IMG/VR virus record: IMGVR_UViG_3300030693_000022
Span: 1 to 37,517 of that record
Origin: a virus
Length of the DNA stretch: 37,517 nucleotides
Direction: 5' to 3' (one strand)
Below the pieces are notes generated by a model. The model was given only the letters and a program-made list of their open reading frames with translations, was not told the DNA's origin and made no database searches. The position numbers were made by a program, and so were the translations under genes. Below are positions 1 to 37,517 of the stretch, piece by piece. How positions within the stretch are numbered: position 1 is the first letter of the stretch; each line of letters begins with the position of its first letter.

Positions 1-224
1 ATGTTGATGGGGACTATTGCCCTGAAAATTGCCGATGGGCTTCTCTCAAAGAGCAGGCCAACAACACCAGAAAGAATGTCTTTCTGACGCTTCATGGTCA
101 AACTCTCACCATTCAACAGTGGTCGGAGGAACTCAACATTCCTCACGAGAGGATTCGAGGAAGGCTCAAACTCGGCATGAGCACTGAGCAGTGCCTTCGT
201 GTCGGATACCTTAGAGGCCGTTAG
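1..224 (+). CDS. HNH endonuclease, C-terminal half (gene continues from window end)
   Basis: Reading from base 3, frame 3 is open for 73 codons and stops with TAG at 222-224. It begins VDGDYCPENCRWAS and goes on to NNTRKN, which is the C-terminal half of the common phage HNH family (G-x-Y-x-P-x-NCRW...N.R.N). The N-terminal half is the open frame from 37145 to the last base of the window. No start codon is needed here because the reading frame enters from the other end of a circular or permuted molecule. The tail after NTRKN carries a short helix-rich segment (TIQQWSEELNIPHERIRGRL) that looks like the small DNA-binding helix often attached to these nucleases. Its last 14 bases overlap, tail to tail, the end of the i-spanin gene. 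Family assignment is firm; the role (free-standing homing-type nuclease) is inferred. Confidence 0.85.
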   Translation, partial: VDGDYCPENCRWASLKEQANNTRKNVFLTLHGQTLTIQQWSEELNIPHERIRGRLKLGMSTEQCLRVGYLRGR

Positions 225-738
225 CATACGCATAGCATCTCTGGTAGTTGTCCCTGAGCTGATCGGCCTCGTACATCAAGGTAGCCAGAGATCGTTGAAG
301 CGCGTCTGGAAGCTGTACGACGGAACTGGCGGGAGCGTCGGCCGCGGGGGCGGCGCTGGGCACGGCACCGCAACTGCCAGACCGACGTCCGGCGCTGGAT
401 GCGACTGCGTAGCGCAGGCTCCGAGTAGCGAGCTGAGCGCGCAAAGCGCTAGTCTCTTGCTGGTGGGCTGCATAGTCCTTCTCCTGCTGGTCGTGAAGAC
501 GTTGGTTGCTCTTGGCGACGGCGTCTGCCTGAGCTTGAGCGGTGATGATGAGTTGCAGCGCGTCGTGCTTTTGCTTGTCCAGGGCCGACTGCCACCGGGC
601 TCGGTCGGCGTCCCACGCCACCCGGGTCGCCTCGACGCCGGCCACGTAGCGGGTGTGCCCGTAGTACAGGCCGCCCGTGACGATGCCGATGGACAGGCAC
701 AGGAAGCCGATGATTCGGATGTACAGGCCGTCAAGCAT
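211..738 (-). CDS. i-spanin (Rz-like), inner-membrane lysis protein
   Basis: The 175-residue product has one N-terminal membrane segment (about residues 6-27), then a long charged, alanine/glutamine-rich helical region with coiled-coil character up to about 105, then a Pro/Ala-rich linker and a helical C-terminus. This is the layout of Rz-type inner-membrane spanins, which join the o-spanin across the periplasm to fuse inner and outer membranes in the last step of lysis. The start is ATG at 738 with GAGGAG eight bases upstream; it overlaps the end of the endolysin gene by 8 bases. A lipoprotein gene lies inside it in another frame, as expected for Rz/Rz1. Function is inferred from architecture and gene position. 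Confidence 0.85.
   Translation of the reverse strand: MLDGLYIRIIGFLCLSIGIVTGGLYYGHTRYVAGVEATRVAWDADRARWQSALDKQKHDALQLIITAQAQADAVAKSNQRLHDQQEKDYAAHQQETSALRAQLATRSLRYAVASSAGRRSGSCGAVPSAAPAADAPASSVVQLPDALQRSLATLMYEADQLRDNYQRCYAYANGL
276..473 (-). CDS. o-spanin (Rz1-like lipoprotein), embedded in the i-spanin gene
   Basis: A 65-residue frame fully nested inside the i-spanin gene. It begins MQPTSKRLALCALSSLLGAC: a short basic start, a hydrophobic stretch and a lipobox (LLGAC, Cys20) for signal peptidase II. The mature part is proline-rich (PCPAPPPRPTLPPVP), a hallmark of Rz1 proteins. The mature lipoprotein should sit in the outer membrane and bind the periplasmic part of the i-spanin. The frame is open upstream to 734, but that extension has no membrane or lipoprotein features, so ATG at 473 is chosen. 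The lipobox, proline-rich body and nesting make the call strong. Confidence 0.88.
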   Translation of the reverse strand: MQPTSKRLALCALSSLLGACATQSHPAPDVGLAVAVPCPAPPPRPTLPPVPSYSFQTRFNDLWLP

Positions 739-1255
739 TGGGGATCTCCTCAGCCGGCGCCGCGTCCATCTTCAGGCACGTCTCACGCTCGAGCATCCTT
801 CTTTTCGTCAGTCCCGGCAGCGTGACCATCGCGCCACCTGGAAGCGTTGCCTTGTTCCAGCGTAGGAGCTGGTCGCAGGCGCGCGGCCACTCGCCGGCCT
901 TGAGAAGGCGTGCCGCCGTCGATCGGTCGACGTCGCAGGCGATGGTCGGCCCCATGTTGTAGACGGCACTGCCAAAGGCCGCCAGGACGTCCACGGGCGC
1001 GTCCGGAGCGCACTGCTGCACCATCTCCACCGCCTCCTGCGTTCGATCGGTCAGAAGGGCCTTGCATTCGGCCGTCGTGTAGCTCTTGCCCAGGACGGGG
1101 TTGCGGGTCTCTCCGAAGCAGTACGTGGGGATACCCACCGGGTCGGTGTAGACGTAGTGTCGGATGCCCTCGCACGGGCCGACGATGCACACCGCCAGGA
1201 CGGATGCCGCTGCGGCCTGCTTGCCGCGGTTCACTGGGGGTCTTTGGTAGTCCAT
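731..1255 (-). CDS. Endolysin, GH24 lysozyme (muramidase), possible signal-anchor-release type
   Basis: The 174-residue protein has the glycoside hydrolase 24 catalytic triad spacing E-8-D-5-T: E29, D38 and T44 within CEGIRHYVYTDPVGIPT. It should cleave the glycosidic bonds of peptidoglycan. Just before the catalytic Glu there is a weakly hydrophobic Ala/Val stretch (about residues 13-27, with Cys23 and Cys28), which resembles SAR domains of endolysins exported by the host Sec system and activated on release from the membrane. The frame is open further upstream to 1414, but that part lies over the holin gene and is low-quality sequence; ATG at 1255 overlaps the holin end by 25 bases. Lysozyme call firm, SAR mode inferred. 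Confidence 0.88.
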   Translation of the reverse strand: MDYQRPPVNRGKQAAAASVLAVCIVGPCEGIRHYVYTDPVGIPTYCFGETRNPVLGKSYTTAECKALLTDRTQEAVEMVQQCAPDAPVDVLAAFGSAVYNMGPTIACDVDRSTAARLLKAGEWPRACDQLLRWNKATLPGGAMVTLPGLTKRRMLERETCLKMDAAPAEEIPNA

Positions 1256-1464
1256 AGGGCGGGCTGGGCGACGATGCGCGCCACTCCTGAAGCAAGGCTC
1301 ACGAAGAAAGCCGCCGCGGCGAATGAGCCGTTCGCATGGGCGGGGGCGAGATACTGCATGCCGAACTCGCATGCCGACAGGATCGCCGACAGGATCGCAA
1401 GACGCACCGACCAAAGCCGGTGCCAGACTTTCCCCGCGTCATCGATCAGTACCACGGGTGCCAT
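1231..1464 (-). CDS. Holin-like protein, two membrane segments
   Basis: A 77-residue protein with a short charged N-terminus containing KVWHRLWSVRLA, followed by two hydrophobic segments (about 23-42 and 46-64) and a polar tail. The W-H-x-x-W-S-V-R-L signature followed by two membrane helices is typical of a small phage holin family (DUF7940-like, from memory). Holins assemble in the inner membrane and set the time of lysis. ATG at 1464 sits one base after the TGA of the preceding membrane gene (1466-1468), so translation is probably coupled; an in-frame TTG at 1503 would extend it by 13 residues. It lies directly upstream of the endolysin gene. Confidence 0.7.
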   Translation of the reverse strand: MAPVVLIDDAGKVWHRLWSVRLAILSAILSACEFGMQYLAPAHANGSFAAAAFFVSLASGVARIVAQPALWTTKDPQ

Positions 1465-1465
1465 T

Positions 1466-1747
1466 TCAAAACCAGGAGAGCAGCTTGTGTAGCCACCCTC
1501 CAATCCTTGCGAAGTACCACGTGTGTTCGACCGCGACGTAGCTGGCGATGAAAATGGCGCTGACTTGAGACCCGAGCCGCATCGACCACTCCAGCACCAT
1601 CACGCAGCCGTTGAACAGGCGGGAGTGACGGTCTTGCTGCTTTCGATACTCCACCGCCCGATCAACCTTGGACGTCAGGACGTCTATCTGCTGCACAAGG
1701 CAGATCAGATAGTCCCGCGCGTTTGGCTCTTTGGGTTGTTCGTCCAT
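1466..1747 (-). CDS. Small membrane protein in lysis cassette (possible second holin/antiholin)
   Basis: The 93-residue product has a charged N-terminal half (about 1-44) that looks helical (LVQQIDVLTSKVDRAVEYRKQQDRH) and a C-terminal half with one long or two short hydrophobic segments (about 45-75), ending in an amphipathic stretch rich in Trp. I do not recognise a family. Its place at the head of the lysis genes, just upstream of the holin with stop and start 1 base apart, suggests a holin partner, antiholin or membrane anchor. Start ATG at 1747 lies 3 bases after the tailspike stop. Confidence 0.6.
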   Translation of the reverse strand: MDEQPKEPNARDYLICLVQQIDVLTSKVDRAVEYRKQQDRHSRLFNGCVMVLEWSMRLGSQVSAIFIASYVAVEHTWYFARIGGWLHKLLSWF

Positions 1748-1750
1748 ATT

Positions 1751-3556
1751 TCAGCCTCGGGTCACGAGGAAGCCGTAATCGAAGGACGTTACGGCGATGC
1801 CGCTGCCCGTGACGTTCATTAGCTTGAAGCTGATAGTGTTGGCGGCGGAAACCCACGCTCGCGTGATGATCCCTTGAGGAATCGGATCAATCAGAGAACT
1901 TGGTGTCGCCGTGATCTTGTCTCCTTGGAGAGCTCCTGTCACCGTGGTCGTGTAAGTAAAACTGCTACCCGCTGTGATCGTTCCCGGGATGATGGCAGAA
2001 CCACTTGTATAGAACTGCTGACTTACCACGGGTGTTCCAGTCCAACCGGGAAAGTAGTTCTGTCCGATGGTTCCAGTAGTTCCCGCGCACTTGATCGGAG
2101 CCCCGGTCATGCCTGCCGCACAGTCGAATGTGTTGCCAGTAATGTTCGCGTTGGTGACCGTCGCACCGCTGTCGTCATAGAAGGACTTAGTTCCCATCTG
2201 GCCCTGGAACGTGTTGCCGATGAGACTGATCTGGTCGCACGTTCCCACTGGCACGATGGCGCTCAGCGTGGAGCTGCCCGCGAGGCCCAGGTTCTGGCAG
2301 TTCACGCCGGTCATCTTAAACCCGACGACGGACTGCAACTGTGCGATGCATTGGTACGAATTTAGGTTGCCTCCCGTAATACTGATGTTTTTCAGCTGGA
2401 AGGGCGTCGTGTTGTAGCCGTCGAGGAAATACTGGCAGTTGGTGATGGTTCCAGAGGGGTAGCCACTCGGCGCCACAATGTCCATGCCAATTACATTGAA
2501 CAGCAGGAACGCCCGCTGCTGAACGCTAAAGAAGCGACATGCCGTCCAGTTTGAATTGGTAACGACGCTCGTTGAGGTTGTCGTTCCTAGGCTGTAGGCT
2601 GCGGCCGATGCGATGTCGACGAGACAGTTTCGCATCATGATGTCGTCGCCGATGTCGATCTTCAGCGCATTAGCCCCCGGTTGGGCGAACACCAGATCCT
2701 CGTAGCGCTGTGAGTTGCATGCGGCGCCGCCCGTCCCGACCTGGACGTGGATGAGGTTGCCAGTGCCACCCAATCCATTTCCAACAAGCGTCATCTTCTC
2801 GAACGACACCGACATGCCCTGAGCGATCGGCGTGACCTGGAAGAGGTCGACGTTCGTCGCATTGCTTTGAATTCTGGTTCCAGATGATCTCTCGGCTGGC
2901 CCGTCACCAACGTGGGCGACCTTCTTGGTTTGGGTCAGCGTCCCAGCAACAAGCGAGTACCCCGAACCGTAGTAAAGCGTGCACGTCCCGGCGAATGGTG
3001 AATTTGATGCGTAGGTGACTGGGTTGTAAGTGCTCTGGACGTAGGTGATAGCGTTTTGGCGTGCGGTCGTGTCGTCGTGGCTGTTGTCGGAGTAGACCCC
3101 GAACTGTCGATCCGTGAGGACGGCCCCATAGACCAATTTCCATCGGCCGGTATCGGCCGCCACAAGGATCGTTCCACCGTTGTCCGAACTCGTCGTGTCC
3201 GTCGAATCGTAGACGTACAGGCTCTCCGGAATGCCGTCCCTGAGGGCGTAATAGCCCGTCACCAGGACGCGAGGGTTTCCGGTCATCAGGAGCGACCGAA
3301 CTGCCGCCACCGAGTCAACGATCGGCGTGTACCCGGAGATATTCTTGTTGGTGAGGGTCTGGGTGGCCGTCTGAGTGACGATGACATCGCCGCCGATGGT
3401 CTGCGTCGTTCCGACCAGGAAGGCATTGTTTCCGTTCAGCGCCGCGGCGTTGGCGTTGACGTTGTTGACGATCTGATTGAGGTCAGCCATGACCTGAGTT
3501 GCGTCCGCGATCTGGCCGTTCGTGAGAGTGACTGGAAGGAGTGAAACGATCGACAT
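1751..3556 (-). CDS. Tailspike / tail fibre with beta-helix body
   Basis: The 601-residue protein starts with a short conserved-looking virion-attachment segment (about 1-50, TLTNGQIADATQVMADLNQIVNNVN, typical of podovirus tail fibres), followed by a repeat-poor Thr/Ser-rich part (50-200) and then a long stretch (about 200-520) of short turns and Asn/Gly-rich repeats such as NITGNTF and ISITGGNLN, typical of right-handed parallel beta-helix (pectate-lyase-like) spikes. The C-terminal 80 residues form a separate beta-rich domain. It should bind, and perhaps cut, host surface polysaccharide. It sits between the stabilisation protein gene and the lysis genes. The fold is inferred from pattern only; no catalytic residues were assigned. 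Confidence 0.8.
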   Translation of the reverse strand: MSIVSLLPVTLTNGQIADATQVMADLNQIVNNVNANAAALNGNNAFLVGTTQTIGGDVIVTQTATQTLTNKNISGYTPIVDSVAAVRSLLMTGNPRVLVTGYYALRDGIPESLYVYDSTDTTSSDNGGTILVAADTGRWKLVYGAVLTDRQFGVYSDNSHDDTTARQNAITYVQSTYNPVTYASNSPFAGTCTLYYGSGYSLVAGTLTQTKKVAHVGDGPAERSSGTRIQSNATNVDLFQVTPIAQGMSVSFEKMTLVGNGLGGTGNLIHVQVGTGGAACNSQRYEDLVFAQPGANALKIDIGDDIMMRNCLVDIASAAAYSLGTTTSTSVVTNSNWTACRFFSVQQRAFLLFNVIGMDIVAPSGYPSGTITNCQYFLDGYNTTPFQLKNISITGGNLNSYQCIAQLQSVVGFKMTGVNCQNLGLAGSSTLSAIVPVGTCDQISLIGNTFQGQMGTKSFYDDSGATVTNANITGNTFDCAAGMTGAPIKCAGTTGTIGQNYFPGWTGTPVVSQQFYTSGSAIIPGTITAGSSFTYTTTVTGALQGDKITATPSSLIDPIPQGIITRAWVSAANTISFKLMNVTGSGIAVTSFDYGFLVTRG

Positions 3557-3557
3557 A

Positions 3558-5174
3558 TCAGACTCTCATGTTGGTGTAGCCGGTCTCTTGGTAACGCGCG
3601 AAGAACGTTCCGATGGTTAAATTGTTCTGCCCTGTCACGTTGATCAACAAAGCCATCTTCTGGAACACCAACGGGACGTTCCAGTTGATCGTGTAGACCG
3701 TTGGGATGTTGAGCGACGACGACCAGCTACCGACCCCCCACACGAACGCGCCCCACAGGCTGTTGGGAGTGTTGACGGTGATCGTCGTGGAGTCCATCGG
3801 GTTACGCTGATCGTCTAGCGCGGTTATCTGGTAGACCGACCTCGACCCCGAGGTGGATAGCTCCAGCGTGCTCTCGACAATCTGCTTCTCCGCCATGTTG
3901 CCGTCCTTGGGCATCGTGCACGACTCCATGACGCAACTGATCGCCGCACCGTTATCGGTGTAGACCGAGGTGGCACTCGCCGTCAGCTCGCTCTTGAGGA
4001 GGACGGCTCCCATGTTGGCGTGCGAGATGACGAAGTAGTTCCCGATCTGCGCCATGCAATCGACGTTGAGCGTGTGCGGGCCGTTCCAGCGCCGTCTCTG
4101 AATGTCGAACCAGTAGTCGCCCGTGATGTTCTGCCCCGACACGATGGTGTCCATGCAGATCCGGTACACGCCGCCCGAGTAGCCGGCCGCCACACGTGAC
4201 GGGTTGCGAGAGTAGATGAACGGCGCCTGGATGTCCTGCTCGCTGACCTTGAGGTCGCGCGTCAGGGGCTTGACGGCCCCCAAGGGGTCGATGTAGTACG
4301 GTCCGTCGATGGCGGCGAAATAGGTGCCGTAGGGCGTCTGGATGACCGACCTGGGCGAGATCGTTCCAACGTTGAGGCTCAGGTAGTTCAGCGCGAGCGT
4401 CGTCAGCGCGGAGTCTCCCGTGACCTGCCAGACCTGGAACTGCTTGAACACCATCATCGCCGACGTCACACCGCCGCTTGTGGTCTGTACCGGCAACCCG
4501 CTGAATGCTTGGATGGGAGATGGATCACCGATGGTCAGGGACTGGCTGGCGTTGGTGCGGGTGAGCGGCACCAGAACGTCAGAGAAGTACGCAACATTGC
4601 CGCATGCGTAGTAGGCCCGATTGTTGAAGTTTGCAACCGCCGTGGGTACGCTTGGAAGCGTGCTGGTTGCCAGATTGGCGGCCGACCAGGCGGGTGTCGT
4701 TGGCGTGCTGATGTCGATCGCGCCGAAGTAGTTGGAGCCCGTTCCCGAGAACCCCGGGTGGGTCACAAGAATCGTCGTTCCGACCACTGCCATCGTCGGG
4801 GGCACCCACAGCCCCGACGTCGGCGGACTGGTGGGCGTGTTGCCCGACGTCACCCCGCTGATCGCGATGAACACACCTGTGGAGGTATTGAACGCGAATG
4901 GCTCGTCTTGGCCCGGGTTGCGCGCCGTCGACACCATGCCGTAGACCATCACCCCGATGGAGATATACACCGATAGGAAGGTGGGGCTGGTGAAGCTGGC
5001 GAACGATGTCAGCGCCACGCCGCCCGGCCGGCATACCACCAGCTCCGGATTGGACGGGTCGAACACCAGGTTCTGCAATGACCGACACGCCCCCGGGAAT
5101 GCCTCGGTTGCGTCGAATGCGTCAGACAGGCCCTTGGGGGTGAATCTGACCGGGTGTTGCTTGCGAAGAGGCAT
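3558..5174 (-). CDS. P22 gp10-like packaged-DNA stabilisation protein (tail hub)
   Basis: The 538-residue protein is rich in beta strands, with a start (PLRKQHPVRFTPKGLSDAFDATEAFPGACRSLQNLVFDPSNPELVVCRPG) and length like the P22 gp10 class (about 470 residues in P22). In that phage gp10 closes the portal after packaging and forms part of the tail machine. Repeated blade-like segments (GDSALTTLALNYLSLNVGTISPRSV, DYWFDIQRRRWNG) fit the beta-propeller seen in this class. Gene order supports the call: a gp4-like connector lies just upstream and the tailspike just downstream. ATG at 5174 has a GAGG ribosome site. Assignment by recognition and context, not alignment. Confidence 0.72.
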   Translation of the reverse strand: MPLRKQHPVRFTPKGLSDAFDATEAFPGACRSLQNLVFDPSNPELVVCRPGGVALTSFASFTSPTFLSVYISIGVMVYGMVSTARNPGQDEPFAFNTSTGVFIAISGVTSGNTPTSPPTSGLWVPPTMAVVGTTILVTHPGFSGTGSNYFGAIDISTPTTPAWSAANLATSTLPSVPTAVANFNNRAYYACGNVAYFSDVLVPLTRTNASQSLTIGDPSPIQAFSGLPVQTTSGGVTSAMMVFKQFQVWQVTGDSALTTLALNYLSLNVGTISPRSVIQTPYGTYFAAIDGPYYIDPLGAVKPLTRDLKVSEQDIQAPFIYSRNPSRVAAGYSGGVYRICMDTIVSGQNITGDYWFDIQRRRWNGPHTLNVDCMAQIGNYFVISHANMGAVLLKSELTASATSVYTDNGAAISCVMESCTMPKDGNMAEKQIVESTLELSTSGSRSVYQITALDDQRNPMDSTTITVNTPNSLWGAFVWGVGSWSSSLNIPTVYTINWNVPLVFQKMALLINVTGQNNLTIGTFFARYQETGYTNMRV

Positions 5175-5180
5175 GGGGCC

Positions 5181-5879
5181 TCAATTCGTGATCTTGGTCG
5201 GGCGTGCGCTCCGATTGCCATGGAACCGGCGCGGGTCGAGGCGCACCGACTTGACCACTTGCTGCTCGTCGCCCTCCATGATGAGATGCGTGCGCAACAT
5301 GATCTCGCACATCGACTGGAACGAATCGTGTCGCTCGTCGTCCGTGATCTCCATCAGGCGGGTGGCCGTTGCCTTGATGAGGTAGTCCTGATCCTGGAAC
5401 CAGGGAACGGTGCTGCTGGACTCAGGCGTCACGATGTCAGGTTGCTGCACCATGTATCGGTGCGTCAGGATGATCTGCCCTGAGGACTGCGGGTACACGT
5501 AGACGTAGCCGGCCGTCCCGGACGCGGTCTGCGCCTGCGTCGACAGGTCGGTGGCGTACTCGTACGGGTAGTTTCCCGTGCTCGGGTCTTTGAACTCCTG
5601 GTCGTACTCCTCCATGCTGACCGGATGCAGGAAGTACGGCAGGTTGTTCTGAAGGTAGAAGAAGTCGTACGTCCGCGCGTAGTTCGCCTCAAGATTGAAC
5701 GGCCCGTTCGTGCCTGCCTGGACGGTCAGGAACTGGGACACCCGGTTGACCTTGAGGTCTCGGTGCATCCACAGATCCATCAGCACCAGGTTGAGGTACT
5801 GCCCGCCCATCGTCACGTAGCCGGGGCACTTCGCTACCTTGCAGGCCAGCGCGACGATTTGGGAGGCAGTGATGGCCAT
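5181..5879 (-). CDS. Head-to-tail connector, P22 gp4-like
   Basis: The 232-residue protein begins MAITASQIVALACKVAKCPGY and contains the block LVLMDLWMHRDLKVNRVSQFLTVQAG...NLPYFLHPVSMEEYDQEF, a pattern I associate with the P22 tail accessory factor gp4 class of connectors that bind the portal and extend the tail channel. The C-terminal part (DDERHDSFQSMCEIMLRTHLIMEGDEQQVVKSVRLDPRRF) is helical and basic. It is longer than P22 gp4 (166 residues). ATG at 5879 overlaps the stop of the upstream coiled-coil gene (TGATG). Position between capsid genes and the gp10-like gene supports a connector role. Confidence 0.68.
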   Translation of the reverse strand: MAITASQIVALACKVAKCPGYVTMGGQYLNLVLMDLWMHRDLKVNRVSQFLTVQAGTNGPFNLEANYARTYDFFYLQNNLPYFLHPVSMEEYDQEFKDPSTGNYPYEYATDLSTQAQTASGTAGYVYVYPQSSGQIILTHRYMVQQPDIVTPESSSTVPWFQDQDYLIKATATRLMEITDDERHDSFQSMCEIMLRTHLIMEGDEQQVVKSVRLDPRRFHGNRSARPTKITN

Positions 5880-6280
5880 CAGGCGGCCAAGCTCTCGGCG
5901 ATCTTCTTGGCCTTGGCGATGGCCGCCTTGCCCGCGTCGATGTCGTCGTGCACGATCTTGAGGTTGGTGCGCATCGTGCGCAGGGTCTCGCCCTCGCGAC
6001 TGTTCAGCTTGTCCTTGGCCGACAACTCCTCGATGATGGTCTCCATCTGGCGCAGCTGGTCTTGCCGCTGCGACAGTTTGGCCTCGAGCTCAGGCACCTC
6101 GGCCGCGATGCGCTGGCGCTCAACCACCGATGCAGCGACGTCCAGCCGCTTGTTGAGGTCGTCCACGCCATCATCGGCCAGCACGTAGCCCGAGAGGGTC
6201 AGTTGCTTGCCGTTGGGCAGTTGCGCCGTGAGGGTGTAGGAGCCGGCCACTCGGCCGCCGTCGTTGTCGCCTTGGTTCAT
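5879..6280 (-). CDS. Coiled-coil virion-associated protein, unknown
   Basis: A 133-residue protein. The N-terminal 40 residues look beta-rich (SYTLTAQLPNGKQLTLSGYVLADDG); the rest is a long Glu/Lys/Gln-rich helix with heptad pattern (about 45-125), for example ELEAKLSQRQDQLRQMETIIEEL. The frame is open upstream, but ATG at 6280 has GGGAAG just upstream and overlaps the previous stop by ATGA, so it is the likely start. It lies in the head/tail gene block between the capsid and connector genes. I do not recognise the family; a structural or assembly role is inferred from position. Confidence 0.7.
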   Translation of the reverse strand: MNQGDNDGGRVAGSYTLTAQLPNGKQLTLSGYVLADDGVDDLNKRLDVAASVVERQRIAAEVPELEAKLSQRQDQLRQMETIIEELSAKDKLNSREGETLRTMRTNLKIVHDDIDAGKAAIAKAKKIAESLAA

Positions 6281-6747
6281 TGCTTCCCGCTGATGGTTCG
6301 GTTGAGGGGCTTGCGGTAGAAATTCTCGTTGCTGCCGTGGATCTGCTGCTCGTGCACCCATCCGCGCGCCGTCACGTCCTTGAGCACACGCAACGTGTCG
6401 GTCGTGACCTTGTAGGTCTGACCCTGGTAGTACGGGATGCCGTTGATCTTGATGTCCGTCCCACCGTTCGGCGCGAGGTCGATCCAGTAGTGCCACAGCG
6501 AGTTGCCATCCGGGTCGGCGCCCGCATAGATCTCGGTGGCGGCATCCTGCGCCGGCGCAAACTCGGGGATCGGTCGAGCCTTGAGCTTGGCGATCTCGGC
6601 TTGCAACTCGGCGAGCTGCGCATCCCTTGCCGCGTCCTTGTCGCGCAGTGCCTGGTTCTCCAGGGCCGTCTGCTCGAGCAATCGCTCGTTGGAGTCGGGC
6701 AAGGGGGCGAACGGATCACCCCCTTTCTTCGTTGCATCGTTTGCCAT
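6277..6747 (-). CDS. Hypothetical virion-block protein with N-terminal coiled coil
   Basis: The 156-residue product has a polar start, a helix with heptad pattern (about 20-60, LLEQTALENQALRDKDAARDAQLAELQAEIAKLKA) and a compact C-terminal domain with aromatic beta-strand-like segments (LWHYWIDLAPNGGTDIKINGIPYYQGQTYKV). The DGN-LWHYW...F-x-Q-G-x-T-Y pattern suggests a small folded domain. It starts at ATG 6747 with GGAG upstream (taaggagacccg), and the stop overlaps the next gene (ATGA). It lies in the cluster downstream of the capsid gene; no known family recognised. Confidence 0.68.
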   Translation of the reverse strand: MANDATKKGGDPFAPLPDSNERLLEQTALENQALRDKDAARDAQLAELQAEIAKLKARPIPEFAPAQDAATEIYAGADPDGNSLWHYWIDLAPNGGTDIKINGIPYYQGQTYKVTTDTLRVLKDVTARGWVHEQQIHGSNENFYRKPLNRTISGKQ

Positions 6748-6756
6748 CGGGTCTCC

Positions 6757-6936
6757 TTAGGCAGCCGGCTTGGGCGTGACGGCGAACCCGTTGGCCTCAA
6801 GCAGCGCCTTGGCCGAGGACACCTGGTTGTCCTTCTGCTCGGCCCAGGCGATGAAGGCGTGCACCTCCGCGGTCGCGGTGGCTTCACCGCGGGCGATGGC
6901 GTCCTTGATTTGCTGCCATGACATGACGATCGACAT
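6757..6936 (-). CDS. Small protein of 59 residues downstream of capsid gene
   Basis: An open frame of 59 codons starting at ATG 6936 with a strong ribosome site (caggagaacagc) and ending with TAA at 6757-6759, where the stop merges with the ribosome site of the next gene (taaggag). The product (MSIVMSWQQIKDAIARGEA... ALLEANGFAVTPKPAA) is predicted to be mostly helical and acidic-neutral, without membrane segments. The end ALLEANGFxVT resembles small structural-block proteins seen next to phage capsid genes. Function unknown; the ribosome site and tight spacing on both sides make it a real gene. Confidence 0.75.
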   Translation of the reverse strand: MSIVMSWQQIKDAIARGEATATAEVHAFIAWAEQKDNQVSSAKALLEANGFAVTPKPAA

Positions 6937-6966
6937 GCTGTTCTCCTGATTCAGTTCAGTGGGGGA

Positions 6967-8376
6967 TCAAGCCTGCGTGCCGGCGTTGTAGCCTGGGACG
7001 AATGCCGACGAGTGCTCGATGCGAGCCAGGAAACCCTGGTTCAGGATGATCGTTCCGTAGAAGATCTTCCAGCTCACCACGCGCGTCTGGTTCAGCGGGT
7101 CGGACTTGTCCGCGCCGGTCAGGTAGTGGAACTCAGGGTTCTCCAGAAGAACCTGGCCGTAGGACTGGTTGCCGATGAACAGCGTCGGGAACACGTACAC
7201 GCCAGTGGCCGGCGCGGCGGGCGGCGTCTGAGCCGTGCCGATGCCGGTGATGACCACCGTCTGGTTGCCAGCGAGCTGCGTGGCTTGACCGGCCAGGGGG
7301 CCGATCGACGGGCCAGCGGACGACAGGCCCAGGTTGGACGGCGCCGACGAGGTGCCGATGTAGATCGAGAACACGTAGCCCGGCAGGTTGGGCAGCGTCA
7401 CCGAGATCGATCCCGTGGGGCCGGTCACCGAGATGTTGCCCGAGACCTGGTAGATCTGCTGCTCGACGCTGGTCTGAGCCGGCGCGCCGGTCACCTGGAT
7501 GTTATACGTGGTCGACGTGGCGAGGTTGCCGCCAGAGGCTGAGGCAACGCCCGTGATCAGCGCGTTGCCGACCCAGTAGGGCATCAGGTTGGTCTCGACG
7601 TAGCGCATGCCGCCCCACGAGCCCAACTCGTTGTTGTACAGGCGATCCTTGTCGCTGTACGACCAGGCCGTGGAGATCGTCGCGTTCTCGCGCATGTCTT
7701 GCGACGGCAGCGGGTGGATCAGCGCGATGTAGTGCTGCGTGACCGTGGGCGAGCGCGTCGGGCGGTGCTTGCCCGCCTCGATCATCATGTCCTCGCGCTC
7801 GTCGCCATTGAAGCGCGGAACGCCGTACGTGACCATCGAGCCCCACATGCGGTTGGACTCGTGCGGGCTCATGACGTCGGTGGCCAGCAGAGCGGCGCGG
7901 TTGGCGCGGCCGTTGGCGTAGTTGACCTGCGTTCCGGCCAGGAGCGTGTTGAGCGTGTTGCGCTCCAGCGTTTCCGGCAGTTGCAGGGAAACCAACTGGA
8001 TGGCCTGCTGGAACAGCGGGTGCTTGATCGTCAGGTTGGCGACGTCGGTGATGATGACGCGGTCGCCCCACTGCTGCGCGGTCGCCGTGACCTGCTTGAG
8101 GGTCATCGCCTCACCGATCGGGGCCACGCCTTCTTGCAGCGGCGCGAACGGCAGCGGCAGGCGCTCGTAGCGGCTGGCGGTGTAGGTGGTGCCGCGGTTG
8201 GTGTCGAGCTTGAGCGGCTTGCCGAACTGGTAGGCCACCAGCTGTCGGCGGGCCAGCGGCTCGACCTCCTCCTGGATGTAGGCCTCGACGTCGGACTGGA
8301 AGCCGGCCGCGGTGTTGGACACGCCGGGGAACAGGTAGGCCGCCAGGAAGGCGACGAGCAATTGCAGGCGAAGCAT
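6967..8376 (-). CDS. Major capsid protein, N4-gp56 family type
   Basis: The 469-residue protein matches the pattern of the N4-gp56 major capsid family: an N-terminal segment with LVAYQFGKPLKLDTNRGTTYTASRYERLPLPFAPLQEGVAPIGEAMTLKQVTATAQQWGDRVIITDVANLT, a central helix with NTLLAGTQVNYANG, and a C-terminal WKIFYGTIILNQGFLARIEHSSAF. It would form the HK97-fold shell. Between about residues 270 and 400 there is a Gly/Thr/Ser-rich beta region (IQVTGAPAQTSVEQQIYQVSGNISVTG...) that looks like an inserted surface domain. ATG at 8376 has GAGG seven bases upstream; the scaffold gene lies directly upstream. Confidence 0.85.
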   Translation of the reverse strand: MLRLQLLVAFLAAYLFPGVSNTAAGFQSDVEAYIQEEVEPLARRQLVAYQFGKPLKLDTNRGTTYTASRYERLPLPFAPLQEGVAPIGEAMTLKQVTATAQQWGDRVIITDVANLTIKHPLFQQAIQLVSLQLPETLERNTLNTLLAGTQVNYANGRANRAALLATDVMSPHESNRMWGSMVTYGVPRFNGDEREDMMIEAGKHRPTRSPTVTQHYIALIHPLPSQDMRENATISTAWSYSDKDRLYNNELGSWGGMRYVETNLMPYWVGNALITGVASASGGNLATSTTYNIQVTGAPAQTSVEQQIYQVSGNISVTGPTGSISVTLPNLPGYVFSIYIGTSSAPSNLGLSSAGPSIGPLAGQATQLAGNQTVVITGIGTAQTPPAAPATGVYVFPTLFIGNQSYGQVLLENPEFHYLTGADKSDPLNQTRVVSWKIFYGTIILNQGFLARIEHSSAFVPGYNAGTQA

Positions 8377-8384
8377 GGGAATCC

Positions 8385-9155
8385 TCAGATGATGGTGTCT
8401 TGGAGGCGCGCCGCTCGCTTCTCCCGATCGCTCATCCGGCCGCGCGCCGGCGTGTCCGAACGGGCGCCGGGCGACTTGCCGCGCGCAATGGTCTTGGTGC
8501 CCGTCGATGCCGCCGACTTGGCGGTGAACTTTCCTGCTACCACGTCCTCCCCGATCATCAATTGAAGGATCACCTCGCGCGAGGTGTTGATGCCGGCCGC
8601 ACGGGCCTTGGTCAACTTGTCCTCAACGCGGTCGGCGTACTTCTCGTAGATCGGGTTCTTGATCGACTTCTGCGTGTACGCCGCTTTGTCCGAGAGGTCT
8701 TCGGCGCGGGCAAGCGCCTGTTGACTCTGGGCTTGCGACTGACGCAGGGCACGATTGGACTGGATCTGCCATTTCTCCAGGTCGCTGGTATTCGCGTCCC
8801 GGAGCTTGGCCTCTTCCTCTGCAAACGTCGGGTCGGGTTGCCGGTTGCGCTGGGCGCGCTGGGCATCCAACTCGTCCTTGGCTTCCTTGGCCATCTTCTC
8901 GGCGTTCTTCGCGCGCTCGCGAAGCTCGACGATGGCACGCTGGCCACGGGTCATCTGGCGGGGAGCAGGCTCCTCTTCAGGCTCGGGATCACCTTCGGCC
9001 ACCTCTTCAGGGGCTTCCTCTTCAGGATCGGCCTCGAGGTCAGGCTCCTCTTCCGGCTCATCGCTTGCCCCTTCAGGGTCATCGATTGCCGGGCACAGGT
9101 AGGCCACGGCGCGGCCGAATAGGCGTTGCAGAAGACATTTCAGCAGGTCAGACAT
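8385..9155 (-). CDS. Capsid scaffolding protein
   Basis: A 256-residue protein directly upstream of the capsid gene, with the composition of phage scaffolds: a very acidic segment (about 28-66, rows of Glu/Pro), a long charged helical region (70-200), and a basic C-terminus (about 210-256, GKSPGARSDTPARGRMSDREKRAARLQ) that would bind the capsid protein. Scaffolds guide procapsid assembly and then leave. ATG at 9155 has GAGAG at good spacing; an ATG five codons upstream (9170) has no ribosome site. The role is inferred from composition, helicity and position. Confidence 0.82.
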   Translation of the reverse strand: MSDLLKCLLQRLFGRAVAYLCPAIDDPEGASDEPEEEPDLEADPEEEAPEEVAEGDPEPEEEPAPRQMTRGQRAIVELRERAKNAEKMAKEAKDELDAQRAQRNRQPDPTFAEEEAKLRDANTSDLEKWQIQSNRALRQSQAQSQQALARAEDLSDKAAYTQKSIKNPIYEKYADRVEDKLTKARAAGINTSREVILQLMIGEDVVAGKFTAKSAASTGTKTIARGKSPGARSDTPARGRMSDREKRAARLQDTII

Positions 9156-9224
9156 CGGTATCTCTCTCATCTGAGGATTACGTCCTCAAAGCGGTGTGCT
9201 CGGTTACGCCGAGCAGGCGGTGAA

Positions 9225-9674
9225 TCACAGGCCCCAAGAGCCGCAATTCTGGATCGTGATCGTGGTCGGGCTGGTGACGTTGAGCAGCAGCTTGCGCGTC
9301 GTCGCGGTGGCGCAGGTCATCGTTCCGGTCAGGGTCGTGCCGGAGTCGCCCGCGGTGATGGTTCCCGTCTGTCCGACCGAGTTGTTCAGGAAGTGGATCG
9401 GCTCCGAGTAGGTGCCGTCCAGGGGGATCGTACCGAGCGCTGCGATCATCGATGCCGTGGACGGCAGGTTGATCGTGAAGGCTCCGGACGCGCCGGAATT
9501 CAGGATCGTCATGCCGGCGAGAACCTGCGCAGCCGTCAGCGTGGTGGACGTGCCTGCGGTCGTGACTGCTGTCGTTGCCTCGGCATAGTTGTTGACGTTG
9601 CTTGCGAGACCGAACAGTCCAAACAGCGCCGTCATGTCGGCTGTCAAGCCGGGGGGGAATTTCCAGATTGCCAT
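9225..9674 (-). CDS. Small beta-rich head protein (possible decoration protein)
   Basis: The 149-residue product has a short helical start (MAIWKFPPGLTADMTALFGLFG) followed by Thr/Ser/Gly-rich beta strands (TTLTAAQVLAGMTILNSGASGAFTINLPSTASMIAAL, TGTITAGDSGTTLTGTMTCATATTRKLLLNVTSPTTITI). This composition and size are common for capsid decoration or stabilising proteins. ATG at 9674 has AAGGGG upstream. It lies between the scaffold gene and a related beta-rich gene. I cannot name a family; the head location is inferred. Confidence 0.65.
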   Translation of the reverse strand: MAIWKFPPGLTADMTALFGLFGLASNVNNYAEATTAVTTAGTSTTLTAAQVLAGMTILNSGASGAFTINLPSTASMIAALGTIPLDGTYSEPIHFLNNSVGQTGTITAGDSGTTLTGTMTCATATTRKLLLNVTSPTTITIQNCGSWGL

Positions 9675-9683
9675 GTCGGCCCC

Positions 9684-10490
9684 TTAGACTACGATCACGC
9701 CGGCCGCCATGCCGTACATGCCGGTCAGGGTGATAAGCGGCGCGTAGGTCAGCGGAACGACCGCGGGCGGGATCAGCGTGGCCGCCGTCGCCGTCCAGAC
9801 CGTGCCCGAGATCGGCAGGGCGACGACCACCGAGGTCGTGCCGGCGCTGTAGATCGGGTAGAAGCCAGCCGGCAGGGTACCGGCCGTCGTGCCGATGTAC
9901 AGCAAGCTGCCAACCGTGGTCGTGATCGCGTTGGTGCCGAGTGCCACCGTGTACAGGTTGGTCGTGCCGATCTGCGTGATGGAGGTGAACGTGGAGGCTG
10001 CGGTGAGCGCCTGCACCACCTGGGTATAGAGCTGCGTGATCTGGCCGCGGTAGAAGCGCTGGCCGCCCGTGGTCACGGTGGTAGTGCCGGACAGTGTGAC
10101 GCCGGTATTGGTGACGGTCGGCGCGGCGACGGTGGTACCGGTGTTGCCAGCGATCGTCAGAGGGAACGTCTGGCCGTTGTACGGCAGCGGAATCTGGTTG
10201 ACGATGTTGATCGCGTTGTCGAGAGTGACCGTCACGGCGCCGCCGTTGGTCAGCATCTGAGTCAGGCCGGCGATGTTGGTCAGCGTGATCGTCGCGGCGG
10301 CCGAGGTCGCGAAGTTGACCAAGCCGGCATTCGGCGATACCGCCAGAAGCACCGAATTCAGCAAGCCCAGGATGCCGACGTTGGGCTGCGCGCCGTTGAC
10401 GTCGATCGCCTGCTGGAGACTGTTCGCGCCAGGCGGCAGGCCGATGGCCATCGGAAAGAGGACATCGGCGAGGAATTTCGGCATGCGCAT
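9684..10490 (-). CDS. Beta-rich structural protein, unknown
   Basis: A 268-residue protein, low in charge and rich in Thr, Ala, Gly and Val. Its body consists of repeated beta-like segments (TITLTNIAGLTQMLTNGGAVTVTLDN, VTNTGVTLSGTTTVTTGGQRFYRGQITQLYTQVVQALTAAS, GTTSVVVALPISGTVWTATAATLIPP). It resembles head or tail surface proteins in composition only. ATG at 10490 has AGGAG six bases upstream; a second ATG two codons later is also possible. Its neighbours on both sides are small beta-rich proteins, so it is probably part of a set of virion surface proteins. Confidence 0.65.
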   Translation of the reverse strand: MRMPKFLADVLFPMAIGLPPGANSLQQAIDVNGAQPNVGILGLLNSVLLAVSPNAGLVNFATSAAATITLTNIAGLTQMLTNGGAVTVTLDNAINIVNQIPLPYNGQTFPLTIAGNTGTTVAAPTVTNTGVTLSGTTTVTTGGQRFYRGQITQLYTQVVQALTAASTFTSITQIGTTNLYTVALGTNAITTTVGSLLYIGTTAGTLPAGFYPIYSAGTTSVVVALPISGTVWTATAATLIPPAVVPLTYAPLITLTGMYGMAAGVIVV

Positions 10491-10536
10491 TTAAGTCTCC
10501 TAATGGTCGGAAGGGTAAGAGGGTTTGCTTGGCTAG

Positions 10537-10941
10537 TCAATCAGTCACGATGCCCTGGACGAAAATGTCGGCGGTCAAAGCGCCGGTATTTCCCGTCGTC
10601 AGAGACAGTATCGGCGTGGCCGATTCCTGCTTCTGGATGATATTGGCGAGCGTCGAAATGGACGCCAATCCAACTCCGGTGAGGCCACCCCAGGTTTGCG
10701 CCGCCGCGAGGATAGCGTCCCCGCCTTTGGTGGCTGCGGAATAGATTCCGCCCACGCACGCCACGCCGAACGCACCGGACTTGGTGATCCCGACGATATT
10801 GGTAACGACGTAGTTGGTGAAGTTTCCGACCTTGGTGAGCACCTGGTCGGTGGTCAACGTCATGTTGGCCGCGCGGATGATGAACAGCGTCTGCGTGACG
10901 TTGTTCGTTCCGACTTGAACCGATGGAGAGCGAGTCGCCAT
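10537..10941 (-). CDS. Structural-block protein, 134 residues, unknown
   Basis: The product begins MATRSPSVQVGTNNVTQTLFIIRAANMTLTTDQVLTKVGNFTNYVVTNIVG and ends in a Thr/Gly-rich segment (LTTGNTGALTADIFVQGIVTD). The middle (AFGVACVGGIYSAATKGGDAILAAAQTWGGL) is Ala/Gly-rich and could be a helix pair. The pattern is like phage head-decoration or fibre-attachment proteins, but no family is recognised. ATG at 10941 follows the upstream stop within one base (tgagATG), so translation is coupled. The open frame extends upstream to 11037 only as an overlap with the preceding gene. Confidence 0.65.
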   Translation of the reverse strand: MATRSPSVQVGTNNVTQTLFIIRAANMTLTTDQVLTKVGNFTNYVVTNIVGITKSGAFGVACVGGIYSAATKGGDAILAAAQTWGGLTGVGLASISTLANIIQKQESATPILSLTTGNTGALTADIFVQGIVTD

Positions 10942-10942
10942 C

Positions 10943-11290
10943 TCAGATCCCGAACCCGGTTTGGATGTAGACCGTCGCTGTGCTGCTGGCCGTGACGACC
11001 GTCCAGAATTGGCCCGGGGGAACTGTGAACGTTCCATCCTCTCCCGGCGCCATCAGGAGCACCTGCGTCGGAGTACCTGGCGTCGGGAAGACCGCATTGG
11101 TTGCGGCTTGGGCGGCGGTTGCTGCGAATACGACGGCGGCGGCCACTGCGCCAGAGTTGTAGATCTTCGCGACGATCTGGCTTCCCGAGAGCGGGCTCCC
11201 TGGCGTCAACTGGATTGCTGCGGGAGCAGCCGTCGCGCCGGCAATCGCAAAGGTCGGACTGATTGGCTGAAACGCACTGTCATTTTCCAT
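10943..11290 (-). CDS. Structural-block protein, 115 residues, unknown
   Basis: A small, uncharged, Ala/Thr/Val-rich protein with beta-strand pattern: FAIAGATAAPAAIQLTPGSPLSGSQIVAKIYNSGAVAAAVVFAA in the first half and DGTFTVPPGQFWTVVTASSTATVYIQTGFGI at the end. This fold-like pattern (short strands, a G-T-F-T-V-P-P-G-Q turn and a final V-Y-x-Q-T-G strand) is typical of small phage head proteins. ATG at 11290 has GAGG nearby and overlaps the end of the M48-type protease gene by 11 bases. Function not known. Confidence 0.65.
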   Translation of the reverse strand: MENDSAFQPISPTFAIAGATAAPAAIQLTPGSPLSGSQIVAKIYNSGAVAAAVVFAATAAQAATNAVFPTPGTPTQVLLMAPGEDGTFTVPPGQFWTVVTASSTATVYIQTGFGI

Positions 11291-11696
11291 GCACAGCCTC
11301 CTCGATTGACGGTGTGGTTAGCTTCAGGATGTGCATGATACGCTGCTCTGCTGTGGGATGAAGCGATCTGTCGCCTGGAAGGATCGGCCGCGGCGTGTAG
11401 ATATGTGGCGAATTGTGGGACGCGAGGTACAGCAGCAAGCCTTGCGCGTGGCCCTGACTCACTGCGAAAGCATCCGCCTCCAATTCATGCTGTCGACACA
11501 GCGCCGGCAAGTCCTTCCACCGCCTGGTGAACAACCAACCAACTCGCTTGAGCGCATGCCGGCCCCGGAGGTGCCCGCGCTCGTGAGCGATGACCGCATG
11601 GGCTTGCGAGGGTGGCAGATGCCGGAACCATCGCCCGGTAACGATGAAGGGGCCGATGCAGCGCGCGACCCAGGGGCGGTCGGTATGGAGGATCAT
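11280..11696 (-). CDS. M48-like zinc metalloprotease, minimal soluble form
   Basis: The 138-residue protein has the zinc site HERGH (H38, E39, H42), a downstream HELEADAFA (E71 as probable third ligand, D75) and HPTAEQRIMHIL near the end. These are the three conserved blocks of M48/M56-type peptidases (HExxH; E-x-E-A-D; S/L-HP...RI). The N-terminal part (FIVTGRWFRHLPPSQAHAVIAHERGH) also fits that family. It lacks the membrane segments of HtpX or Ste24 and is far shorter, so it is a bare catalytic core. It lies between the portal gene (ATGA overlap) and small head genes, so head maturation or injection processing is possible; that role is inferred. Confidence 0.85.
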   Translation of the reverse strand: MILHTDRPWVARCIGPFIVTGRWFRHLPPSQAHAVIAHERGHLRGRHALKRVGWLFTRRWKDLPALCRQHELEADAFAVSQGHAQGLLLYLASHNSPHIYTPRPILPGDRSLHPTAEQRIMHILKLTTPSIEEAVHGK

Positions 11697-13915
11697 CCGC
11701 GGCCTTCAGCGCCCGCGAGGCTATCCTGATGCACCATCCCCGGAGGCCCTTGCGTCCGAGGCTGTCCAGGCTGCGCACCGATACGCGGCGTCCCCGCGAC
11801 TCCCGGCTGTCCGCCACCCGGCACGCCTGGCTGACCCCCACCTTGCTGCTGCCCCATCATCTTTTGCTGCTGCTCCTGCAGCATCTTGACGTGCGCCGCG
11901 ATATGCCCGCGCAGGACGCCTGTGGGGTCGCCCGTCAGCTTGGCCGACTTGTTGTGCACCGAGATGTGCTCCTGGTGGTTGTCGCCGGCGTGGATCTCGA
12001 CCTGGATGCCGTTGTGCATCATGTCGTCCTCCTCCTCGGGCGGCACCGTGAACAGGTTGCGTTCGTCGATGAAGATCTTGGGAGCGAGCTCCGGCCCGAA
12101 TGTCTGTTCCACCATGAACTCGAGGATCGGAGTCAGATCCATGCGCCGACCATTCAGGAGCTGCGGCGGGATGCCGCGCATCACGTTCATTGCGGCGGTC
12201 ATCTGCTGGATCCGCTGCTGGCTCATTTGGTAGCTCGTGCCTGACCAGCGGAAGAACCAGGTCTGCCCGAACTGCTGAGGCTCGACCTTGTGCACCATCG
12301 CCTTGGCGCCGACGTCGCCCATGGTCACCACCGTGATGGCGTCGGTTCGGAACTGCTGATCGAGCTCAAAGATGCGCTCGACGACAGGGTTGAGCATCAT
12401 CTCTTCGTAGCGCTTGGCGTGGTCGGTGATGTTGATCTGCTGCTCTTGCTGCAGGTTGCCCACCATCTGGTTGTTCTTGCGGCCCTGGGGCATCTTGCCC
12501 ATCATGGCCTCGTTGACGTCCATGGACTCCCAGATCTGCGTCTTGATGCCCTGACAGAGCTGCATCGAGTCCTTCCACAGCGCGGGGAACTGGGCGAACT
12601 TGGTGCTTTTTGGGTCAGTGAGCCAGATCGCGGCCAGGCCCATCACCATCGACTGGTACTGCGGGCTCTTGAGCGGATCCGTCATCACGATGGGCAGCAG
12701 CGCGTACTGCGCCGAGTCCATGCCCATGTTCCAGTAGTCGTTCAGGTTCCACTGCAGGAACTTGACCGGCTCCACCTTGCTGATGCCAAAAAAAGACCCG
12801 GTGATGTTCTCGACCGGGGCTGAAATTGTCGGTCTGCGTCCCGACCACCAAGGGGATTTGATGATGCCGGCGATCATGTTCTCGCCGTAGTAGTACACGA
12901 GGGCGGGCTCTTTCTTGCCGTCCTCCTCGAATTTCAGATTCGTTGCCACCTCGTAGACCAGGCAGTACTTGTAGCTGCCCTGCGTCTTGACGCCCGCGTC
13001 TGCTGACCGCTTCTTGGCCGGCACCTTCTGATCCCTGGCGCCGTCCGGCCCGCTCTCGAACAGGTCGTCCACGTCGATATCGATGAACACCCCTTCGTCC
13101 ACGAGCTGCTGCACCTTGTCCTTGGACATGCGCAGCTTGATGGCTGAGGCGATCGAGTCCTCAATGCAGTCGCAGGTCGGCGGGTACACCGCCAGATCCT
13201 CCGCGGCGAAGGGCACGATGTCCGGACCTTCCTCGATGATGTCCTTGGTCTCGATCTCCTGCTCGGTATCGTCCTCGTCCTCGATCTCTGCGCCCAGCTC
13301 CACGTTCTCCTTGATCTTGGGCTTGTCCACGATCTCGGTCACGCGCCGGTAGGTCTTCTTCCAATCAACATATAGCCCCCACTGGCCGGCGACGTCGCCC
13401 GCAATGAGGTCGGCCCGGACGTGGTTCTTCAGGCCAGACTTGCGGATGTAGTGCTCGATCAGCGACGTCACCTCTTGCGGCGACTCTCCCGTGGGGCCGA
13501 CCGCATCGACGTGCTTGAAGTTGATCGGGAACAGCTGCGCCAGGGTGCGCTTGACGCGCGCATTGATCGAGTCACGTACCGCGGGGATGTAGCACTGCGA
13601 ATTGCCCTGGTATGTGGCGTTCTCGTCGGGCTGTGCGTTGTAGATGTTCCACGCCTCTTCTATATTGTCCGAGCGAGTCTGCTGGTTGTCGTAGCACTTC
13701 TGGATCTTGGCGTAGAGCTTGTCGGCCGCCTCGTAGGCCGGCGACTCGGGTTTGTCCGCCCAATTCTCCACCTTGGCATCATCCTCGTCTCCCGACGCTT
13801 CTGCCTTCTTCTGCGCGGCGACACCCGCGGCGTTCAGGGTTCCGGGCGTGTCGTCATCGCCCTTCTTCCCCTTCTTCTTTGCTCCGGACGTCTCGCCCTT
13901 CTTGCCAATGGCCAC
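11693..13915 (-). CDS. Portal protein (head-tail connector ring)
   Basis: A protein of about 740 residues, the length range of P22/podovirus portals. It begins with a Lys/Gly/Asp-rich low-complexity stretch, then YEAADKLYAKIQKCYDNQQTRSDNIEEAWNIYNAQPDENATYQGNSQCYIPAVRDSINARVKRTLAQLFP, a typical portal wing start, continues with ENITGSFFGISKVEPVKFLQWNLNDYWNMGMDSAQ, and ends in a Gln/Gly/Pro-rich barrel tail. The ring is the DNA entry channel and docks the terminase. The start is probably GTG at 13915, one base after the upstream TGA; an in-frame TTG lies 7 codons further up (13936). The order terminase-portal-scaffold-capsid supports the call. Confidence 0.82.
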   Translation of the reverse strand: MAIGKKGETSGAKKKGKKGDDDTPGTLNAAGVAAQKKAEASGDEDDAKVENWADKPESPAYEAADKLYAKIQKCYDNQQTRSDNIEEAWNIYNAQPDENATYQGNSQCYIPAVRDSINARVKRTLAQLFPINFKHVDAVGPTGESPQEVTSLIEHYIRKSGLKNHVRADLIAGDVAGQWGLYVDWKKTYRRVTEIVDKPKIKENVELGAEIEDEDDTEQEIETKDIIEEGPDIVPFAAEDLAVYPPTCDCIEDSIASAIKLRMSKDKVQQLVDEGVFIDIDVDDLFESGPDGARDQKVPAKKRSADAGVKTQGSYKYCLVYEVATNLKFEEDGKKEPALVYYYGENMIAGIIKSPWWSGRRPTISAPVENITGSFFGISKVEPVKFLQWNLNDYWNMGMDSAQYALLPIVMTDPLKSPQYQSMVMGLAAIWLTDPKSTKFAQFPALWKDSMQLCQGIKTQIWESMDVNEAMMGKMPQGRKNNQMVGNLQQEQQINITDHAKRYEEMMLNPVVERIFELDQQFRTDAITVVTMGDVGAKAMVHKVEPQQFGQTWFFRWSGTSYQMSQQRIQQMTAAMNVMRGIPPQLLNGRRMDLTPILEFMVEQTFGPELAPKIFIDERNLFTVPPEEEDDMMHNGIQVEIHAGDNHQEHISVHNKSAKLTGDPTGVLRGHIAAHVKMLQEQQQKMMGQQQGGGQPGVPGGGQPGVAGTPRIGAQPGQPRTQGPPGMVHQDSLAGAEGRG

Positions 13916-13916
13916 G

Positions 13917-14093
13917 TCAGATCCGCTTGCCTTCAAGCCGCTTGGCCGGCGTGCCGCGCGTGATGCGCCCCGGCTTGTCGTCGGCCTTGCCCGCCTTCTT
14001 GTTGCCGGCCATCGGGTTTTTGCCGAACAGCTTGCCCGGCTCGACGACTTGGCGGCTCACGCCTGGGGCTTGCTTGGTCTTCATGGCGTGCAT
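13917..14093 (-). CDS. Small basic protein, 58 residues
   Basis: An open frame from ATG 14093 to TGA 13917-13919, ending one base before the portal start. The product (MHAMKTKQAPGVSRQVVEPGKLFGKNPMAGNKK... AKRLEGKRI) is strongly basic (about a quarter Lys/Arg), has no hydrophobic segment and is probably unfolded. GGAG lies 3 bases before the first ATG; ATG at 14084 is an alternative with better spacing. It belongs to a run of tiny genes between terminase and portal. Function unknown; a DNA- or RNA-binding role is only a guess from charge. Confidence 0.6.
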   Translation of the reverse strand: MHAMKTKQAPGVSRQVVEPGKLFGKNPMAGNKKAGKADDKPGRITRGTPAKRLEGKRI

Positions 14094-14214
14094 TGCTCCG
14101 AATGGGTTAGTCCCGGTTGCCCGCCGGGGTGACTCGCTGCAATGGAGGAGAGCAGGGTCACGGCTTACAGCGCGGCGCCTCTGGCGGTGAGCCAGGGCGG
14201 CCGGCGCCTCGCTG

Positions 14215-14427
14215 TCACTTGCCGCCGGTGGCCTTGGTCGTGCTGTTGCCTGTCATCTCGCGCGAGAGGTTGGGACGACCGTAGATCATCTCGCGCATCG
14301 GGCCGCCGGTCAGCTTGTCGGGGACGTTGGAGGGCGAGCCTTGCGCGCCGCCTTGTTGCTGGCTCTTGGCGAAGGCCACCGGGTTCTGGCTCGGCGACTT
14401 CTTGCCGTGACTTTTGGAAATCGACAT
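14215..14427 (-). CDS. Small basic protein, 70 residues
   Basis: The 70-residue product (MSISKSHGKKSPSQNPVAFAKSQQQGGAQGSPSNVPDKLTGGPMREMIYGRPNLSREMTGNSTTKATGGK) is Ser/Gly/Lys/Gln-rich, polar and probably disordered. Its gene is clearly translated: AGGAG lies five bases before ATG 14427 (ctaaggagcaaaa), and the preceding HNH gene stops just there. The downstream 121 bases to the next start contain no gene I can support. Function unknown. Confidence 0.68.
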   Translation of the reverse strand: MSISKSHGKKSPSQNPVAFAKSQQQGGAQGSPSNVPDKLTGGPMREMIYGRPNLSREMTGNSTTKATGGK

Positions 14428-14436
14428 TTTTGCTCC

Positions 14437-14598
14437 TTAGGGCATGTCCGGCCAAGATCGATTGCCCTTCTCGATGTTGGCCTTTGCATCAAGAATTTGG
14501 AGATTGTGCTCTACATGGAGCCCGCAGACAAGCTGGCTAACGAGTGGGACGATGTGATCTACGTGGTGAGGCTTGAAGCACTTTCTGCACTTCTTCAT
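14437..14598 (-). CDS. Mini HNH endonuclease, 53 residues, next to terminase
   Basis: From ATG 14598, which overlaps the terminase stop (ATGA) with GAGG upstream, the frame encodes [19 protein letters not shown], then [13 protein letters not shown] and NIEKGN. This is the HNH core: a Cys pair, [10 protein letters not shown] in HNLQ and N..KGN. HNH proteins next to terminase genes assist cleavage or packaging in several phages (for example HK97 gp74). The protein is only 53 residues, about half the usual family length. The same frame is open for another 43 codons upstream, antecedent to the overlap and within the terminase gene, where it would add a second CxxC pair; which start is used is uncertain. 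Confidence 0.72.
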
Positions 14599-16643
14599 CG
14601 CCTCTTTCCCAGCGCCGACATGTAAGGGACACCATTCGCATTCAAGGCCGATCCGAAGTCGGGTGGCAACTGAGACGTGGCCTTCCCCTGTTCCACCGCC
14701 ATTGTCAAGCATTCTAAAGCAATGCACAACGTCCGACTAACTCCCGCCTCAGGCTCACCGGTCGGTCGCCCATTGCTCTGGATGCGATACCGATACCCCG
14801 AGGAGAGCGCTGACAGCAGCCGGCGAGCTGTCCGATCCACCTGCAGCAACCTCACCCCGTCCATCGACGTGCGCATCAAGTCGCCCAGGCAGCCGCGGGA
14901 CTGCTCGATGTAGCCCCCGCGCTGCGCCGGCATCTGCGCTTGCCTCAGAGCCTCCATCACCGCGTTGCGTCCCGCCTGGTCGTGCGTGTCGGCCGGCACC
15001 CAGGTCGTGATGCGTCGGTTGGGGTAGGCCGCGCGCAGGATGGTCCACACGTCGCGGATCGCGTCGGCCGAGGAGTGCGCCGAGACGAAGTCATGCAAGA
15101 CCGTGATGCGCCGACCGCCGACTGCCACCAGCACCGCCGCGACCTCCGTGTCCGTCTGGTAGATGCCGAGCGCCAGCTGGTCACCCTGCGACGGCTCGGC
15201 CATATCGGTGATGTTGTCCTCCGAGAACTCCCTGTAAACCGCCTGGCCACCGAACACGCGCTGGATGTAGGCGAGCGCGTTCAGGCAGTCCCGCTTGCCG
15301 GACGGGTAGTTCAGAATCTCGTTGACCAGGATCTGGTGCTTGGCCTTGCCCCCCACCAGGATGATGTCCCCCGCCTCGAACAGCGGCTGCAGGCCCATGA
15401 TGAACTCGTCCTTACTCCGATCCGAGGGCGCCAGCATGGGACGCAAGTCCAGCACCTCGCCGCGCCTGAGCATCTCCGAGCGCATGGGCTGCAGCAGGAA
15501 GTCGTCGAGTGAGTTGCGCTCGATGGCCACCTCCGCGTCGTCGTGCCTCTTGGCCATGTCGAAGCAGTCCGCGATGATGGCGTCCGGCTTGAGGTACCCC
15601 GCTCCCGACTCGTGCACGTACACCGTGCTGCCCATGCGGCTGACGATCACCTTGCCCGTGCGGTCGCTCGATCGCTTATTGCTGGTTCTCGCCGGGTCGA
15701 CGATCACCACCTTCGGCGCATACGCCCGCGGCGCCCGCTCCTCGTAGCGCAAGCTCTCCTCGTTGAACGGCTTGCCCTGAGTGCTCGCGGCGATCAGCAT
15801 GTACTCCTGCACGAACTCGCGCAGCAGGCCGGCGCTCGCGAAGCGATCCCGCTCTGAGCGGATCCAGGCCATCGGATAGCGCTCCGGCCACAGCGCTCGC
15901 GCCTGAGGATGGTCGATCACCTCCGCACCCGTGACCCCCGGCGCCGCACAGATCGGGTAGCTCGCGTGCGTCCACTCCGGAGACGCCTTGCACCGATTGA
16001 TCATGCAGTCGTCAGACAGCGGCGTGCCCGTCACCCGGATCTTGCGCCTCTCCTTGTCCATCGCCGGAATCAGCTCCGTGTTGAGCTTGCGCCATGTCGC
16101 ATCCACTGCCGCCGTGTCCCTGACCATCGACTTGTTCTCGATGTCGTCCAGGTACGCGCGGTCAGGCCGGGCGTCCAGCCACTTGTACCCCCGGATCTCC
16201 TCCTCCCATCCGTGCGCCTCGATGAGAGTCCCATTGCGCAGGCAGATCCGGTTCTCCGTCCACGGCTCGCCCTTCAAGTCGCCGAACAGGTGCATCAGCT
16301 TCGTGTTGCGCAAGACCTCGTGCTTGATCGCGCTGAGCCGCTGAACCGCCTTCGTGTACGTCTCGCCGAAGATCAGGCAGTACTTGAAGTTGCCAAACGC
16401 CGCCTCGAGCAGCAAGAACTCCTCGCTCAACGTCGACTTTCCCGCCTCCCGGAACGCCTCGATCACCTCGAACTCGTCAGCCGCCCGCCACAAATCCATG
16501 ATCTGCACGTGAAAGCCCGGGCTCTCCTGCGGATGCCGGTGCGCAAAGCACAGCGCCGAGCCGAGTGCCCGGTCATTGCTGATCGCGCGCAGTAGCTCCG
16601 ACGTCGATCCCTGTGCCCCCGTGTCTCTATCCAGCGTGCTCAC
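14595..16643 (-). CDS. terL: Terminase large subunit (packaging ATPase and nuclease)
   Basis: The 682-residue protein has a Walker A-like REAGKST (about 65-71), a Walker B AYLDDIE (about 164-169) and, further on, the RNase H-like nuclease start [23 protein letters not shown] (first acid about D316) with a later acid in GKRDCLNAL (about D452). It pumps DNA into the procapsid through the portal and cuts it. After about residue 485 there is an extra region of some 190 residues with its own RNase H-like strand-helix pattern. GTG at 16643 overlaps the stop of a tiny membrane gene (GTGA); the frame is open to a GTG at 16682, but the overlap favours 16643. Assigned by motifs. Confidence 0.9.
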
Positions 16644-16744
16644 CTGTCGCGCCCCCCCCACCAGTCCGCCACCGCACCCCACACGAACACCAGCGCCACC
16701 GGAACCAAGATCGCTGACCAGCCCAACAGAACCGCGGCGGCCAT
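16640..16744 (-). CDS. Single-span membrane peptide, 34 residues
   Basis: A 34-codon frame fitted exactly between two genes: its ATG overlaps the upstream stop (TGATG at 16742-16746) and its TGA overlaps the terminase start (GTGA). The product, MAAAVLLGWSAILVPVALVF followed by [14 protein letters not shown], is one hydrophobic helix with a charged, Trp-rich C-terminal end, so it is a single-span membrane peptide with no soluble domain. Exact coupling on both sides argues that it is translated. It has no assigned family. Confidence 0.65.
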   Translation of the reverse strand: MAAAVLLGWSAILVPVALVFVWGAVADWWGGRDR

Positions 16745-17055
16745 CACGCGCCGAACCTCACGCGCTCGGAGTCGTCGAGATAAGCATCAAGGCTGTTGAT
16801 GGCGGTCTCCAACTCCTGCACCGACACTCTCGCCTTGGCAGCCACCTTGCGTGCCGCCCCTTGGCGTGCCGCCCACTGCCTGGTTTTGAAGACGTCCGCC
16901 GATCGAATGGCCTGCGGGCAGTAGCTCGCGAGGCTATGCAGTCGAAGTGAAAGCAGTGCCTTGCGCTCCGCCACCGAATCGCGCGTGTCGCGCATCGGCC
17001 GGGATAGCGTGGAGGCAACCGCATCGCCCCCGATCCAGTCAGTCTGCTGTGTCAT
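16744..17055 (-). CDS. Hypothetical helical protein upstream of terminase
   Basis: A 103-residue, mostly helical, basic protein (DTRDSVAERKALLSLRLHSLASYCPQAIRSADVFKTRQWAARQGAARKVAAKARVSVQELETAINSLDAYLDD). The C-terminal third could be a small helix-turn-helix or coiled region. Its ATG overlaps the stop of the 40-residue membrane peptide (ATGA), and its stop overlaps the start of the 34-residue one (TGATG). Being just upstream of the terminase large subunit it could be the small terminase, but I see no recognisable motif, and a second candidate exists at 29426-29962. Confidence 0.6.
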   Translation of the reverse strand: MTQQTDWIGGDAVASTLSRPMRDTRDSVAERKALLSLRLHSLASYCPQAIRSADVFKTRQWAARQGAARKVAAKARVSVQELETAINSLDAYLDDSERVRFGA

Positions 17056-17174
17056 TCCTGCCCCTCATCCAGCAACCCATCCACCACCGCCCACACCCCA
17101 ACACACACCGCCCACACCACCAGCGCCAAACCCAGCCAGATCCCCACCAGAAGCACCGCCTCACTCGTGGCCAT
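17052..17174 (-). CDS. Single-span membrane peptide, 40 residues
   Basis: A 40-codon frame from ATG 17174 to TGA 17052-17054, overlapping the upstream gene by 14 bases and the downstream gene by ATGA. The product (MATSEAVLLVGIWLGLALVV, then WAVCVGVWAVVDGLLDEGQE) is one very hydrophobic helix flanked by short polar ends. Tight overlap on both sides is the main evidence that it is a gene. It looks like the 34-residue membrane peptide two genes downstream (both have V-W-A-V/G-A-V), so the two may be related. Function unknown. Confidence 0.62.
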   Translation of the reverse strand: MATSEAVLLVGIWLGLALVVWAVCVGVWAVVDGLLDEGQE

Positions 17175-17646
17175 GCGTGCCTCCCGAACCCATCCGGTGA
17201 TCGAACCCGAACGCCTTGCTCACGCCAGCCGGCGCCACCCGCTCAGGCAGCGGTGCAGGCGGTGCAACAGGCGGCTGTGCGGCCGCGCGAGCAGCACCCG
17301 CCACGATGCCCGGCATGTCGTTGATCATCGACCGATCCGTGGGCATCGCCAGCAACACCGTACCGCCATCGTCCAGACTCGGATCAGGATCGGCCACGAG
17401 TTGGTATAGCCCACCACCTCCATCTCCAGCCGTCTCGTAGCCGTTGACTCTGATCCCCGCAGGCAGATCAACCTGCCGGCTCTCGAACCCCCTCGGCGCA
17501 GCGCCCGGATACCTCGGCGTCCACTCGATCCCCCTCGCCTCCAACTCCATGAACCCCTCGCTTAGTGGCTGCCACCGACCCAGCGGCCAGTCGAAGCACG
17601 GCTCCACTGTCACGATCTGCCCCTCCACAATGTCCCCGATCCGCAT
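17161..17646 (-). CDS. First gene of the leftward late operon, unknown
   Basis: The 161-residue product has a first half with mixed strand pattern (MRIGDIVEGQIVTVEPCFDWPLGRWQPL...) and a proline/alanine-rich second half ending in a His/Gly-rich tail (FGFDHRMGSGGTHGHE). I do not recognise it. ATG at 17646 has GAGGAG five bases upstream, a better start than the TTG-side extension to 17667. It lies about 20 bases downstream of the predicted transcription start of the late promoter, so it is the first gene of a leader of minimal length. Confidence 0.68.
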   Translation of the reverse strand: MRIGDIVEGQIVTVEPCFDWPLGRWQPLSEGFMELEARGIEWTPRYPGAAPRGFESRQVDLPAGIRVNGYETAGDGGGGLYQLVADPDPSLDDGGTVLLAMPTDRSMINDMPGIVAGAARAAAQPPVAPPAPLPERVAPAGVSKAFGFDHRMGSGGTHGHE

Positions 17647-17674
17647 GTCCACTCCTCGTCGTTGCAATACGCTG

Positions 17675-17702
17675 AGTATAGATAGCTAAAGAGGGCTGTC
17701 AA
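17675..17702 (-). promoter_or_regulatory. Leftward sigma70-type promoter of the late operon
   Basis: On the minus strand: TTGACA (17697-17702), a 16-base spacer, then TATACT (17675-17680), six of six and five of six matches to the sigma70 consensus. Transcription should start near 17668, about 20 bases before the first gene. The spacer contains CTCTTTAGCT, which recurs on the minus strand at 17981-17990, and the TTTAG...CTATACT string matches other promoters of this phage. It probably drives terminase, head, tail and lysis genes. Confidence 0.85.
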
Positions 17703-17910
17703 GCGGCGGACTAGCCGAGGGGTCGCTCGCGAACGCGATGGGGGAGTCGGTGCCCCAGGGGCCTCCCAGAGTTCGGTCGCGCGGGTCAAGACGAGCGTCC
17801 ACCCACCTGCCGGGCGGCCCCACCTTCCGACTTCGCACTAACCCTATGCTGCACTGCACCATGTGCATAAGGGGCGTTATGTCAACCGACATGCCGGGTC
17901 ATAACGGTCT

Positions 17911-17974
17911 GGTCGGACGGCCTGGCGACCCGCCGTCGAGCAGGGTGAGCGTGCGCTAACTCGGCCGTCCGACC
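17911..17974. repeat. 12-base perfect inverted repeat
   Basis: GGTCGGACGGCC at 17911-17922 and its exact reverse complement GGCCGTCCGACC at 17963-17974, separated by 40 bases. The arms are GC-rich and could form a stable long-loop hairpin in RNA or single-stranded DNA. There is no following T-run, so it is not a standard terminator. It lies between the late promoter and the AT-rich block. Confidence 0.75.
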
Positions 17975-18050
17975 CGACAGCCAGCTAAAGAGTTCTGAGG
18001 GAGGCTGACGAGGGGTCGAGGCGGGCACTTAGGCTAAACCTAGCCCCGTA

Positions 18051-18199
18051 GCGACACCTTTTTTCGATTTTAAAAGACCCCAAATTCATTTATTCTAATT
18101 CTAAATTATGTATATATACTGTCTATATAGATTCATAGTCTTTTATAAATCTTATAGAAGGTGTGAATGTTCTTAAAAATCAACGACTTAAGGTGTCGC
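18051..18199. repeat. Inverted AAGGTGT-type repeats bracketing an AT-rich block
   Basis: GCGACACCTT at 18051-18060 and its exact reverse complement AAGGTGTCGC at 18190-18199 flank 129 bases that are very AT-rich. Within this, AAGGTGTGAATG (18158-18169) is the exact reverse complement of CATTCACACCTT at 18320-18331, just upstream of the first early gene. The core heptamer AAGGTGT therefore occurs four times in the control region, two in each direction. This looks like iterons or operator sites for a phage protein, or an origin. Confidence 0.7.
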
Positions 18200-18270
18200 G
18201 AGAGGGGTGTAACGAGGGTAGTACGAGAGGGTGGTGTATCGACATTTTGGGGCTAAGTGCTAACGGGTGG

Positions 18271-18299
18271 TTGACTGGTGGCTTGATGTCGGCTAGACT
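18271..18299 (+). promoter_or_regulatory. Rightward promoter of the early operon
   Basis: TTGACT (18271-18276), a 17-base spacer and TAGACT (18294-18299). The -10 box is preceded by GGC, giving GGCTAGACT, the same string form as at other promoters of this phage. Transcription should begin near 18306 and run into the early genes. One AAGGTGT-type repeat (18325-18331) overlaps the leader and could be an operator. Confidence 0.72.
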
Positions 18300-18341
18300 T
18301 GCTTGTCGATTCTTGAATTCATTCACACCTTGGAGGTAGAA

Positions 18342-19004
18342 ATGCATGACACGCAGGTAGTAGCGAAAAACGCGGTTGGATTGGTGTCGAGCAGGCTCGG
18401 TCGAGGGCTGCCGGCGAGCGAGCAATTCCGCATCAGTCTGCACCCCGAGCTGGCGGAGCAGTTCGTGACCAATGGGGGCGGGAACTGGCTCAAGCAGATG
18501 CTGGTCAGGCAGTTCCTGGAGGAGCTGTCGCAAGACCGGATGGCATCGGTGGTGGCGTGGAAGATGAGCCTGGGGTCGTCGTTCGGGGATGCGTGGATGT
18601 TCGCGCAGATGAATCCGAACGCGTGCCTGCTCAAGAGCGGCAAGATCATGGACTTCGACGAGGCCAAATACCTGGGCAAGGAACTGTTCCCGGGCCGGTT
18701 CATCCTGCCGGATCACATGCTGGTCAACGCGTCGTCGGGATTCGGCACGGGCCGGCCTCGGCGCGACTACACCGAGCCGGAGCCTGAACTTCCGCGGCCG
18801 GGTGAGGTCATGGGCGTGGAGGAGCCTGTGCGGGCGCCTACACCCCGGCCAGCTCAGGAGCCCGTGGAGATCCCTCCCGAGACCCCGCAGGAGCGCGAGA
18901 TACGCGTGGCCGCCTACATCGAGGCTCGGCGCATCGCCCGCCTTCAGGGCAAGCCCACCGACATCCCGTTTTCCCGTACCGCCGCTAGCCCGGATGATCA
19001 GTGA
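18342..19004 (+). CDS. First early-operon protein, unknown
   Basis: A 220-residue protein. The first 130 residues look folded, with FRISLHPELAEQFVTNGGGNWLKQMLVRQFLEEL and FAQMNPNACLLKSGKIMDFDEAKYLGKELFPGRF; the rest (about 140-220) is Pro/Glu/Arg-rich and probably disordered. I do not recognise the family. ATG at 18342 has GGAGG five bases upstream (ttggaggtagaa); the frame is open upstream to 18303 but without a ribosome site. As the first gene after the early promoter it may act on host functions soon after infection; this is an inference from position only. Confidence 0.72.
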   Translation: MHDTQVVAKNAVGLVSSRLGRGLPASEQFRISLHPELAEQFVTNGGGNWLKQMLVRQFLEELSQDRMASVVAWKMSLGSSFGDAWMFAQMNPNACLLKSGKIMDFDEAKYLGKELFPGRFILPDHMLVNASSGFGTGRPRRDYTEPEPELPRPGEVMGVEEPVRAPTPRPAQEPVEIPPETPQEREIRVAAYIEARRIARLQGKPTDIPFSRTAASPDDQ

Positions 19005-19273
19005 TGCCACGAGGCCACCCCCAGAAGCTGCGCCCGTACATGCTTGACACTGAGCAGCCCGATCCGGATGCGCTGCTCGACCCTGAGCAGCTCGAACTGG
19101 CCATCGGCGACACGCGGGCGCTGTACGAGCGGCTGGGGCGAGAGTCCCTGCAGGCGTTCGAGCGATTGCGCAAGCTGCGATCGCTCCGGTCGCCCGAGGC
19201 GGCGCGCGCGGCCTCGGCGTGGGAGCGCCGCAAGGCTGAGGCTCGCAAGCCGGTCCGAAAATCGACCCTTTAA
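19004..19273 (+). CDS. Small early protein, 89 residues, unknown
   Basis: ATG at 19004 overlaps the preceding stop (TGATG). The product is charged and mostly helical: LDPEQLELAIGDTRALYERLGRESLQAFERLRKLRSLRS, then a basic C-terminus (ERRKAEARKPVRKSTL). No membrane segment or known motif. It is followed after 19 bases by the next early gene. Its role is unknown. Confidence 0.65.
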   Translation: MPRGHPQKLRPYMLDTEQPDPDALLDPEQLELAIGDTRALYERLGRESLQAFERLRKLRSLRSPEAARAASAWERRKAEARKPVRKSTL

Positions 19274-19292
19274 CCACCTGGAGATCACACAC

Positions 19293-19610
19293 ATGACACT
19301 CACTGCATCCGACTACGACATGGCCCTCTACTTCCTCAAGGACAAGGGCGACATCACGCGCTGGCTCGACTGGGAGGAAAAGCGCGAGGCGCTGTGCCTG
19401 GCCGTTCCTGAGCTGAGCGACTGGCTGCTGATGGATCGGATGGTCAGATCGCTCAAGACCGCGATGATGGTCAAGCTGGAGGATTTCGCTTCTGCCGCGC
19501 CGGATCAGGAGCAGGATCCGTTCGGTGCACGCATGGTCATCCCTGCCTCGATGCCGGAGCACCTGAGGGCCGAAGCTGCCATCGCCAAGGCGACCGGGAG
19601 CCAGCCGTGA
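19293..19610 (+). CDS. Early protein sharing a DPFG...MVIP motif with the primase-helicase
   Basis: The 105-residue product has a helical N-terminal part (SDYDMALYFLKDKGDITRWLDWEEKREALCLAVPELSDWLLMDRMVRSLKTAMMVKLEDF) and, at 75-95, DPFGARMVIPASMPEHLRAEA. A nearly identical segment, DPFGESMVIPTNMPVHLKEEA, lies at 183-203 of the VapE-type primase-helicase (22634-24463): 14 of 21 positions match. The start is ATG 19293 with GGAG nine bases before it. The shared segment suggests that both proteins bind the same partner, or that this is a replication accessory factor; the frame is open upstream to 19044 without ribosome-site support. Function otherwise unknown. Confidence 0.7.
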   Translation: MTLTASDYDMALYFLKDKGDITRWLDWEEKREALCLAVPELSDWLLMDRMVRSLKTAMMVKLEDFASAAPDQEQDPFGARMVIPASMPEHLRAEAAIAKATGSQP

Positions 19611-20308
19611 AGGTCGCTGCGCTGTACGTCGAGAAGGACGGATGCTACTTCGGTCTGCCTGGCGTCGATCCTTGGGATGAGGCTCGCGATGCCAGGAAGT
19701 ACACCGGCCCGCATCCTGTCGTGGCGCATCCGCCCTGCCAACGTTGGGGCCGCTTCTGGCACGGCAGCACTCGCAAGCCGCACCAGTTCAAGATGGGCGC
19801 AGACGGTGGCTGCTTCCACGCTGCGTTGGAGGCGGTTGAAAACTTCGGCGGGGTGATCGAGCACCCGTGCGATTCGAAGGCGTGGGATCGCTTTGGGATC
19901 ACGAAGCCAAATCGCGCAGGTGGCTGGACGGCGAACATCGAATGGTTCGAGAGGGAGATGGAGCGCCAGAACCTTCACCATCTCGTTCGCAAGACTGTTC
20001 GACGAACAGCCATCGAAAACGCCGACTCCTGGAGTTGCTGCGTCTACCAGGGCAACTACGGCCACTTTTCCGGCAAGCCAACATGGCTGTACGTTTCCGG
20101 CGTACGTCGAGAAGACCTCCCCGAGCTGCGCTGGGGCAAGACCGAGCAGCGCATCCACCCCCGCGCGCTGGAGCTGCACGGCTACGAGAAGGCCCGTCGC
20201 ATCGGAATGATGGCGATGGTCGGCGGCAAGGACAAGACCCGAATCCGCAACGCCACGCCTCCCGAGTTCCGGGACGTGCTCCTGTCGATCGCTGCATTAG
20301 CCCACTAA
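19607..20308 (+). CDS. Conserved phage protein with PPCQ motif, unknown function
   Basis: The 233-residue protein has a recognisable layout: VAALYVEKDGCYFGLPGVDPWDEARDARKYTGPHPVVAHPPCQRWGRFW, then GGVIEHPCDSKAWDRFG and SWSCCVYQGNYGHFSGKPTWLYV. I recall many actinobacterial and proteobacterial phages with this family and no assigned function. The PPCQ block recalls motif IV of cytosine-5 methyltransferases, but I see no S-adenosylmethionine site, so I do not call it a methyltransferase. GTG at 19607 overlaps the previous stop (GTGA). Confidence 0.7.
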   Translation: MKVAALYVEKDGCYFGLPGVDPWDEARDARKYTGPHPVVAHPPCQRWGRFWHGSTRKPHQFKMGADGGCFHAALEAVENFGGVIEHPCDSKAWDRFGITKPNRAGGWTANIEWFEREMERQNLHHLVRKTVRRTAIENADSWSCCVYQGNYGHFSGKPTWLYVSGVRREDLPELRWGKTEQRIHPRALELHGYEKARRIGMMAMVGGKDKTRIRNATPPEFRDVLLSIAALAH

Positions 20309-20332
20309 ACCGCATGGTCATCGGCCAGGTGC

Positions 20333-20361
20333 TTGACGGGGTGGATTTAGGTGGCTAAAGT
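20333..20361 (+). promoter_or_regulatory. Internal early promoter before the 20398 gene
   Basis: TTGACG (20333-20338), a 17-base spacer, and TAAAGT (20356-20361). The -10 region is ATTTAGGTGGCTAAAGT, which matches the phage-wide motif TTTAGnnGGCTAnAnT. The leader to ATG 20398 is about 30 bases with AGGAG close to the start. Confidence 0.68.
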
Positions 20362-20397
20362 TCAGTCATCGGATCAGCAACCAGCCAGGAGACAGAC

Positions 20398-20802
20398 ATG
20401 ACCACCGAAGCAGCCGCCGCTCTCTACGAAGCCCAGCACCAAGCCAGTATGTACGGCAAGCGATACGCCGTCTTCAACCCGCACGGCAAGCCCGTCAGCG
20501 AACTGCCAGTCATCTACGGCTTCAACAACGGCGGCCCCAGCTGCTTGCTCAGCGCCGTCCTAATCGCCCAGGACGGAACGGAGCTCGGCAACCATTTCTG
20601 CAGCTCCGAGGGTTACATGCGCCATGACTTAGGAATCCTTGAAGGCGTCCGCGACGACAGGCACGAGACGTTCCGAGCGCATTACCCGGACGGCTATTGT
20701 ATGGACTTCGTTGGCTACGAATACGTTCTAACCCACGATGGCCTGAACGCCGCATTAGCTGCTAACAAGGCCAAAAAGGCCGAAGAAGCCAAGACCGCCT
20801 GA
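20398..20802 (+). CDS. Small early protein, unknown
   Basis: A 134-residue product with a mixed strand/helix pattern: KRYAVFNPHGKPVSELPVIYGFNNGGPSCLLSAVLIAQDGTELGNHFCSS, then FVGYEYVLTHDGLNAALAANKAKKAEEAKTA, ending in a Lys/Ala/Glu-rich tail. I do not recognise it. ATG at 20398 has AGGAG at good spacing. Just upstream lies a promoter of its own, so it may be expressed apart from the genes before it. Confidence 0.7.
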   Translation: MTTEAAAALYEAQHQASMYGKRYAVFNPHGKPVSELPVIYGFNNGGPSCLLSAVLIAQDGTELGNHFCSSEGYMRHDLGILEGVRDDRHETFRAHYPDGYCMDFVGYEYVLTHDGLNAALAANKAKKAEEAKTA

Positions 20803-20813
20803 TCCCAGCCGCT

Positions 20814-20871
20814 ATGCGCCGCGAGCCGGCGCATGCGAGTGCGATCCGCACACCGGCTCACCTGATGAGCC
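20814..20871 (+). other. Two tandem stem-loops in the early transcript
   Basis: First hairpin: ATGCGCCG (20814-20821), 5-base loop, CGGCGCAT (20827-20834), exact 8-base arms. Second: GGCTCA (20855-20860), 5-base loop, TGAGCC (20866-20871), exact 6-base arms. Neither is followed by a T-run, so they are not simple terminators. They lie in the 110-base gap between two genes, where they could shape mRNA stability or partial termination. Confidence 0.55.
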
Positions 20872-20912
20872 ACCAACGCGCTACACATGCGCATCACCAA
20901 GGAAGCTACTCA

Positions 20913-21190
20913 ATGACTCAGTCTCTCATCGGAAAATTCGTCGTCGTTCGCACCTACTCCGCTGGCGTCCACGTCGGCACGCTCGACGCCCAGAATGGCA
21001 AGGAAGTCACCTTGTCCAACGCTCGACGCATCTGGTCGTGGCAGGGCGCGAACACGCTCAACGAGATCGCCAACAAGGGCGTCGGCAAGGGCTCGAAGGT
21101 CAGCGACACGGTCAGCATGATCAGTCTGACGGAAGCCATCGAGATCATCGCTGGCACGGAGGAAGCGCAAACCAATCTCGGGGGTCTGGG

Positions 21191-21203
<13 letters not shown>
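20913..21203 (+). CDS. DUF6948-type small phage protein
   Basis: The 96-residue product begins MTQSLIGKFVVVRTYSAGVHVGTLDAQNGKEVTLSNARRIWSWQGANTLNEIANKGVGKGSKVSDTVSMISLTEAIEII. The strings VVRTYSAGVHVGTL, RRIWSWQGANTLNE and ISLTEAIEII are typical of a small phage family that I recall as DUF6948. Function not known. ATG at 20913 has AAGGA upstream; the frame is open from 20814 but that part covers the tandem hairpins and has no ribosome site. Confidence 0.75.
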
Positions 21204-21325
<122 letters not shown>

Positions 21326-21362
21326 TCCACCAGGGGCCTAGTGCCCCTAACCCAGGACTCCC

Positions 21363-21461
21363 ATGCACCTGCTCTACCTGATCCACCGCGATGACGCACT
21401 CAACGCCGCCTGGGAGGCCTCCCAGGCGGGAGTGCCGATGACTTGGCTGGAGGCTGCATGA
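21363..21461 (+). CDS. Tiny protein, 32 residues, upstream of FtsK-gamma gene
   Basis: ATG 21363 to TGA 21459-21461 encodes 32 residues beginning MHLLYLIHRDDALNAAWEAS. It is not a membrane segment; it reads as one amphipathic helix with aromatic residues. Its TGA overlaps the next ATG (ATGA at 21458), so it is coupled to the following gene. No clear ribosome site is seen (ccaggactccc has AGGA at 9 bases). Function unknown. Confidence 0.5.
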   Translation: MHLLYLIHRDDALNAAWEASQAGVPMTWLEAA

Positions 21462-22060
21462 CCGCGACCATGACCGCACAAGAAGCCGCAGCAAGGATCA
21501 GAGAGGCGCTGGAGATGCTTGCTCAAAGAATCGAAAGGGCGGCGGGTCATCGCACCCTAGCCATTTCAGCTGAAGCAGCAGACGCTATCCGCGCTCTTCT
21601 GGCAGAGAGGGACGAGATGGCCAAGGATGCGGCGCGGCTGCAAGCACGGCTCGATGCGCTGGACAACCTTCCGGCCGAGGACTTCATCCGCAAGGTCGCG
21701 CGCCAGATGGGGTGCAAACCCGCACCTGGCGCCGGAGAGCCGCTGGCCGCCGATATGGTGCTTGTGCCGAGGGAGCCGACGAGCGAGATGCTGCACCGCG
21801 CCATGAAGGACTGCGGAGGCATCGGAGGTGGCTCCAACCCAGCATCCGAACTTGGCGTAAATGATCCTCTGATGCCCCAGGCCGTCGCTCTCGTGGCGGA
21901 ACATCGCAGAGCTTCAATCTCGCTGGTGCAGCGCTACCTGCGCATCGGCTACAACCGCGCAGCCTACATGCTCGAAGCGATGGAGAAACAAGGCATCGTG
22001 CGCGTCAATCCAACGCCGGGCGGCTCGCAGTACCTGATAGTGAAGGACACCCCGCAATGA
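21458..22060 (+). CDS. Phage protein with C-terminal FtsK-gamma winged helix
   Basis: The 200-residue protein has an N-terminal helical coiled-coil region (about 8-70), a middle segment with VLVPREPTSEMLHRAM typical of Ea22-like phage proteins, and, at 135-190, DPLMPQAVALVAEHRRASISLVQRYLRIGYNRAAYMLEAMEKQGIV. The last matches the gamma domain of FtsK, whose winged helix reads octameric KOPS DNA sites and touches the XerD recombinase in host chromosome segregation. Here it stands alone, without motor. ATG 21458 has GGAGG nine bases before it. A DNA-binding role is strongly suggested; its target is not known. Confidence 0.78.
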   Translation: MTATMTAQEAAARIREALEMLAQRIERAAGHRTLAISAEAADAIRALLAERDEMAKDAARLQARLDALDNLPAEDFIRKVARQMGCKPAPGAGEPLAADMVLVPREPTSEMLHRAMKDCGGIGGGSNPASELGVNDPLMPQAVALVAEHRRASISLVQRYLRIGYNRAAYMLEAMEKQGIVRVNPTPGGSQYLIVKDTPQ

Positions 22061-22458
22061 CCCCCACACCATCCCCAAGTCGGGCTCCGCAGGCCCTGGC
22101 GGTGAGCCTCGAAGATTGGCGCGTTGATGAAATCGCGCACAAGCACGGCGACTACGACGTGCGGAACGTTTGCTTCTCGTTCAGCGCCGACAACCAGTGC
22201 CGGTATCACCTGTACGACTTTGTGCAAGAATGCATCTCAGCCGCCCTCGCCGCAACCCCTGCACCCGCTCCACAAGTAGTAGCGGAGCCGGTGGGCGAGA
22301 TCGTTGGCACGGAGAAGCGAGGGTTCGCGCTCATGACGCTGGTCAGGTGGGAGCCGGGCTTCAACCGAAACAAGATCGGCACGCTGCTCTACGCTCACCC
22401 CGCTGAGTCGGACGCTGCCCGCACTGCTCTCCGTGCAGCCTTGGAGGCCAAGCCATGA
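22057..22458 (+). CDS. Small phage protein, Ea22-like C-terminus
   Basis: A 133-residue protein, ATGA-overlapped with the previous gene. It begins with a Pro-rich start, then SLEDWRVDEIAHKHGDYD and YHLYDFVQECISAALA, and ends with EPVGEIVGTEKRGFALMTLVRWEPGFNRNKIGTLLYAHPAESDAARTALRAALEAKP. The string PVGEI...W...GTLLYAHP is common in phage Ea22-like proteins of unknown function. No enzymatic motif seen. It fits the pattern of small early accessory genes. Confidence 0.7.
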   Translation: MTPTPSPSRAPQALAVSLEDWRVDEIAHKHGDYDVRNVCFSFSADNQCRYHLYDFVQECISAALAATPAPAPQVVAEPVGEIVGTEKRGFALMTLVRWEPGFNRNKIGTLLYAHPAESDAARTALRAALEAKP

Positions 22459-22613
22459 CCTCCTACGAACCATGCATGTGCGGAGCCGAGGACTGCGAGG
22501 CGTGTTTCCCCGTCAACCGTCCGACGATGGCAAACGCCCGAAGGGGCTACGACTGGTACCCAGACGATTACGACCCAGGGCCTGATGACCCCGATCCAGA
22601 CCAGGAAGACTAA
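22455..22613 (+). CDS. Small acidic Cys-rich protein, 52 residues
   Basis: A 52-codon frame, ATG 22455 overlapped with the previous stop (ATGA), ending TAA at 22611-22613 within the terminator stem. The product has a cysteine cluster CMCGAEDCEAC (C-x-C...C-x-x-C, a possible zinc knuckle) and a very acidic tail (DWYPDDYDPGPDDPDPDQED). It is the last gene of the early rightward operon. Function unknown. Confidence 0.65.
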   Translation: MTSYEPCMCGAEDCEACFPVNRPTMANARRGYDWYPDDYDPGPDDPDPDQED

Positions 22614-22631
22614 AGGCCCCTCGGGGCCTTT
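22612..22631. terminator. Bidirectional intrinsic terminator between convergent operons
   Basis: AAAGGCCCC (22612-22620), 2-base loop, GGGGCCTTT (22623-22631), then T on the plus strand and A-run on the other. Both directions give a GC-rich stem and a short U-tract. It ends the rightward early operon and the leftward replication operon, whose last codon is at 22634. Confidence 0.85.
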
Positions 22632-22633
22632 TC

Positions 22634-24463
22634 CTATTCCCCCTCGTCCCTCATCCACCGCCGAACCGATGACCTCACGTCCGAGTCGTAGGCCGTGACC
22701 TTGACCCAACCTCCAGCCTTGAGAATGTTGGAGATCCGCATCTGGCTGGAACGGTTCTGCTCGTTCATGCTCAGTTTGAGGTCTTCCATGATGCCCGGAA
22801 TAGTGACCTGGGAATGATTGGCGATGATGATCCGCACCCTCGCCTCCCACGGGTCGCCGACGTAGCGCTGCTTCTGCTGGCGCTCGGTCTCCTTGGTGGG
22901 CATCTCCCACCAGGTGTCACCGCGGTTGAAGCAGTGCATGGCCTCCGCGATCAACTGGCGGCGGTTGTCCCGGGCCAGATCAAGCCGGATGTCGCCGCAC
23001 TTGATGGGCCAGCCGTGGCGGAACCCCGTGGAGTCCATGTTGTAGTCGTCCTGGTTGGTCGAGCCGGCCAGAATGGAGGAGCGCGGATGGTCCTCGGCGT
23101 GACGTCCGTACGGCGGCCGGTAGCGGTCGCTGGCCGTTCGCAACGTCCTCTTGACGGAGTTCTCATCCGCCTTGCTGAACGACTGCAACTCGGCCACCTC
23201 GATGACCCACTTGCCGGCGAGCGTAATGGCGAAGTCATTGGAGTCCGGCGCCGCGGACATGATGGCGTACCAGCGGCCTCCGATGACCTCCAGCAAGGTG
23301 GACTTGCTCTTGCCCTGCTTCCCCTCCAGGATGACCATCGTGTCGAGCTTGCAGCCGGGCTTGAGGGCACGTGCGGCCAGGCCGATCCAGAAGTTGCGCC
23401 CCGCCGCGCGCGCGTAGTCGCTGTCGGGCGTGCCGGCGCAGTCAACGAAGAAGTGTTCGATGCGGCTGACCCCATCCCACGGCTCGATCTGGCCCAGGAA
23501 CTCCAGCAACTCGTTCTTGACGTTGCGGTAGGCGTGCTCAACGATCGCTTGGTGCACGATGTCGCGCGACACTTTGGCCATACCGTAGGCTCGCTGCAAC
23601 TCGATGGTGATGCGGATGTCGTCCGGGTCAGTCCAGTCGCGGGTCTCTTGGCGGTCTGCAGCGTGGGTACGAATCCGGCTCAAGAAGCTGTCGTACCACA
23701 CCATGTCTTTGTAGAAGCGCCCCAGGATCAGGGAGACGTTGGAGACGTTGGGAACAGGCTTGCCGGCGACCATGTCGAGCCCCGCATCCGTCCACCCCTG
23801 ATTGCCCATGCGCGTGGTCGTGTCGTCGCGTCGGGCCTTATCGAGCATGTCCAGCGCTTCCTCCTTGAGGTGCACTGGCATGTTGGTCGGGATGACCATC
23901 GACTCGCCGAAGGGATCTCTGATCTCCCCGTCGTCATCGGTCTGGACACGCTGGAGCCCACGCACGGGCTCAGGCAGCGGGATCGGACGGTCCATGAACA
24001 GGTCGAACCGGTAGTCCTCGTAGAGCCGCTTGGCGTCCGCGGCCGTCCACTCCTGCTCGTCTGACAGCGTCCAGCCGTCAGGCATGTGCGAGACCTTGAT
24101 CTCCTCCAGGCTGAAGCCCAGGCGGTCAAGCTCGCCCGAGACCATGTCCATCTCGTGCTGGGCCACGGGGTCATTGGACGGCAGCAGGATCGCGCTCAGG
24201 TTCTCCCGAGCCTTGAGCGCTGCCCAATTGGCCTGCTCCGACCGCTCGCCCGTCCAGGTGACGACTACGCAGCCGGGGAACAGGTTGCGCGCGAGTTCAG
24301 CATTGCGCACTGAGTCAACGACCAGTAGCGGAGCGTGGCCAACCTTGATCGCACGGTACAACTCGTAGACATCGCGAGGGTTGTTCGCTGCTCGAACAAT
24401 GGGCGCCTCCTCAGCGTCGTAACCCGCGAGCCACTCGTCATTTTCTTGGTGGCTGATAGCCAT
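22634..24463 (-). CDS. VapE-type primase-helicase with degenerate TOPRIM-like N-terminus
   Basis: A 609-residue protein. Residues about 45-150 have TOPRIM-like structure (PLLVVDSVRNAELARNLFPGCVVVTWTG and DGWTLSDEQEWTAADAKRLYEDY), but the catalytic Glu and DxD seem altered. Residues 183-203 are the DPFG...MVIP motif also found at 19293-19610. Residues 370-500 are the VapE/D5-like helicase core: Walker A EGKQGKSKST (380-389), Walker B WVIEVAEL (419-426), then VKRTLRTASDRYRPPYGRHAEDHPRSSILAGSTNQ. It should unwind DNA at the replication fork, possibly with primase activity. Its start overlaps the VRR-NUC gene by 26 bases. Confidence 0.85.
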   Translation of the reverse strand: MAISHQENDEWLAGYDAEEAPIVRAANNPRDVYELYRAIKVGHAPLLVVDSVRNAELARNLFPGCVVVTWTGERSEQANWAALKARENLSAILLPSNDPVAQHEMDMVSGELDRLGFSLEEIKVSHMPDGWTLSDEQEWTAADAKRLYEDYRFDLFMDRPIPLPEPVRGLQRVQTDDDGEIRDPFGESMVIPTNMPVHLKEEALDMLDKARRDDTTTRMGNQGWTDAGLDMVAGKPVPNVSNVSLILGRFYKDMVWYDSFLSRIRTHAADRQETRDWTDPDDIRITIELQRAYGMAKVSRDIVHQAIVEHAYRNVKNELLEFLGQIEPWDGVSRIEHFFVDCAGTPDSDYARAAGRNFWIGLAARALKPGCKLDTMVILEGKQGKSKSTLLEVIGGRWYAIMSAAPDSNDFAITLAGKWVIEVAELQSFSKADENSVKRTLRTASDRYRPPYGRHAEDHPRSSILAGSTNQDDYNMDSTGFRHGWPIKCGDIRLDLARDNRRQLIAEAMHCFNRGDTWWEMPTKETERQQKQRYVGDPWEARVRIIIANHSQVTIPGIMEDLKLSMNEQNRSSQMRISNILKAGGWVKVTAYDSDVRSSVRRWMRDEGE

Positions 24464-24830
24464 TGATCGCTCGGGTTAGATCGTCTACTGAAGACGCGAC
24501 GGTGGCGATGCCGCCGGCCTGGTTGATGGCCGCCACGAATTGCTGCTGTAGCTTCCATCGCTCGAATTGCTTGCCGGACTTGGGAGGTCGCCAGTCGGAG
24601 CCCTTGACCTCGCAGGCGGTGATGATGGCCACCGTTGCGCCCACCATCTCAGGCGTGATGACCTTCTCGCACCATCCGAGCAGGTCAGCGCCACCCTTGC
24701 CGCCCACGCCGTAGTGCACCCAACGGCCGGTCTCGTCTTGGTAGGCGCCGATGTTGTTGCGCAGAAGGCGCGCGCCGGCCTTGGGGGCTTCCATCTGGAT
24801 GTCGCGCTGGATCTCTGATTCGGCGGTCAT
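24438..24830 (-). CDS. VRR-NUC domain nuclease
   Basis: The 130-residue product has the layout of phage VRR-NUC (PD-(D/E)XK fold) nucleases: AESEIQRDIQ at the start, GVGGKGGADLLG (D49), ACEVKG (E74-x-K76), and QQQFVAAINQAGGIATVASSVDDL at the end. These proteins are structure-specific DNA nucleases used in replication or recombination and usually sit beside phage helicase genes. It lies between the SF2 helicase (ATGA overlap at 24827-24830) and the primase-helicase. Motifs are intact. Confidence 0.88.
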   Translation of the reverse strand: MTAESEIQRDIQMEAPKAGARLLRNNIGAYQDETGRWVHYGVGGKGGADLLGWCEKVITPEMVGATVAIITACEVKGSDWRPPKSGKQFERWKLQQQFVAAINQAGGIATVASSVDDLTRAINGYQPPRK

Positions 24831-26188
24831 GCGTGCCTTCGATTAAATATTTTCCACGCCCACCCAGGCTTGTACCCGCGCTCCTTGGCGAGCGTCATCA
24901 ACTCCGGCAGGGTCTTGGCCATCCCCTGCTCCTGGCGCTTCTTGATGGCCGCCTGACGCTCTGCCAGGGCCACCTCTTCCAACTCGCCCTCCTCGGCCTG
25001 CACCTCGCGCGCCTCGATGGGCCACTCCCACTTGCAGTAGGGGCAGATCATGGTGCCAGAGCGGGCAGCCGCGTAGCAGCCACCACAGGTGCGCACCGAC
25101 ATCTCGCCCGCCTTCTTCTTGGCCTTGCCGGTGGCCTCCTCGCCCAGGCTCCACTCGTGCACCTCGTCGGGGTAGCCGTGCCTGCCCGCGTTGCCCGCGT
25201 GGTCTAGGATGATGGCGTGGGTTTTTCCCGGGTGTCGACGAAGTGCGCGCCCGACCTGCTGGAGGTAGAGCGAGAGTGAAGCTGTCGGACGCAGAAGGAT
25301 GGCGACCTCGATGGCGGGGATGTCGAACCCCTCGGAGATGAGGTCGCAGGAGGTGAGGACTTTGATGTCGCCTCGGGAGAAGGCAGCGATGAGCCCCTTC
25401 CGCTCCTTGCGATCCATGCCCCCATCGATGCGGGCCGCCTTGACGCCACGCGCCTCGAATTCCAGAGCGACAGCCGCAGCGTGATCCAGAGACACGCAGA
25501 ACGCCACCGCTCGCTTACCAGCTCCACGCTTAAGGTAGTGATCGACGGCATTGCCCGTGATCGATGGTTTGTCCATGGCATTTTTCATGTCCTCCCGGTT
25601 GAAGTCGCCCATCCTCATGCGCATCTTGGCGATGGCAATGGGCGGGCAATAGAGCACGTAGTCAGACAGCCGCTCGCGTGCGATCAGGTCGGCAACAGAC
25701 AGGCCGAGAACCATGTGGGCGAAGTGCCCGCGCAGGGGTTTGCCGTCGAGCCGGATGGGGGTTGCCGTAACGCCCAGGACGTAGCACGTGGCGAAGTGAG
25801 CGAGGATGCGGCTCCACGTTGACCCCTGGCTCGCGTGGTGAGCCTCATCGAGGATCAACATGTCGGGAAGCGGGTAGTCCTGCATCCGGTTCACGAGCGT
25901 GAAGACGGAGCAGACCATCACCGGCTTGTAGGTCGAAGGCCGACCCGAGGCAACGAATCCATGCTCCACACCGAAGCTGGTCAGAGACGCGCTGACCTGA
26001 TCCATAAGCTCCTCGCGGTGCACGAGGATGTAGACGCTCTTGCCCCGCTTGGCGATGGAGTTTGCGAGGTAGGAAAAGCACACCGTCTTGCCCGATCCGG
26101 TCGGGCTGACAAGGAGGACGTTCTTGAACTGCTGGAACGCAGCCCGAAGCTCGCCGATCATGTCTTGCTGGTCGGGGTAGAGCTGCAT
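24827..26188 (-). CDS. SF2 DNA helicase (DEAH-type) with C-terminal zinc ribbon
   Basis: The 453-residue protein has the superfamily-2 helicase motifs in order: Walker A SPTGSGKT (28-35), DEAH (114-117), TAT (141-143), and motif VI QVGRALRR (311-318). After the helicase core there are two CxxC pairs (Cys368/371 and Cys382/385), a zinc ribbon that may bind DNA. It should unwind DNA during phage replication. ATG at 26188 lies 3 bases after the Cro-like gene stop, so it is in the same operon as the repressor and the nuclease. The helicase call is firm, the exact substrate unknown. Confidence 0.9.
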   Translation of the reverse strand: MQLYPDQQDMIGELRAAFQQFKNVLLVSPTGSGKTVCFSYLANSIAKRGKSVYILVHREELMDQVSASLTSFGVEHGFVASGRPSTYKPVMVCSVFTLVNRMQDYPLPDMLILDEAHHASQGSTWSRILAHFATCYVLGVTATPIRLDGKPLRGHFAHMVLGLSVADLIARERLSDYVLYCPPIAIAKMRMRMGDFNREDMKNAMDKPSITGNAVDHYLKRGAGKRAVAFCVSLDHAAAVALEFEARGVKAARIDGGMDRKERKGLIAAFSRGDIKVLTSCDLISEGFDIPAIEVAILLRPTASLSLYLQQVGRALRRHPGKTHAIILDHAGNAGRHGYPDEVHEWSLGEEATGKAKKKAGEMSVRTCGGCYAAARSGTMICPYCKWEWPIEAREVQAEEGELEEVALAERQAAIKKRQEQGMAKTLPELMTLAKERGYKPGWAWKIFNRRHA

Positions 26189-26191
26189 GGC

Positions 26192-26383
26192 TCAGTGCGT
26201 CTTGCGAGCCTTGAGGTCGTATTCCTTGCTCAGCTTGAGCTTGCCACCCGACAGCCGCTCCAGGTCGTACTGCTTGTCCTTGGGCACCTCCGTCCACTGG
26301 CTGACGGCTCCTGCCGTGATCTTGAGGGCGTCGGCGAGCGCGGTCGTGCCACCGGCCCAGTCGATTGCTTCTTGCTTGGTCAT
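26192..26383 (-). CDS. Cro-like HTH transcription regulator
   Basis: A 63-residue protein containing a helix-turn-helix: TKQEAIDWAGGTTALADALKITAGAVSQWTEVPKDKQYDLERLSGGKL. The AGGTTALADALKITAGAVSQW stretch is typical of small Cro/YdaS-type phage regulators. It is transcribed leftward from the divergent promoter pair at 26408-26469, so it probably binds there and controls its own operon and the rightward one. ATG 26383 has AGGAG upstream. As in other phages it may be the lytic switch repressor, but no CI-type partner is present in the window. Confidence 0.82.
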   Translation of the reverse strand: MTKQEAIDWAGGTTALADALKITAGAVSQWTEVPKDKQYDLERLSGGKLKLSKEYDLKARKTH

Positions 26384-26407
26384 CTGTGTAGGCTCCTAAT
26401 GGCTCAC

Positions 26408-26423
26408 AGTGTAGCCGCCTAAA
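26408..26423 (-). promoter_or_regulatory. Leftward promoter element of the Cro-like/helicase operon
   Basis: On the minus strand the sequence reads TTTAGGCGGCTACACT, with TACACT (26408-26413) as -10 box. It is the mirror partner of the rightward promoter 40 bases away, to which it is similar at 16 of 21 positions. A -35 box is weak (no TTGACA-like hexamer at 16 to 18 bases), so an activator or extended -10 may be needed. The first gene starts at 26383. Confidence 0.6.
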
Positions 26424-26441
26424 TTATTTTGCGCTACAGGC

Positions 26442-26469
26442 TTGCGAGGATTATTTAGTTGGCTATACT
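26442..26469 (+). promoter_or_regulatory. Rightward promoter of the recombination operon
   Basis: TTGCGA (26442-26447), 16-base spacer, TATACT (26464-26469). The spacer ends in ATTTAGTTGGC, so the whole element again reads TTTAGTTGGCTATACT. The leader to ATG 26496 is about 20 bases and carries AAAGGAGG. Divergent from the Cro-like promoter and probably bound by that regulator. Confidence 0.75.
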
Positions 26470-26495
26470 GGCAACGTCGCAACAAAGGAGGCTAC

Positions 26496-26717
26496 ATGCC
26501 GATCACCCCCGTTCCGGTGGCAACCGCCAAGACCCGGATTTACCTCGTGTCCGATGGCGTCTCGAACGACCGTCTGATCCGAGCCAAGACCAGCGCAGGC
26601 GCCCTCAAGCACGCCGCGTCGGTGTTCACCGTCAAAGCGGCCTCGCAAGACGACCTCGTGGAGGCCCTGGGGGCTGGCGTGACGGTCGAGACGGCGGGCC
26701 AGGAGTCCGAAGAATGA
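26496..26717 (+). CDS. Small protein, 73 residues, unknown
   Basis: The 73-residue product (MPITPVPVATAKTRIYLVSDGVSNDRLIRAKTSAGALKHAASVFTVKAASQDDLVEALGAGVTVETAGQESEE) looks like a compact alpha/beta unit: a strand TRIYLVSD, a helix AGALKHAASV and a second unit DDLVEALGAGVTVE. The pattern R-L-I-R-A-x-T-x-A-x-A-x-x-H-A is seen in small phage proteins beside recombination genes. ATG 26496 has a perfect AAAGGAGG ribosome site; the open frame upstream to 26442 only covers the promoter. Function unknown. Confidence 0.75.
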   Translation: MPITPVPVATAKTRIYLVSDGVSNDRLIRAKTSAGALKHAASVFTVKAASQDDLVEALGAGVTVETAGQESEE

Positions 26718-26959
26718 AACCCATCGTCATCCAACGCTGCGCCAATGGCGTGATCCTGTCGCCCATGCAGCAAGCCGGCGAGCCGGCACCGCTGCCGACC
26801 GAGATCTTCGTCTTCACGGACGGCCATGACCACCAACTGGTCGAGCACCTGAAGGCCGCGATCAAGCCCATCACGCACGTTGACCTCAACCACGTCAAGG
26901 CCGCGCTCGACATCGACACCCTGCCGCCCATCCCGGGCGTCGGCGACCAGCTGCCGTAA
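26714..26959 (+). CDS. Small protein, 81 residues, unknown
   Basis: ATG 26714 overlaps the previous stop (ATGA). The 81-residue product (MKPIVIQRCANGVILSPMQQAGEPAPLPTEIFVFTDGHDHQLVEHLKAAIKPITHVDLNHVKAALDIDTLPPIPGVGDQLP) is a mixed strand/helix protein with several His residues (HDHQLVEH). No known family. It is followed by a 72-base gap that holds no gene and a weak hairpin (GGCCC...GGGCC), then the next gene. Confidence 0.7.
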   Translation: MKPIVIQRCANGVILSPMQQAGEPAPLPTEIFVFTDGHDHQLVEHLKAAIKPITHVDLNHVKAALDIDTLPPIPGVGDQLP

Positions 26960-27031
26960 CGCAGCGGCTTGGCCCGCACATGGGGCCTTGCCAGTGCGCT
27001 AAGAAACAGCGACTCAACCAAGGAGAATGAG

Positions 27032-27349
27032 ATGATCAAATCAGGTACGAGCAAAGTCTGGATCACGAGCCGATGGCTCTCACCTAGCGATGTTCTGGAG
27101 AAGGATGGACAGGGCATTTGCGACACTTCCGGCGTGATGCTGGCCAACCATGACATGTCAGCCTCGGGCTGGGTCTACATCGGTGAGGCCAACGTGGCAT
27201 TCAAGTTAATCGACCGCAAGAAGATGCTCGAGCAGAAGCTAGTCTCCCTCAAGGCCGTCCTGGAGAAAGACCGCGCAGACACGCAAATGCGCCACAACGC
27301 GATCCTCGACCAGATCAGCAAGCTGGAAGCGATTGGGTACGAGCAATGA
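27032..27349 (+). CDS. Hypothetical protein with C-terminal coiled coil, 105 residues
   Basis: ATG 27032 has AGGAG six bases upstream. The first half (MIKSGTSKVWITSRWLSPSDVLEKDGQGICDTSGVMLANHDMSASGWVYIGEANVAFKLIDRKKMLEQ) seems beta-rich; the second half (KLVSLKAVLEKDRADTQMRHNAILDQISKLEAIGYEQ) is a coiled coil. The pattern SGWVYIGEANVAFKLI recalls small phage proteins of recombination operons. Its stop overlaps the next gene by ATGA. Unknown function. Confidence 0.7.
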   Translation: MIKSGTSKVWITSRWLSPSDVLEKDGQGICDTSGVMLANHDMSASGWVYIGEANVAFKLIDRKKMLEQKLVSLKAVLEKDRADTQMRHNAILDQISKLEAIGYEQ

Positions 27350-28200
27350 CCCCCGGCCTCTACGACTCCCACGACATCCCCATGTCGGTCTACCTCGCTG
27401 ACCCGTGCCCCACTCCGAGCCTGTCAGCGAGCGCGATAAATGCCCTCCTGCGCAGCCCCGCGCACTGCCACTGGAACCACCCCAAGCTCGGGGGGCACGG
27501 CGGCGATGACGCGACGGTCGCGGACACCGGCACGGTGGCCCACGACCTGCTGTGGGGCGGCGAGGGGAAAATCTGCGTCATCGACGCCGACGACTGGCGC
27601 AAGAAGGAGGCCAAGGAGCAGCGCGACGAAGCCCGCGCCAACGGCCTGACGCCGATCCTGGCCGTCAAGTACAACACCGTCAAGGTGATGGCGCGCACCG
27701 CTGTGGCCTTCATCTCCGAGTCCGACATCAAGGGCGTCATGGAAGCCGGCCAGTCCGAGATGACGATGATCTGGCAGGAGGACGGCCTGTGGTTCCGCGC
27801 GCGGCCAGACTGGCTCAACCTGGAGGCGGGCACCATGGTGCACTACAAGACCTCTGTTGCGAGCGTCGAGCCGAACCGCTTCGGTCGATCCATCGTGCCG
27901 GCCATGGGGTACGACACTGCGATGGCGTTCTATCGCCGTGGGTGCAAGGCTCTGGGCCTACCGGTCGATCTGCACGTCATGCTGGCCCAGGAGCAGGTGG
28001 CGCCCTACGCATGCTCGCTGCTGTCGCTGTCTGAGGCATCCTGGGCTGTTGCCGACGCCAAGGTGGAGCGTGCCATCGCGATCTGGCGCAAGGCTCTCGC
28101 GACAGACACGTGGCCGGCGTACTCGACGCGCATCCATGACGTGGAGCCGACACCGTGGGCGATTGCGGAGGTTGAGGCGGCGATGGGGGATGAGCAATGA
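27346..28200 (+). CDS. PD-(D/E)XK exonuclease-like protein, RecE/exonuclease-8-type
   Basis: A 284-residue protein with the layout of phage-encoded exodeoxyribonuclease-8-like (PDDEXK, DUF3799-like) proteins: an SxSAINALLRSP start, TGTVAHDLLW (G..H66), SEMT (E138), RARPDWL (D155), then a beta strand VHYKTSV (H166-Y-K168) and YDTAMAFYRRG near the end. In this family the strand normally reads DxKT; here the acid before K is His (see findings). It should resect DNA ends for recombination with the ATPase downstream. The gene is ATGA-overlapped with its neighbours. Confidence 0.8.
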   Translation: MTPGLYDSHDIPMSVYLADPCPTPSLSASAINALLRSPAHCHWNHPKLGGHGGDDATVADTGTVAHDLLWGGEGKICVIDADDWRKKEAKEQRDEARANGLTPILAVKYNTVKVMARTAVAFISESDIKGVMEAGQSEMTMIWQEDGLWFRARPDWLNLEAGTMVHYKTSVASVEPNRFGRSIVPAMGYDTAMAFYRRGCKALGLPVDLHVMLAQEQVAPYACSLLSLSEASWAVADAKVERAIAIWRKALATDTWPAYSTRIHDVEPTPWAIAEVEAAMGDEQ

Positions 28201-28262
28201 CGATCGCCATCGTATTTTTCGCCTGGGTGATCCTCAATTGGGTCTCATCGGAGGACGTATGA
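28197..28262 (+). CDS. Membrane peptide, 21 residues, between exonuclease and ATPase genes
   Basis: A 21-codon frame fitted exactly between two genes: its ATG (28197) overlaps the exonuclease stop and its TGA (28260-28262) overlaps the ATPase start (both ATGA). The product MTIAIVFFAWVILNWVSSED(V) is one hydrophobic stretch with two Trp and an acidic end. Alternatively it may only serve to bring ribosomes from the exonuclease to the ATPase start. Real translation is likely from the exact coupling, but a function is not shown. Confidence 0.5.
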   Translation: MTIAIVFFAWVILNWVSSEDV

Positions 28263-29254
28263 CCTTCCAATTCAAACCCGCCGTCCGCCGCGACGTGAAC
28301 CTGCTGATCGGCCTGGCTGGCGGCACGGGTAGCGGCAAGACCTTCACCGCCCTGCGCCTCGCAACCGGCCTGGCTGGCGGCCAGAAATTCGCCCTGATCG
28401 ACACCGAAGCCGGCCGCGCAAACCACTACGCCGACCAGTTCGCTTTCGACCATGGCGACCTACGCGCGCCGTTCACCCCTGACGCCTACACCGAGGCCAT
28501 CCTGTCCGCCGATGCGGCTGGATACCCCGTCATCGTGGTTGACTCGATGAGCCACGAATGGGCGGGCGATGGCGGCATTCTCGACTGGCAGGAGGCCGAG
28601 CTTGACCGCATGGCTGGCGACAACTGGCAAAAGCGCGAGGCGTGCAAGATGGCCGCTTGGATCAAGCCCAAGCTGTCGCACAAGCACATGATGCAGAAGC
28701 TCCTGCAGGTACGCGCCCACCTGATCCTGTGCTTCCGTGCGGAGCCCAAGGTGGACATCGCCAAGGACGACCGCGGCAAGACCATCATCATCCCCAAGCA
28801 GAGCCTCACCGGCCTCGATGGATGGATACCCGTCACCGAGAAGAACCTGCCCTTCGAGCTGACCGTCTCGTTCCTCTTCACAGCCGACCATCCGGGCGTC
28901 CCCAAGCCCATCAAGCTCCAGGAGCAGCACAAGCCGCTGTTCCCCCTCAATCAGCCCATCACCGAGGAGTCTGGCCGGCTCATCGCCGCGTGGGCAAAGG
29001 GTGGCGTGCCACCCGCACCACCGGCCAAGAAGGAGTTCAACCTTGCAGACGCTCTCAAATCTCTGGAGCCGTTTGGTGCAGACCTGGAGACGGTCACCAA
29101 GTATCTCGGACACGCTCCTACCGCAAGTGACCGCAAGAAGCTGGGTGACCTCTATAGACAGCTCCACGCCGCTGCAATGCATCCAGATCCATCCGGATCG
29201 CCGGGGGCTGAGGGCGGAGTGGGTTCCGATGACGCAGCGGGTCAGGGCGGGTAG
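28259..29254 (+). CDS. RecA-like recombination ATPase (Sak-type)
   Basis: A 331-residue protein with Walker A GGTGSGKT (21-28) and Walker B VIVVDSMSHEW (D95), in a RecA-fold layout (ALRLATGLAGGQKFALIDTEAGRANHYADQF). It continues with FRAEPKVDIAKDDRGKTIIIPKQSLTGLDGWIPVTEKNLPFELTVSFLFT, typical of phage ATPases of the AAA/Sak4-like group that assist single-strand annealing recombination. The C-terminal 80 residues are charged and less conserved. GGAGG lies close before ATG 28259. It is paired with the exonuclease-like gene. ATPase call firm; recombination role inferred. Confidence 0.82.
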   Translation: MTFQFKPAVRRDVNLLIGLAGGTGSGKTFTALRLATGLAGGQKFALIDTEAGRANHYADQFAFDHGDLRAPFTPDAYTEAILSADAAGYPVIVVDSMSHEWAGDGGILDWQEAELDRMAGDNWQKREACKMAAWIKPKLSHKHMMQKLLQVRAHLILCFRAEPKVDIAKDDRGKTIIIPKQSLTGLDGWIPVTEKNLPFELTVSFLFTADHPGVPKPIKLQEQHKPLFPLNQPITEESGRLIAAWAKGGVPPAPPAKKEFNLADALKSLEPFGADLETVTKYLGHAPTASDRKKLGDLYRQLHAAAMHPDPSGSPGAEGGVGSDDAAGQGG

Positions 29255-29643
29255 TGACCACCCTCCACATCCTGACGCCTAGGGGTGAGCCGGTCGATAT
29301 GCCGGCTCTTCTCCCGTTCTATCGATTCATCGTCGCTGAGCCGGTCAGGATTGGCAAGGCTGGCCGTCTTGTCGATGGCTATTGGCTCAGGGCGCGCCAC
29401 AAGCACTGGCGCGAATCCCTGGGCCTCATGCAGCGCCTAGGTTGCGTTGAATGGGGGCAGACGACTCAGTATGAGTGGAACCTAGCTCAAAGGTCACGGA
29501 CTCCCGAACAGACTCGCGCAGCACCTTTATTCGGGTTGCCGATACCTGGTACACCTGGTTCAGTTCCTGAAGAAGACTGGCCCCCTCAGAACCGCGACTA
29601 TCCGGACGTGCTCCCGCCTGGAGGAGAGCGACGGAAGCCTTGA
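29254..29643 (+). CDS. Hypothetical protein at end of the rightward operon
   Basis: A 129-residue product from GTG 29254, whose G is the last base of the ATPase stop (TAGTG). The first 75 residues look folded (LHILTPRGEPVDMPALLPFYRFIVAEPVRIGKAGRLVDGYWLRARHKHWRESLGLMQRLGCVEWGQTT), the rest is Pro/Gly/Arg-rich. The last 218 bases overlap, on the opposite strand, the HTH gene 29426-29962. The overlap makes the C-terminal half doubtful; the first half is likely coding. Function unknown. Confidence 0.55.
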   Translation: MTTLHILTPRGEPVDMPALLPFYRFIVAEPVRIGKAGRLVDGYWLRARHKHWRESLGLMQRLGCVEWGQTTQYEWNLAQRSRTPEQTRAAPLFGLPIPGTPGSVPEEDWPPQNRDYPDVLPPGGERRKP

Positions 29644-29962
29644 GCTTGATGTCGGCCATGGCGGCGTTCTCGGGGTCGACCTGGGACAACTCGTGGATCG
29701 ACTCCAGCGCGTCGAGACGCATGCCGCCGATCAGGGACTCGAATTCGTCGGCAAACTCCTGAGCCGTCAGCGCGTCGAACTGGTCATCCGCCTTGACCTT
29801 CTCGATGGCGTTCCATGCCGCCCTGAGTGACGGGATCGACCGGACGTACTGCTGGAGTTTGAAGGGACGAATCCGAAGGTGCCGAGACGCCAGGATCAGG
29901 TCGCCCTTGCACTCCACGAGGATCTTGCGCACGCCGCTCTCGTTCATGCTGTCGAAGTTCAT
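29426..29962 (-). CDS. HTH protein, candidate small terminase subunit
   Basis: A 178-residue protein with an N-terminal helix-turn-helix-like segment (GVRKILVECKGDLILASRHLRIRPFKLQQYVRSIPSLRAAW) followed by long helices (ADDQFDALTAQEFADEFESLIGGMRLDALESIHELSQ...) and a final LLQELNQVYQVSATRIKVLRES. The pattern of HTH, central oligomerisation helices and variable tail, and the length (P22 small terminase 162 residues) fit a terminase small subunit or a regulator of packaging. It is in the ejection-protein operon, far from the large subunit. GGAG lies eight bases before ATG 29962. Call moderate. Confidence 0.6.
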   Translation of the reverse strand: MNFDSMNESGVRKILVECKGDLILASRHLRIRPFKLQQYVRSIPSLRAAWNAIEKVKADDQFDALTAQEFADEFESLIGGMRLDALESIHELSQVDPENAAMADIKLKASVALLQAGARPDSRGSEGASLLQELNQVYQVSATRIKVLRESVRESVTFELGSTHTESSAPIQRNLGAA

Positions 29963-30007
29963 TTTCTCTACTCCATTGACTCTCGGGAGACCAGCCGATG
30001 CCAGACC

Positions 30008-31354
30008 TCATGCCTCAAGTCCTTTTGCATACCCCATCGCCTGCAGCTGGGGCAGTTGCTTCACCATGCGCCCCCTGCCTATGTCTGTGCGGTAGAAAGG
30101 CGAGTTCGGGATTTTCACCTTCTTCAGAGCCGAGTACGCAGACCTCCTTGCTCCGGAGATTGTCTTGCCCGTTCCAGTGCACACCAGCACGTAGTCTCCC
30201 GACGTGACCCAGTGCGGCATCTCCACCACCTTGCCGTCGATCTCGACCGGTGCCTCGCCCATCATGATCTCTGAGGGGTGGATGTGCTCCAGGTCATCCG
30301 CGGCCCCGTACACAGGGATGCCGCACACCTCTTTGTTAGTGAGCTTCGAATATGGGAAGTCGGGGATCGCCATGACGACAGAGATACCGACCTCTCCCTC
30401 CTCAAACTCGATGGTGTCGCGACCATGAAGAAGATCAAGCATCCACTGAACAGGGTCGCCGCGCATCTGAGATATGACGTTGTGGCGAAGCGGCCATCCG
30501 TCGCGCATCGTCCACTCCATGGGCCACGGGTGGCCCTTGTCATCGATGATGCAGTTGTTGTCGATGTAGCCGACATATCCGATCTTCTTCAGGTATGGCT
30601 CGATGGGGTAAAGCACCTGATCGGCCAGCTTGCTCTTGAGCACCGGCCTGGTCAGCGTTCCCATCTCCCCGGTGGCAACCCCAAGGTCACCATTCATGAG
30701 CTTCTTGTTCTCCCAATTCTCGTAGAGCCACTTGCTCCAGCCGCCGGGGCCGTACCAGCCCCCGACCGCCATCTCTATGCCGACCTTCTTCTCCTGGAGG
30801 ATGAAGCCCTCGGCCTTCGCGGCTTTACGGAGGTCTTCGCGGCCCTTCCAGCGCTGGAGCATGTGAACCATGTCACCAGCGTTATGGGCCACGTAGCTGA
30901 GCGCCTTGTTGGCATCGCCGCTGGGCTTGGACACGAGCATCTCGGGATGCTTTTTGACGTGAGCGATGGCAGCGTCATAGTCGTGAAACGCGATGGACTG
31001 CATGATCTCAATTCCATGCTGAGCCATTAGCTTTTGGCCGTGCTCGCGGTCAAGCTCCATCTTGGCGGCGTCGAGACCGCCACAGAAGACCGGGTATCCG
31101 CGCTTGATGAGCGCGTCCATCATGTCCACGTAGTACGTGTTGTCGGGCATGTAGATGAGGTCTGCCCAGTCGAACCACTTGCGCTGCACCTCGTTGAGAT
31201 CGCGCACCTTGTTGATGATCCCCTCGCCCGACCGGCGCTGCTCACCACCGGGCCGCGGACGGTCGTACCACAGGCATTGATGGCCGTAGTCCTGGGCACG
31301 CATCAGCATGTCCAGGCAGTTGGAGGTCGTGTCGATGCAGAGGATGCGGCTCAT
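30008..31354 (-). CDS. PurD-like ATP-grasp ligase
   Basis: The 448-residue protein has the three PurD-type domains: an N-terminal Rossmann-like part (RILCIDTTSNCLDMLMRAQDYGH), the ATP-grasp core with VSKPSGDANKA (K143), ILQEKKVGIEMAVGG, GDLGVATGEMG (D223) and WPMEWTMRDGWP (E280), and the C-terminal domain DYVLVCTGTGKTISGARRSAYSALKKV...YRTDIG. PurD joins glycine to phosphoribosylamine in purine synthesis; in this relative the canonical E-x-N metal site is E-x-T. It may couple an amino acid or acid to another acceptor. The gene follows the gp16-like ejection gene (ATGA), so it is expressed with virion genes. Family call firm; substrate unknown. Confidence 0.82.
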   Translation of the reverse strand: MSRILCIDTTSNCLDMLMRAQDYGHQCLWYDRPRPGGEQRRSGEGIINKVRDLNEVQRKWFDWADLIYMPDNTYYVDMMDALIKRGYPVFCGGLDAAKMELDREHGQKLMAQHGIEIMQSIAFHDYDAAIAHVKKHPEMLVSKPSGDANKALSYVAHNAGDMVHMLQRWKGREDLRKAAKAEGFILQEKKVGIEMAVGGWYGPGGWSKWLYENWENKKLMNGDLGVATGEMGTLTRPVLKSKLADQVLYPIEPYLKKIGYVGYIDNNCIIDDKGHPWPMEWTMRDGWPLRHNVISQMRGDPVQWMLDLLHGRDTIEFEEGEVGISVVMAIPDFPYSKLTNKEVCGIPVYGAADDLEHIHPSEIMMGEAPVEIDGKVVEMPHWVTSGDYVLVCTGTGKTISGARRSAYSALKKVKIPNSPFYRTDIGRGRMVKQLPQLQAMGYAKGLEA

Positions 31355-33042
31355 TGCGAGTCAGGCGGTTTAGGTATCTGATTTTGCTGGAGAATCGCCG
31401 CGAGCAGTGCAGGATTGTTGTGGGCGACGGCGAGCGCCTGCTGATAGGTGCTCACGCGCGGGACGGTCTGGGGGATGGCCCAGTTGCGCTGGCCGTAGTC
31501 GGAGAGCAGAGCTTTGCGGGCGAGCGGGCGGCCCAGGAGCACGTCTGCGGCCGCTCCGAAGTGTCCTTGCGTTGCCGCCAGACCTGCCGCCCCCATACTC
31601 GCCACGCTGTGGTCTGCCGCGCCTCCTGTGCGGGCCGTCGACTGCAGCGCGCGAGGGTACTGGTTGGCCGCCGTGGCGATGGTCTTGGCGTTTCCAGACA
31701 GCGGCTTGTCGTTGCCCACCTTCGCCAGCTTGGCCGCATTGATGTTGCCCATCTCGTCGGCTGCGGCCTCGTAGTCGTAGGACTTGGCCACGCGCTGGCG
31801 GGCGGACTGGAACCGCCCCACTAGGTCGCTGTTGCCGGTCTTCTCCAGGCCGCGCCCCACGAAGTCCTCGAGCGCGTTGGCCGTCGCCTTCTGAGCCGCG
31901 CCCAGCTCGTAGTCGCCCTTACGGTAGCTCTCCGTCGCCTGCGCCCGGAGTGACTTGATCTTGGGCATCGCGTAGCCGGGCGGGTAGTCCGACTGCTGGA
32001 GCACCTTGTGCAGATCGGTGAACTCCTTCGGCAGCGTCTTGCCCTCGTGCTGAGCGATGGTCGAGCGCTCCGACCAAATCTTGTCCGCGGCGTTGCGCAG
32101 CTGGTCGTCCGTGCGCCAGACGGGATTGCTGCCTTGAGGCCCGGCCGCGCCCCTCATGCCAACGCCCTGCTTGGTGGCCTTGTCCGCGTCGGTGATCTCC
32201 TTGACGATCGATCCGTACTCCTCGCGGATGGGCTTGAGGTTGGCCGGCAGGATGGGCGTCCCCTCGGGCAGTCCAAGGTCCTTGGCCGCCAGCTTGGGCA
32301 GCGCTGCCTCGTTCATCGCCGACGCCTGGTGCTCGGTCGCCGTCTTGCCGCCGATCCAGCCCAGCACCTTGGCAACAGGCGACGTCGTGCCGGTCATCTG
32401 GGGCGGCACCTTGATGCCAGAGTCGACTGCCTGCTTGGGGATGGTGACCTGTGGGGAGTCGGGGGCGAACTTGGGAGGCGTTGCGATGCCCCCCTCGTTG
32501 GCCTTGGCCGCTTTGACGCCGAGGAATCCCGGCGCTTGGTTGATCGCCTCATGCACACCCGCGCCGACCATCTGGCGCGCGGTGCCCGGTTCTCCGTAGT
32601 TGATCGCCTTCTCTGCGCCGGAACCGACCGCATCGACACCCTTGCCGATGAGCGACAGCGGGTTGTACTGAGCGATGGCCTTTCCGGCTGGCCCGGAGGG
32701 TTGGTAGGTCAGAGCGCTGCGCACGGAGTCGCGGAATCCCTGAGCATTCCCCTCGGGCTTGTCCCGGAGCGCATCCCGAGCCATCGCCGCCCCGCCCATG
32801 ACGTCGGACACAGGCTTGGCGATCATCCCGCTCGCCATGTTCAGCCCAGCCTCTCCGACCGGCCCCAGGATGGCGCTGATCACGCTCTTTAGCGCGGACG
32901 GCTTGGCGTCGTTCTCGGCCTCCTGCTTGGCGAGCCAGGAGGTATCGGGCTTGGATGGTGCGGCCGGCTTGGCCCAGTCAGGCACCGAGCCGGCACCGGA
33001 GGCAGCAGGCTTGGCCCAGTCGGGGACTTGTTCGCCAGCCAT
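31351..33042 (-). CDS. Putative ejection (internal virion) protein, P22 gp16-like position
   Basis: A 563-residue protein, mostly Ala/Gly/Lys-rich helix-forming sequence. It begins with two copies of VPDWAKPAA (about 6-14 and 20-28), a weak hydrophobic region (ALKSVISAILGPVGEAGLNMASGM), a long soluble body and a C-terminal part with AAGLAATQGHFGAAADVLLGRPLARKALL. Composition and its being third in the operon of three large internal-type proteins match P22 gp16, which enters the cell with the DNA. Start ATG overlaps the previous stop (TGATG). No enzyme motif found. Function by context. Confidence 0.65.
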   Translation of the reverse strand: MAGEQVPDWAKPAASGAGSVPDWAKPAAPSKPDTSWLAKQEAENDAKPSALKSVISAILGPVGEAGLNMASGMIAKPVSDVMGGAAMARDALRDKPEGNAQGFRDSVRSALTYQPSGPAGKAIAQYNPLSLIGKGVDAVGSGAEKAINYGEPGTARQMVGAGVHEAINQAPGFLGVKAAKANEGGIATPPKFAPDSPQVTIPKQAVDSGIKVPPQMTGTTSPVAKVLGWIGGKTATEHQASAMNEAALPKLAAKDLGLPEGTPILPANLKPIREEYGSIVKEITDADKATKQGVGMRGAAGPQGSNPVWRTDDQLRNAADKIWSERSTIAQHEGKTLPKEFTDLHKVLQQSDYPPGYAMPKIKSLRAQATESYRKGDYELGAAQKATANALEDFVGRGLEKTGNSDLVGRFQSARQRVAKSYDYEAAADEMGNINAAKLAKVGNDKPLSGNAKTIATAANQYPRALQSTARTGGAADHSVASMGAAGLAATQGHFGAAADVLLGRPLARKALLSDYGQRNWAIPQTVPRVSTYQQALAVAHNNPALLAAILQQNQIPKPPDSQ

Positions 33043-34544
33043 CAGGGATCGATCCCGAAGTGCGCCTTGAACTGCGCCTTCATCTCAGGGTGGGCCTTGA
33101 CGTAGGCGATATCGTCCGCACTCGGCTTGGGTTGCCCCGGCGCCGTGTTGCGGTTCTTGCGCAACTCTGTCGCCACGTCCTGGGGTGCCTGCCGGCCGCG
33201 ATCCATTTCCTTGCGCATCACCGCCACCTTGGCCGCGAACGCCTCAGGGCTGTCCGATGCTGCCAGCAACTCGCGCGCGTGCTCCTTGTCGCTGACGGTT
33301 GCAGTGCCCTTGGGGTTGATCGACCGAGCGTACTCGTTGACGAACGTGTTGATCGACGTGAGGAATGCGCCCGTAGCCGGATCGTTGGCTTCCGTCTTGC
33401 CTGCGATGATGGCCTTGTTGAGGCTGCGCCAGTCACCTCGAGGCACCTTGGAGGCGGCATCCATCATGATGTCCGCGCCGCCCTGTGCCGCGCCTGCTGC
33501 GATGGCCGTGTTGGCGCCGGCTGCACCTGCGGTACGCATTCCGGAGGTCTCGAATGCGTTGTCTGCCGCGTAGTTCTTCATGTCGTATTGCGGGTTGATC
33601 TTGAGCGCCTTCTCCAGCACCTTCTCCCGCAGACCACCCTTGGTGCTGAGAGACTTCGGATCGACCTTTCCTGCTGCGACGGCCTGGGCCACAAGGTCAA
33701 CGTCCCCCGGATCGGCGGACCCGCCACCAGAGGCCGCCTTCTGAACGCGAGCCTTGGCCGCCTTCGCCTCGTTGAGATCGATCTGAGACTGACGCAACGG
33801 CGCCTTGGCATCCGGTGCGGCGCCCTCCATCCGATCCTCTGCGCGCCCCTTGCGCCCGGCGTCCTGACCCGCGATCTGAGCACGCAGCCCCGCGCTATCC
33901 GCCTGTTCCTTGCGCAGCATCAGGTTGAGCTCGGCCAGTTGCTGCTTTCCCTCCTGCGAAAGCATCTCCTTGTGCTGCATCAGCGCGTAGTACAGCGGCA
34001 TGCCGGTGATGCCCTGCTCCTGCAGCTTGGAGGCCATGTCATGCAGGTTGGGCAGCGCAGACTGGATCGCCGCCGTGACCTGGGGAGGCGGCGGCGGGAG
34101 GCCCTGGGATGGGTCTTGCCCTTGGGGTGGCGGCTGGAGGCTCTGAGGGGCCTGCTGGGTCGGTTGCTGGGGCGGTGCCTTGGGTGAGGTGTAGGGCGGC
34201 AACTGCGGCGGTTGCTGCTGCTGAGGAGGGGGCCCCATCTGTTGCGGCGGCGGCCCCATCTGCCGGCCCGGCATCTGACCGGGCGGCATCATGGGCGGGC
34301 GCTGCTGGGGCGGTATGCCTTGCGGAGGCTGCGGCATTCCCTGCCCTTGAGGGGGCATCGGCTGCGACTGCGCGCCGGGCGGGGGCGGCAATGGTGGCGG
34401 GGGCTGAGCGATCGTGTTCGCCCACGCCGACAGACCCTGGTTCTGCTGGTTCTGCTGGTCGATCAGCTGCTGATAGCGAGCTCGCTGAGTGGCCTCGTCA
34501 AGGCCCTCGTAGTAGCCAGAGACTGCGCTTCCGTAGAGTGGCAT
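33042..34544 (-). CDS. Putative ejection protein with Pro/Gln-rich N-terminus, P22 gp20-like position
   Basis: A 500-residue protein. After a short folded start (SAVSGYYEGLDEATQRARYQQLIDQQNQQNQGL), residues about 48-160 are a Pro/Gln/Met/Gly-rich low-complexity segment (PPPPLPPPPGAQ..., MPPQGQGMPQPPQ). The rest is charged and helical (about 165-500). Such disordered, Pro/Gln-rich proteins are common among phage internal proteins that must unfold to pass through the tail. It follows the first ejection gene with 1 base between stop and start and precedes the third. P22 gp20 is 471 residues. Role by context. Confidence 0.65.
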   Translation of the reverse strand: MPLYGSAVSGYYEGLDEATQRARYQQLIDQQNQQNQGLSAWANTIAQPPPPLPPPPGAQSQPMPPQGQGMPQPPQGIPPQQRPPMMPPGQMPGRQMGPPPQQMGPPPQQQQPPQLPPYTSPKAPPQQPTQQAPQSLQPPPQGQDPSQGLPPPPPQVTAAIQSALPNLHDMASKLQEQGITGMPLYYALMQHKEMLSQEGKQQLAELNLMLRKEQADSAGLRAQIAGQDAGRKGRAEDRMEGAAPDAKAPLRQSQIDLNEAKAAKARVQKAASGGGSADPGDVDLVAQAVAAGKVDPKSLSTKGGLREKVLEKALKINPQYDMKNYAADNAFETSGMRTAGAAGANTAIAAGAAQGGADIMMDAASKVPRGDWRSLNKAIIAGKTEANDPATGAFLTSINTFVNEYARSINPKGTATVSDKEHARELLAASDSPEAFAAKVAVMRKEMDRGRQAPQDVATELRKNRNTAPGQPKPSADDIAYVKAHPEMKAQFKAHFGIDP

Positions 34545-34545
34545 A

Positions 34546-35538
34546 TCAGTCTCCAGACCCGCCGCTGCCGCCGCTCAGGTCGTTGTTCGCGTACTGGCTT
34601 CCGTCCGATCCGTAATAGGAGTTCCCGGAGTTGAGCGACGACGGGCTGTTGAACCAGCTGCTCAAACTAGACCACGGCGTCTGGCCGCTGGAGTTGGCAG
34701 TGTTGAGTCCGCCTACCGCGTTGCCCAATCCCTTCAACGCTCCGGCCTGCTGCTGGGCCGCGAACTGGTTGCCGGCGAGGGTGTTGCTGTAGGCGTTCGC
34801 GCCGGCCCCGCTGCCGTAGTTCATGTAAGGGATAGCCTGGTTTTGCTGCTGCTGATACGGCGACATGGCCGTGGCCAGACCGGATGCATAGGCTGAGGCG
34901 TTGGCGCCAGGCTGAGCCGCGGCGTACTGCTGCGCGGTGAGCGGGATCTGGCTCGCCTGCCCCTGATCCTGAAGTCCTTGCTGGCTCAGCGCGGCCAAAC
35001 CCTGAGCGCCCTGTGTTTGGCGCTGCAGCTGCTGGTTCTGCCAATCGATGTTGAAATTCTCGTTCGCCTGCTGCGCCATCCCCGCGCCCGCGCCCGACTG
35101 CCCCAGCCCGTACTGGCTGGAGATCGCGTTGGCCTGATCCCCGACCTGCTGCTGCGTTCGGTTGTACAGAGCCTGCTGCGGGTCGAACGCCGTCTGATAC
35201 AGCTGCTGACCAGCCTGCTGCAGCTGCTGACCAGCCGCCCCATAGGATTGCCCCAACTGCTGTTGCTGCTGTACGTACGGCTGGTAGTTGATCGCGTTGG
35301 CTTGCTGCAGGGACTGGTACAGCCCCTGGTCGGAGATGTTGTTCAGGCCTCCGTTGGCGTTGAGTTGAGACTGATCGGTGGACTGGTTGCCCTGCCACCC
35401 CGCGTCCGCCCCACTCAGGCCGGTCGGCGTGTACATGGTGTTGCCGGCTCCACCTGTGGTGCCAGTCTTTCCGCCACCCGAGGTCGAGTTGGCGGCTCCG
35501 TAAAGTGACGCGGCAGCGCCTATCCAGGCCGCCGGCAC
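34546..35538 (-). CDS. Putative ejection protein, Gln-rich, P22 gp7-like position
   Basis: A 330-residue protein with start GPAAWIGAAASLYGAANSTSGG-like (GTG at 35538 is read as Met), then a Gln-rich region (about 60-230, for example QQQQQLGQSYGAAGQQLQQAGQQLYQ) and a Ser/Gly/Asn-rich tail ending GGSGGSGD. It has no cofactor or membrane signature beyond a short Ala-rich start. It is the first of three ejection-type genes in this operon. GGTGG lies five bases upstream of the GTG. An upstream five-codon frame from ATG (35553-35555) ends just before it. Function by context. Confidence 0.62.
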   Translation of the reverse strand: MPAAWIGAAASLYGAANSTSGGGKTGTTGGAGNTMYTPTGLSGADAGWQGNQSTDQSQLNANGGLNNISDQGLYQSLQQANAINYQPYVQQQQQLGQSYGAAGQQLQQAGQQLYQTAFDPQQALYNRTQQQVGDQANAISSQYGLGQSGAGAGMAQQANENFNIDWQNQQLQRQTQGAQGLAALSQQGLQDQGQASQIPLTAQQYAAAQPGANASAYASGLATAMSPYQQQQNQAIPYMNYGSGAGANAYSNTLAGNQFAAQQQAGALKGLGNAVGGLNTANSSGQTPWSSLSSWFNSPSSLNSGNSYYGSDGSQYANNDLSGGSGGSGD

Positions 35539-35555
35539 CTAAACCACCCACACCA

Positions 35556-35564
35556 TGGTATAAT
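35556..35564 (+). promoter_or_regulatory. Extended -10 promoter for the homing endonuclease gene
   Basis: TGGTATAAT: an exact TATAAT (35559-35564) with the TGn extension. No good -35 hexamer is seen at 16 to 18 bases, as is usual for extended -10 promoters. It lies 20 bases before the start of the NUMOD4-HNH gene (35585), giving that gene its own transcription against the flow of neighbouring genes. Confidence 0.7.
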
Positions 35565-35584
35565 CTGACATTTTAGGAACTCCT

Positions 35585-36190
35585 ATGGATGAAGTCTGGT
35601 TGCCGATTGGCGGATACGAAGGTCTTTACTCGGTCAGCAACCTGGGCCGAATAAGGAGTGAGGCCAGAACCTGCAAGGCCGGTTTCAACAAGATCAGGAA
35701 GGTTAAGGAGCGCATCATGGCGCTCCCCGTATGCCACAGTGATCACGGGTACAGACAGGTTAGGCTGAATCGAGACAACGGAGGTAGGACATTCCTTGTC
35801 CACCTCTTGGTGATCCGAACGTTCGTCGGCGAACCACCCGAGGGAATGGAATGCGCCCACCTCGATGGAGACAGAACCAACCCCGCATTGTCCAACCTTG
35901 AGTGGAAGACTCACGTCGAAAATGAAAGGGACAAGAGGCTTCACGGGACATTCCTTAGCGGTGAAAAATGCCCCTGGTCGAAGCTGACTGACGAACAGGT
36001 CGCAGCCATACGTGCCGACAAAAGGCGGCAATGGCTGATCGCTGAATCGTACGGAATGTCTCAATGCCAAATCTCCAGGATCATTGGCCGGAAGCGCCGT
36101 GTAACGCAACCTGTTGCGCATCGAACGACCACCCCTCAGGACTCCACGGCACGCGCCGACCCCGATCCAGCCGGATGCACACCGTCATGA
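35585..36190 (+). CDS. NUMOD4-HNH homing endonuclease
   Basis: A 201-residue protein with NUMOD4 at 4-30 (WLPIGGYEGLYSVSNLGRIRS), HNH at 70-110 (FLVHLLVIRTFVGEPPEGMECAHLDGDRTNPALSNLEWKTH, with H73, H92, N104) and a C-terminal DNA-binding unit (SGEKCPWSKLTDEQVAAIRADKRRQWLIAESYGMSQCQISRIIGRKRR). It should cut intron- or gene-free sites and move by homing. Its last 36 residues (about 166-201) lie antisense over the end of the 2OG oxygenase gene; the family normally ends near residue 173, so the tail is probably read-through. AGGA lies upstream of ATG 35585. Confidence 0.88.
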   Translation: MDEVWLPIGGYEGLYSVSNLGRIRSEARTCKAGFNKIRKVKERIMALPVCHSDHGYRQVRLNRDNGGRTFLVHLLVIRTFVGEPPEGMECAHLDGDRTNPALSNLEWKTHVENERDKRLHGTFLSGEKCPWSKLTDEQVAAIRADKRRQWLIAESYGMSQCQISRIIGRKRRVTQPVAHRTTTPQDSTARADPDPAGCTPS

Positions 36191-36716
36191 CGATGTGGTC
36201 ATCATGACCCTCGTTGACGACGTTGTGCGACACGTCATTTCTGAACCAGTGCACATCGCCAGCCTTCTGAACCAGCCTCTCCTGGTCATAGCAAAACGCC
36301 GCCTGTGGGTTGCTCTTGAGGCAGATGTTGAACTTGTCGTAGAACTCGGGATGCCATCCCCTGTCCACGTGGCCGTAGATCGTCTTGCCGGGCAGCAGTC
36401 GATAGATGAACACGCCCCCCAGCATCTCGCCTTGCACCATCGACATGAGTCCGAAGATCAGCGATCGGGCCGATGCAAGATGATCGATCGACTCGTACCA
36501 GTCGGGGATGTGCGCGTCGGAGAACTGGCTCCAGTCGCCGGTCTCGATGCACGGGCGTTCGTCCTTGTAGCGCAAGAAGATGTCCTGCGACTCCCGGTGC
36601 GGCCCCTTGACCGACAGCCTGCATGGGTTGCGATCCCACAGGTCAGGCCGGCGCTGGAGGTTGAGCAGCAGCGGCGTCACGTCCACGCCCTGGGTGATGA
36701 GGGTGTAGTTCTTCAT
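36081..36716 (-). CDS. 2OG-Fe(II) oxygenase, Asp/Asn beta-hydroxylase-type
   Basis: A 211-residue protein. In the second half it has LLPGKTIYGHVDRGWHPEFYDKFNICL with H116-x-D118, then H164 (NDVSHNVVNEG) and R182 (VCIRLD). This is the HxD...H metal site and Arg for 2-oxoglutarate of the aspartyl/asparaginyl beta-hydroxylase class. It would hydroxylate an amino acid side chain or another substrate, using iron, oxygen and 2-oxoglutarate. Its gene is ATGA-overlapped with the cupin gene upstream. Its C-terminus overlaps the homing endonuclease gene by 110 bases. Fold call strong, substrate unknown. Confidence 0.78.
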   Translation of the reverse strand: MKNYTLITQGVDVTPLLLNLQRRPDLWDRNPCRLSVKGPHRESQDIFLRYKDERPCIETGDWSQFSDAHIPDWYESIDHLASARSLIFGLMSMVQGEMLGGVFIYRLLPGKTIYGHVDRGWHPEFYDKFNICLKSNPQAAFCYDQERLVQKAGDVHWFRNDVSHNVVNEGHDDHIVMTVCIRLDRGRRVPWSPEGWSFDAQQVALHGASGQ

Positions 36717-37087
36717 GCGATCACCTGGTGGTCGATCTTGTCAGGGTCGGTCAGGCCACCAACGTCCGGCCAAACGCACGCCCACACGATGTCGGTGACC
36801 GCCTCGATGCCGTGCACATGGTGAGCGATCAGGTTGACGGTGGCCGGCGCGATCAGCTCGATCACCTTGCCCTGGAAGATCAGGCGCGCGGTGCCAAGCA
36901 CCAGGATGCCGTTGTGGTTGATCTTGTGCTTGTGCTGACGGATGGCCTTGCCTGCCGGGACGGTGTACACCTTGGCATACCCCTTGTCGGCCCACAGGTG
37001 CGCCATGTCTACGCCGTGAGCCTCCAGGTCAGGGACGGGCCTGCCGCGGGGGATCACGGTCTCGGTTGCGGCGAATGAGTCGATCAC
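36713..37087 (-). CDS. Cupin-fold protein paired with the 2OG oxygenase
   Basis: A 124-residue protein. From about residue 38 it has a small cupin pattern: AKVYTVPAGKAIRQHKHKINHNGILVLGTARLIFQGKVIELIAPATVNLIAHHVHGIEAVTDIVWACVW. The motif H-x-H-x-x-x-H (H52, H54, H58), G60...G65 turn and HHVHGIEA (H89-H92) could bind metal as in cupins. Start GTG 37087 has GGAGGG nine bases before it. It shares an operon with the Asp-hydroxylase-type oxygenase (ATGA overlap), so the two probably act on the same pathway. Function not known. Confidence 0.7.
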   Translation of the reverse strand: MIDSFAATETVIPRGRPVPDLEAHGVDMAHLWADKGYAKVYTVPAGKAIRQHKHKINHNGILVLGTARLIFQGKVIELIAPATVNLIAHHVHGIEAVTDIVWACVWPDVGGLTDPDKIDHQVIA

Positions 37088-37110
37088 AGAGATGGCCCTC
37101 CGTTAATTGT

Positions 37111-37138
37111 TTGGTTCATCGAAGACCTATCGTATGAT
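37111..37138 (+). promoter_or_regulatory. Promoter of the split HNH gene
   Basis: TTGGTT (37111-37116), 16-base spacer, TATGAT (37133-37138); then a very short leader with AAGGA just before ATG 37145. The -10 matches TATAAT at five of six positions. It is adjacent to, and divergent from, the cupin gene. Confidence 0.6.
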
Positions 37139-37144
37139 CAAGGA

Positions 37145-37517
37145 ATGAGCAAACACATTGGCGCAAAATTCGGCATGCTTCTTGTTGTCGGAGAGCTTCC
37201 TCATCCAACAGCAAAGTACCGCAAGTTTCTTGTGTGTCGCTGCGATTGTGGGGCTGAGGCTCGAGTAGATCAAAGCAGCCTTGTTGGAGGCCGCACGACA
37301 AGTTGCGGTTGCAACCGATCCGCAGCAATCCGCAGCTCCAGCACCAAGCATGGGATGAGTGGCACCGCTGTTCACAATGCATGGAGAGCGATGAATCAAC
37401 GGTGCAACGATCCTGACTTCTCTGGAGCGAAGAACTACAGCGAACGAGGAATCAAGGTTTGTGAACGATGGGAATCGTTTGAGAATTTCTTCGCTGACAT
37501 GGGGAGTCCTCCCGAAG
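37145..37517 (+). CDS. HNH endonuclease, N-terminal half (continues at window start)
   Basis: From ATG 37145 the frame is open for 124 codons plus one base to the end of the window. It has a Cys-rich zinc part (VCRCDCG...SCGCN), then HGMSGTAVHNAWRAMNQRCNDPDFSGAKNYSERGIKVCERWESFENFFADMGSPPE. This is the N-terminal half of the widespread phage HNH family with C-x-C-x-C...HGM/S-x-T...W..M..RC...Y...GI.VC.RW..F. The usual SLDRID...NCRW half is found at 1-224. A homing-type or packaging-related nuclease. Family call firm. Confidence 0.88.
   Translation, partial: MSKHIGAKFGMLLVVGELPHPTAKYRKFLVCRCDCGAEARVDQSSLVGGRTTSCGCNRSAAIRSSSTKHGMSGTAVHNAWRAMNQRCNDPDFSGAKNYSERGIKVCERWESFENFFADMGSPPE

Follow-up and report, generated by a model that had tools for sequence, protein, structure and literature searches.

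Why do a 105-residue phage protein of no known family and a VapE-type helicase from the same genome share a 21-residue peptide? The two proteins are encoded in a 37,517-base virus record, which we analyzed over its whole length and refer to as the window. Matches to terminase, head-tail adaptor, head, tail-fiber, and internal virion proteins suggest that the virus is a podovirus. Leftward-running structural genes start from 16.7 kb. A rightward cluster spans 18.3 to 22.6 kb, where it meets head-on a leftward cluster that starts at 26.2 kb. The leftward cluster encodes a RadD-like helicase, an endonuclease of PHROG 93, and, as its final gene, the VapE helicase (P0001). The gene for the small protein (P0002) is the third in the rightward cluster, beside an AT-rich, putatively regulatory region. 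The features that the question turns on are:

19293..19610, + strand: P0002, 105 amino acids, a helical core followed by a C-terminal tail (from its translation; residues 1-41 resemble orf59T of Vibrio phage VP16T)
19515..19577, + strand: motif copy 1, P0002 residues 75-95, in the C-terminal tail (DPFGARMVIPASMPEHLRAEA; missing from the VP16T and VP16C homologs)
22634..24463, - strand: P0001, VapE-type helicase, 609 amino acids (PF05272, E = 5.7e-60; PHROG 256 DNA helicase, E = 2.3e-72)
23855..23917, - strand: motif copy 2, P0001 residues 183-203, in the linker that precedes the helicase domain (DPFGESMVIPTNMPVHLKEEA)

The shared peptide and its rarity

DPFGARMVIPASMPEHLRAEA of P0002 and DPFGESMVIPTNMPVHLKEEA of P0001 are identical at 14 of their 21 residues; at the DNA level, 44 of 63 nucleotides agree. 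The original prediction had reported this match, and we recovered both copies at the protein level. It had placed the helicase copy correctly (residues 183-203, 23855-23917 on the other strand), and the end of the P0002 copy as well (19577), but its start for the latter, 19518, was one codon late; the motif begins at 19515. With P0002 as the query, tblastn against its own 37.5-kb genome found the P0001 copy at E = 2.2e-5. When we compared 41 predicted genes (our own selection) all against all, P0002/P0001 was the top ungapped pair, with a score of 77 versus 59 for the next pair. The best pair that 150 residue-shuffled proteomes produced had a score of 66. The shuffles already largely refute the idea that the likeness is chance or a low-information phage pattern, and we give that idea almost no credence.

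Two observations could still be cited for chance. First, in a cruder six-frame all-against-all comparison, the P0002/P0001 pair ranked second (E = 1.6e-4), behind a pair whose frames overlap with other genes (E = 1.4e-4). Because an overlapping-frame pair ranks first, we consider phmmer E-values to be too generous in six-frame comparisons within this GC-rich genome. Second, the window gene at 21443-22060 encodes a loosely similar stretch, 'MVLVPREPTSEML', but this VPREPT-like stretch has no score against either copy. We considered 'VPREPT..ML' as a diverged form of the motif and rejected it: it is similar by eye, but the scores of the single VPREPT example against both copies do not support it. 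The N-terminal 'SVPREFMPDVV' of the VP16T homolog was rejected likewise, as its similarity by eye is unsupported by scores. The product of 21443-22060 has a C-terminal winged helix of the FtsK gamma type (PF09397, E = 5.2e-19) as well as the 'DMVLVPREPTSEML' stretch.

The original prediction had asked for a search of other phage and host proteins and had allowed that the motif might turn out to be a common low-information pattern. A strict DNA pattern for DPFG...MP had no matches in 84,980 species genomes, and none of the looser matches in IMG/VR from outside this genome was a real copy; among the matches listed, those to the looser patterns were unrelated frames alone, which speaks against a common pattern. 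Specifically, FGxxM[V]xPxxMP matched five stretches in IMG/VR, of which two were from this genome and three were copies of one unrelated frame. The same pattern matched at least 100 stretches in the species genomes; by eye, 0 of the 100 matches listed had DP before it or xHL after it, and no relative of P0001 or P0002 was among the matches listed. (Profile and phmmer scores for these genome stretches derive solely from the query motif itself.) For the first half of the motif, DPFGxxM[V]xP, IMG/VR had 21 stretches, two of them our own, and the second half was in 0 of the other 19. For M[V]xPxxMPxHL there were 30 stretches, again with two of our own, and DPFG was in 0 of the other 28. The best of these matches, L235, proved to be a shadow frame within a gene with His/Asp-rich repeats. 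Two others (L200 and L205) have DPFGGKM[VL]VP in long frames of another make-up, which we judged by eye to be coincidence.

Other approaches gave the same picture. A motif profile found no copy in any of 80 VapE loci, and a 39-residue motif query matched nothing in a tblastn search against phages. We found no literature on the motif, judging by titles or the openings of abstracts; searching for DPFG with phage returned unrelated work only. Two IMG/VR contigs also carry the P0001 and P0002 genes, with 99.9% identity to the window over the parts that we compared. Both come from a single metagenome source and both end near 21.2-21.3 kb, so, being so nearly identical as well, they are not independent of the window. 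Within the collections that we searched, the peptide thus appears as private to one genome.

Although the amino acids of the two copies are alike, their codons are not. The same codon is used at 6 of the 12 identical residues other than methionine, and 5.8 would be expected from a random draw on the phage's codon usage. By the Nei-Gojobori method, pS is 0.63 and pN is 0.20. Codon agreement at the random level, together with the low pN, implies that the peptide rather than the DNA is conserved: synonymous sites between the copies are saturated while the amino acids were held. It follows that the motif is either an old copy kept by protein-level selection or a peptide that arose twice under the same demand, and neither origin is compatible with a recent, idle duplication. 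A recent duplication at the DNA level is ruled out by the randomized synonymous positions. We also considered that the likeness is left over from an exchange of a short stretch, copied from one gene to the other, and has no present function. The raw identities (14/21 residues and 44/63 nucleotides), the restriction to one genome, and the lack of a known partner would all suit this reading, but a non-functional leftover should not keep its amino acids while its synonymous positions are randomized, so we consider it very unlikely.

The helicase and its linker

The original prediction described P0001 as a VapE-type primase-helicase. The helicase part of this description stands, and the primase part is doubtful. 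The relevant regions are:

24119..24376, - strand: TOPRIM-like region of P0001, residues 30-115 (from a pairwise alignment with the primase-helicase of Burkholderia phage Mica)
22871..23482, - strand: VapE-like helicase domain of P0001, residues 328-531 (PF05272; the Walker A lysine, EL, and arginines are kept)

The PF05272 match (residues 328-531, E = 5.7e-60) places P0001 among the VapE-like helicases. In an alignment of 21 sequences, the ATPase residues K387, E422, E425, L426, R461, and R482 are conserved or nearly so. The Walker A motif seemed broken at first sight, as the glycine before the lysine is a serine in P0001, but relatives vary here too: 3 of the 20 have Q, N, or K instead of glycine. 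Both by sequence and by fold, the nearest solved structure is 7pds, the SaPI helicase PriRep1 (fold match, E = 2.8e-19). P0001 shares the helicase core (PF05272) with PriRep1 and with other VapE-type helicases. It differs from them in its N-terminal part and in the linker, and the motif is missing from the 80 VapE loci.

Upstream, in the single low-identity pairwise alignment with Mica, DSV replaces EGE and SND replaces the DxD-type pair of the TOPRIM domain. The catalytic acidic residues of an active TOPRIM domain are thus not found in P0001, an observation of moderate weight. Nor is there an upstream zinc-binding domain, as residue 11 of P0001 aligns to residue 176 of the Mica protein, which leaves no room for one. 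A Pfam search found no Toprim match in P0001, and a closer VapE relative (L017) gave no BLASTP alignment to the TOPRIM-like region. With moderate weight, these comparisons suggest that the N-terminal domain of P0001 is a dead primase domain. We recognized no other primase among the window proteins that we scanned.

In 76 of 80 loci, VapE relatives start to resemble P0001 at residue 221-225; the start is at 197, 207, 234, and 234 in the remaining ones. Motif copy 2 stops about 20 residues short of this conserved helicase region. Because a TOPRIM-like domain precedes the motif and a region that is conserved in relatives follows it, we place copy 2 in the linker between the TOPRIM-like and helicase domains. 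In the AlphaFold2 model of P0001, pLDDT is 24-36 over residues 121-220, and residues 197-218 form a predicted helix. The model of P0002 has a non-helical, low-confidence stretch at 66-88 and then a helix at 89-100; pLDDT by block is 40-63, and the model as a whole was too poor for a fold search. In both models, at low confidence, each motif copy consists of a loose stretch and then a helix, and both copies are predicted to lie in a linker or tail instead of a folded core.

We also asked if a VapE linker peptide is shared with another gene in other phages, and found no convincing case among the 87 loci that have a VapE frame. Weak matches turned up in seven of them, of which we aligned four (L033, L090, L095, and L096) and left out three (L021, L026, and L034). 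In three IMG/VR loci, the C-terminal segment of the VapE helicase does recur in a second protein encoded there. The other proteins (L090:4531-5436, L095:3437-4282, and L096:115-939) are of the Bro-N type, an assignment that comes from a scan for two of the three, with L096 left out of the scan; the 35-45 residues that they have in common with VapE contain QM.VG...LG+.R....G.RPW.Y. These pairs resemble P0002/P0001 in that a segment of the helicase is common to another protein of the same phage, and they show that segments of VapE helicases do occur on other phage proteins. They differ from P0002/P0001 in that the segment is C-terminal, the partner protein is another one, and the phages are others.

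The small protein and the orf59T family

P0002 has no match in Pfam, PHROG, NCBIfam, or PDB. Its N-terminal part, however, is not unique to this phage:

19293..19415, + strand: N-terminal core of P0002, residues 1-41 (common to proteins of VP16T, VP16C, and VP_EVC_2013)

Over residues 1-41, P0002 and Vibrio phage VP16T orf59T are 49% identical (E = 9e-7). A three-sequence alignment has 19 invariant positions, and YF..KGD.TRW.DW.EK is kept. Given this core and the E-value of 9e-7, P0002 belongs to the VP16 orf59T family. Across orf59T and its VP16C counterpart orf56C, the core is about 60 residues, with 41-49% identity to P0002 over 41 residues. Unlike P0002, orf59T, orf56C, and the VP_EVC_2013 protein have no DPFG-MVIP tail and have an N-terminal extension (SVPREF... 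in the VP16 phages) instead. Because the VP16T and VP16C homologs have the core but not the tail, the tail of P0002 is an added module.

More distant searches found little. Relatives of the P0002 core were found in 0/369, 0/299, and 0/385 bacterial genomes of three groups and in 0/7 others, in searches that had no positive control. In IMG/VR, P0002 found only itself and orf59T found no relatives. On plasmids, P0002 had nothing beyond weak matches (E of 4-8). Family searches detected no similarity of P0002 to the helicase loaders DnaC, DciA, or lambda P.

The gene neighborhood of orf59T is more informative. VP16T encodes orf63T and orf59T on one strand, with orf59T the fourth gene to follow orf63T. 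VP16C has the same gene order, with the orf59T homolog after the VapE helicase gene. In both phages, the cluster with orf59T or orf56C includes a VapE helicase; nearby, as in the window, lie genes for a RadD-like helicase and a nuclease. In the window, these last two genes are:

24438..24830, - strand: endonuclease-like gene of the helicase cluster (PHROG 93; the VP16T homolog is 29% identical over 97 amino acids)
24827..26188, - strand: RadD-like SF2 helicase gene of the helicase cluster (family matches; VP16T orf44T is 35% identical over 413 amino acids)

On the evidence of these matches and gene orders, members of the orf59T/P0002 family accompany VapE replication genes in each of two phage groups. 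(The product of orf63T, L010:1386-3761, is annotated as a putative integrase, but it matches Prim-Pol, PriCT-2, and VapE.) We found no peptide shared between the VP16T helicase orf63T and orf59T, so the core of the P0002 family needs no shared peptide in that phage.

What the peptide may dock on

We think it very probable that the peptide is a real, selected docking element. P0002/P0001 is the top pair among 41 genes, the synonymous sites are saturated, the copies lie in a linker and a tail, the tail was added to an existing core, and the family is linked to VapE in VP16T and VP16C. As a docking module, the 21 residues would form an extended strand (DPFGxxMVIPxx) and then an MP-capped helix (MPxHLxxEA), a form that the models predict weakly. 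The original prediction had suggested that the peptide docks to a common partner, such as a clamp or SSB. That it is a selected and uncommon peptide in a linker and a tail agrees with our results; the specific clamp and SSB versions do not. Neither P0001 nor P0002 matches even a loose pattern for the beta-clamp binding motif (of the type Qxx[LMI]x[FL][FL]). An SSB-type tail is acidic, is C-terminal, and ends in Pro-Phe, while these proteins end in RDEGE and GSQP and both copies are internal.

As for what it docks on, we tentatively favor the helicase ring, with P0002 copying the linker of the helicase. In P0001, the linker peptide would dock on the ring, on either its own or a neighboring subunit, and the tail of P0002, as a copy of this linker, would occupy the same groove. 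The tail would thereby tether the helical core of P0002 to the helicase and make P0002 a phage-encoded helicase partner, whether a loader, a clamp, or a brake. Both the docking on the ring and the direction of P0002's effect are inferred. The models of both regions are poor and no contact with the ring is visible in them, which counts against this reading, as does the VP16T pair, which has no shared peptide; and the motif pair is known from one genome only. Also, since 0/80 VapE relatives have the motif in their linker, any ring-docking element must be a private one.

We propose that P0002 carries a linker copy and binds the ring because of an analogy to the linker of Twinkle and to the loaders of DnaB. 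Twinkle and DnaB belong to a different helicase superfamily from VapE, so the comparison is about how these proteins work and not about membership. No small protein is known to copy the linker of Twinkle, nor are the loaders DnaC, DciA, and lambda P known to reproduce the sequence of a helicase linker. In PMC9723800, Twinkle is described as having a TOPRIM-derived domain, with no primase activity detected, and a linker helix between its N- and C-terminal parts that lies in a groove of the neighboring helicase domain. P0001 would work like Twinkle in having a dead primase domain and, in its linker, a helix that packs against the adjoining subunit. According to PMC9912922, DnaC, DciA, and lambda P bind to the linker-helix module of DnaB; like the proposed P0002, they are small proteins that engage a ring helicase where its linker helix lies.

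Almost equally open, and almost as likely as the helicase ring, is a common third partner. Both copies would then dock to one replication protein of the host or phage, such as the host primase or SSB, for recruitment or in competition. The evidence for a selected linear peptide fits a third partner just as well, and a peptide in the linker is free to contact such a partner. Furthermore, with a degenerate TOPRIM domain, primers must come from elsewhere, for instance from the host primase. On the other hand, the known clamp pattern is in neither protein and the peptide is not an SSB-type tail; the absence of the strict pattern from all 84,980 genomes implies that it is not a close copy of a host protein's peptide.

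If the helicase ring is the target, P0002 could bind the same site with the opposite effect. It would compete with the helicase's own linker and block the assembly or loading of the ring, perhaps as a late shut-off of replication or to exclude a second phage. We would expect a monomeric tail that copies the linker to compete by default, and the P0002 gene is in a separate, convergent cluster, which would allow different timing. But the family members in VP16T and VP16C are in the helicase gene cluster, which favors a partner over an antagonist. We consider both the inhibitory action and these purposes for it to be improbable.

The most specific form of the ring-docking proposal is that the phage took the inter-domain linker of its ring helicase, placed a copy on a small protein, and thereby seats that protein on the ring as a loader or brake. 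We regard this as possible but somewhat unlikely. If it is true, then a helicase partner was built from the helicase itself, and the core of P0002 and orf59T represents a new family of helicase partners. Docking of peptides on replicative helicases is already known; the new element is a small phage protein with the helicase's own linker peptide. Such a protein would tie an orphan family to replication and offer a 21-residue probe for the partner. It is also a functional lead for the unstudied orf59T family of the VP16 phages. So far, the motif is known from one metagenomic genome.

The rightward cluster that contains the P0002 gene begins beside a stretch that might be a replication origin or a divergent control region:

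18054..18331, no strand: candidate origin or regulatory region upstream of the P0002 cluster (from AT content and AAGGTGT sites)

This is the AT-richest stretch of the window, with 80 of 100 nucleotides being A or T at 18084 versus 57 for the next best elsewhere. Four of the window's five AAGGTGT sites flank it, as inverted pairs, and it lies between promoter-like sites that face leftward (at 17702) and rightward (at 18271). Farther along, at about 21200-21325, there is a short repeat that codes for Gly/Ser, which is where both IMG/VR contigs of the same genome end. Finally, the window gene at 30008-31354 has weak, above-cutoff matches to the ATP-grasp and C domains of phosphoribosylglycinamide synthetase (GARS), and it adjoins large genes (31351-35538) without family matches.

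Follow-up and report, generated by a model that had tools for sequence, protein, structure and literature searches.

A symmetric TTTAG-N4-CTAAA motif as a candidate operator of a phage's own Cro-family repressor in a genome with no recognisable cI

Cro is one half of the switch by which phage lambda decides between lysis and lysogeny. In phage P22, too, Cro has a partner of cI type (c2), and the lysogeny module is complete. The residues of the Cro recognition helix reportedly correlate with, and predict, the sequence of the OR half-site, as is said to have been shown by Hall, LeFevre and Cordes in 2005 (J Mol Biol 350:667), a principle shared with the helix-operator rule described below. OR3, which phage phiKO2 shares unchanged with N15, is the one site shifted by phiKO2 Cro (PMC4997575); it is the only site bound, and Cro apparently does not regulate itself (PMC4997575, PMC4488713).

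The DNA considered here, referred to as the window, is a viral stretch of 37,517 nucleotides (IMG/VR record IMGVR_UViG_3300030693_000022). Its promoters share a motif that we read, with a probability of roughly 0.83, as the operator of the phage's own Cro-family repressor. The repressor would then shut off the replication operon to which its gene belongs, along with the recombination operon and the 20333 and late promoters. The computations that bear on this reading cover the motif, its palindromic form, its register with promoters, the protein family, the correlation between helix and operator, and recurrence in other phages.

Motif and promoters in the window

A motif common to four -10 regions had been reported in the first-pass annotation, and all four sites were recovered, with small slips in their coordinates. 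The pattern TTTAGN4CTANANT (TTTAGNNNNCTANANT) has exactly four matches in the whole window and none elsewhere in it, against 0.01 expected and a largest count of 1 in dinucleotide shuffles, an expectation that overstates the significance because the pattern was refined after the sites had been seen. The correlation with the recognition helix and the recurrence in other phages are independent tests and carry more weight than this count. Promoters were ranked by the score of a sigma70-like -35/-10 pair at every position of both strands (74,962 positions). The first four lines below begin with the pattern matches.

17675-17690, minus strand: motif copy TTTAGCTATCTATACT; operator TTTAGCTATCTATA at 17677-17690, within promoter 17675-17702 (TTGACA-16-TATACT, rank 1 of the genome)
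20346-20361, plus strand: motif copy TTTAGGTGGCTAAAGT; perfect operator TTTAGGTGGCTAAA at 20346-20359, within promoter 20333-20361 (TTGACG-17-TAAAGT, rank 4)
26408-26423, minus strand: motif copy TTTAGGCGGCTACACT; operator TTTAGGCGGCTACA at 26410-26423, in the leftward cro promoter (-10 TACACT at 26408-26413)
26454-26469, plus strand: motif copy TTTAGTTGGCTATACT; operator TTTAGTTGGCTATA at 26454-26467, in the rightward promoter 26442-26469 (rank about 6-7)
26408-26469, both strands: 62-bp divergent operator-promoter module, with leftward cro/replication and rightward recombination promoters and operators 44 bp apart
18271-18299, plus strand: fifth promoter, TTGACT-17-TAGACT, rank 2 of the genome, without an operator
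17976-17992, minus strand: near-copy CTCTTTAGCTGGCTGTC, with one good half-site (TTTAG) and no -10
20298-20307, plus strand: extra TAGN4CTA core at the end of gene 19607-20308, doubtful as an operator
26389-26398, minus strand: extra TAGN4CTA core TAGGAGCCTA, containing the likely ribosome-binding site of cro, doubtful as an operator

The top-ranked promoter is directed leftward into the late genes (terminase, portal, capsid), and the 20333 promoter precedes gene 20398-20802. The rightward promoter of the module consists of a -35 TTGCGA from 26442, a spacer of 16 and a -10 TATACT at 26464-26469, and its leftward counterpart has a weak -35 and ranks 408. At the 17675, 20333 and 26442 promoters, the -10 begins at the T of the operator's CTA. 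The sequence at 18271-18299, proposed earlier as a fifth member of the set, is promoter-like and lacks the operator; the near-copy, placed two bases off at 17974-17990, keeps one half-site. An AT-rich noncoding island at 18060-18180, in a genome of 62% GC, lies between the late promoter and the 18271 promoter and is a possible replication origin.

The motif was originally described as an asymmetric box. A two-fold symmetric operator, TTTAG-N4-CTAAA, with its right half fused to the promoter -10, describes it better. The apparent asymmetry would then arise because the -10 hexamer overlaps the right half-site and pulls it towards TAnACT. Two weak points attach to a Cro operator of this form, namely that the palindrome is perfect only at 20346 in the genome, the other three of the four operators each departing from it by one mismatch, and that the -35 of the cro promoter is poor. 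The symmetric core TAGNNNNCTA occurs six times in the window, compared with 1.07 expected from shuffles; at the rate seen across 1.0 Mb of TerL-related phage DNA, 0.97 would be expected (P about 5e-4). This count is not used as a main argument, since TAG-N4-CTA ranks only 16 among 3-mer palindromes in a whole-genome enumeration and is unremarkable on that scale.

One alternative is that the copies share only the consensus of a strong promoter (extended spacer and -10) and do not act as operators. All four copies do sit at -10 elements, and the -10 hexamers alone share TAnAnT. However, the TTTAG half lies in the spacer, outside the sigma70 consensus, the rank-2 promoter does without TTTAG, and the palindrome tracks helix class across Cro homologs, which together make this explanation very improbable.

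That TTTAG falls in the spacer was noted from the start, together with the suggestion that a regulator there could either block or help polymerase. Transcription starts about 7 bp past the -10. Assuming such a start, the operator centre would lie near -15, a position suited to repression and not to helping polymerase. Because the right half also overlaps the -10, bound Cro should exclude sigma70 polymerase. Activation by a spacer-bound, MerR-like regulator is the least probable of the readings considered. It would suit a site between -35 and -10, but MerR promoters typically have a 19-bp spacer whereas those here measure 16-17 bp, the -35 and -10 elements are already near consensus, and the candidate protein carries a P22_Cro domain instead of a MerR domain.

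The Cro-like protein and its genome

The candidate regulator is encoded next to the divergent module, whose symmetric operators overlap its own promoter.

26192-26383, minus strand: cro-like gene, 63 aa, P22_Cro family, recognition helix ITAGAVSQW, predicted binder of the motif
22634-26188, minus strand: leftward operon after cro, with a helicase, an endonuclease-like gene and a VapE-type helicase/primase (domain scans)
26496-29254, plus strand: rightward operon, with small ORFs, a PDDEXK nuclease (DUF3799) and an AAA ATPase (domain scans)

The protein is related by sequence to P22 Cro, matching P22_Cro (PF14549) with an E-value of 8e-18 and 64.4 bits against a curated cut-off of 30.2. Its AlphaFold2 model (pLDDT 80) is all-helical and has the five helices of the Cro fold. 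The best PDB matches of the model are N15 and P22 Cro (TM 0.73-0.75, probability 1.00), with E-values of about 3e-3, which are modest and belong to a protein of only 63 aa. The closest is N15 Cro, including its complex with operator (6on0). It is likely, judging from family and helix, that the 63-aa protein binds the TTTAG-N4-CTAAA motif.

A sibling contig (3300030677_000027) bridges the end of the window to its start across a 27-bp gap; the genome is thus circularly permuted and, at about 37.5 kb, virtually complete. The record contains no PF00589 match for an integrase and no HTH_3 or S24 match for a CI, and Pfam and PHROG scans of the main ORFs returned no lysogeny genes. In three control records (G003, G004, G008), an integrase and an HTH_3 repressor both scored over cut-off. 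The gene divergent from cro is a 73-aa ORF with no Pfam match, not a recognisable cI, and the integrase and lysogeny module of a lambdoid immunity region were not found. A CI of an unrecognised family is possible. Rfam and tRNA scans of the window were empty.

Several other features of the window are recorded here as separate observations. The protein encoded at 21458-22060 on the plus strand has at its C-terminus an FtsK gamma domain (PF09397, E 5e-19), a winged helix that reads DNA and usually occurs in chromosome translocases. A GGCTCC/GGCTAC unit repeat occupies 21208-21320, and two contigs of a sibling assembly cease to match within it. ATP-grasp domains of purine-biosynthesis GARS (PurD-like) lie among the leftward genes, at 30008-31354 on the minus strand, and a NUMOD4/HNH homing-endonuclease ORF at 35585-36190 on the plus strand is opposite in direction to the genes around it.

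Helix class, operator and recurrence in other phages

The phage collection yielded only Cro homologs below 60% identity. By recognition helix, Cro homologs fall into two classes. In a set of 97 non-redundant homologs, 31 carry T-x-G-A-[VI]-S-Q-W (G class) and 66 carry Q in place of the G (Q class). TTTAG-N4-CTAAA with at most one mismatch lies upstream of 23 of the 31 G-class genes and none of the 66 Q-class genes, compared with 4 of 155 control segments. The Fisher value for G against Q (7e-16) overstates the case, because the homologs are not mutually independent and the G set includes the window phage's sibling contig; the split of operators by class is nonetheless clean in these upstream regions. 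Palindromes counted without a prior gave TTAG-N4-CTAA as the commonest upstream of the G class (14/31) and AAGC-N3-GCTT upstream of the Q class (32/66). The N15 Cro helix, TPGAVYQW, belongs to the G class, and N15 OR3 (TTATAGCTGGCTATAA) carries the TAG-N4-CTA core. The proposal that the Cro-like gene encodes the binder has thus held up on protein family, on the helix-operator correlation, on DNA-only scans that retrieve cro, and on an experimentally tested relative (phiKO2/N15 OR3).

Variants of the arrangement were seen among the homologs. A G-helix subclass (L022, L256, L259, L260, L334) has TTTAG-N5-CTAAA upstream, its one extra spacer base hinting that the dimer is arranged differently. 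Three members of this subclass are bacterial MAG contigs, two titled Alphaproteobacteria and one Pseudomonadota (L256:1992-3116, L259:2992-4971, L260:2992-4959), in which an acetolactate synthase large subunit apparently carries a P22_Cro-type HTH with helix VTPGAVSQW fused to its N-terminus (Pfam check made on L260), with TTTAG-N5-CTAAA upstream of the fusion gene; this is possibly a self-regulating enzyme. The Cro homologs in L017, L023 and L281 face AAA-ATPase or ERF-like genes instead of cI, as judged by eye, so that pairing of cro with recombination genes in the absence of CI may extend beyond the TTTAG class.

Searches that used DNA alone led back to cro genes. Among 2.9 million viral contigs, many paired perfect operators adjoin HTH genes, of the Cro type or another, and frequently a further pair lies at a distance, like OR and OL; 9 of 80 such loci (8 of 52 non-redundant) pass a stricter Cro profile, against 1% of random positions. 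A composite -35/operator/-10 scan found a Cro-family gene within 150 bp in 33 of 71 loci (13 of 40 non-redundant), against 2.1% of random positions. Most of these loci belong to one phage group in which cro, with helix TKGAVSQW or TDGAVSQW, faces small ORFs and ERF and YqaJ recombination genes; a VRR-NUC-like gene lies on the cro side in the loci inspected. The group's records, which may be fragments, yielded no integrase or S24 match, and their sole HTH_3-like match is the short Cro itself.

The geometry of the divergent module is shared with this group. Each of the 21 distinct paired sequences from the window and the group has its two operator-promoters at a distance of exactly 44 bp (a few loci being counted on both strands). 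A scan for the 62-bp geometry with relaxed ends returned 31 stretches, consisting of the window's sibling contig, about 26 members of the cro/ERF/YqaJ group and four likely chance hits. The latter (L413, L414, L415, L417) have no Cro-like helix nearby and were set aside as chance or coding matches. Over the 30-bp module spacer, window and group agree at 8-18 of 30 positions, and the module may accordingly go back to a distant common ancestor. At E 1e-4, none of the window's ORFs matched loci of the group; the sole match of a window ORF among the loci of the 62-bp scan was the homing-endonuclease ORF, to a chance-hit locus. Positions 17000-37517 had no megablast match in the phage collection, and a helicase query retrieved only the sibling contig. 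Because its geometry is fixed in groups with no other protein similarity, the module looks either mobile or strongly constrained.

A motif scan of related phages had been proposed. The divergent pair recurs in about 26 contigs, and the TTTAG operator was not found at the late promoters of TerL relatives (53-78% identity), so that late control rests on one genome. Both results favour a narrower possibility, in which Cro truly acts on the divergent pair at 26408-26469 alone, the sites at 17677 and 20346 being look-alike promoters or relics. Cro would then be an autorepressor of local reach instead of a global timer. Yet 20346 is the genome's only perfect palindrome, both sites keep the -10 register within top-ranked promoters, and several loci of the cro/ERF/YqaJ group have a second operator-promoter 400-700 bp from the first. 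We consider this restricted role unlikely, though the most serious of the alternatives.

Proposed circuit and comparison with known systems

If the operator reading is correct, each half of TTTAG-N4-CTAAA would receive a recognition helix (T-A-G-A-V-S-Q-W) of the Cro dimer, which would block access of sigma70 polymerase. With two operator-promoters back to back at 26408-26469, Cro should repress both flanking operons, its own replication operon and the recombination operon, and the further operator copies would place two more promoters, the rightward one at 20333 and the leftward late one at 17702, under its control. The four promoters would close according to operator affinity. We infer binding, repression, transcription starts and the role in timing from sequence. 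In the absence of a recognisable cI, a negative-feedback timer is simpler than a lysis-lysogeny switch, and a Cro-only negative-feedback circuit is the most likely arrangement. The original suggestion, that a single regulator may set the timing of early, recombination and late transcription, is plausible from where the sites lie, though the fifth promoter has no operator. As a matter of timing, it is odd that an early protein should repress the strongest, late promoter; the late genes might be turned on in time if the affinity of the operator allows it, if replicated genomes titrate Cro, or if the late region enters with a delay.

More tentatively, and at odds clearly below even, the 62-bp divergent switch may be a stand-alone, CI-independent circuit common to phages that are unrelated and do not seem to be lysogenic; a single Cro would there directly set transcription at the early, middle and late stages without a prophage repressor. 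The open-access literature, to which the search was confined (subscription journals lay outside it), yielded no account of a Cro circuit like this one without CI.

The nearest structural relatives are N15 and phiKO2 Cro with OR3 (PDB 6on0, 2hin), which share with the window the all-helical Cro fold, a G-class helix and the TAG-N4-CTA core; unlike the window, they have a prophage repressor, cB, opposite cro, and a TTATAG half-site rather than TTTAG. P22 Cro (PF14549; PDB 1rzs) belongs to the same Pfam family and has the same fold and a similar size, but its helix, SDAAVSQW, differs.

Six cI/cro phages (L025, L257, L279, L306, L320, L324) resemble the window in operator (TTTAG-N4-CTAAA), helix class and the position of operators adjoining cro. 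They differ in having the classical cI-cro divergence, with an integrase in some records; their paired operators are mostly 47-48 bp apart (56 in L324), and several have a second pair elsewhere. As is known from lambda, the CI and Cro of one phage commonly share operators, and in L025, L257 and L279 the TTTAG-N4-CTAAA sites lie between cI and cro. Hence the window's operators could be read mainly by a prophage or host repressor of the same specificity, such as a related prophage's CI, in immunity or superinfection control. This is improbable, given that the phage's own Cro, of matching helix class, is encoded beside the sites and the closed genome has no recognisable cI-type gene.

Close in organisation to the circuit proposed for the phage's own Cro is the cro/ERF/YqaJ group (L339, L351, L358, L393, L394), known here only as metagenome contigs. 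It has the same 62-bp module and 44-bp spacing, cro facing recombination genes, and, like the window, no S24 or integrase match. Unlike the window, several members have the second operator-promoter downstream of the first, and no other protein similarity to the window was detected. The motif thus appears to be a known kind of operator, that of Cro, within an unusual CI-less network that includes a late promoter. The Cro half of the switch appears to stand alone in both the window and this second group, where the fixed 62-bp module ties it to replication and recombination genes, and in the window genome the circuit would extend to the late promoter. Together they offer a compact system for asking what Cro does when CI is absent, and the G/Q helix rule provides a testable one-residue determinant of specificity in a large Cro family.

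Follow-up and report, generated by a model that had tools for sequence, protein, structure and literature searches.

The closest described relatives of the protein studied here are the GAR synthetases (PurD; TIGR00877; PDB 2yw2, 2ys6 and 1gso), with which it shares the full-length fold, the ATP-grasp, a C-terminal GARS_C domain and the Lys, Glu and Arg residues of the ATP site, but from which it differs in that GxGGREHAL, GPEAPL, GGMG and GDPE are absent, Thr stands in place of Asn, and an aspartate, Asp265, has been gained. Two haloarchaeal proteins, Hlac_1553 and rrnAC0307, lack a GARS_N match, the Asp of GDPE (the importance of which is stated in the same work) and a normal N-terminal P-loop, and were denied GAR synthetase function by Brown et al. 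in 2011 on criteria similar to those used here (PMC3261824). Compared by description, our ligase likewise has neither the GARS_N match nor that Asp, whereas the haloarchaeal proteins are cellular and encoded outside virion operons. L-amino acid ligases (BacD/YwfE), PurK and biotin carboxylase have the ATP-grasp core in common with it, at Foldseek E values of roughly 1e-15 to 1e-16, and are clearly further from the ligase than PurD; GARS_C is absent from these enzymes. In phages, ATP-grasp ligases were reportedly predicted by Iyer et al. in 2009 to modify proteins or make peptides. Phage sets of ATP-grasp and amidoligase genes are exemplified by the Pa11-type phage TC6 (PMC6209634), and surveys of marine and vent viruses have listed a virus-enriched or shared "phosphoribosylamine-glycine ligase" (PMC11360552, PMC12043954). 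Some of these survey genes may belong to the family described below, and reports of purine genes in viral metagenomes may in part rest on such misannotated members, which we offer as a lead. No PurD-like ATP-grasp encoded in the ejection operon of a phage was found in the literature that we searched, a search to which the 2009 work is external.

The ligase gene and its place in the ejection operon

The window, by which we mean the whole stretch of DNA analysed, is a virus record of 37.5 kb that encodes a terminase, a portal-like protein (head-tail adaptor PHROG), a major head protein, a VapE-type helicase and a lysozyme. It also encodes an FtsK gamma domain phage protein (21443-22060, plus strand; PF09397, 68 bits) and, in the head operon, a small M48-type peptidase-like protein (11280-11696, minus strand; PF01435, 34.7 bits). 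The ligase gene runs from an ATG to a TGA with no internal stop, so that the complete PurD-like ATP-grasp frame proposed in an earlier note on this DNA is indeed present, and the ORF and its neighbors are listed in Table 1. Where the gene meets the gp16-like gene upstream of it, the sequence reads CGCAATGAGC, an ATGA overlap, and exactly this 4-nt overlap is general, being found in 51 of the 86 relatives that have an upstream same-strand ORF, where gene calls are heuristic ORF choices. Junction and conserved synteny therefore agree with the placement of the gene in an ejection-protein operon, as the same note had it.

Table 1. Features of the ligase operon in the window
Feature	Coordinates	Strand	Basis
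Hypothetical protein of 178 aa encoded next after the ligase (cluster c10)	29426..29962	-	Synteny in 23 loci
PurD-like ATP-grasp ligase (P0001), 448 aa	30008..31354	-	ORF; GARS_A/GARS_C; AF2 pLDDT 93.3; PurD heads the PDB fold matches
gp16-like ejection protein (563 aa); its gene overlaps that of the ligase by ATGA	31351..33042	-	Syntenic with L097 gp16-like
gp15-like Gln/Pro-rich ejection protein (cluster c4)	33042..34544	-	Conserved synteny
gp14-like ejection protein (cluster c3)	34546..35538	-	Synteny
Asp/Asn beta-hydroxylase-like 2OG-Fe(II) oxygenase	36081..36716	-	PF05118, alignment, AF2
Small cupin-like protein (cluster c2)	36713..37087	-	Relative's Cupin_2 score; PHROGs

In order of transcription the genes are those for the cupin, the hydroxylase, the gp14-, gp15- and gp16-like proteins, the ligase and c10, and this order recurs elsewhere, with the cupin cluster in 65 loci, the hydroxylase in 50 and a GNAT in 10. 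The gp16-like protein of L097 matches a DNA ejection protein family (phrog_26400), and in the cultured Pseudomonas phage PfAn1 the gene at the gp14-like position is annotated as "internal virion protein, controls DNA ejection". On PF05118 the hydroxylase scored under the cut-off in the window (18.8 bits) and over it in the relative L055 (28.4 bits); H116-x-D118 and H164 are invariant in the alignment, and its AF2 model (pLDDT 86) found its best folds in L-proline hydroxylases, with AspH among the matches as well (best E 2e-8). For the cupin-like protein, a relative (L088) reached 24.0 bits on Cupin_2, just under the cut-off, and the PHROG matches were to tail fibre adhesin families. Between the hydroxylase and gp14-like genes, and antisense to them, lies a homing-endonuclease-like gene with NUMOD4 and HNH_3 (P0002, 35585-36190, plus strand); in the relative L031 the hydroxylase gene is followed directly by gp14. 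A minus-strand ORF at 35573-36121 was rejected as a member of the operon because the NUMOD4/HNH gene occupies that stretch.

In these podovirus-like phages the ligase gene sits directly behind the gene for the last ejection protein, the gp16-like one, and keeps this position across clades that are less than 40% identical. In a sample of 55 gp14-seeded loci, picked without regard to the ligase and with enough downstream sequence, the ligase was found downstream in 45, and a search of whole records showed that two of the remaining loci do have it, at another place in the record or at the end of a contig. It is absent from five records of 44-47 kb, near-complete relatives that have the gp14-15-16 genes, and in PfAn1 the series hydroxylase-GNAT-gp14-15-16 is followed by a tail gene in its place. 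The ligase is thus a frequent but optional part of this module and no universal requirement for ejection. Neither is it locked to one gp16, since gp16 types do not follow ligase closeness: the type found in the window is shared with the distant family members L051 and L063, and the nearer L004 and L031 have another.

Fold, active site and separation from GAR synthetase

Structure prediction, which the earlier note had suggested as a check, gave an AF2 model, built with 32 relatives, of high confidence (pLDDT as in Table 1), and GAR synthetases take the first 15 places among its PDB matches, with E from 3e-29 to 2e-23 (2yw2, E 3e-29, TM 0.73), followed by the PurK and biotin carboxylase folds at E of about 1e-16. 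Together with an hhalign match to a Paraburkholderia PurD (99.9%, 393 columns), these comparisons assign the ligase the three-domain fold of PurD. Pfam recognized GARS_A (28.4 bits, cut-off 27) and GARS_C (37.3 bits, cut-off 34.8), and the N domain is visible in the predicted fold; the claim that all three PurD-type domains are present stands to that extent, but GARS_N had no Pfam match and the PurD-specific loop of the N domain is lost.

The ATP side of the site is common to both groups. In one alignment containing both 18 PurDs and 32 family members, E100, K143, G146, E194, K217, G225, E280, R284, R422 and a near-invariant D424 are shared, and K143, E194, K217, E280, R284 and R422 are unchanged in all 32 members, so that the ATP lysine and the Mg acidic residues are conserved as expected of an ATP-grasp. 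Position 265, a Tyr in PurD, is an Asp in nearly all members, on a strand where biotin carboxylase and RimK carry a metal carboxylate. The metal motif reads E280-W-T282-M-R284-D-G286-W287-P288, just as first described, and E280, T282, R284, G286, W287 and P288 are invariant in 22 as well as in 32 family members, which makes it neither a chance variant nor a sequencing error. Asn is likewise missing from this motif in PurT and PurK, so its replacement by Thr need not destroy the metal site. Pairwise dN/dS, calculable for five pairs, was 0.03-0.14, which indicates strong purifying selection; on this ground and that of residue conservation a degenerate protein was ruled out. A catalytically dead virion protein, structural or moonlighting, that merely retains the fold would account for the location of the gene among virion protein genes and for the change of Asn to Thr, but the unchanged catalytic residues, the near-invariant Asp265 at the site of a metal carboxylate in other ATP-grasps, and the conservation of the motifs in cellular members as well make it improbable.

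The substrate side, on the other hand, has departed from PurD. G-x-G-G-R-E-H-A-L is replaced, with the residues of this N-terminal loop absent, and GPEAPL is lost; GPNTGGMGAY has become G-x-x-x-G-E-x-G-T (GGMG to GEMG), and E-x-N-x-R-x-G-D-P-E has become E-x-T-x-R-x-G-W-P. The R[LF]GDPE motif (PS00184) reads R-x-G-W-P, with no acid after the Gly, in 32 of 32 members, whereas GDPE is found in 18 of 18 PurDs, and the N-domain loop is missing from every family member aligned. On the purD equivalog model (TIGR00877) the ligase scored 88.9 bits against a cut-off of 288, and family copies from 11 genomes scored 65-109; ten of these genomes also encode a separate bona fide PurD (434-574 bits), and no separate PurD above the cut-off was seen in the eleventh. 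Conversely, on the family profile phage-type members reach about 600-690 bits and PurDs 60-160. An auxiliary purine gene, that is, a working PurD raising nucleotide supply, would agree with the passing GARS_A and GARS_C scores and with the PurD-like auxiliary metabolic genes listed for viruses in the surveys cited above, but is most improbable given the purD score, the loss of GDPE and of the loop, the judgment of Brown et al. on the haloarchaeal proteins, and the purD of their own in 10 of the 11 genomes that hold a copy. Among the main ORFs of the window, moreover, no other purine-pathway gene was found, as had been noted from the start. A purine role was therefore ruled out on motifs, score and separate purD genes and, judged by its sequence and predicted fold, the phage ligase has the PurD fold and yet is not a GAR synthetase.

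Family members in viruses and cells

Relatives of the ligase are common in uncultivated viruses: a first scan found 66 viral relatives, and a profile-style scan at least 590 IMG/VR stretches that encode one, a lower bound obtained by pattern matching. Among reference phages, 1 of 50,697 records has a close relative (MW202796, 41%); the other tblastn matches have identities below 28%, at least four of them are annotated as purD or phosphoribosylamine-glycine ligase and look like host sequence, and these matches were set aside. Limnohabitans phage DC33 (L250, PQ492659.1) is a 39-kb record filed under Inoviridae, which at such a size looks like a taxonomy error. In BFVD nothing viral of the ligase fold was closer than E 8e-9 and 8% identity; in PHROGs the window ligase was unmatched, and one relative had marginal matches only, to unnamed families. 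PADLOC gave no match, and a defense gene was accordingly rejected. Twelve bacterial genome contigs carry a family gene, five of them from Paraburkholderia, and a sample of 250 genomes from the Paraburkholderia family held just two phage-type copies, both already known; the distribution of copies there is rare and prophage-like.

Cellular relatives extend further. A tblastn search of plasmids led to a Halarchaeum protein (362 bits) with E-F-T-x-R-F-G-Y-P and TGEMGT, the same signature type as the family, as well as proteins of Roseomonas and Sphingomonas. Members were present in 11 of 287 genomes of Patescibacteria (349-474 bits) and in 9 of 200 of Acetobacteraceae (184-255 bits), the latter also with one phage-type copy. 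These cellular members retain the same active-site motifs, and trees, which were quick searches without bootstrap, separated PurD (support 100) from the phage clade (98) and the cellular clade (90); an Uhrbacteria member (L080), included in one of the family alignments (A2), groups with the cellular copies. As far as alignment and tree can tell, the phage genes form a single branch within a broader family derived from PurD. Because it has members in Patescibacteria, a haloarchaeon and Acetobacteraceae, this family did not originate in phages or, at the least, extends beyond them. The picture of a phage ligase with an altered acceptor side drawn in the earlier note thus holds for the alteration, but the substitutions are family-wide rather than this gene's own, and the cellular groups share the signature. 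What emerges is a widespread ligase family whose members are at present annotated as "phosphoribosylglycinamide synthetase C domain-containing" or as hypothetical.

The genome neighbors of the cellular copies vary, and the copies are sited away from virion genes, for which reason the ancestral acceptor was probably no virion protein; the phage enzyme and the cellular ones may differ in their acceptors. FemAB or GNAT adjoins three cellular copies, a glycosyltransferase or UDP-galactopyranose mutase gene lies near two Acetobacteraceae copies, and the Roseomonas copy is near glycosyltransferases. In one Patescibacteria locus (L285, 4836-10833) the ligase gene stands in a polyamine-type operon with two saccharopine-dehydrogenase-like genes, an Orn/DAP/Arg decarboxylase and an FMN reductase, with MetK nearby, and this locus is a possible clue to the acceptor. 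Another Patescibacteria genome entry (L284, 6202-8946) holds a tandem pair of family ligases.

Candidate acceptors of the phage enzyme

Our reading as a whole is that the gene encodes an intact PurD-derived carboxylate-amine ligase that makes no GAR and serves a new acceptor, perhaps in the ejection module and late in infection, and we consider the chances that all of this holds to be evenly balanced. That the phage protein is an active non-GAR ligase is, by itself, very probable. From the chemistry of ATP-grasp enzymes and the kept site, it would use ATP to turn a carboxylate, probably an amino acid, into an acyl phosphate, which would then be attacked by an amine other than phosphoribosylamine. 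More loosely, the acceptor might be found in the ejection module, either as one of the virion proteins or as a component packed alongside them, and be modified late in infection with the hydroxylase, cupin or GNAT.

Provided that the ligase is active and does not make GAR, an acceptor in the ejection module, such as a virion or ejection protein, is favored by where the gene lies, by its overlap with the gene before it and by the modification-type enzymes that accompany it, and a small amine or glycan by the cellular contexts; we would give either acceptor a chance near, though below, even. The proposal of the earlier note, a ligase with a new acceptor rather than a purine step, is upheld in its second half by motifs, score and separate purD, and the new acceptor is the best inference; nothing favors DNA or lipid. 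DNA modification was, in fact, rejected, as no supporting gene was seen and the ligase gene stands with late virion genes. A C-terminal tail that could mark a shared acceptor was sought across gp14, gp15 and gp16, and none was common to all.

It is quite possible, without being probable, that the product is instead a small metabolite, such as an amino-acyl polyamine, a peptide or an amino-acylated sugar, acting in late infection or packaging with no protein being modified. The substrate of PurD is itself a small molecule, and the polyamine-type operon and the sugar-related neighbors of the Acetobacteraceae and Roseomonas copies point the same way, but these cellular contexts vary, with one or few cases behind each, the window showed no gene for a dedicated biosynthetic partner, and the phage gene stays behind the ejection proteins even in distant clades. 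The most specific form of the ejection-module reading, in which the phage enzyme, together with the hydroxylase, cupin or GNAT, couples an ejection protein to an amino acid or some other acid, would amount to a new post-translational modification system of the DNA-injection machinery, drawn from a PurD-derived ligase family not recognized before and present in cells too, and is doubtful. Should the acceptor indeed be an ejection protein, chemistry on the DNA-injection apparatus would be revealed, of which we know no earlier description. Prophage-type copies in cultured Paraburkholderia make the question of the substrate directly testable.

A separate observation concerns the gp16-like proteins. 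That of the window carries a 9-aa repeat, VPDWAKPAA, at its N-terminus, and the N-termini of its relatives hold two to three copies of a motif of about 5-12 aa (VPDWAKPAA, FDPDAYLA, GNAFADLPP, GPWEKY). An exact repeat of a kind reached by no more than 1% of shuffles occurs in 19 of 87 distinct proteins, and by eye such repeats can also be seen in a phage, L226, that lacks the ligase. It is possibly a packaging or sorting tag.
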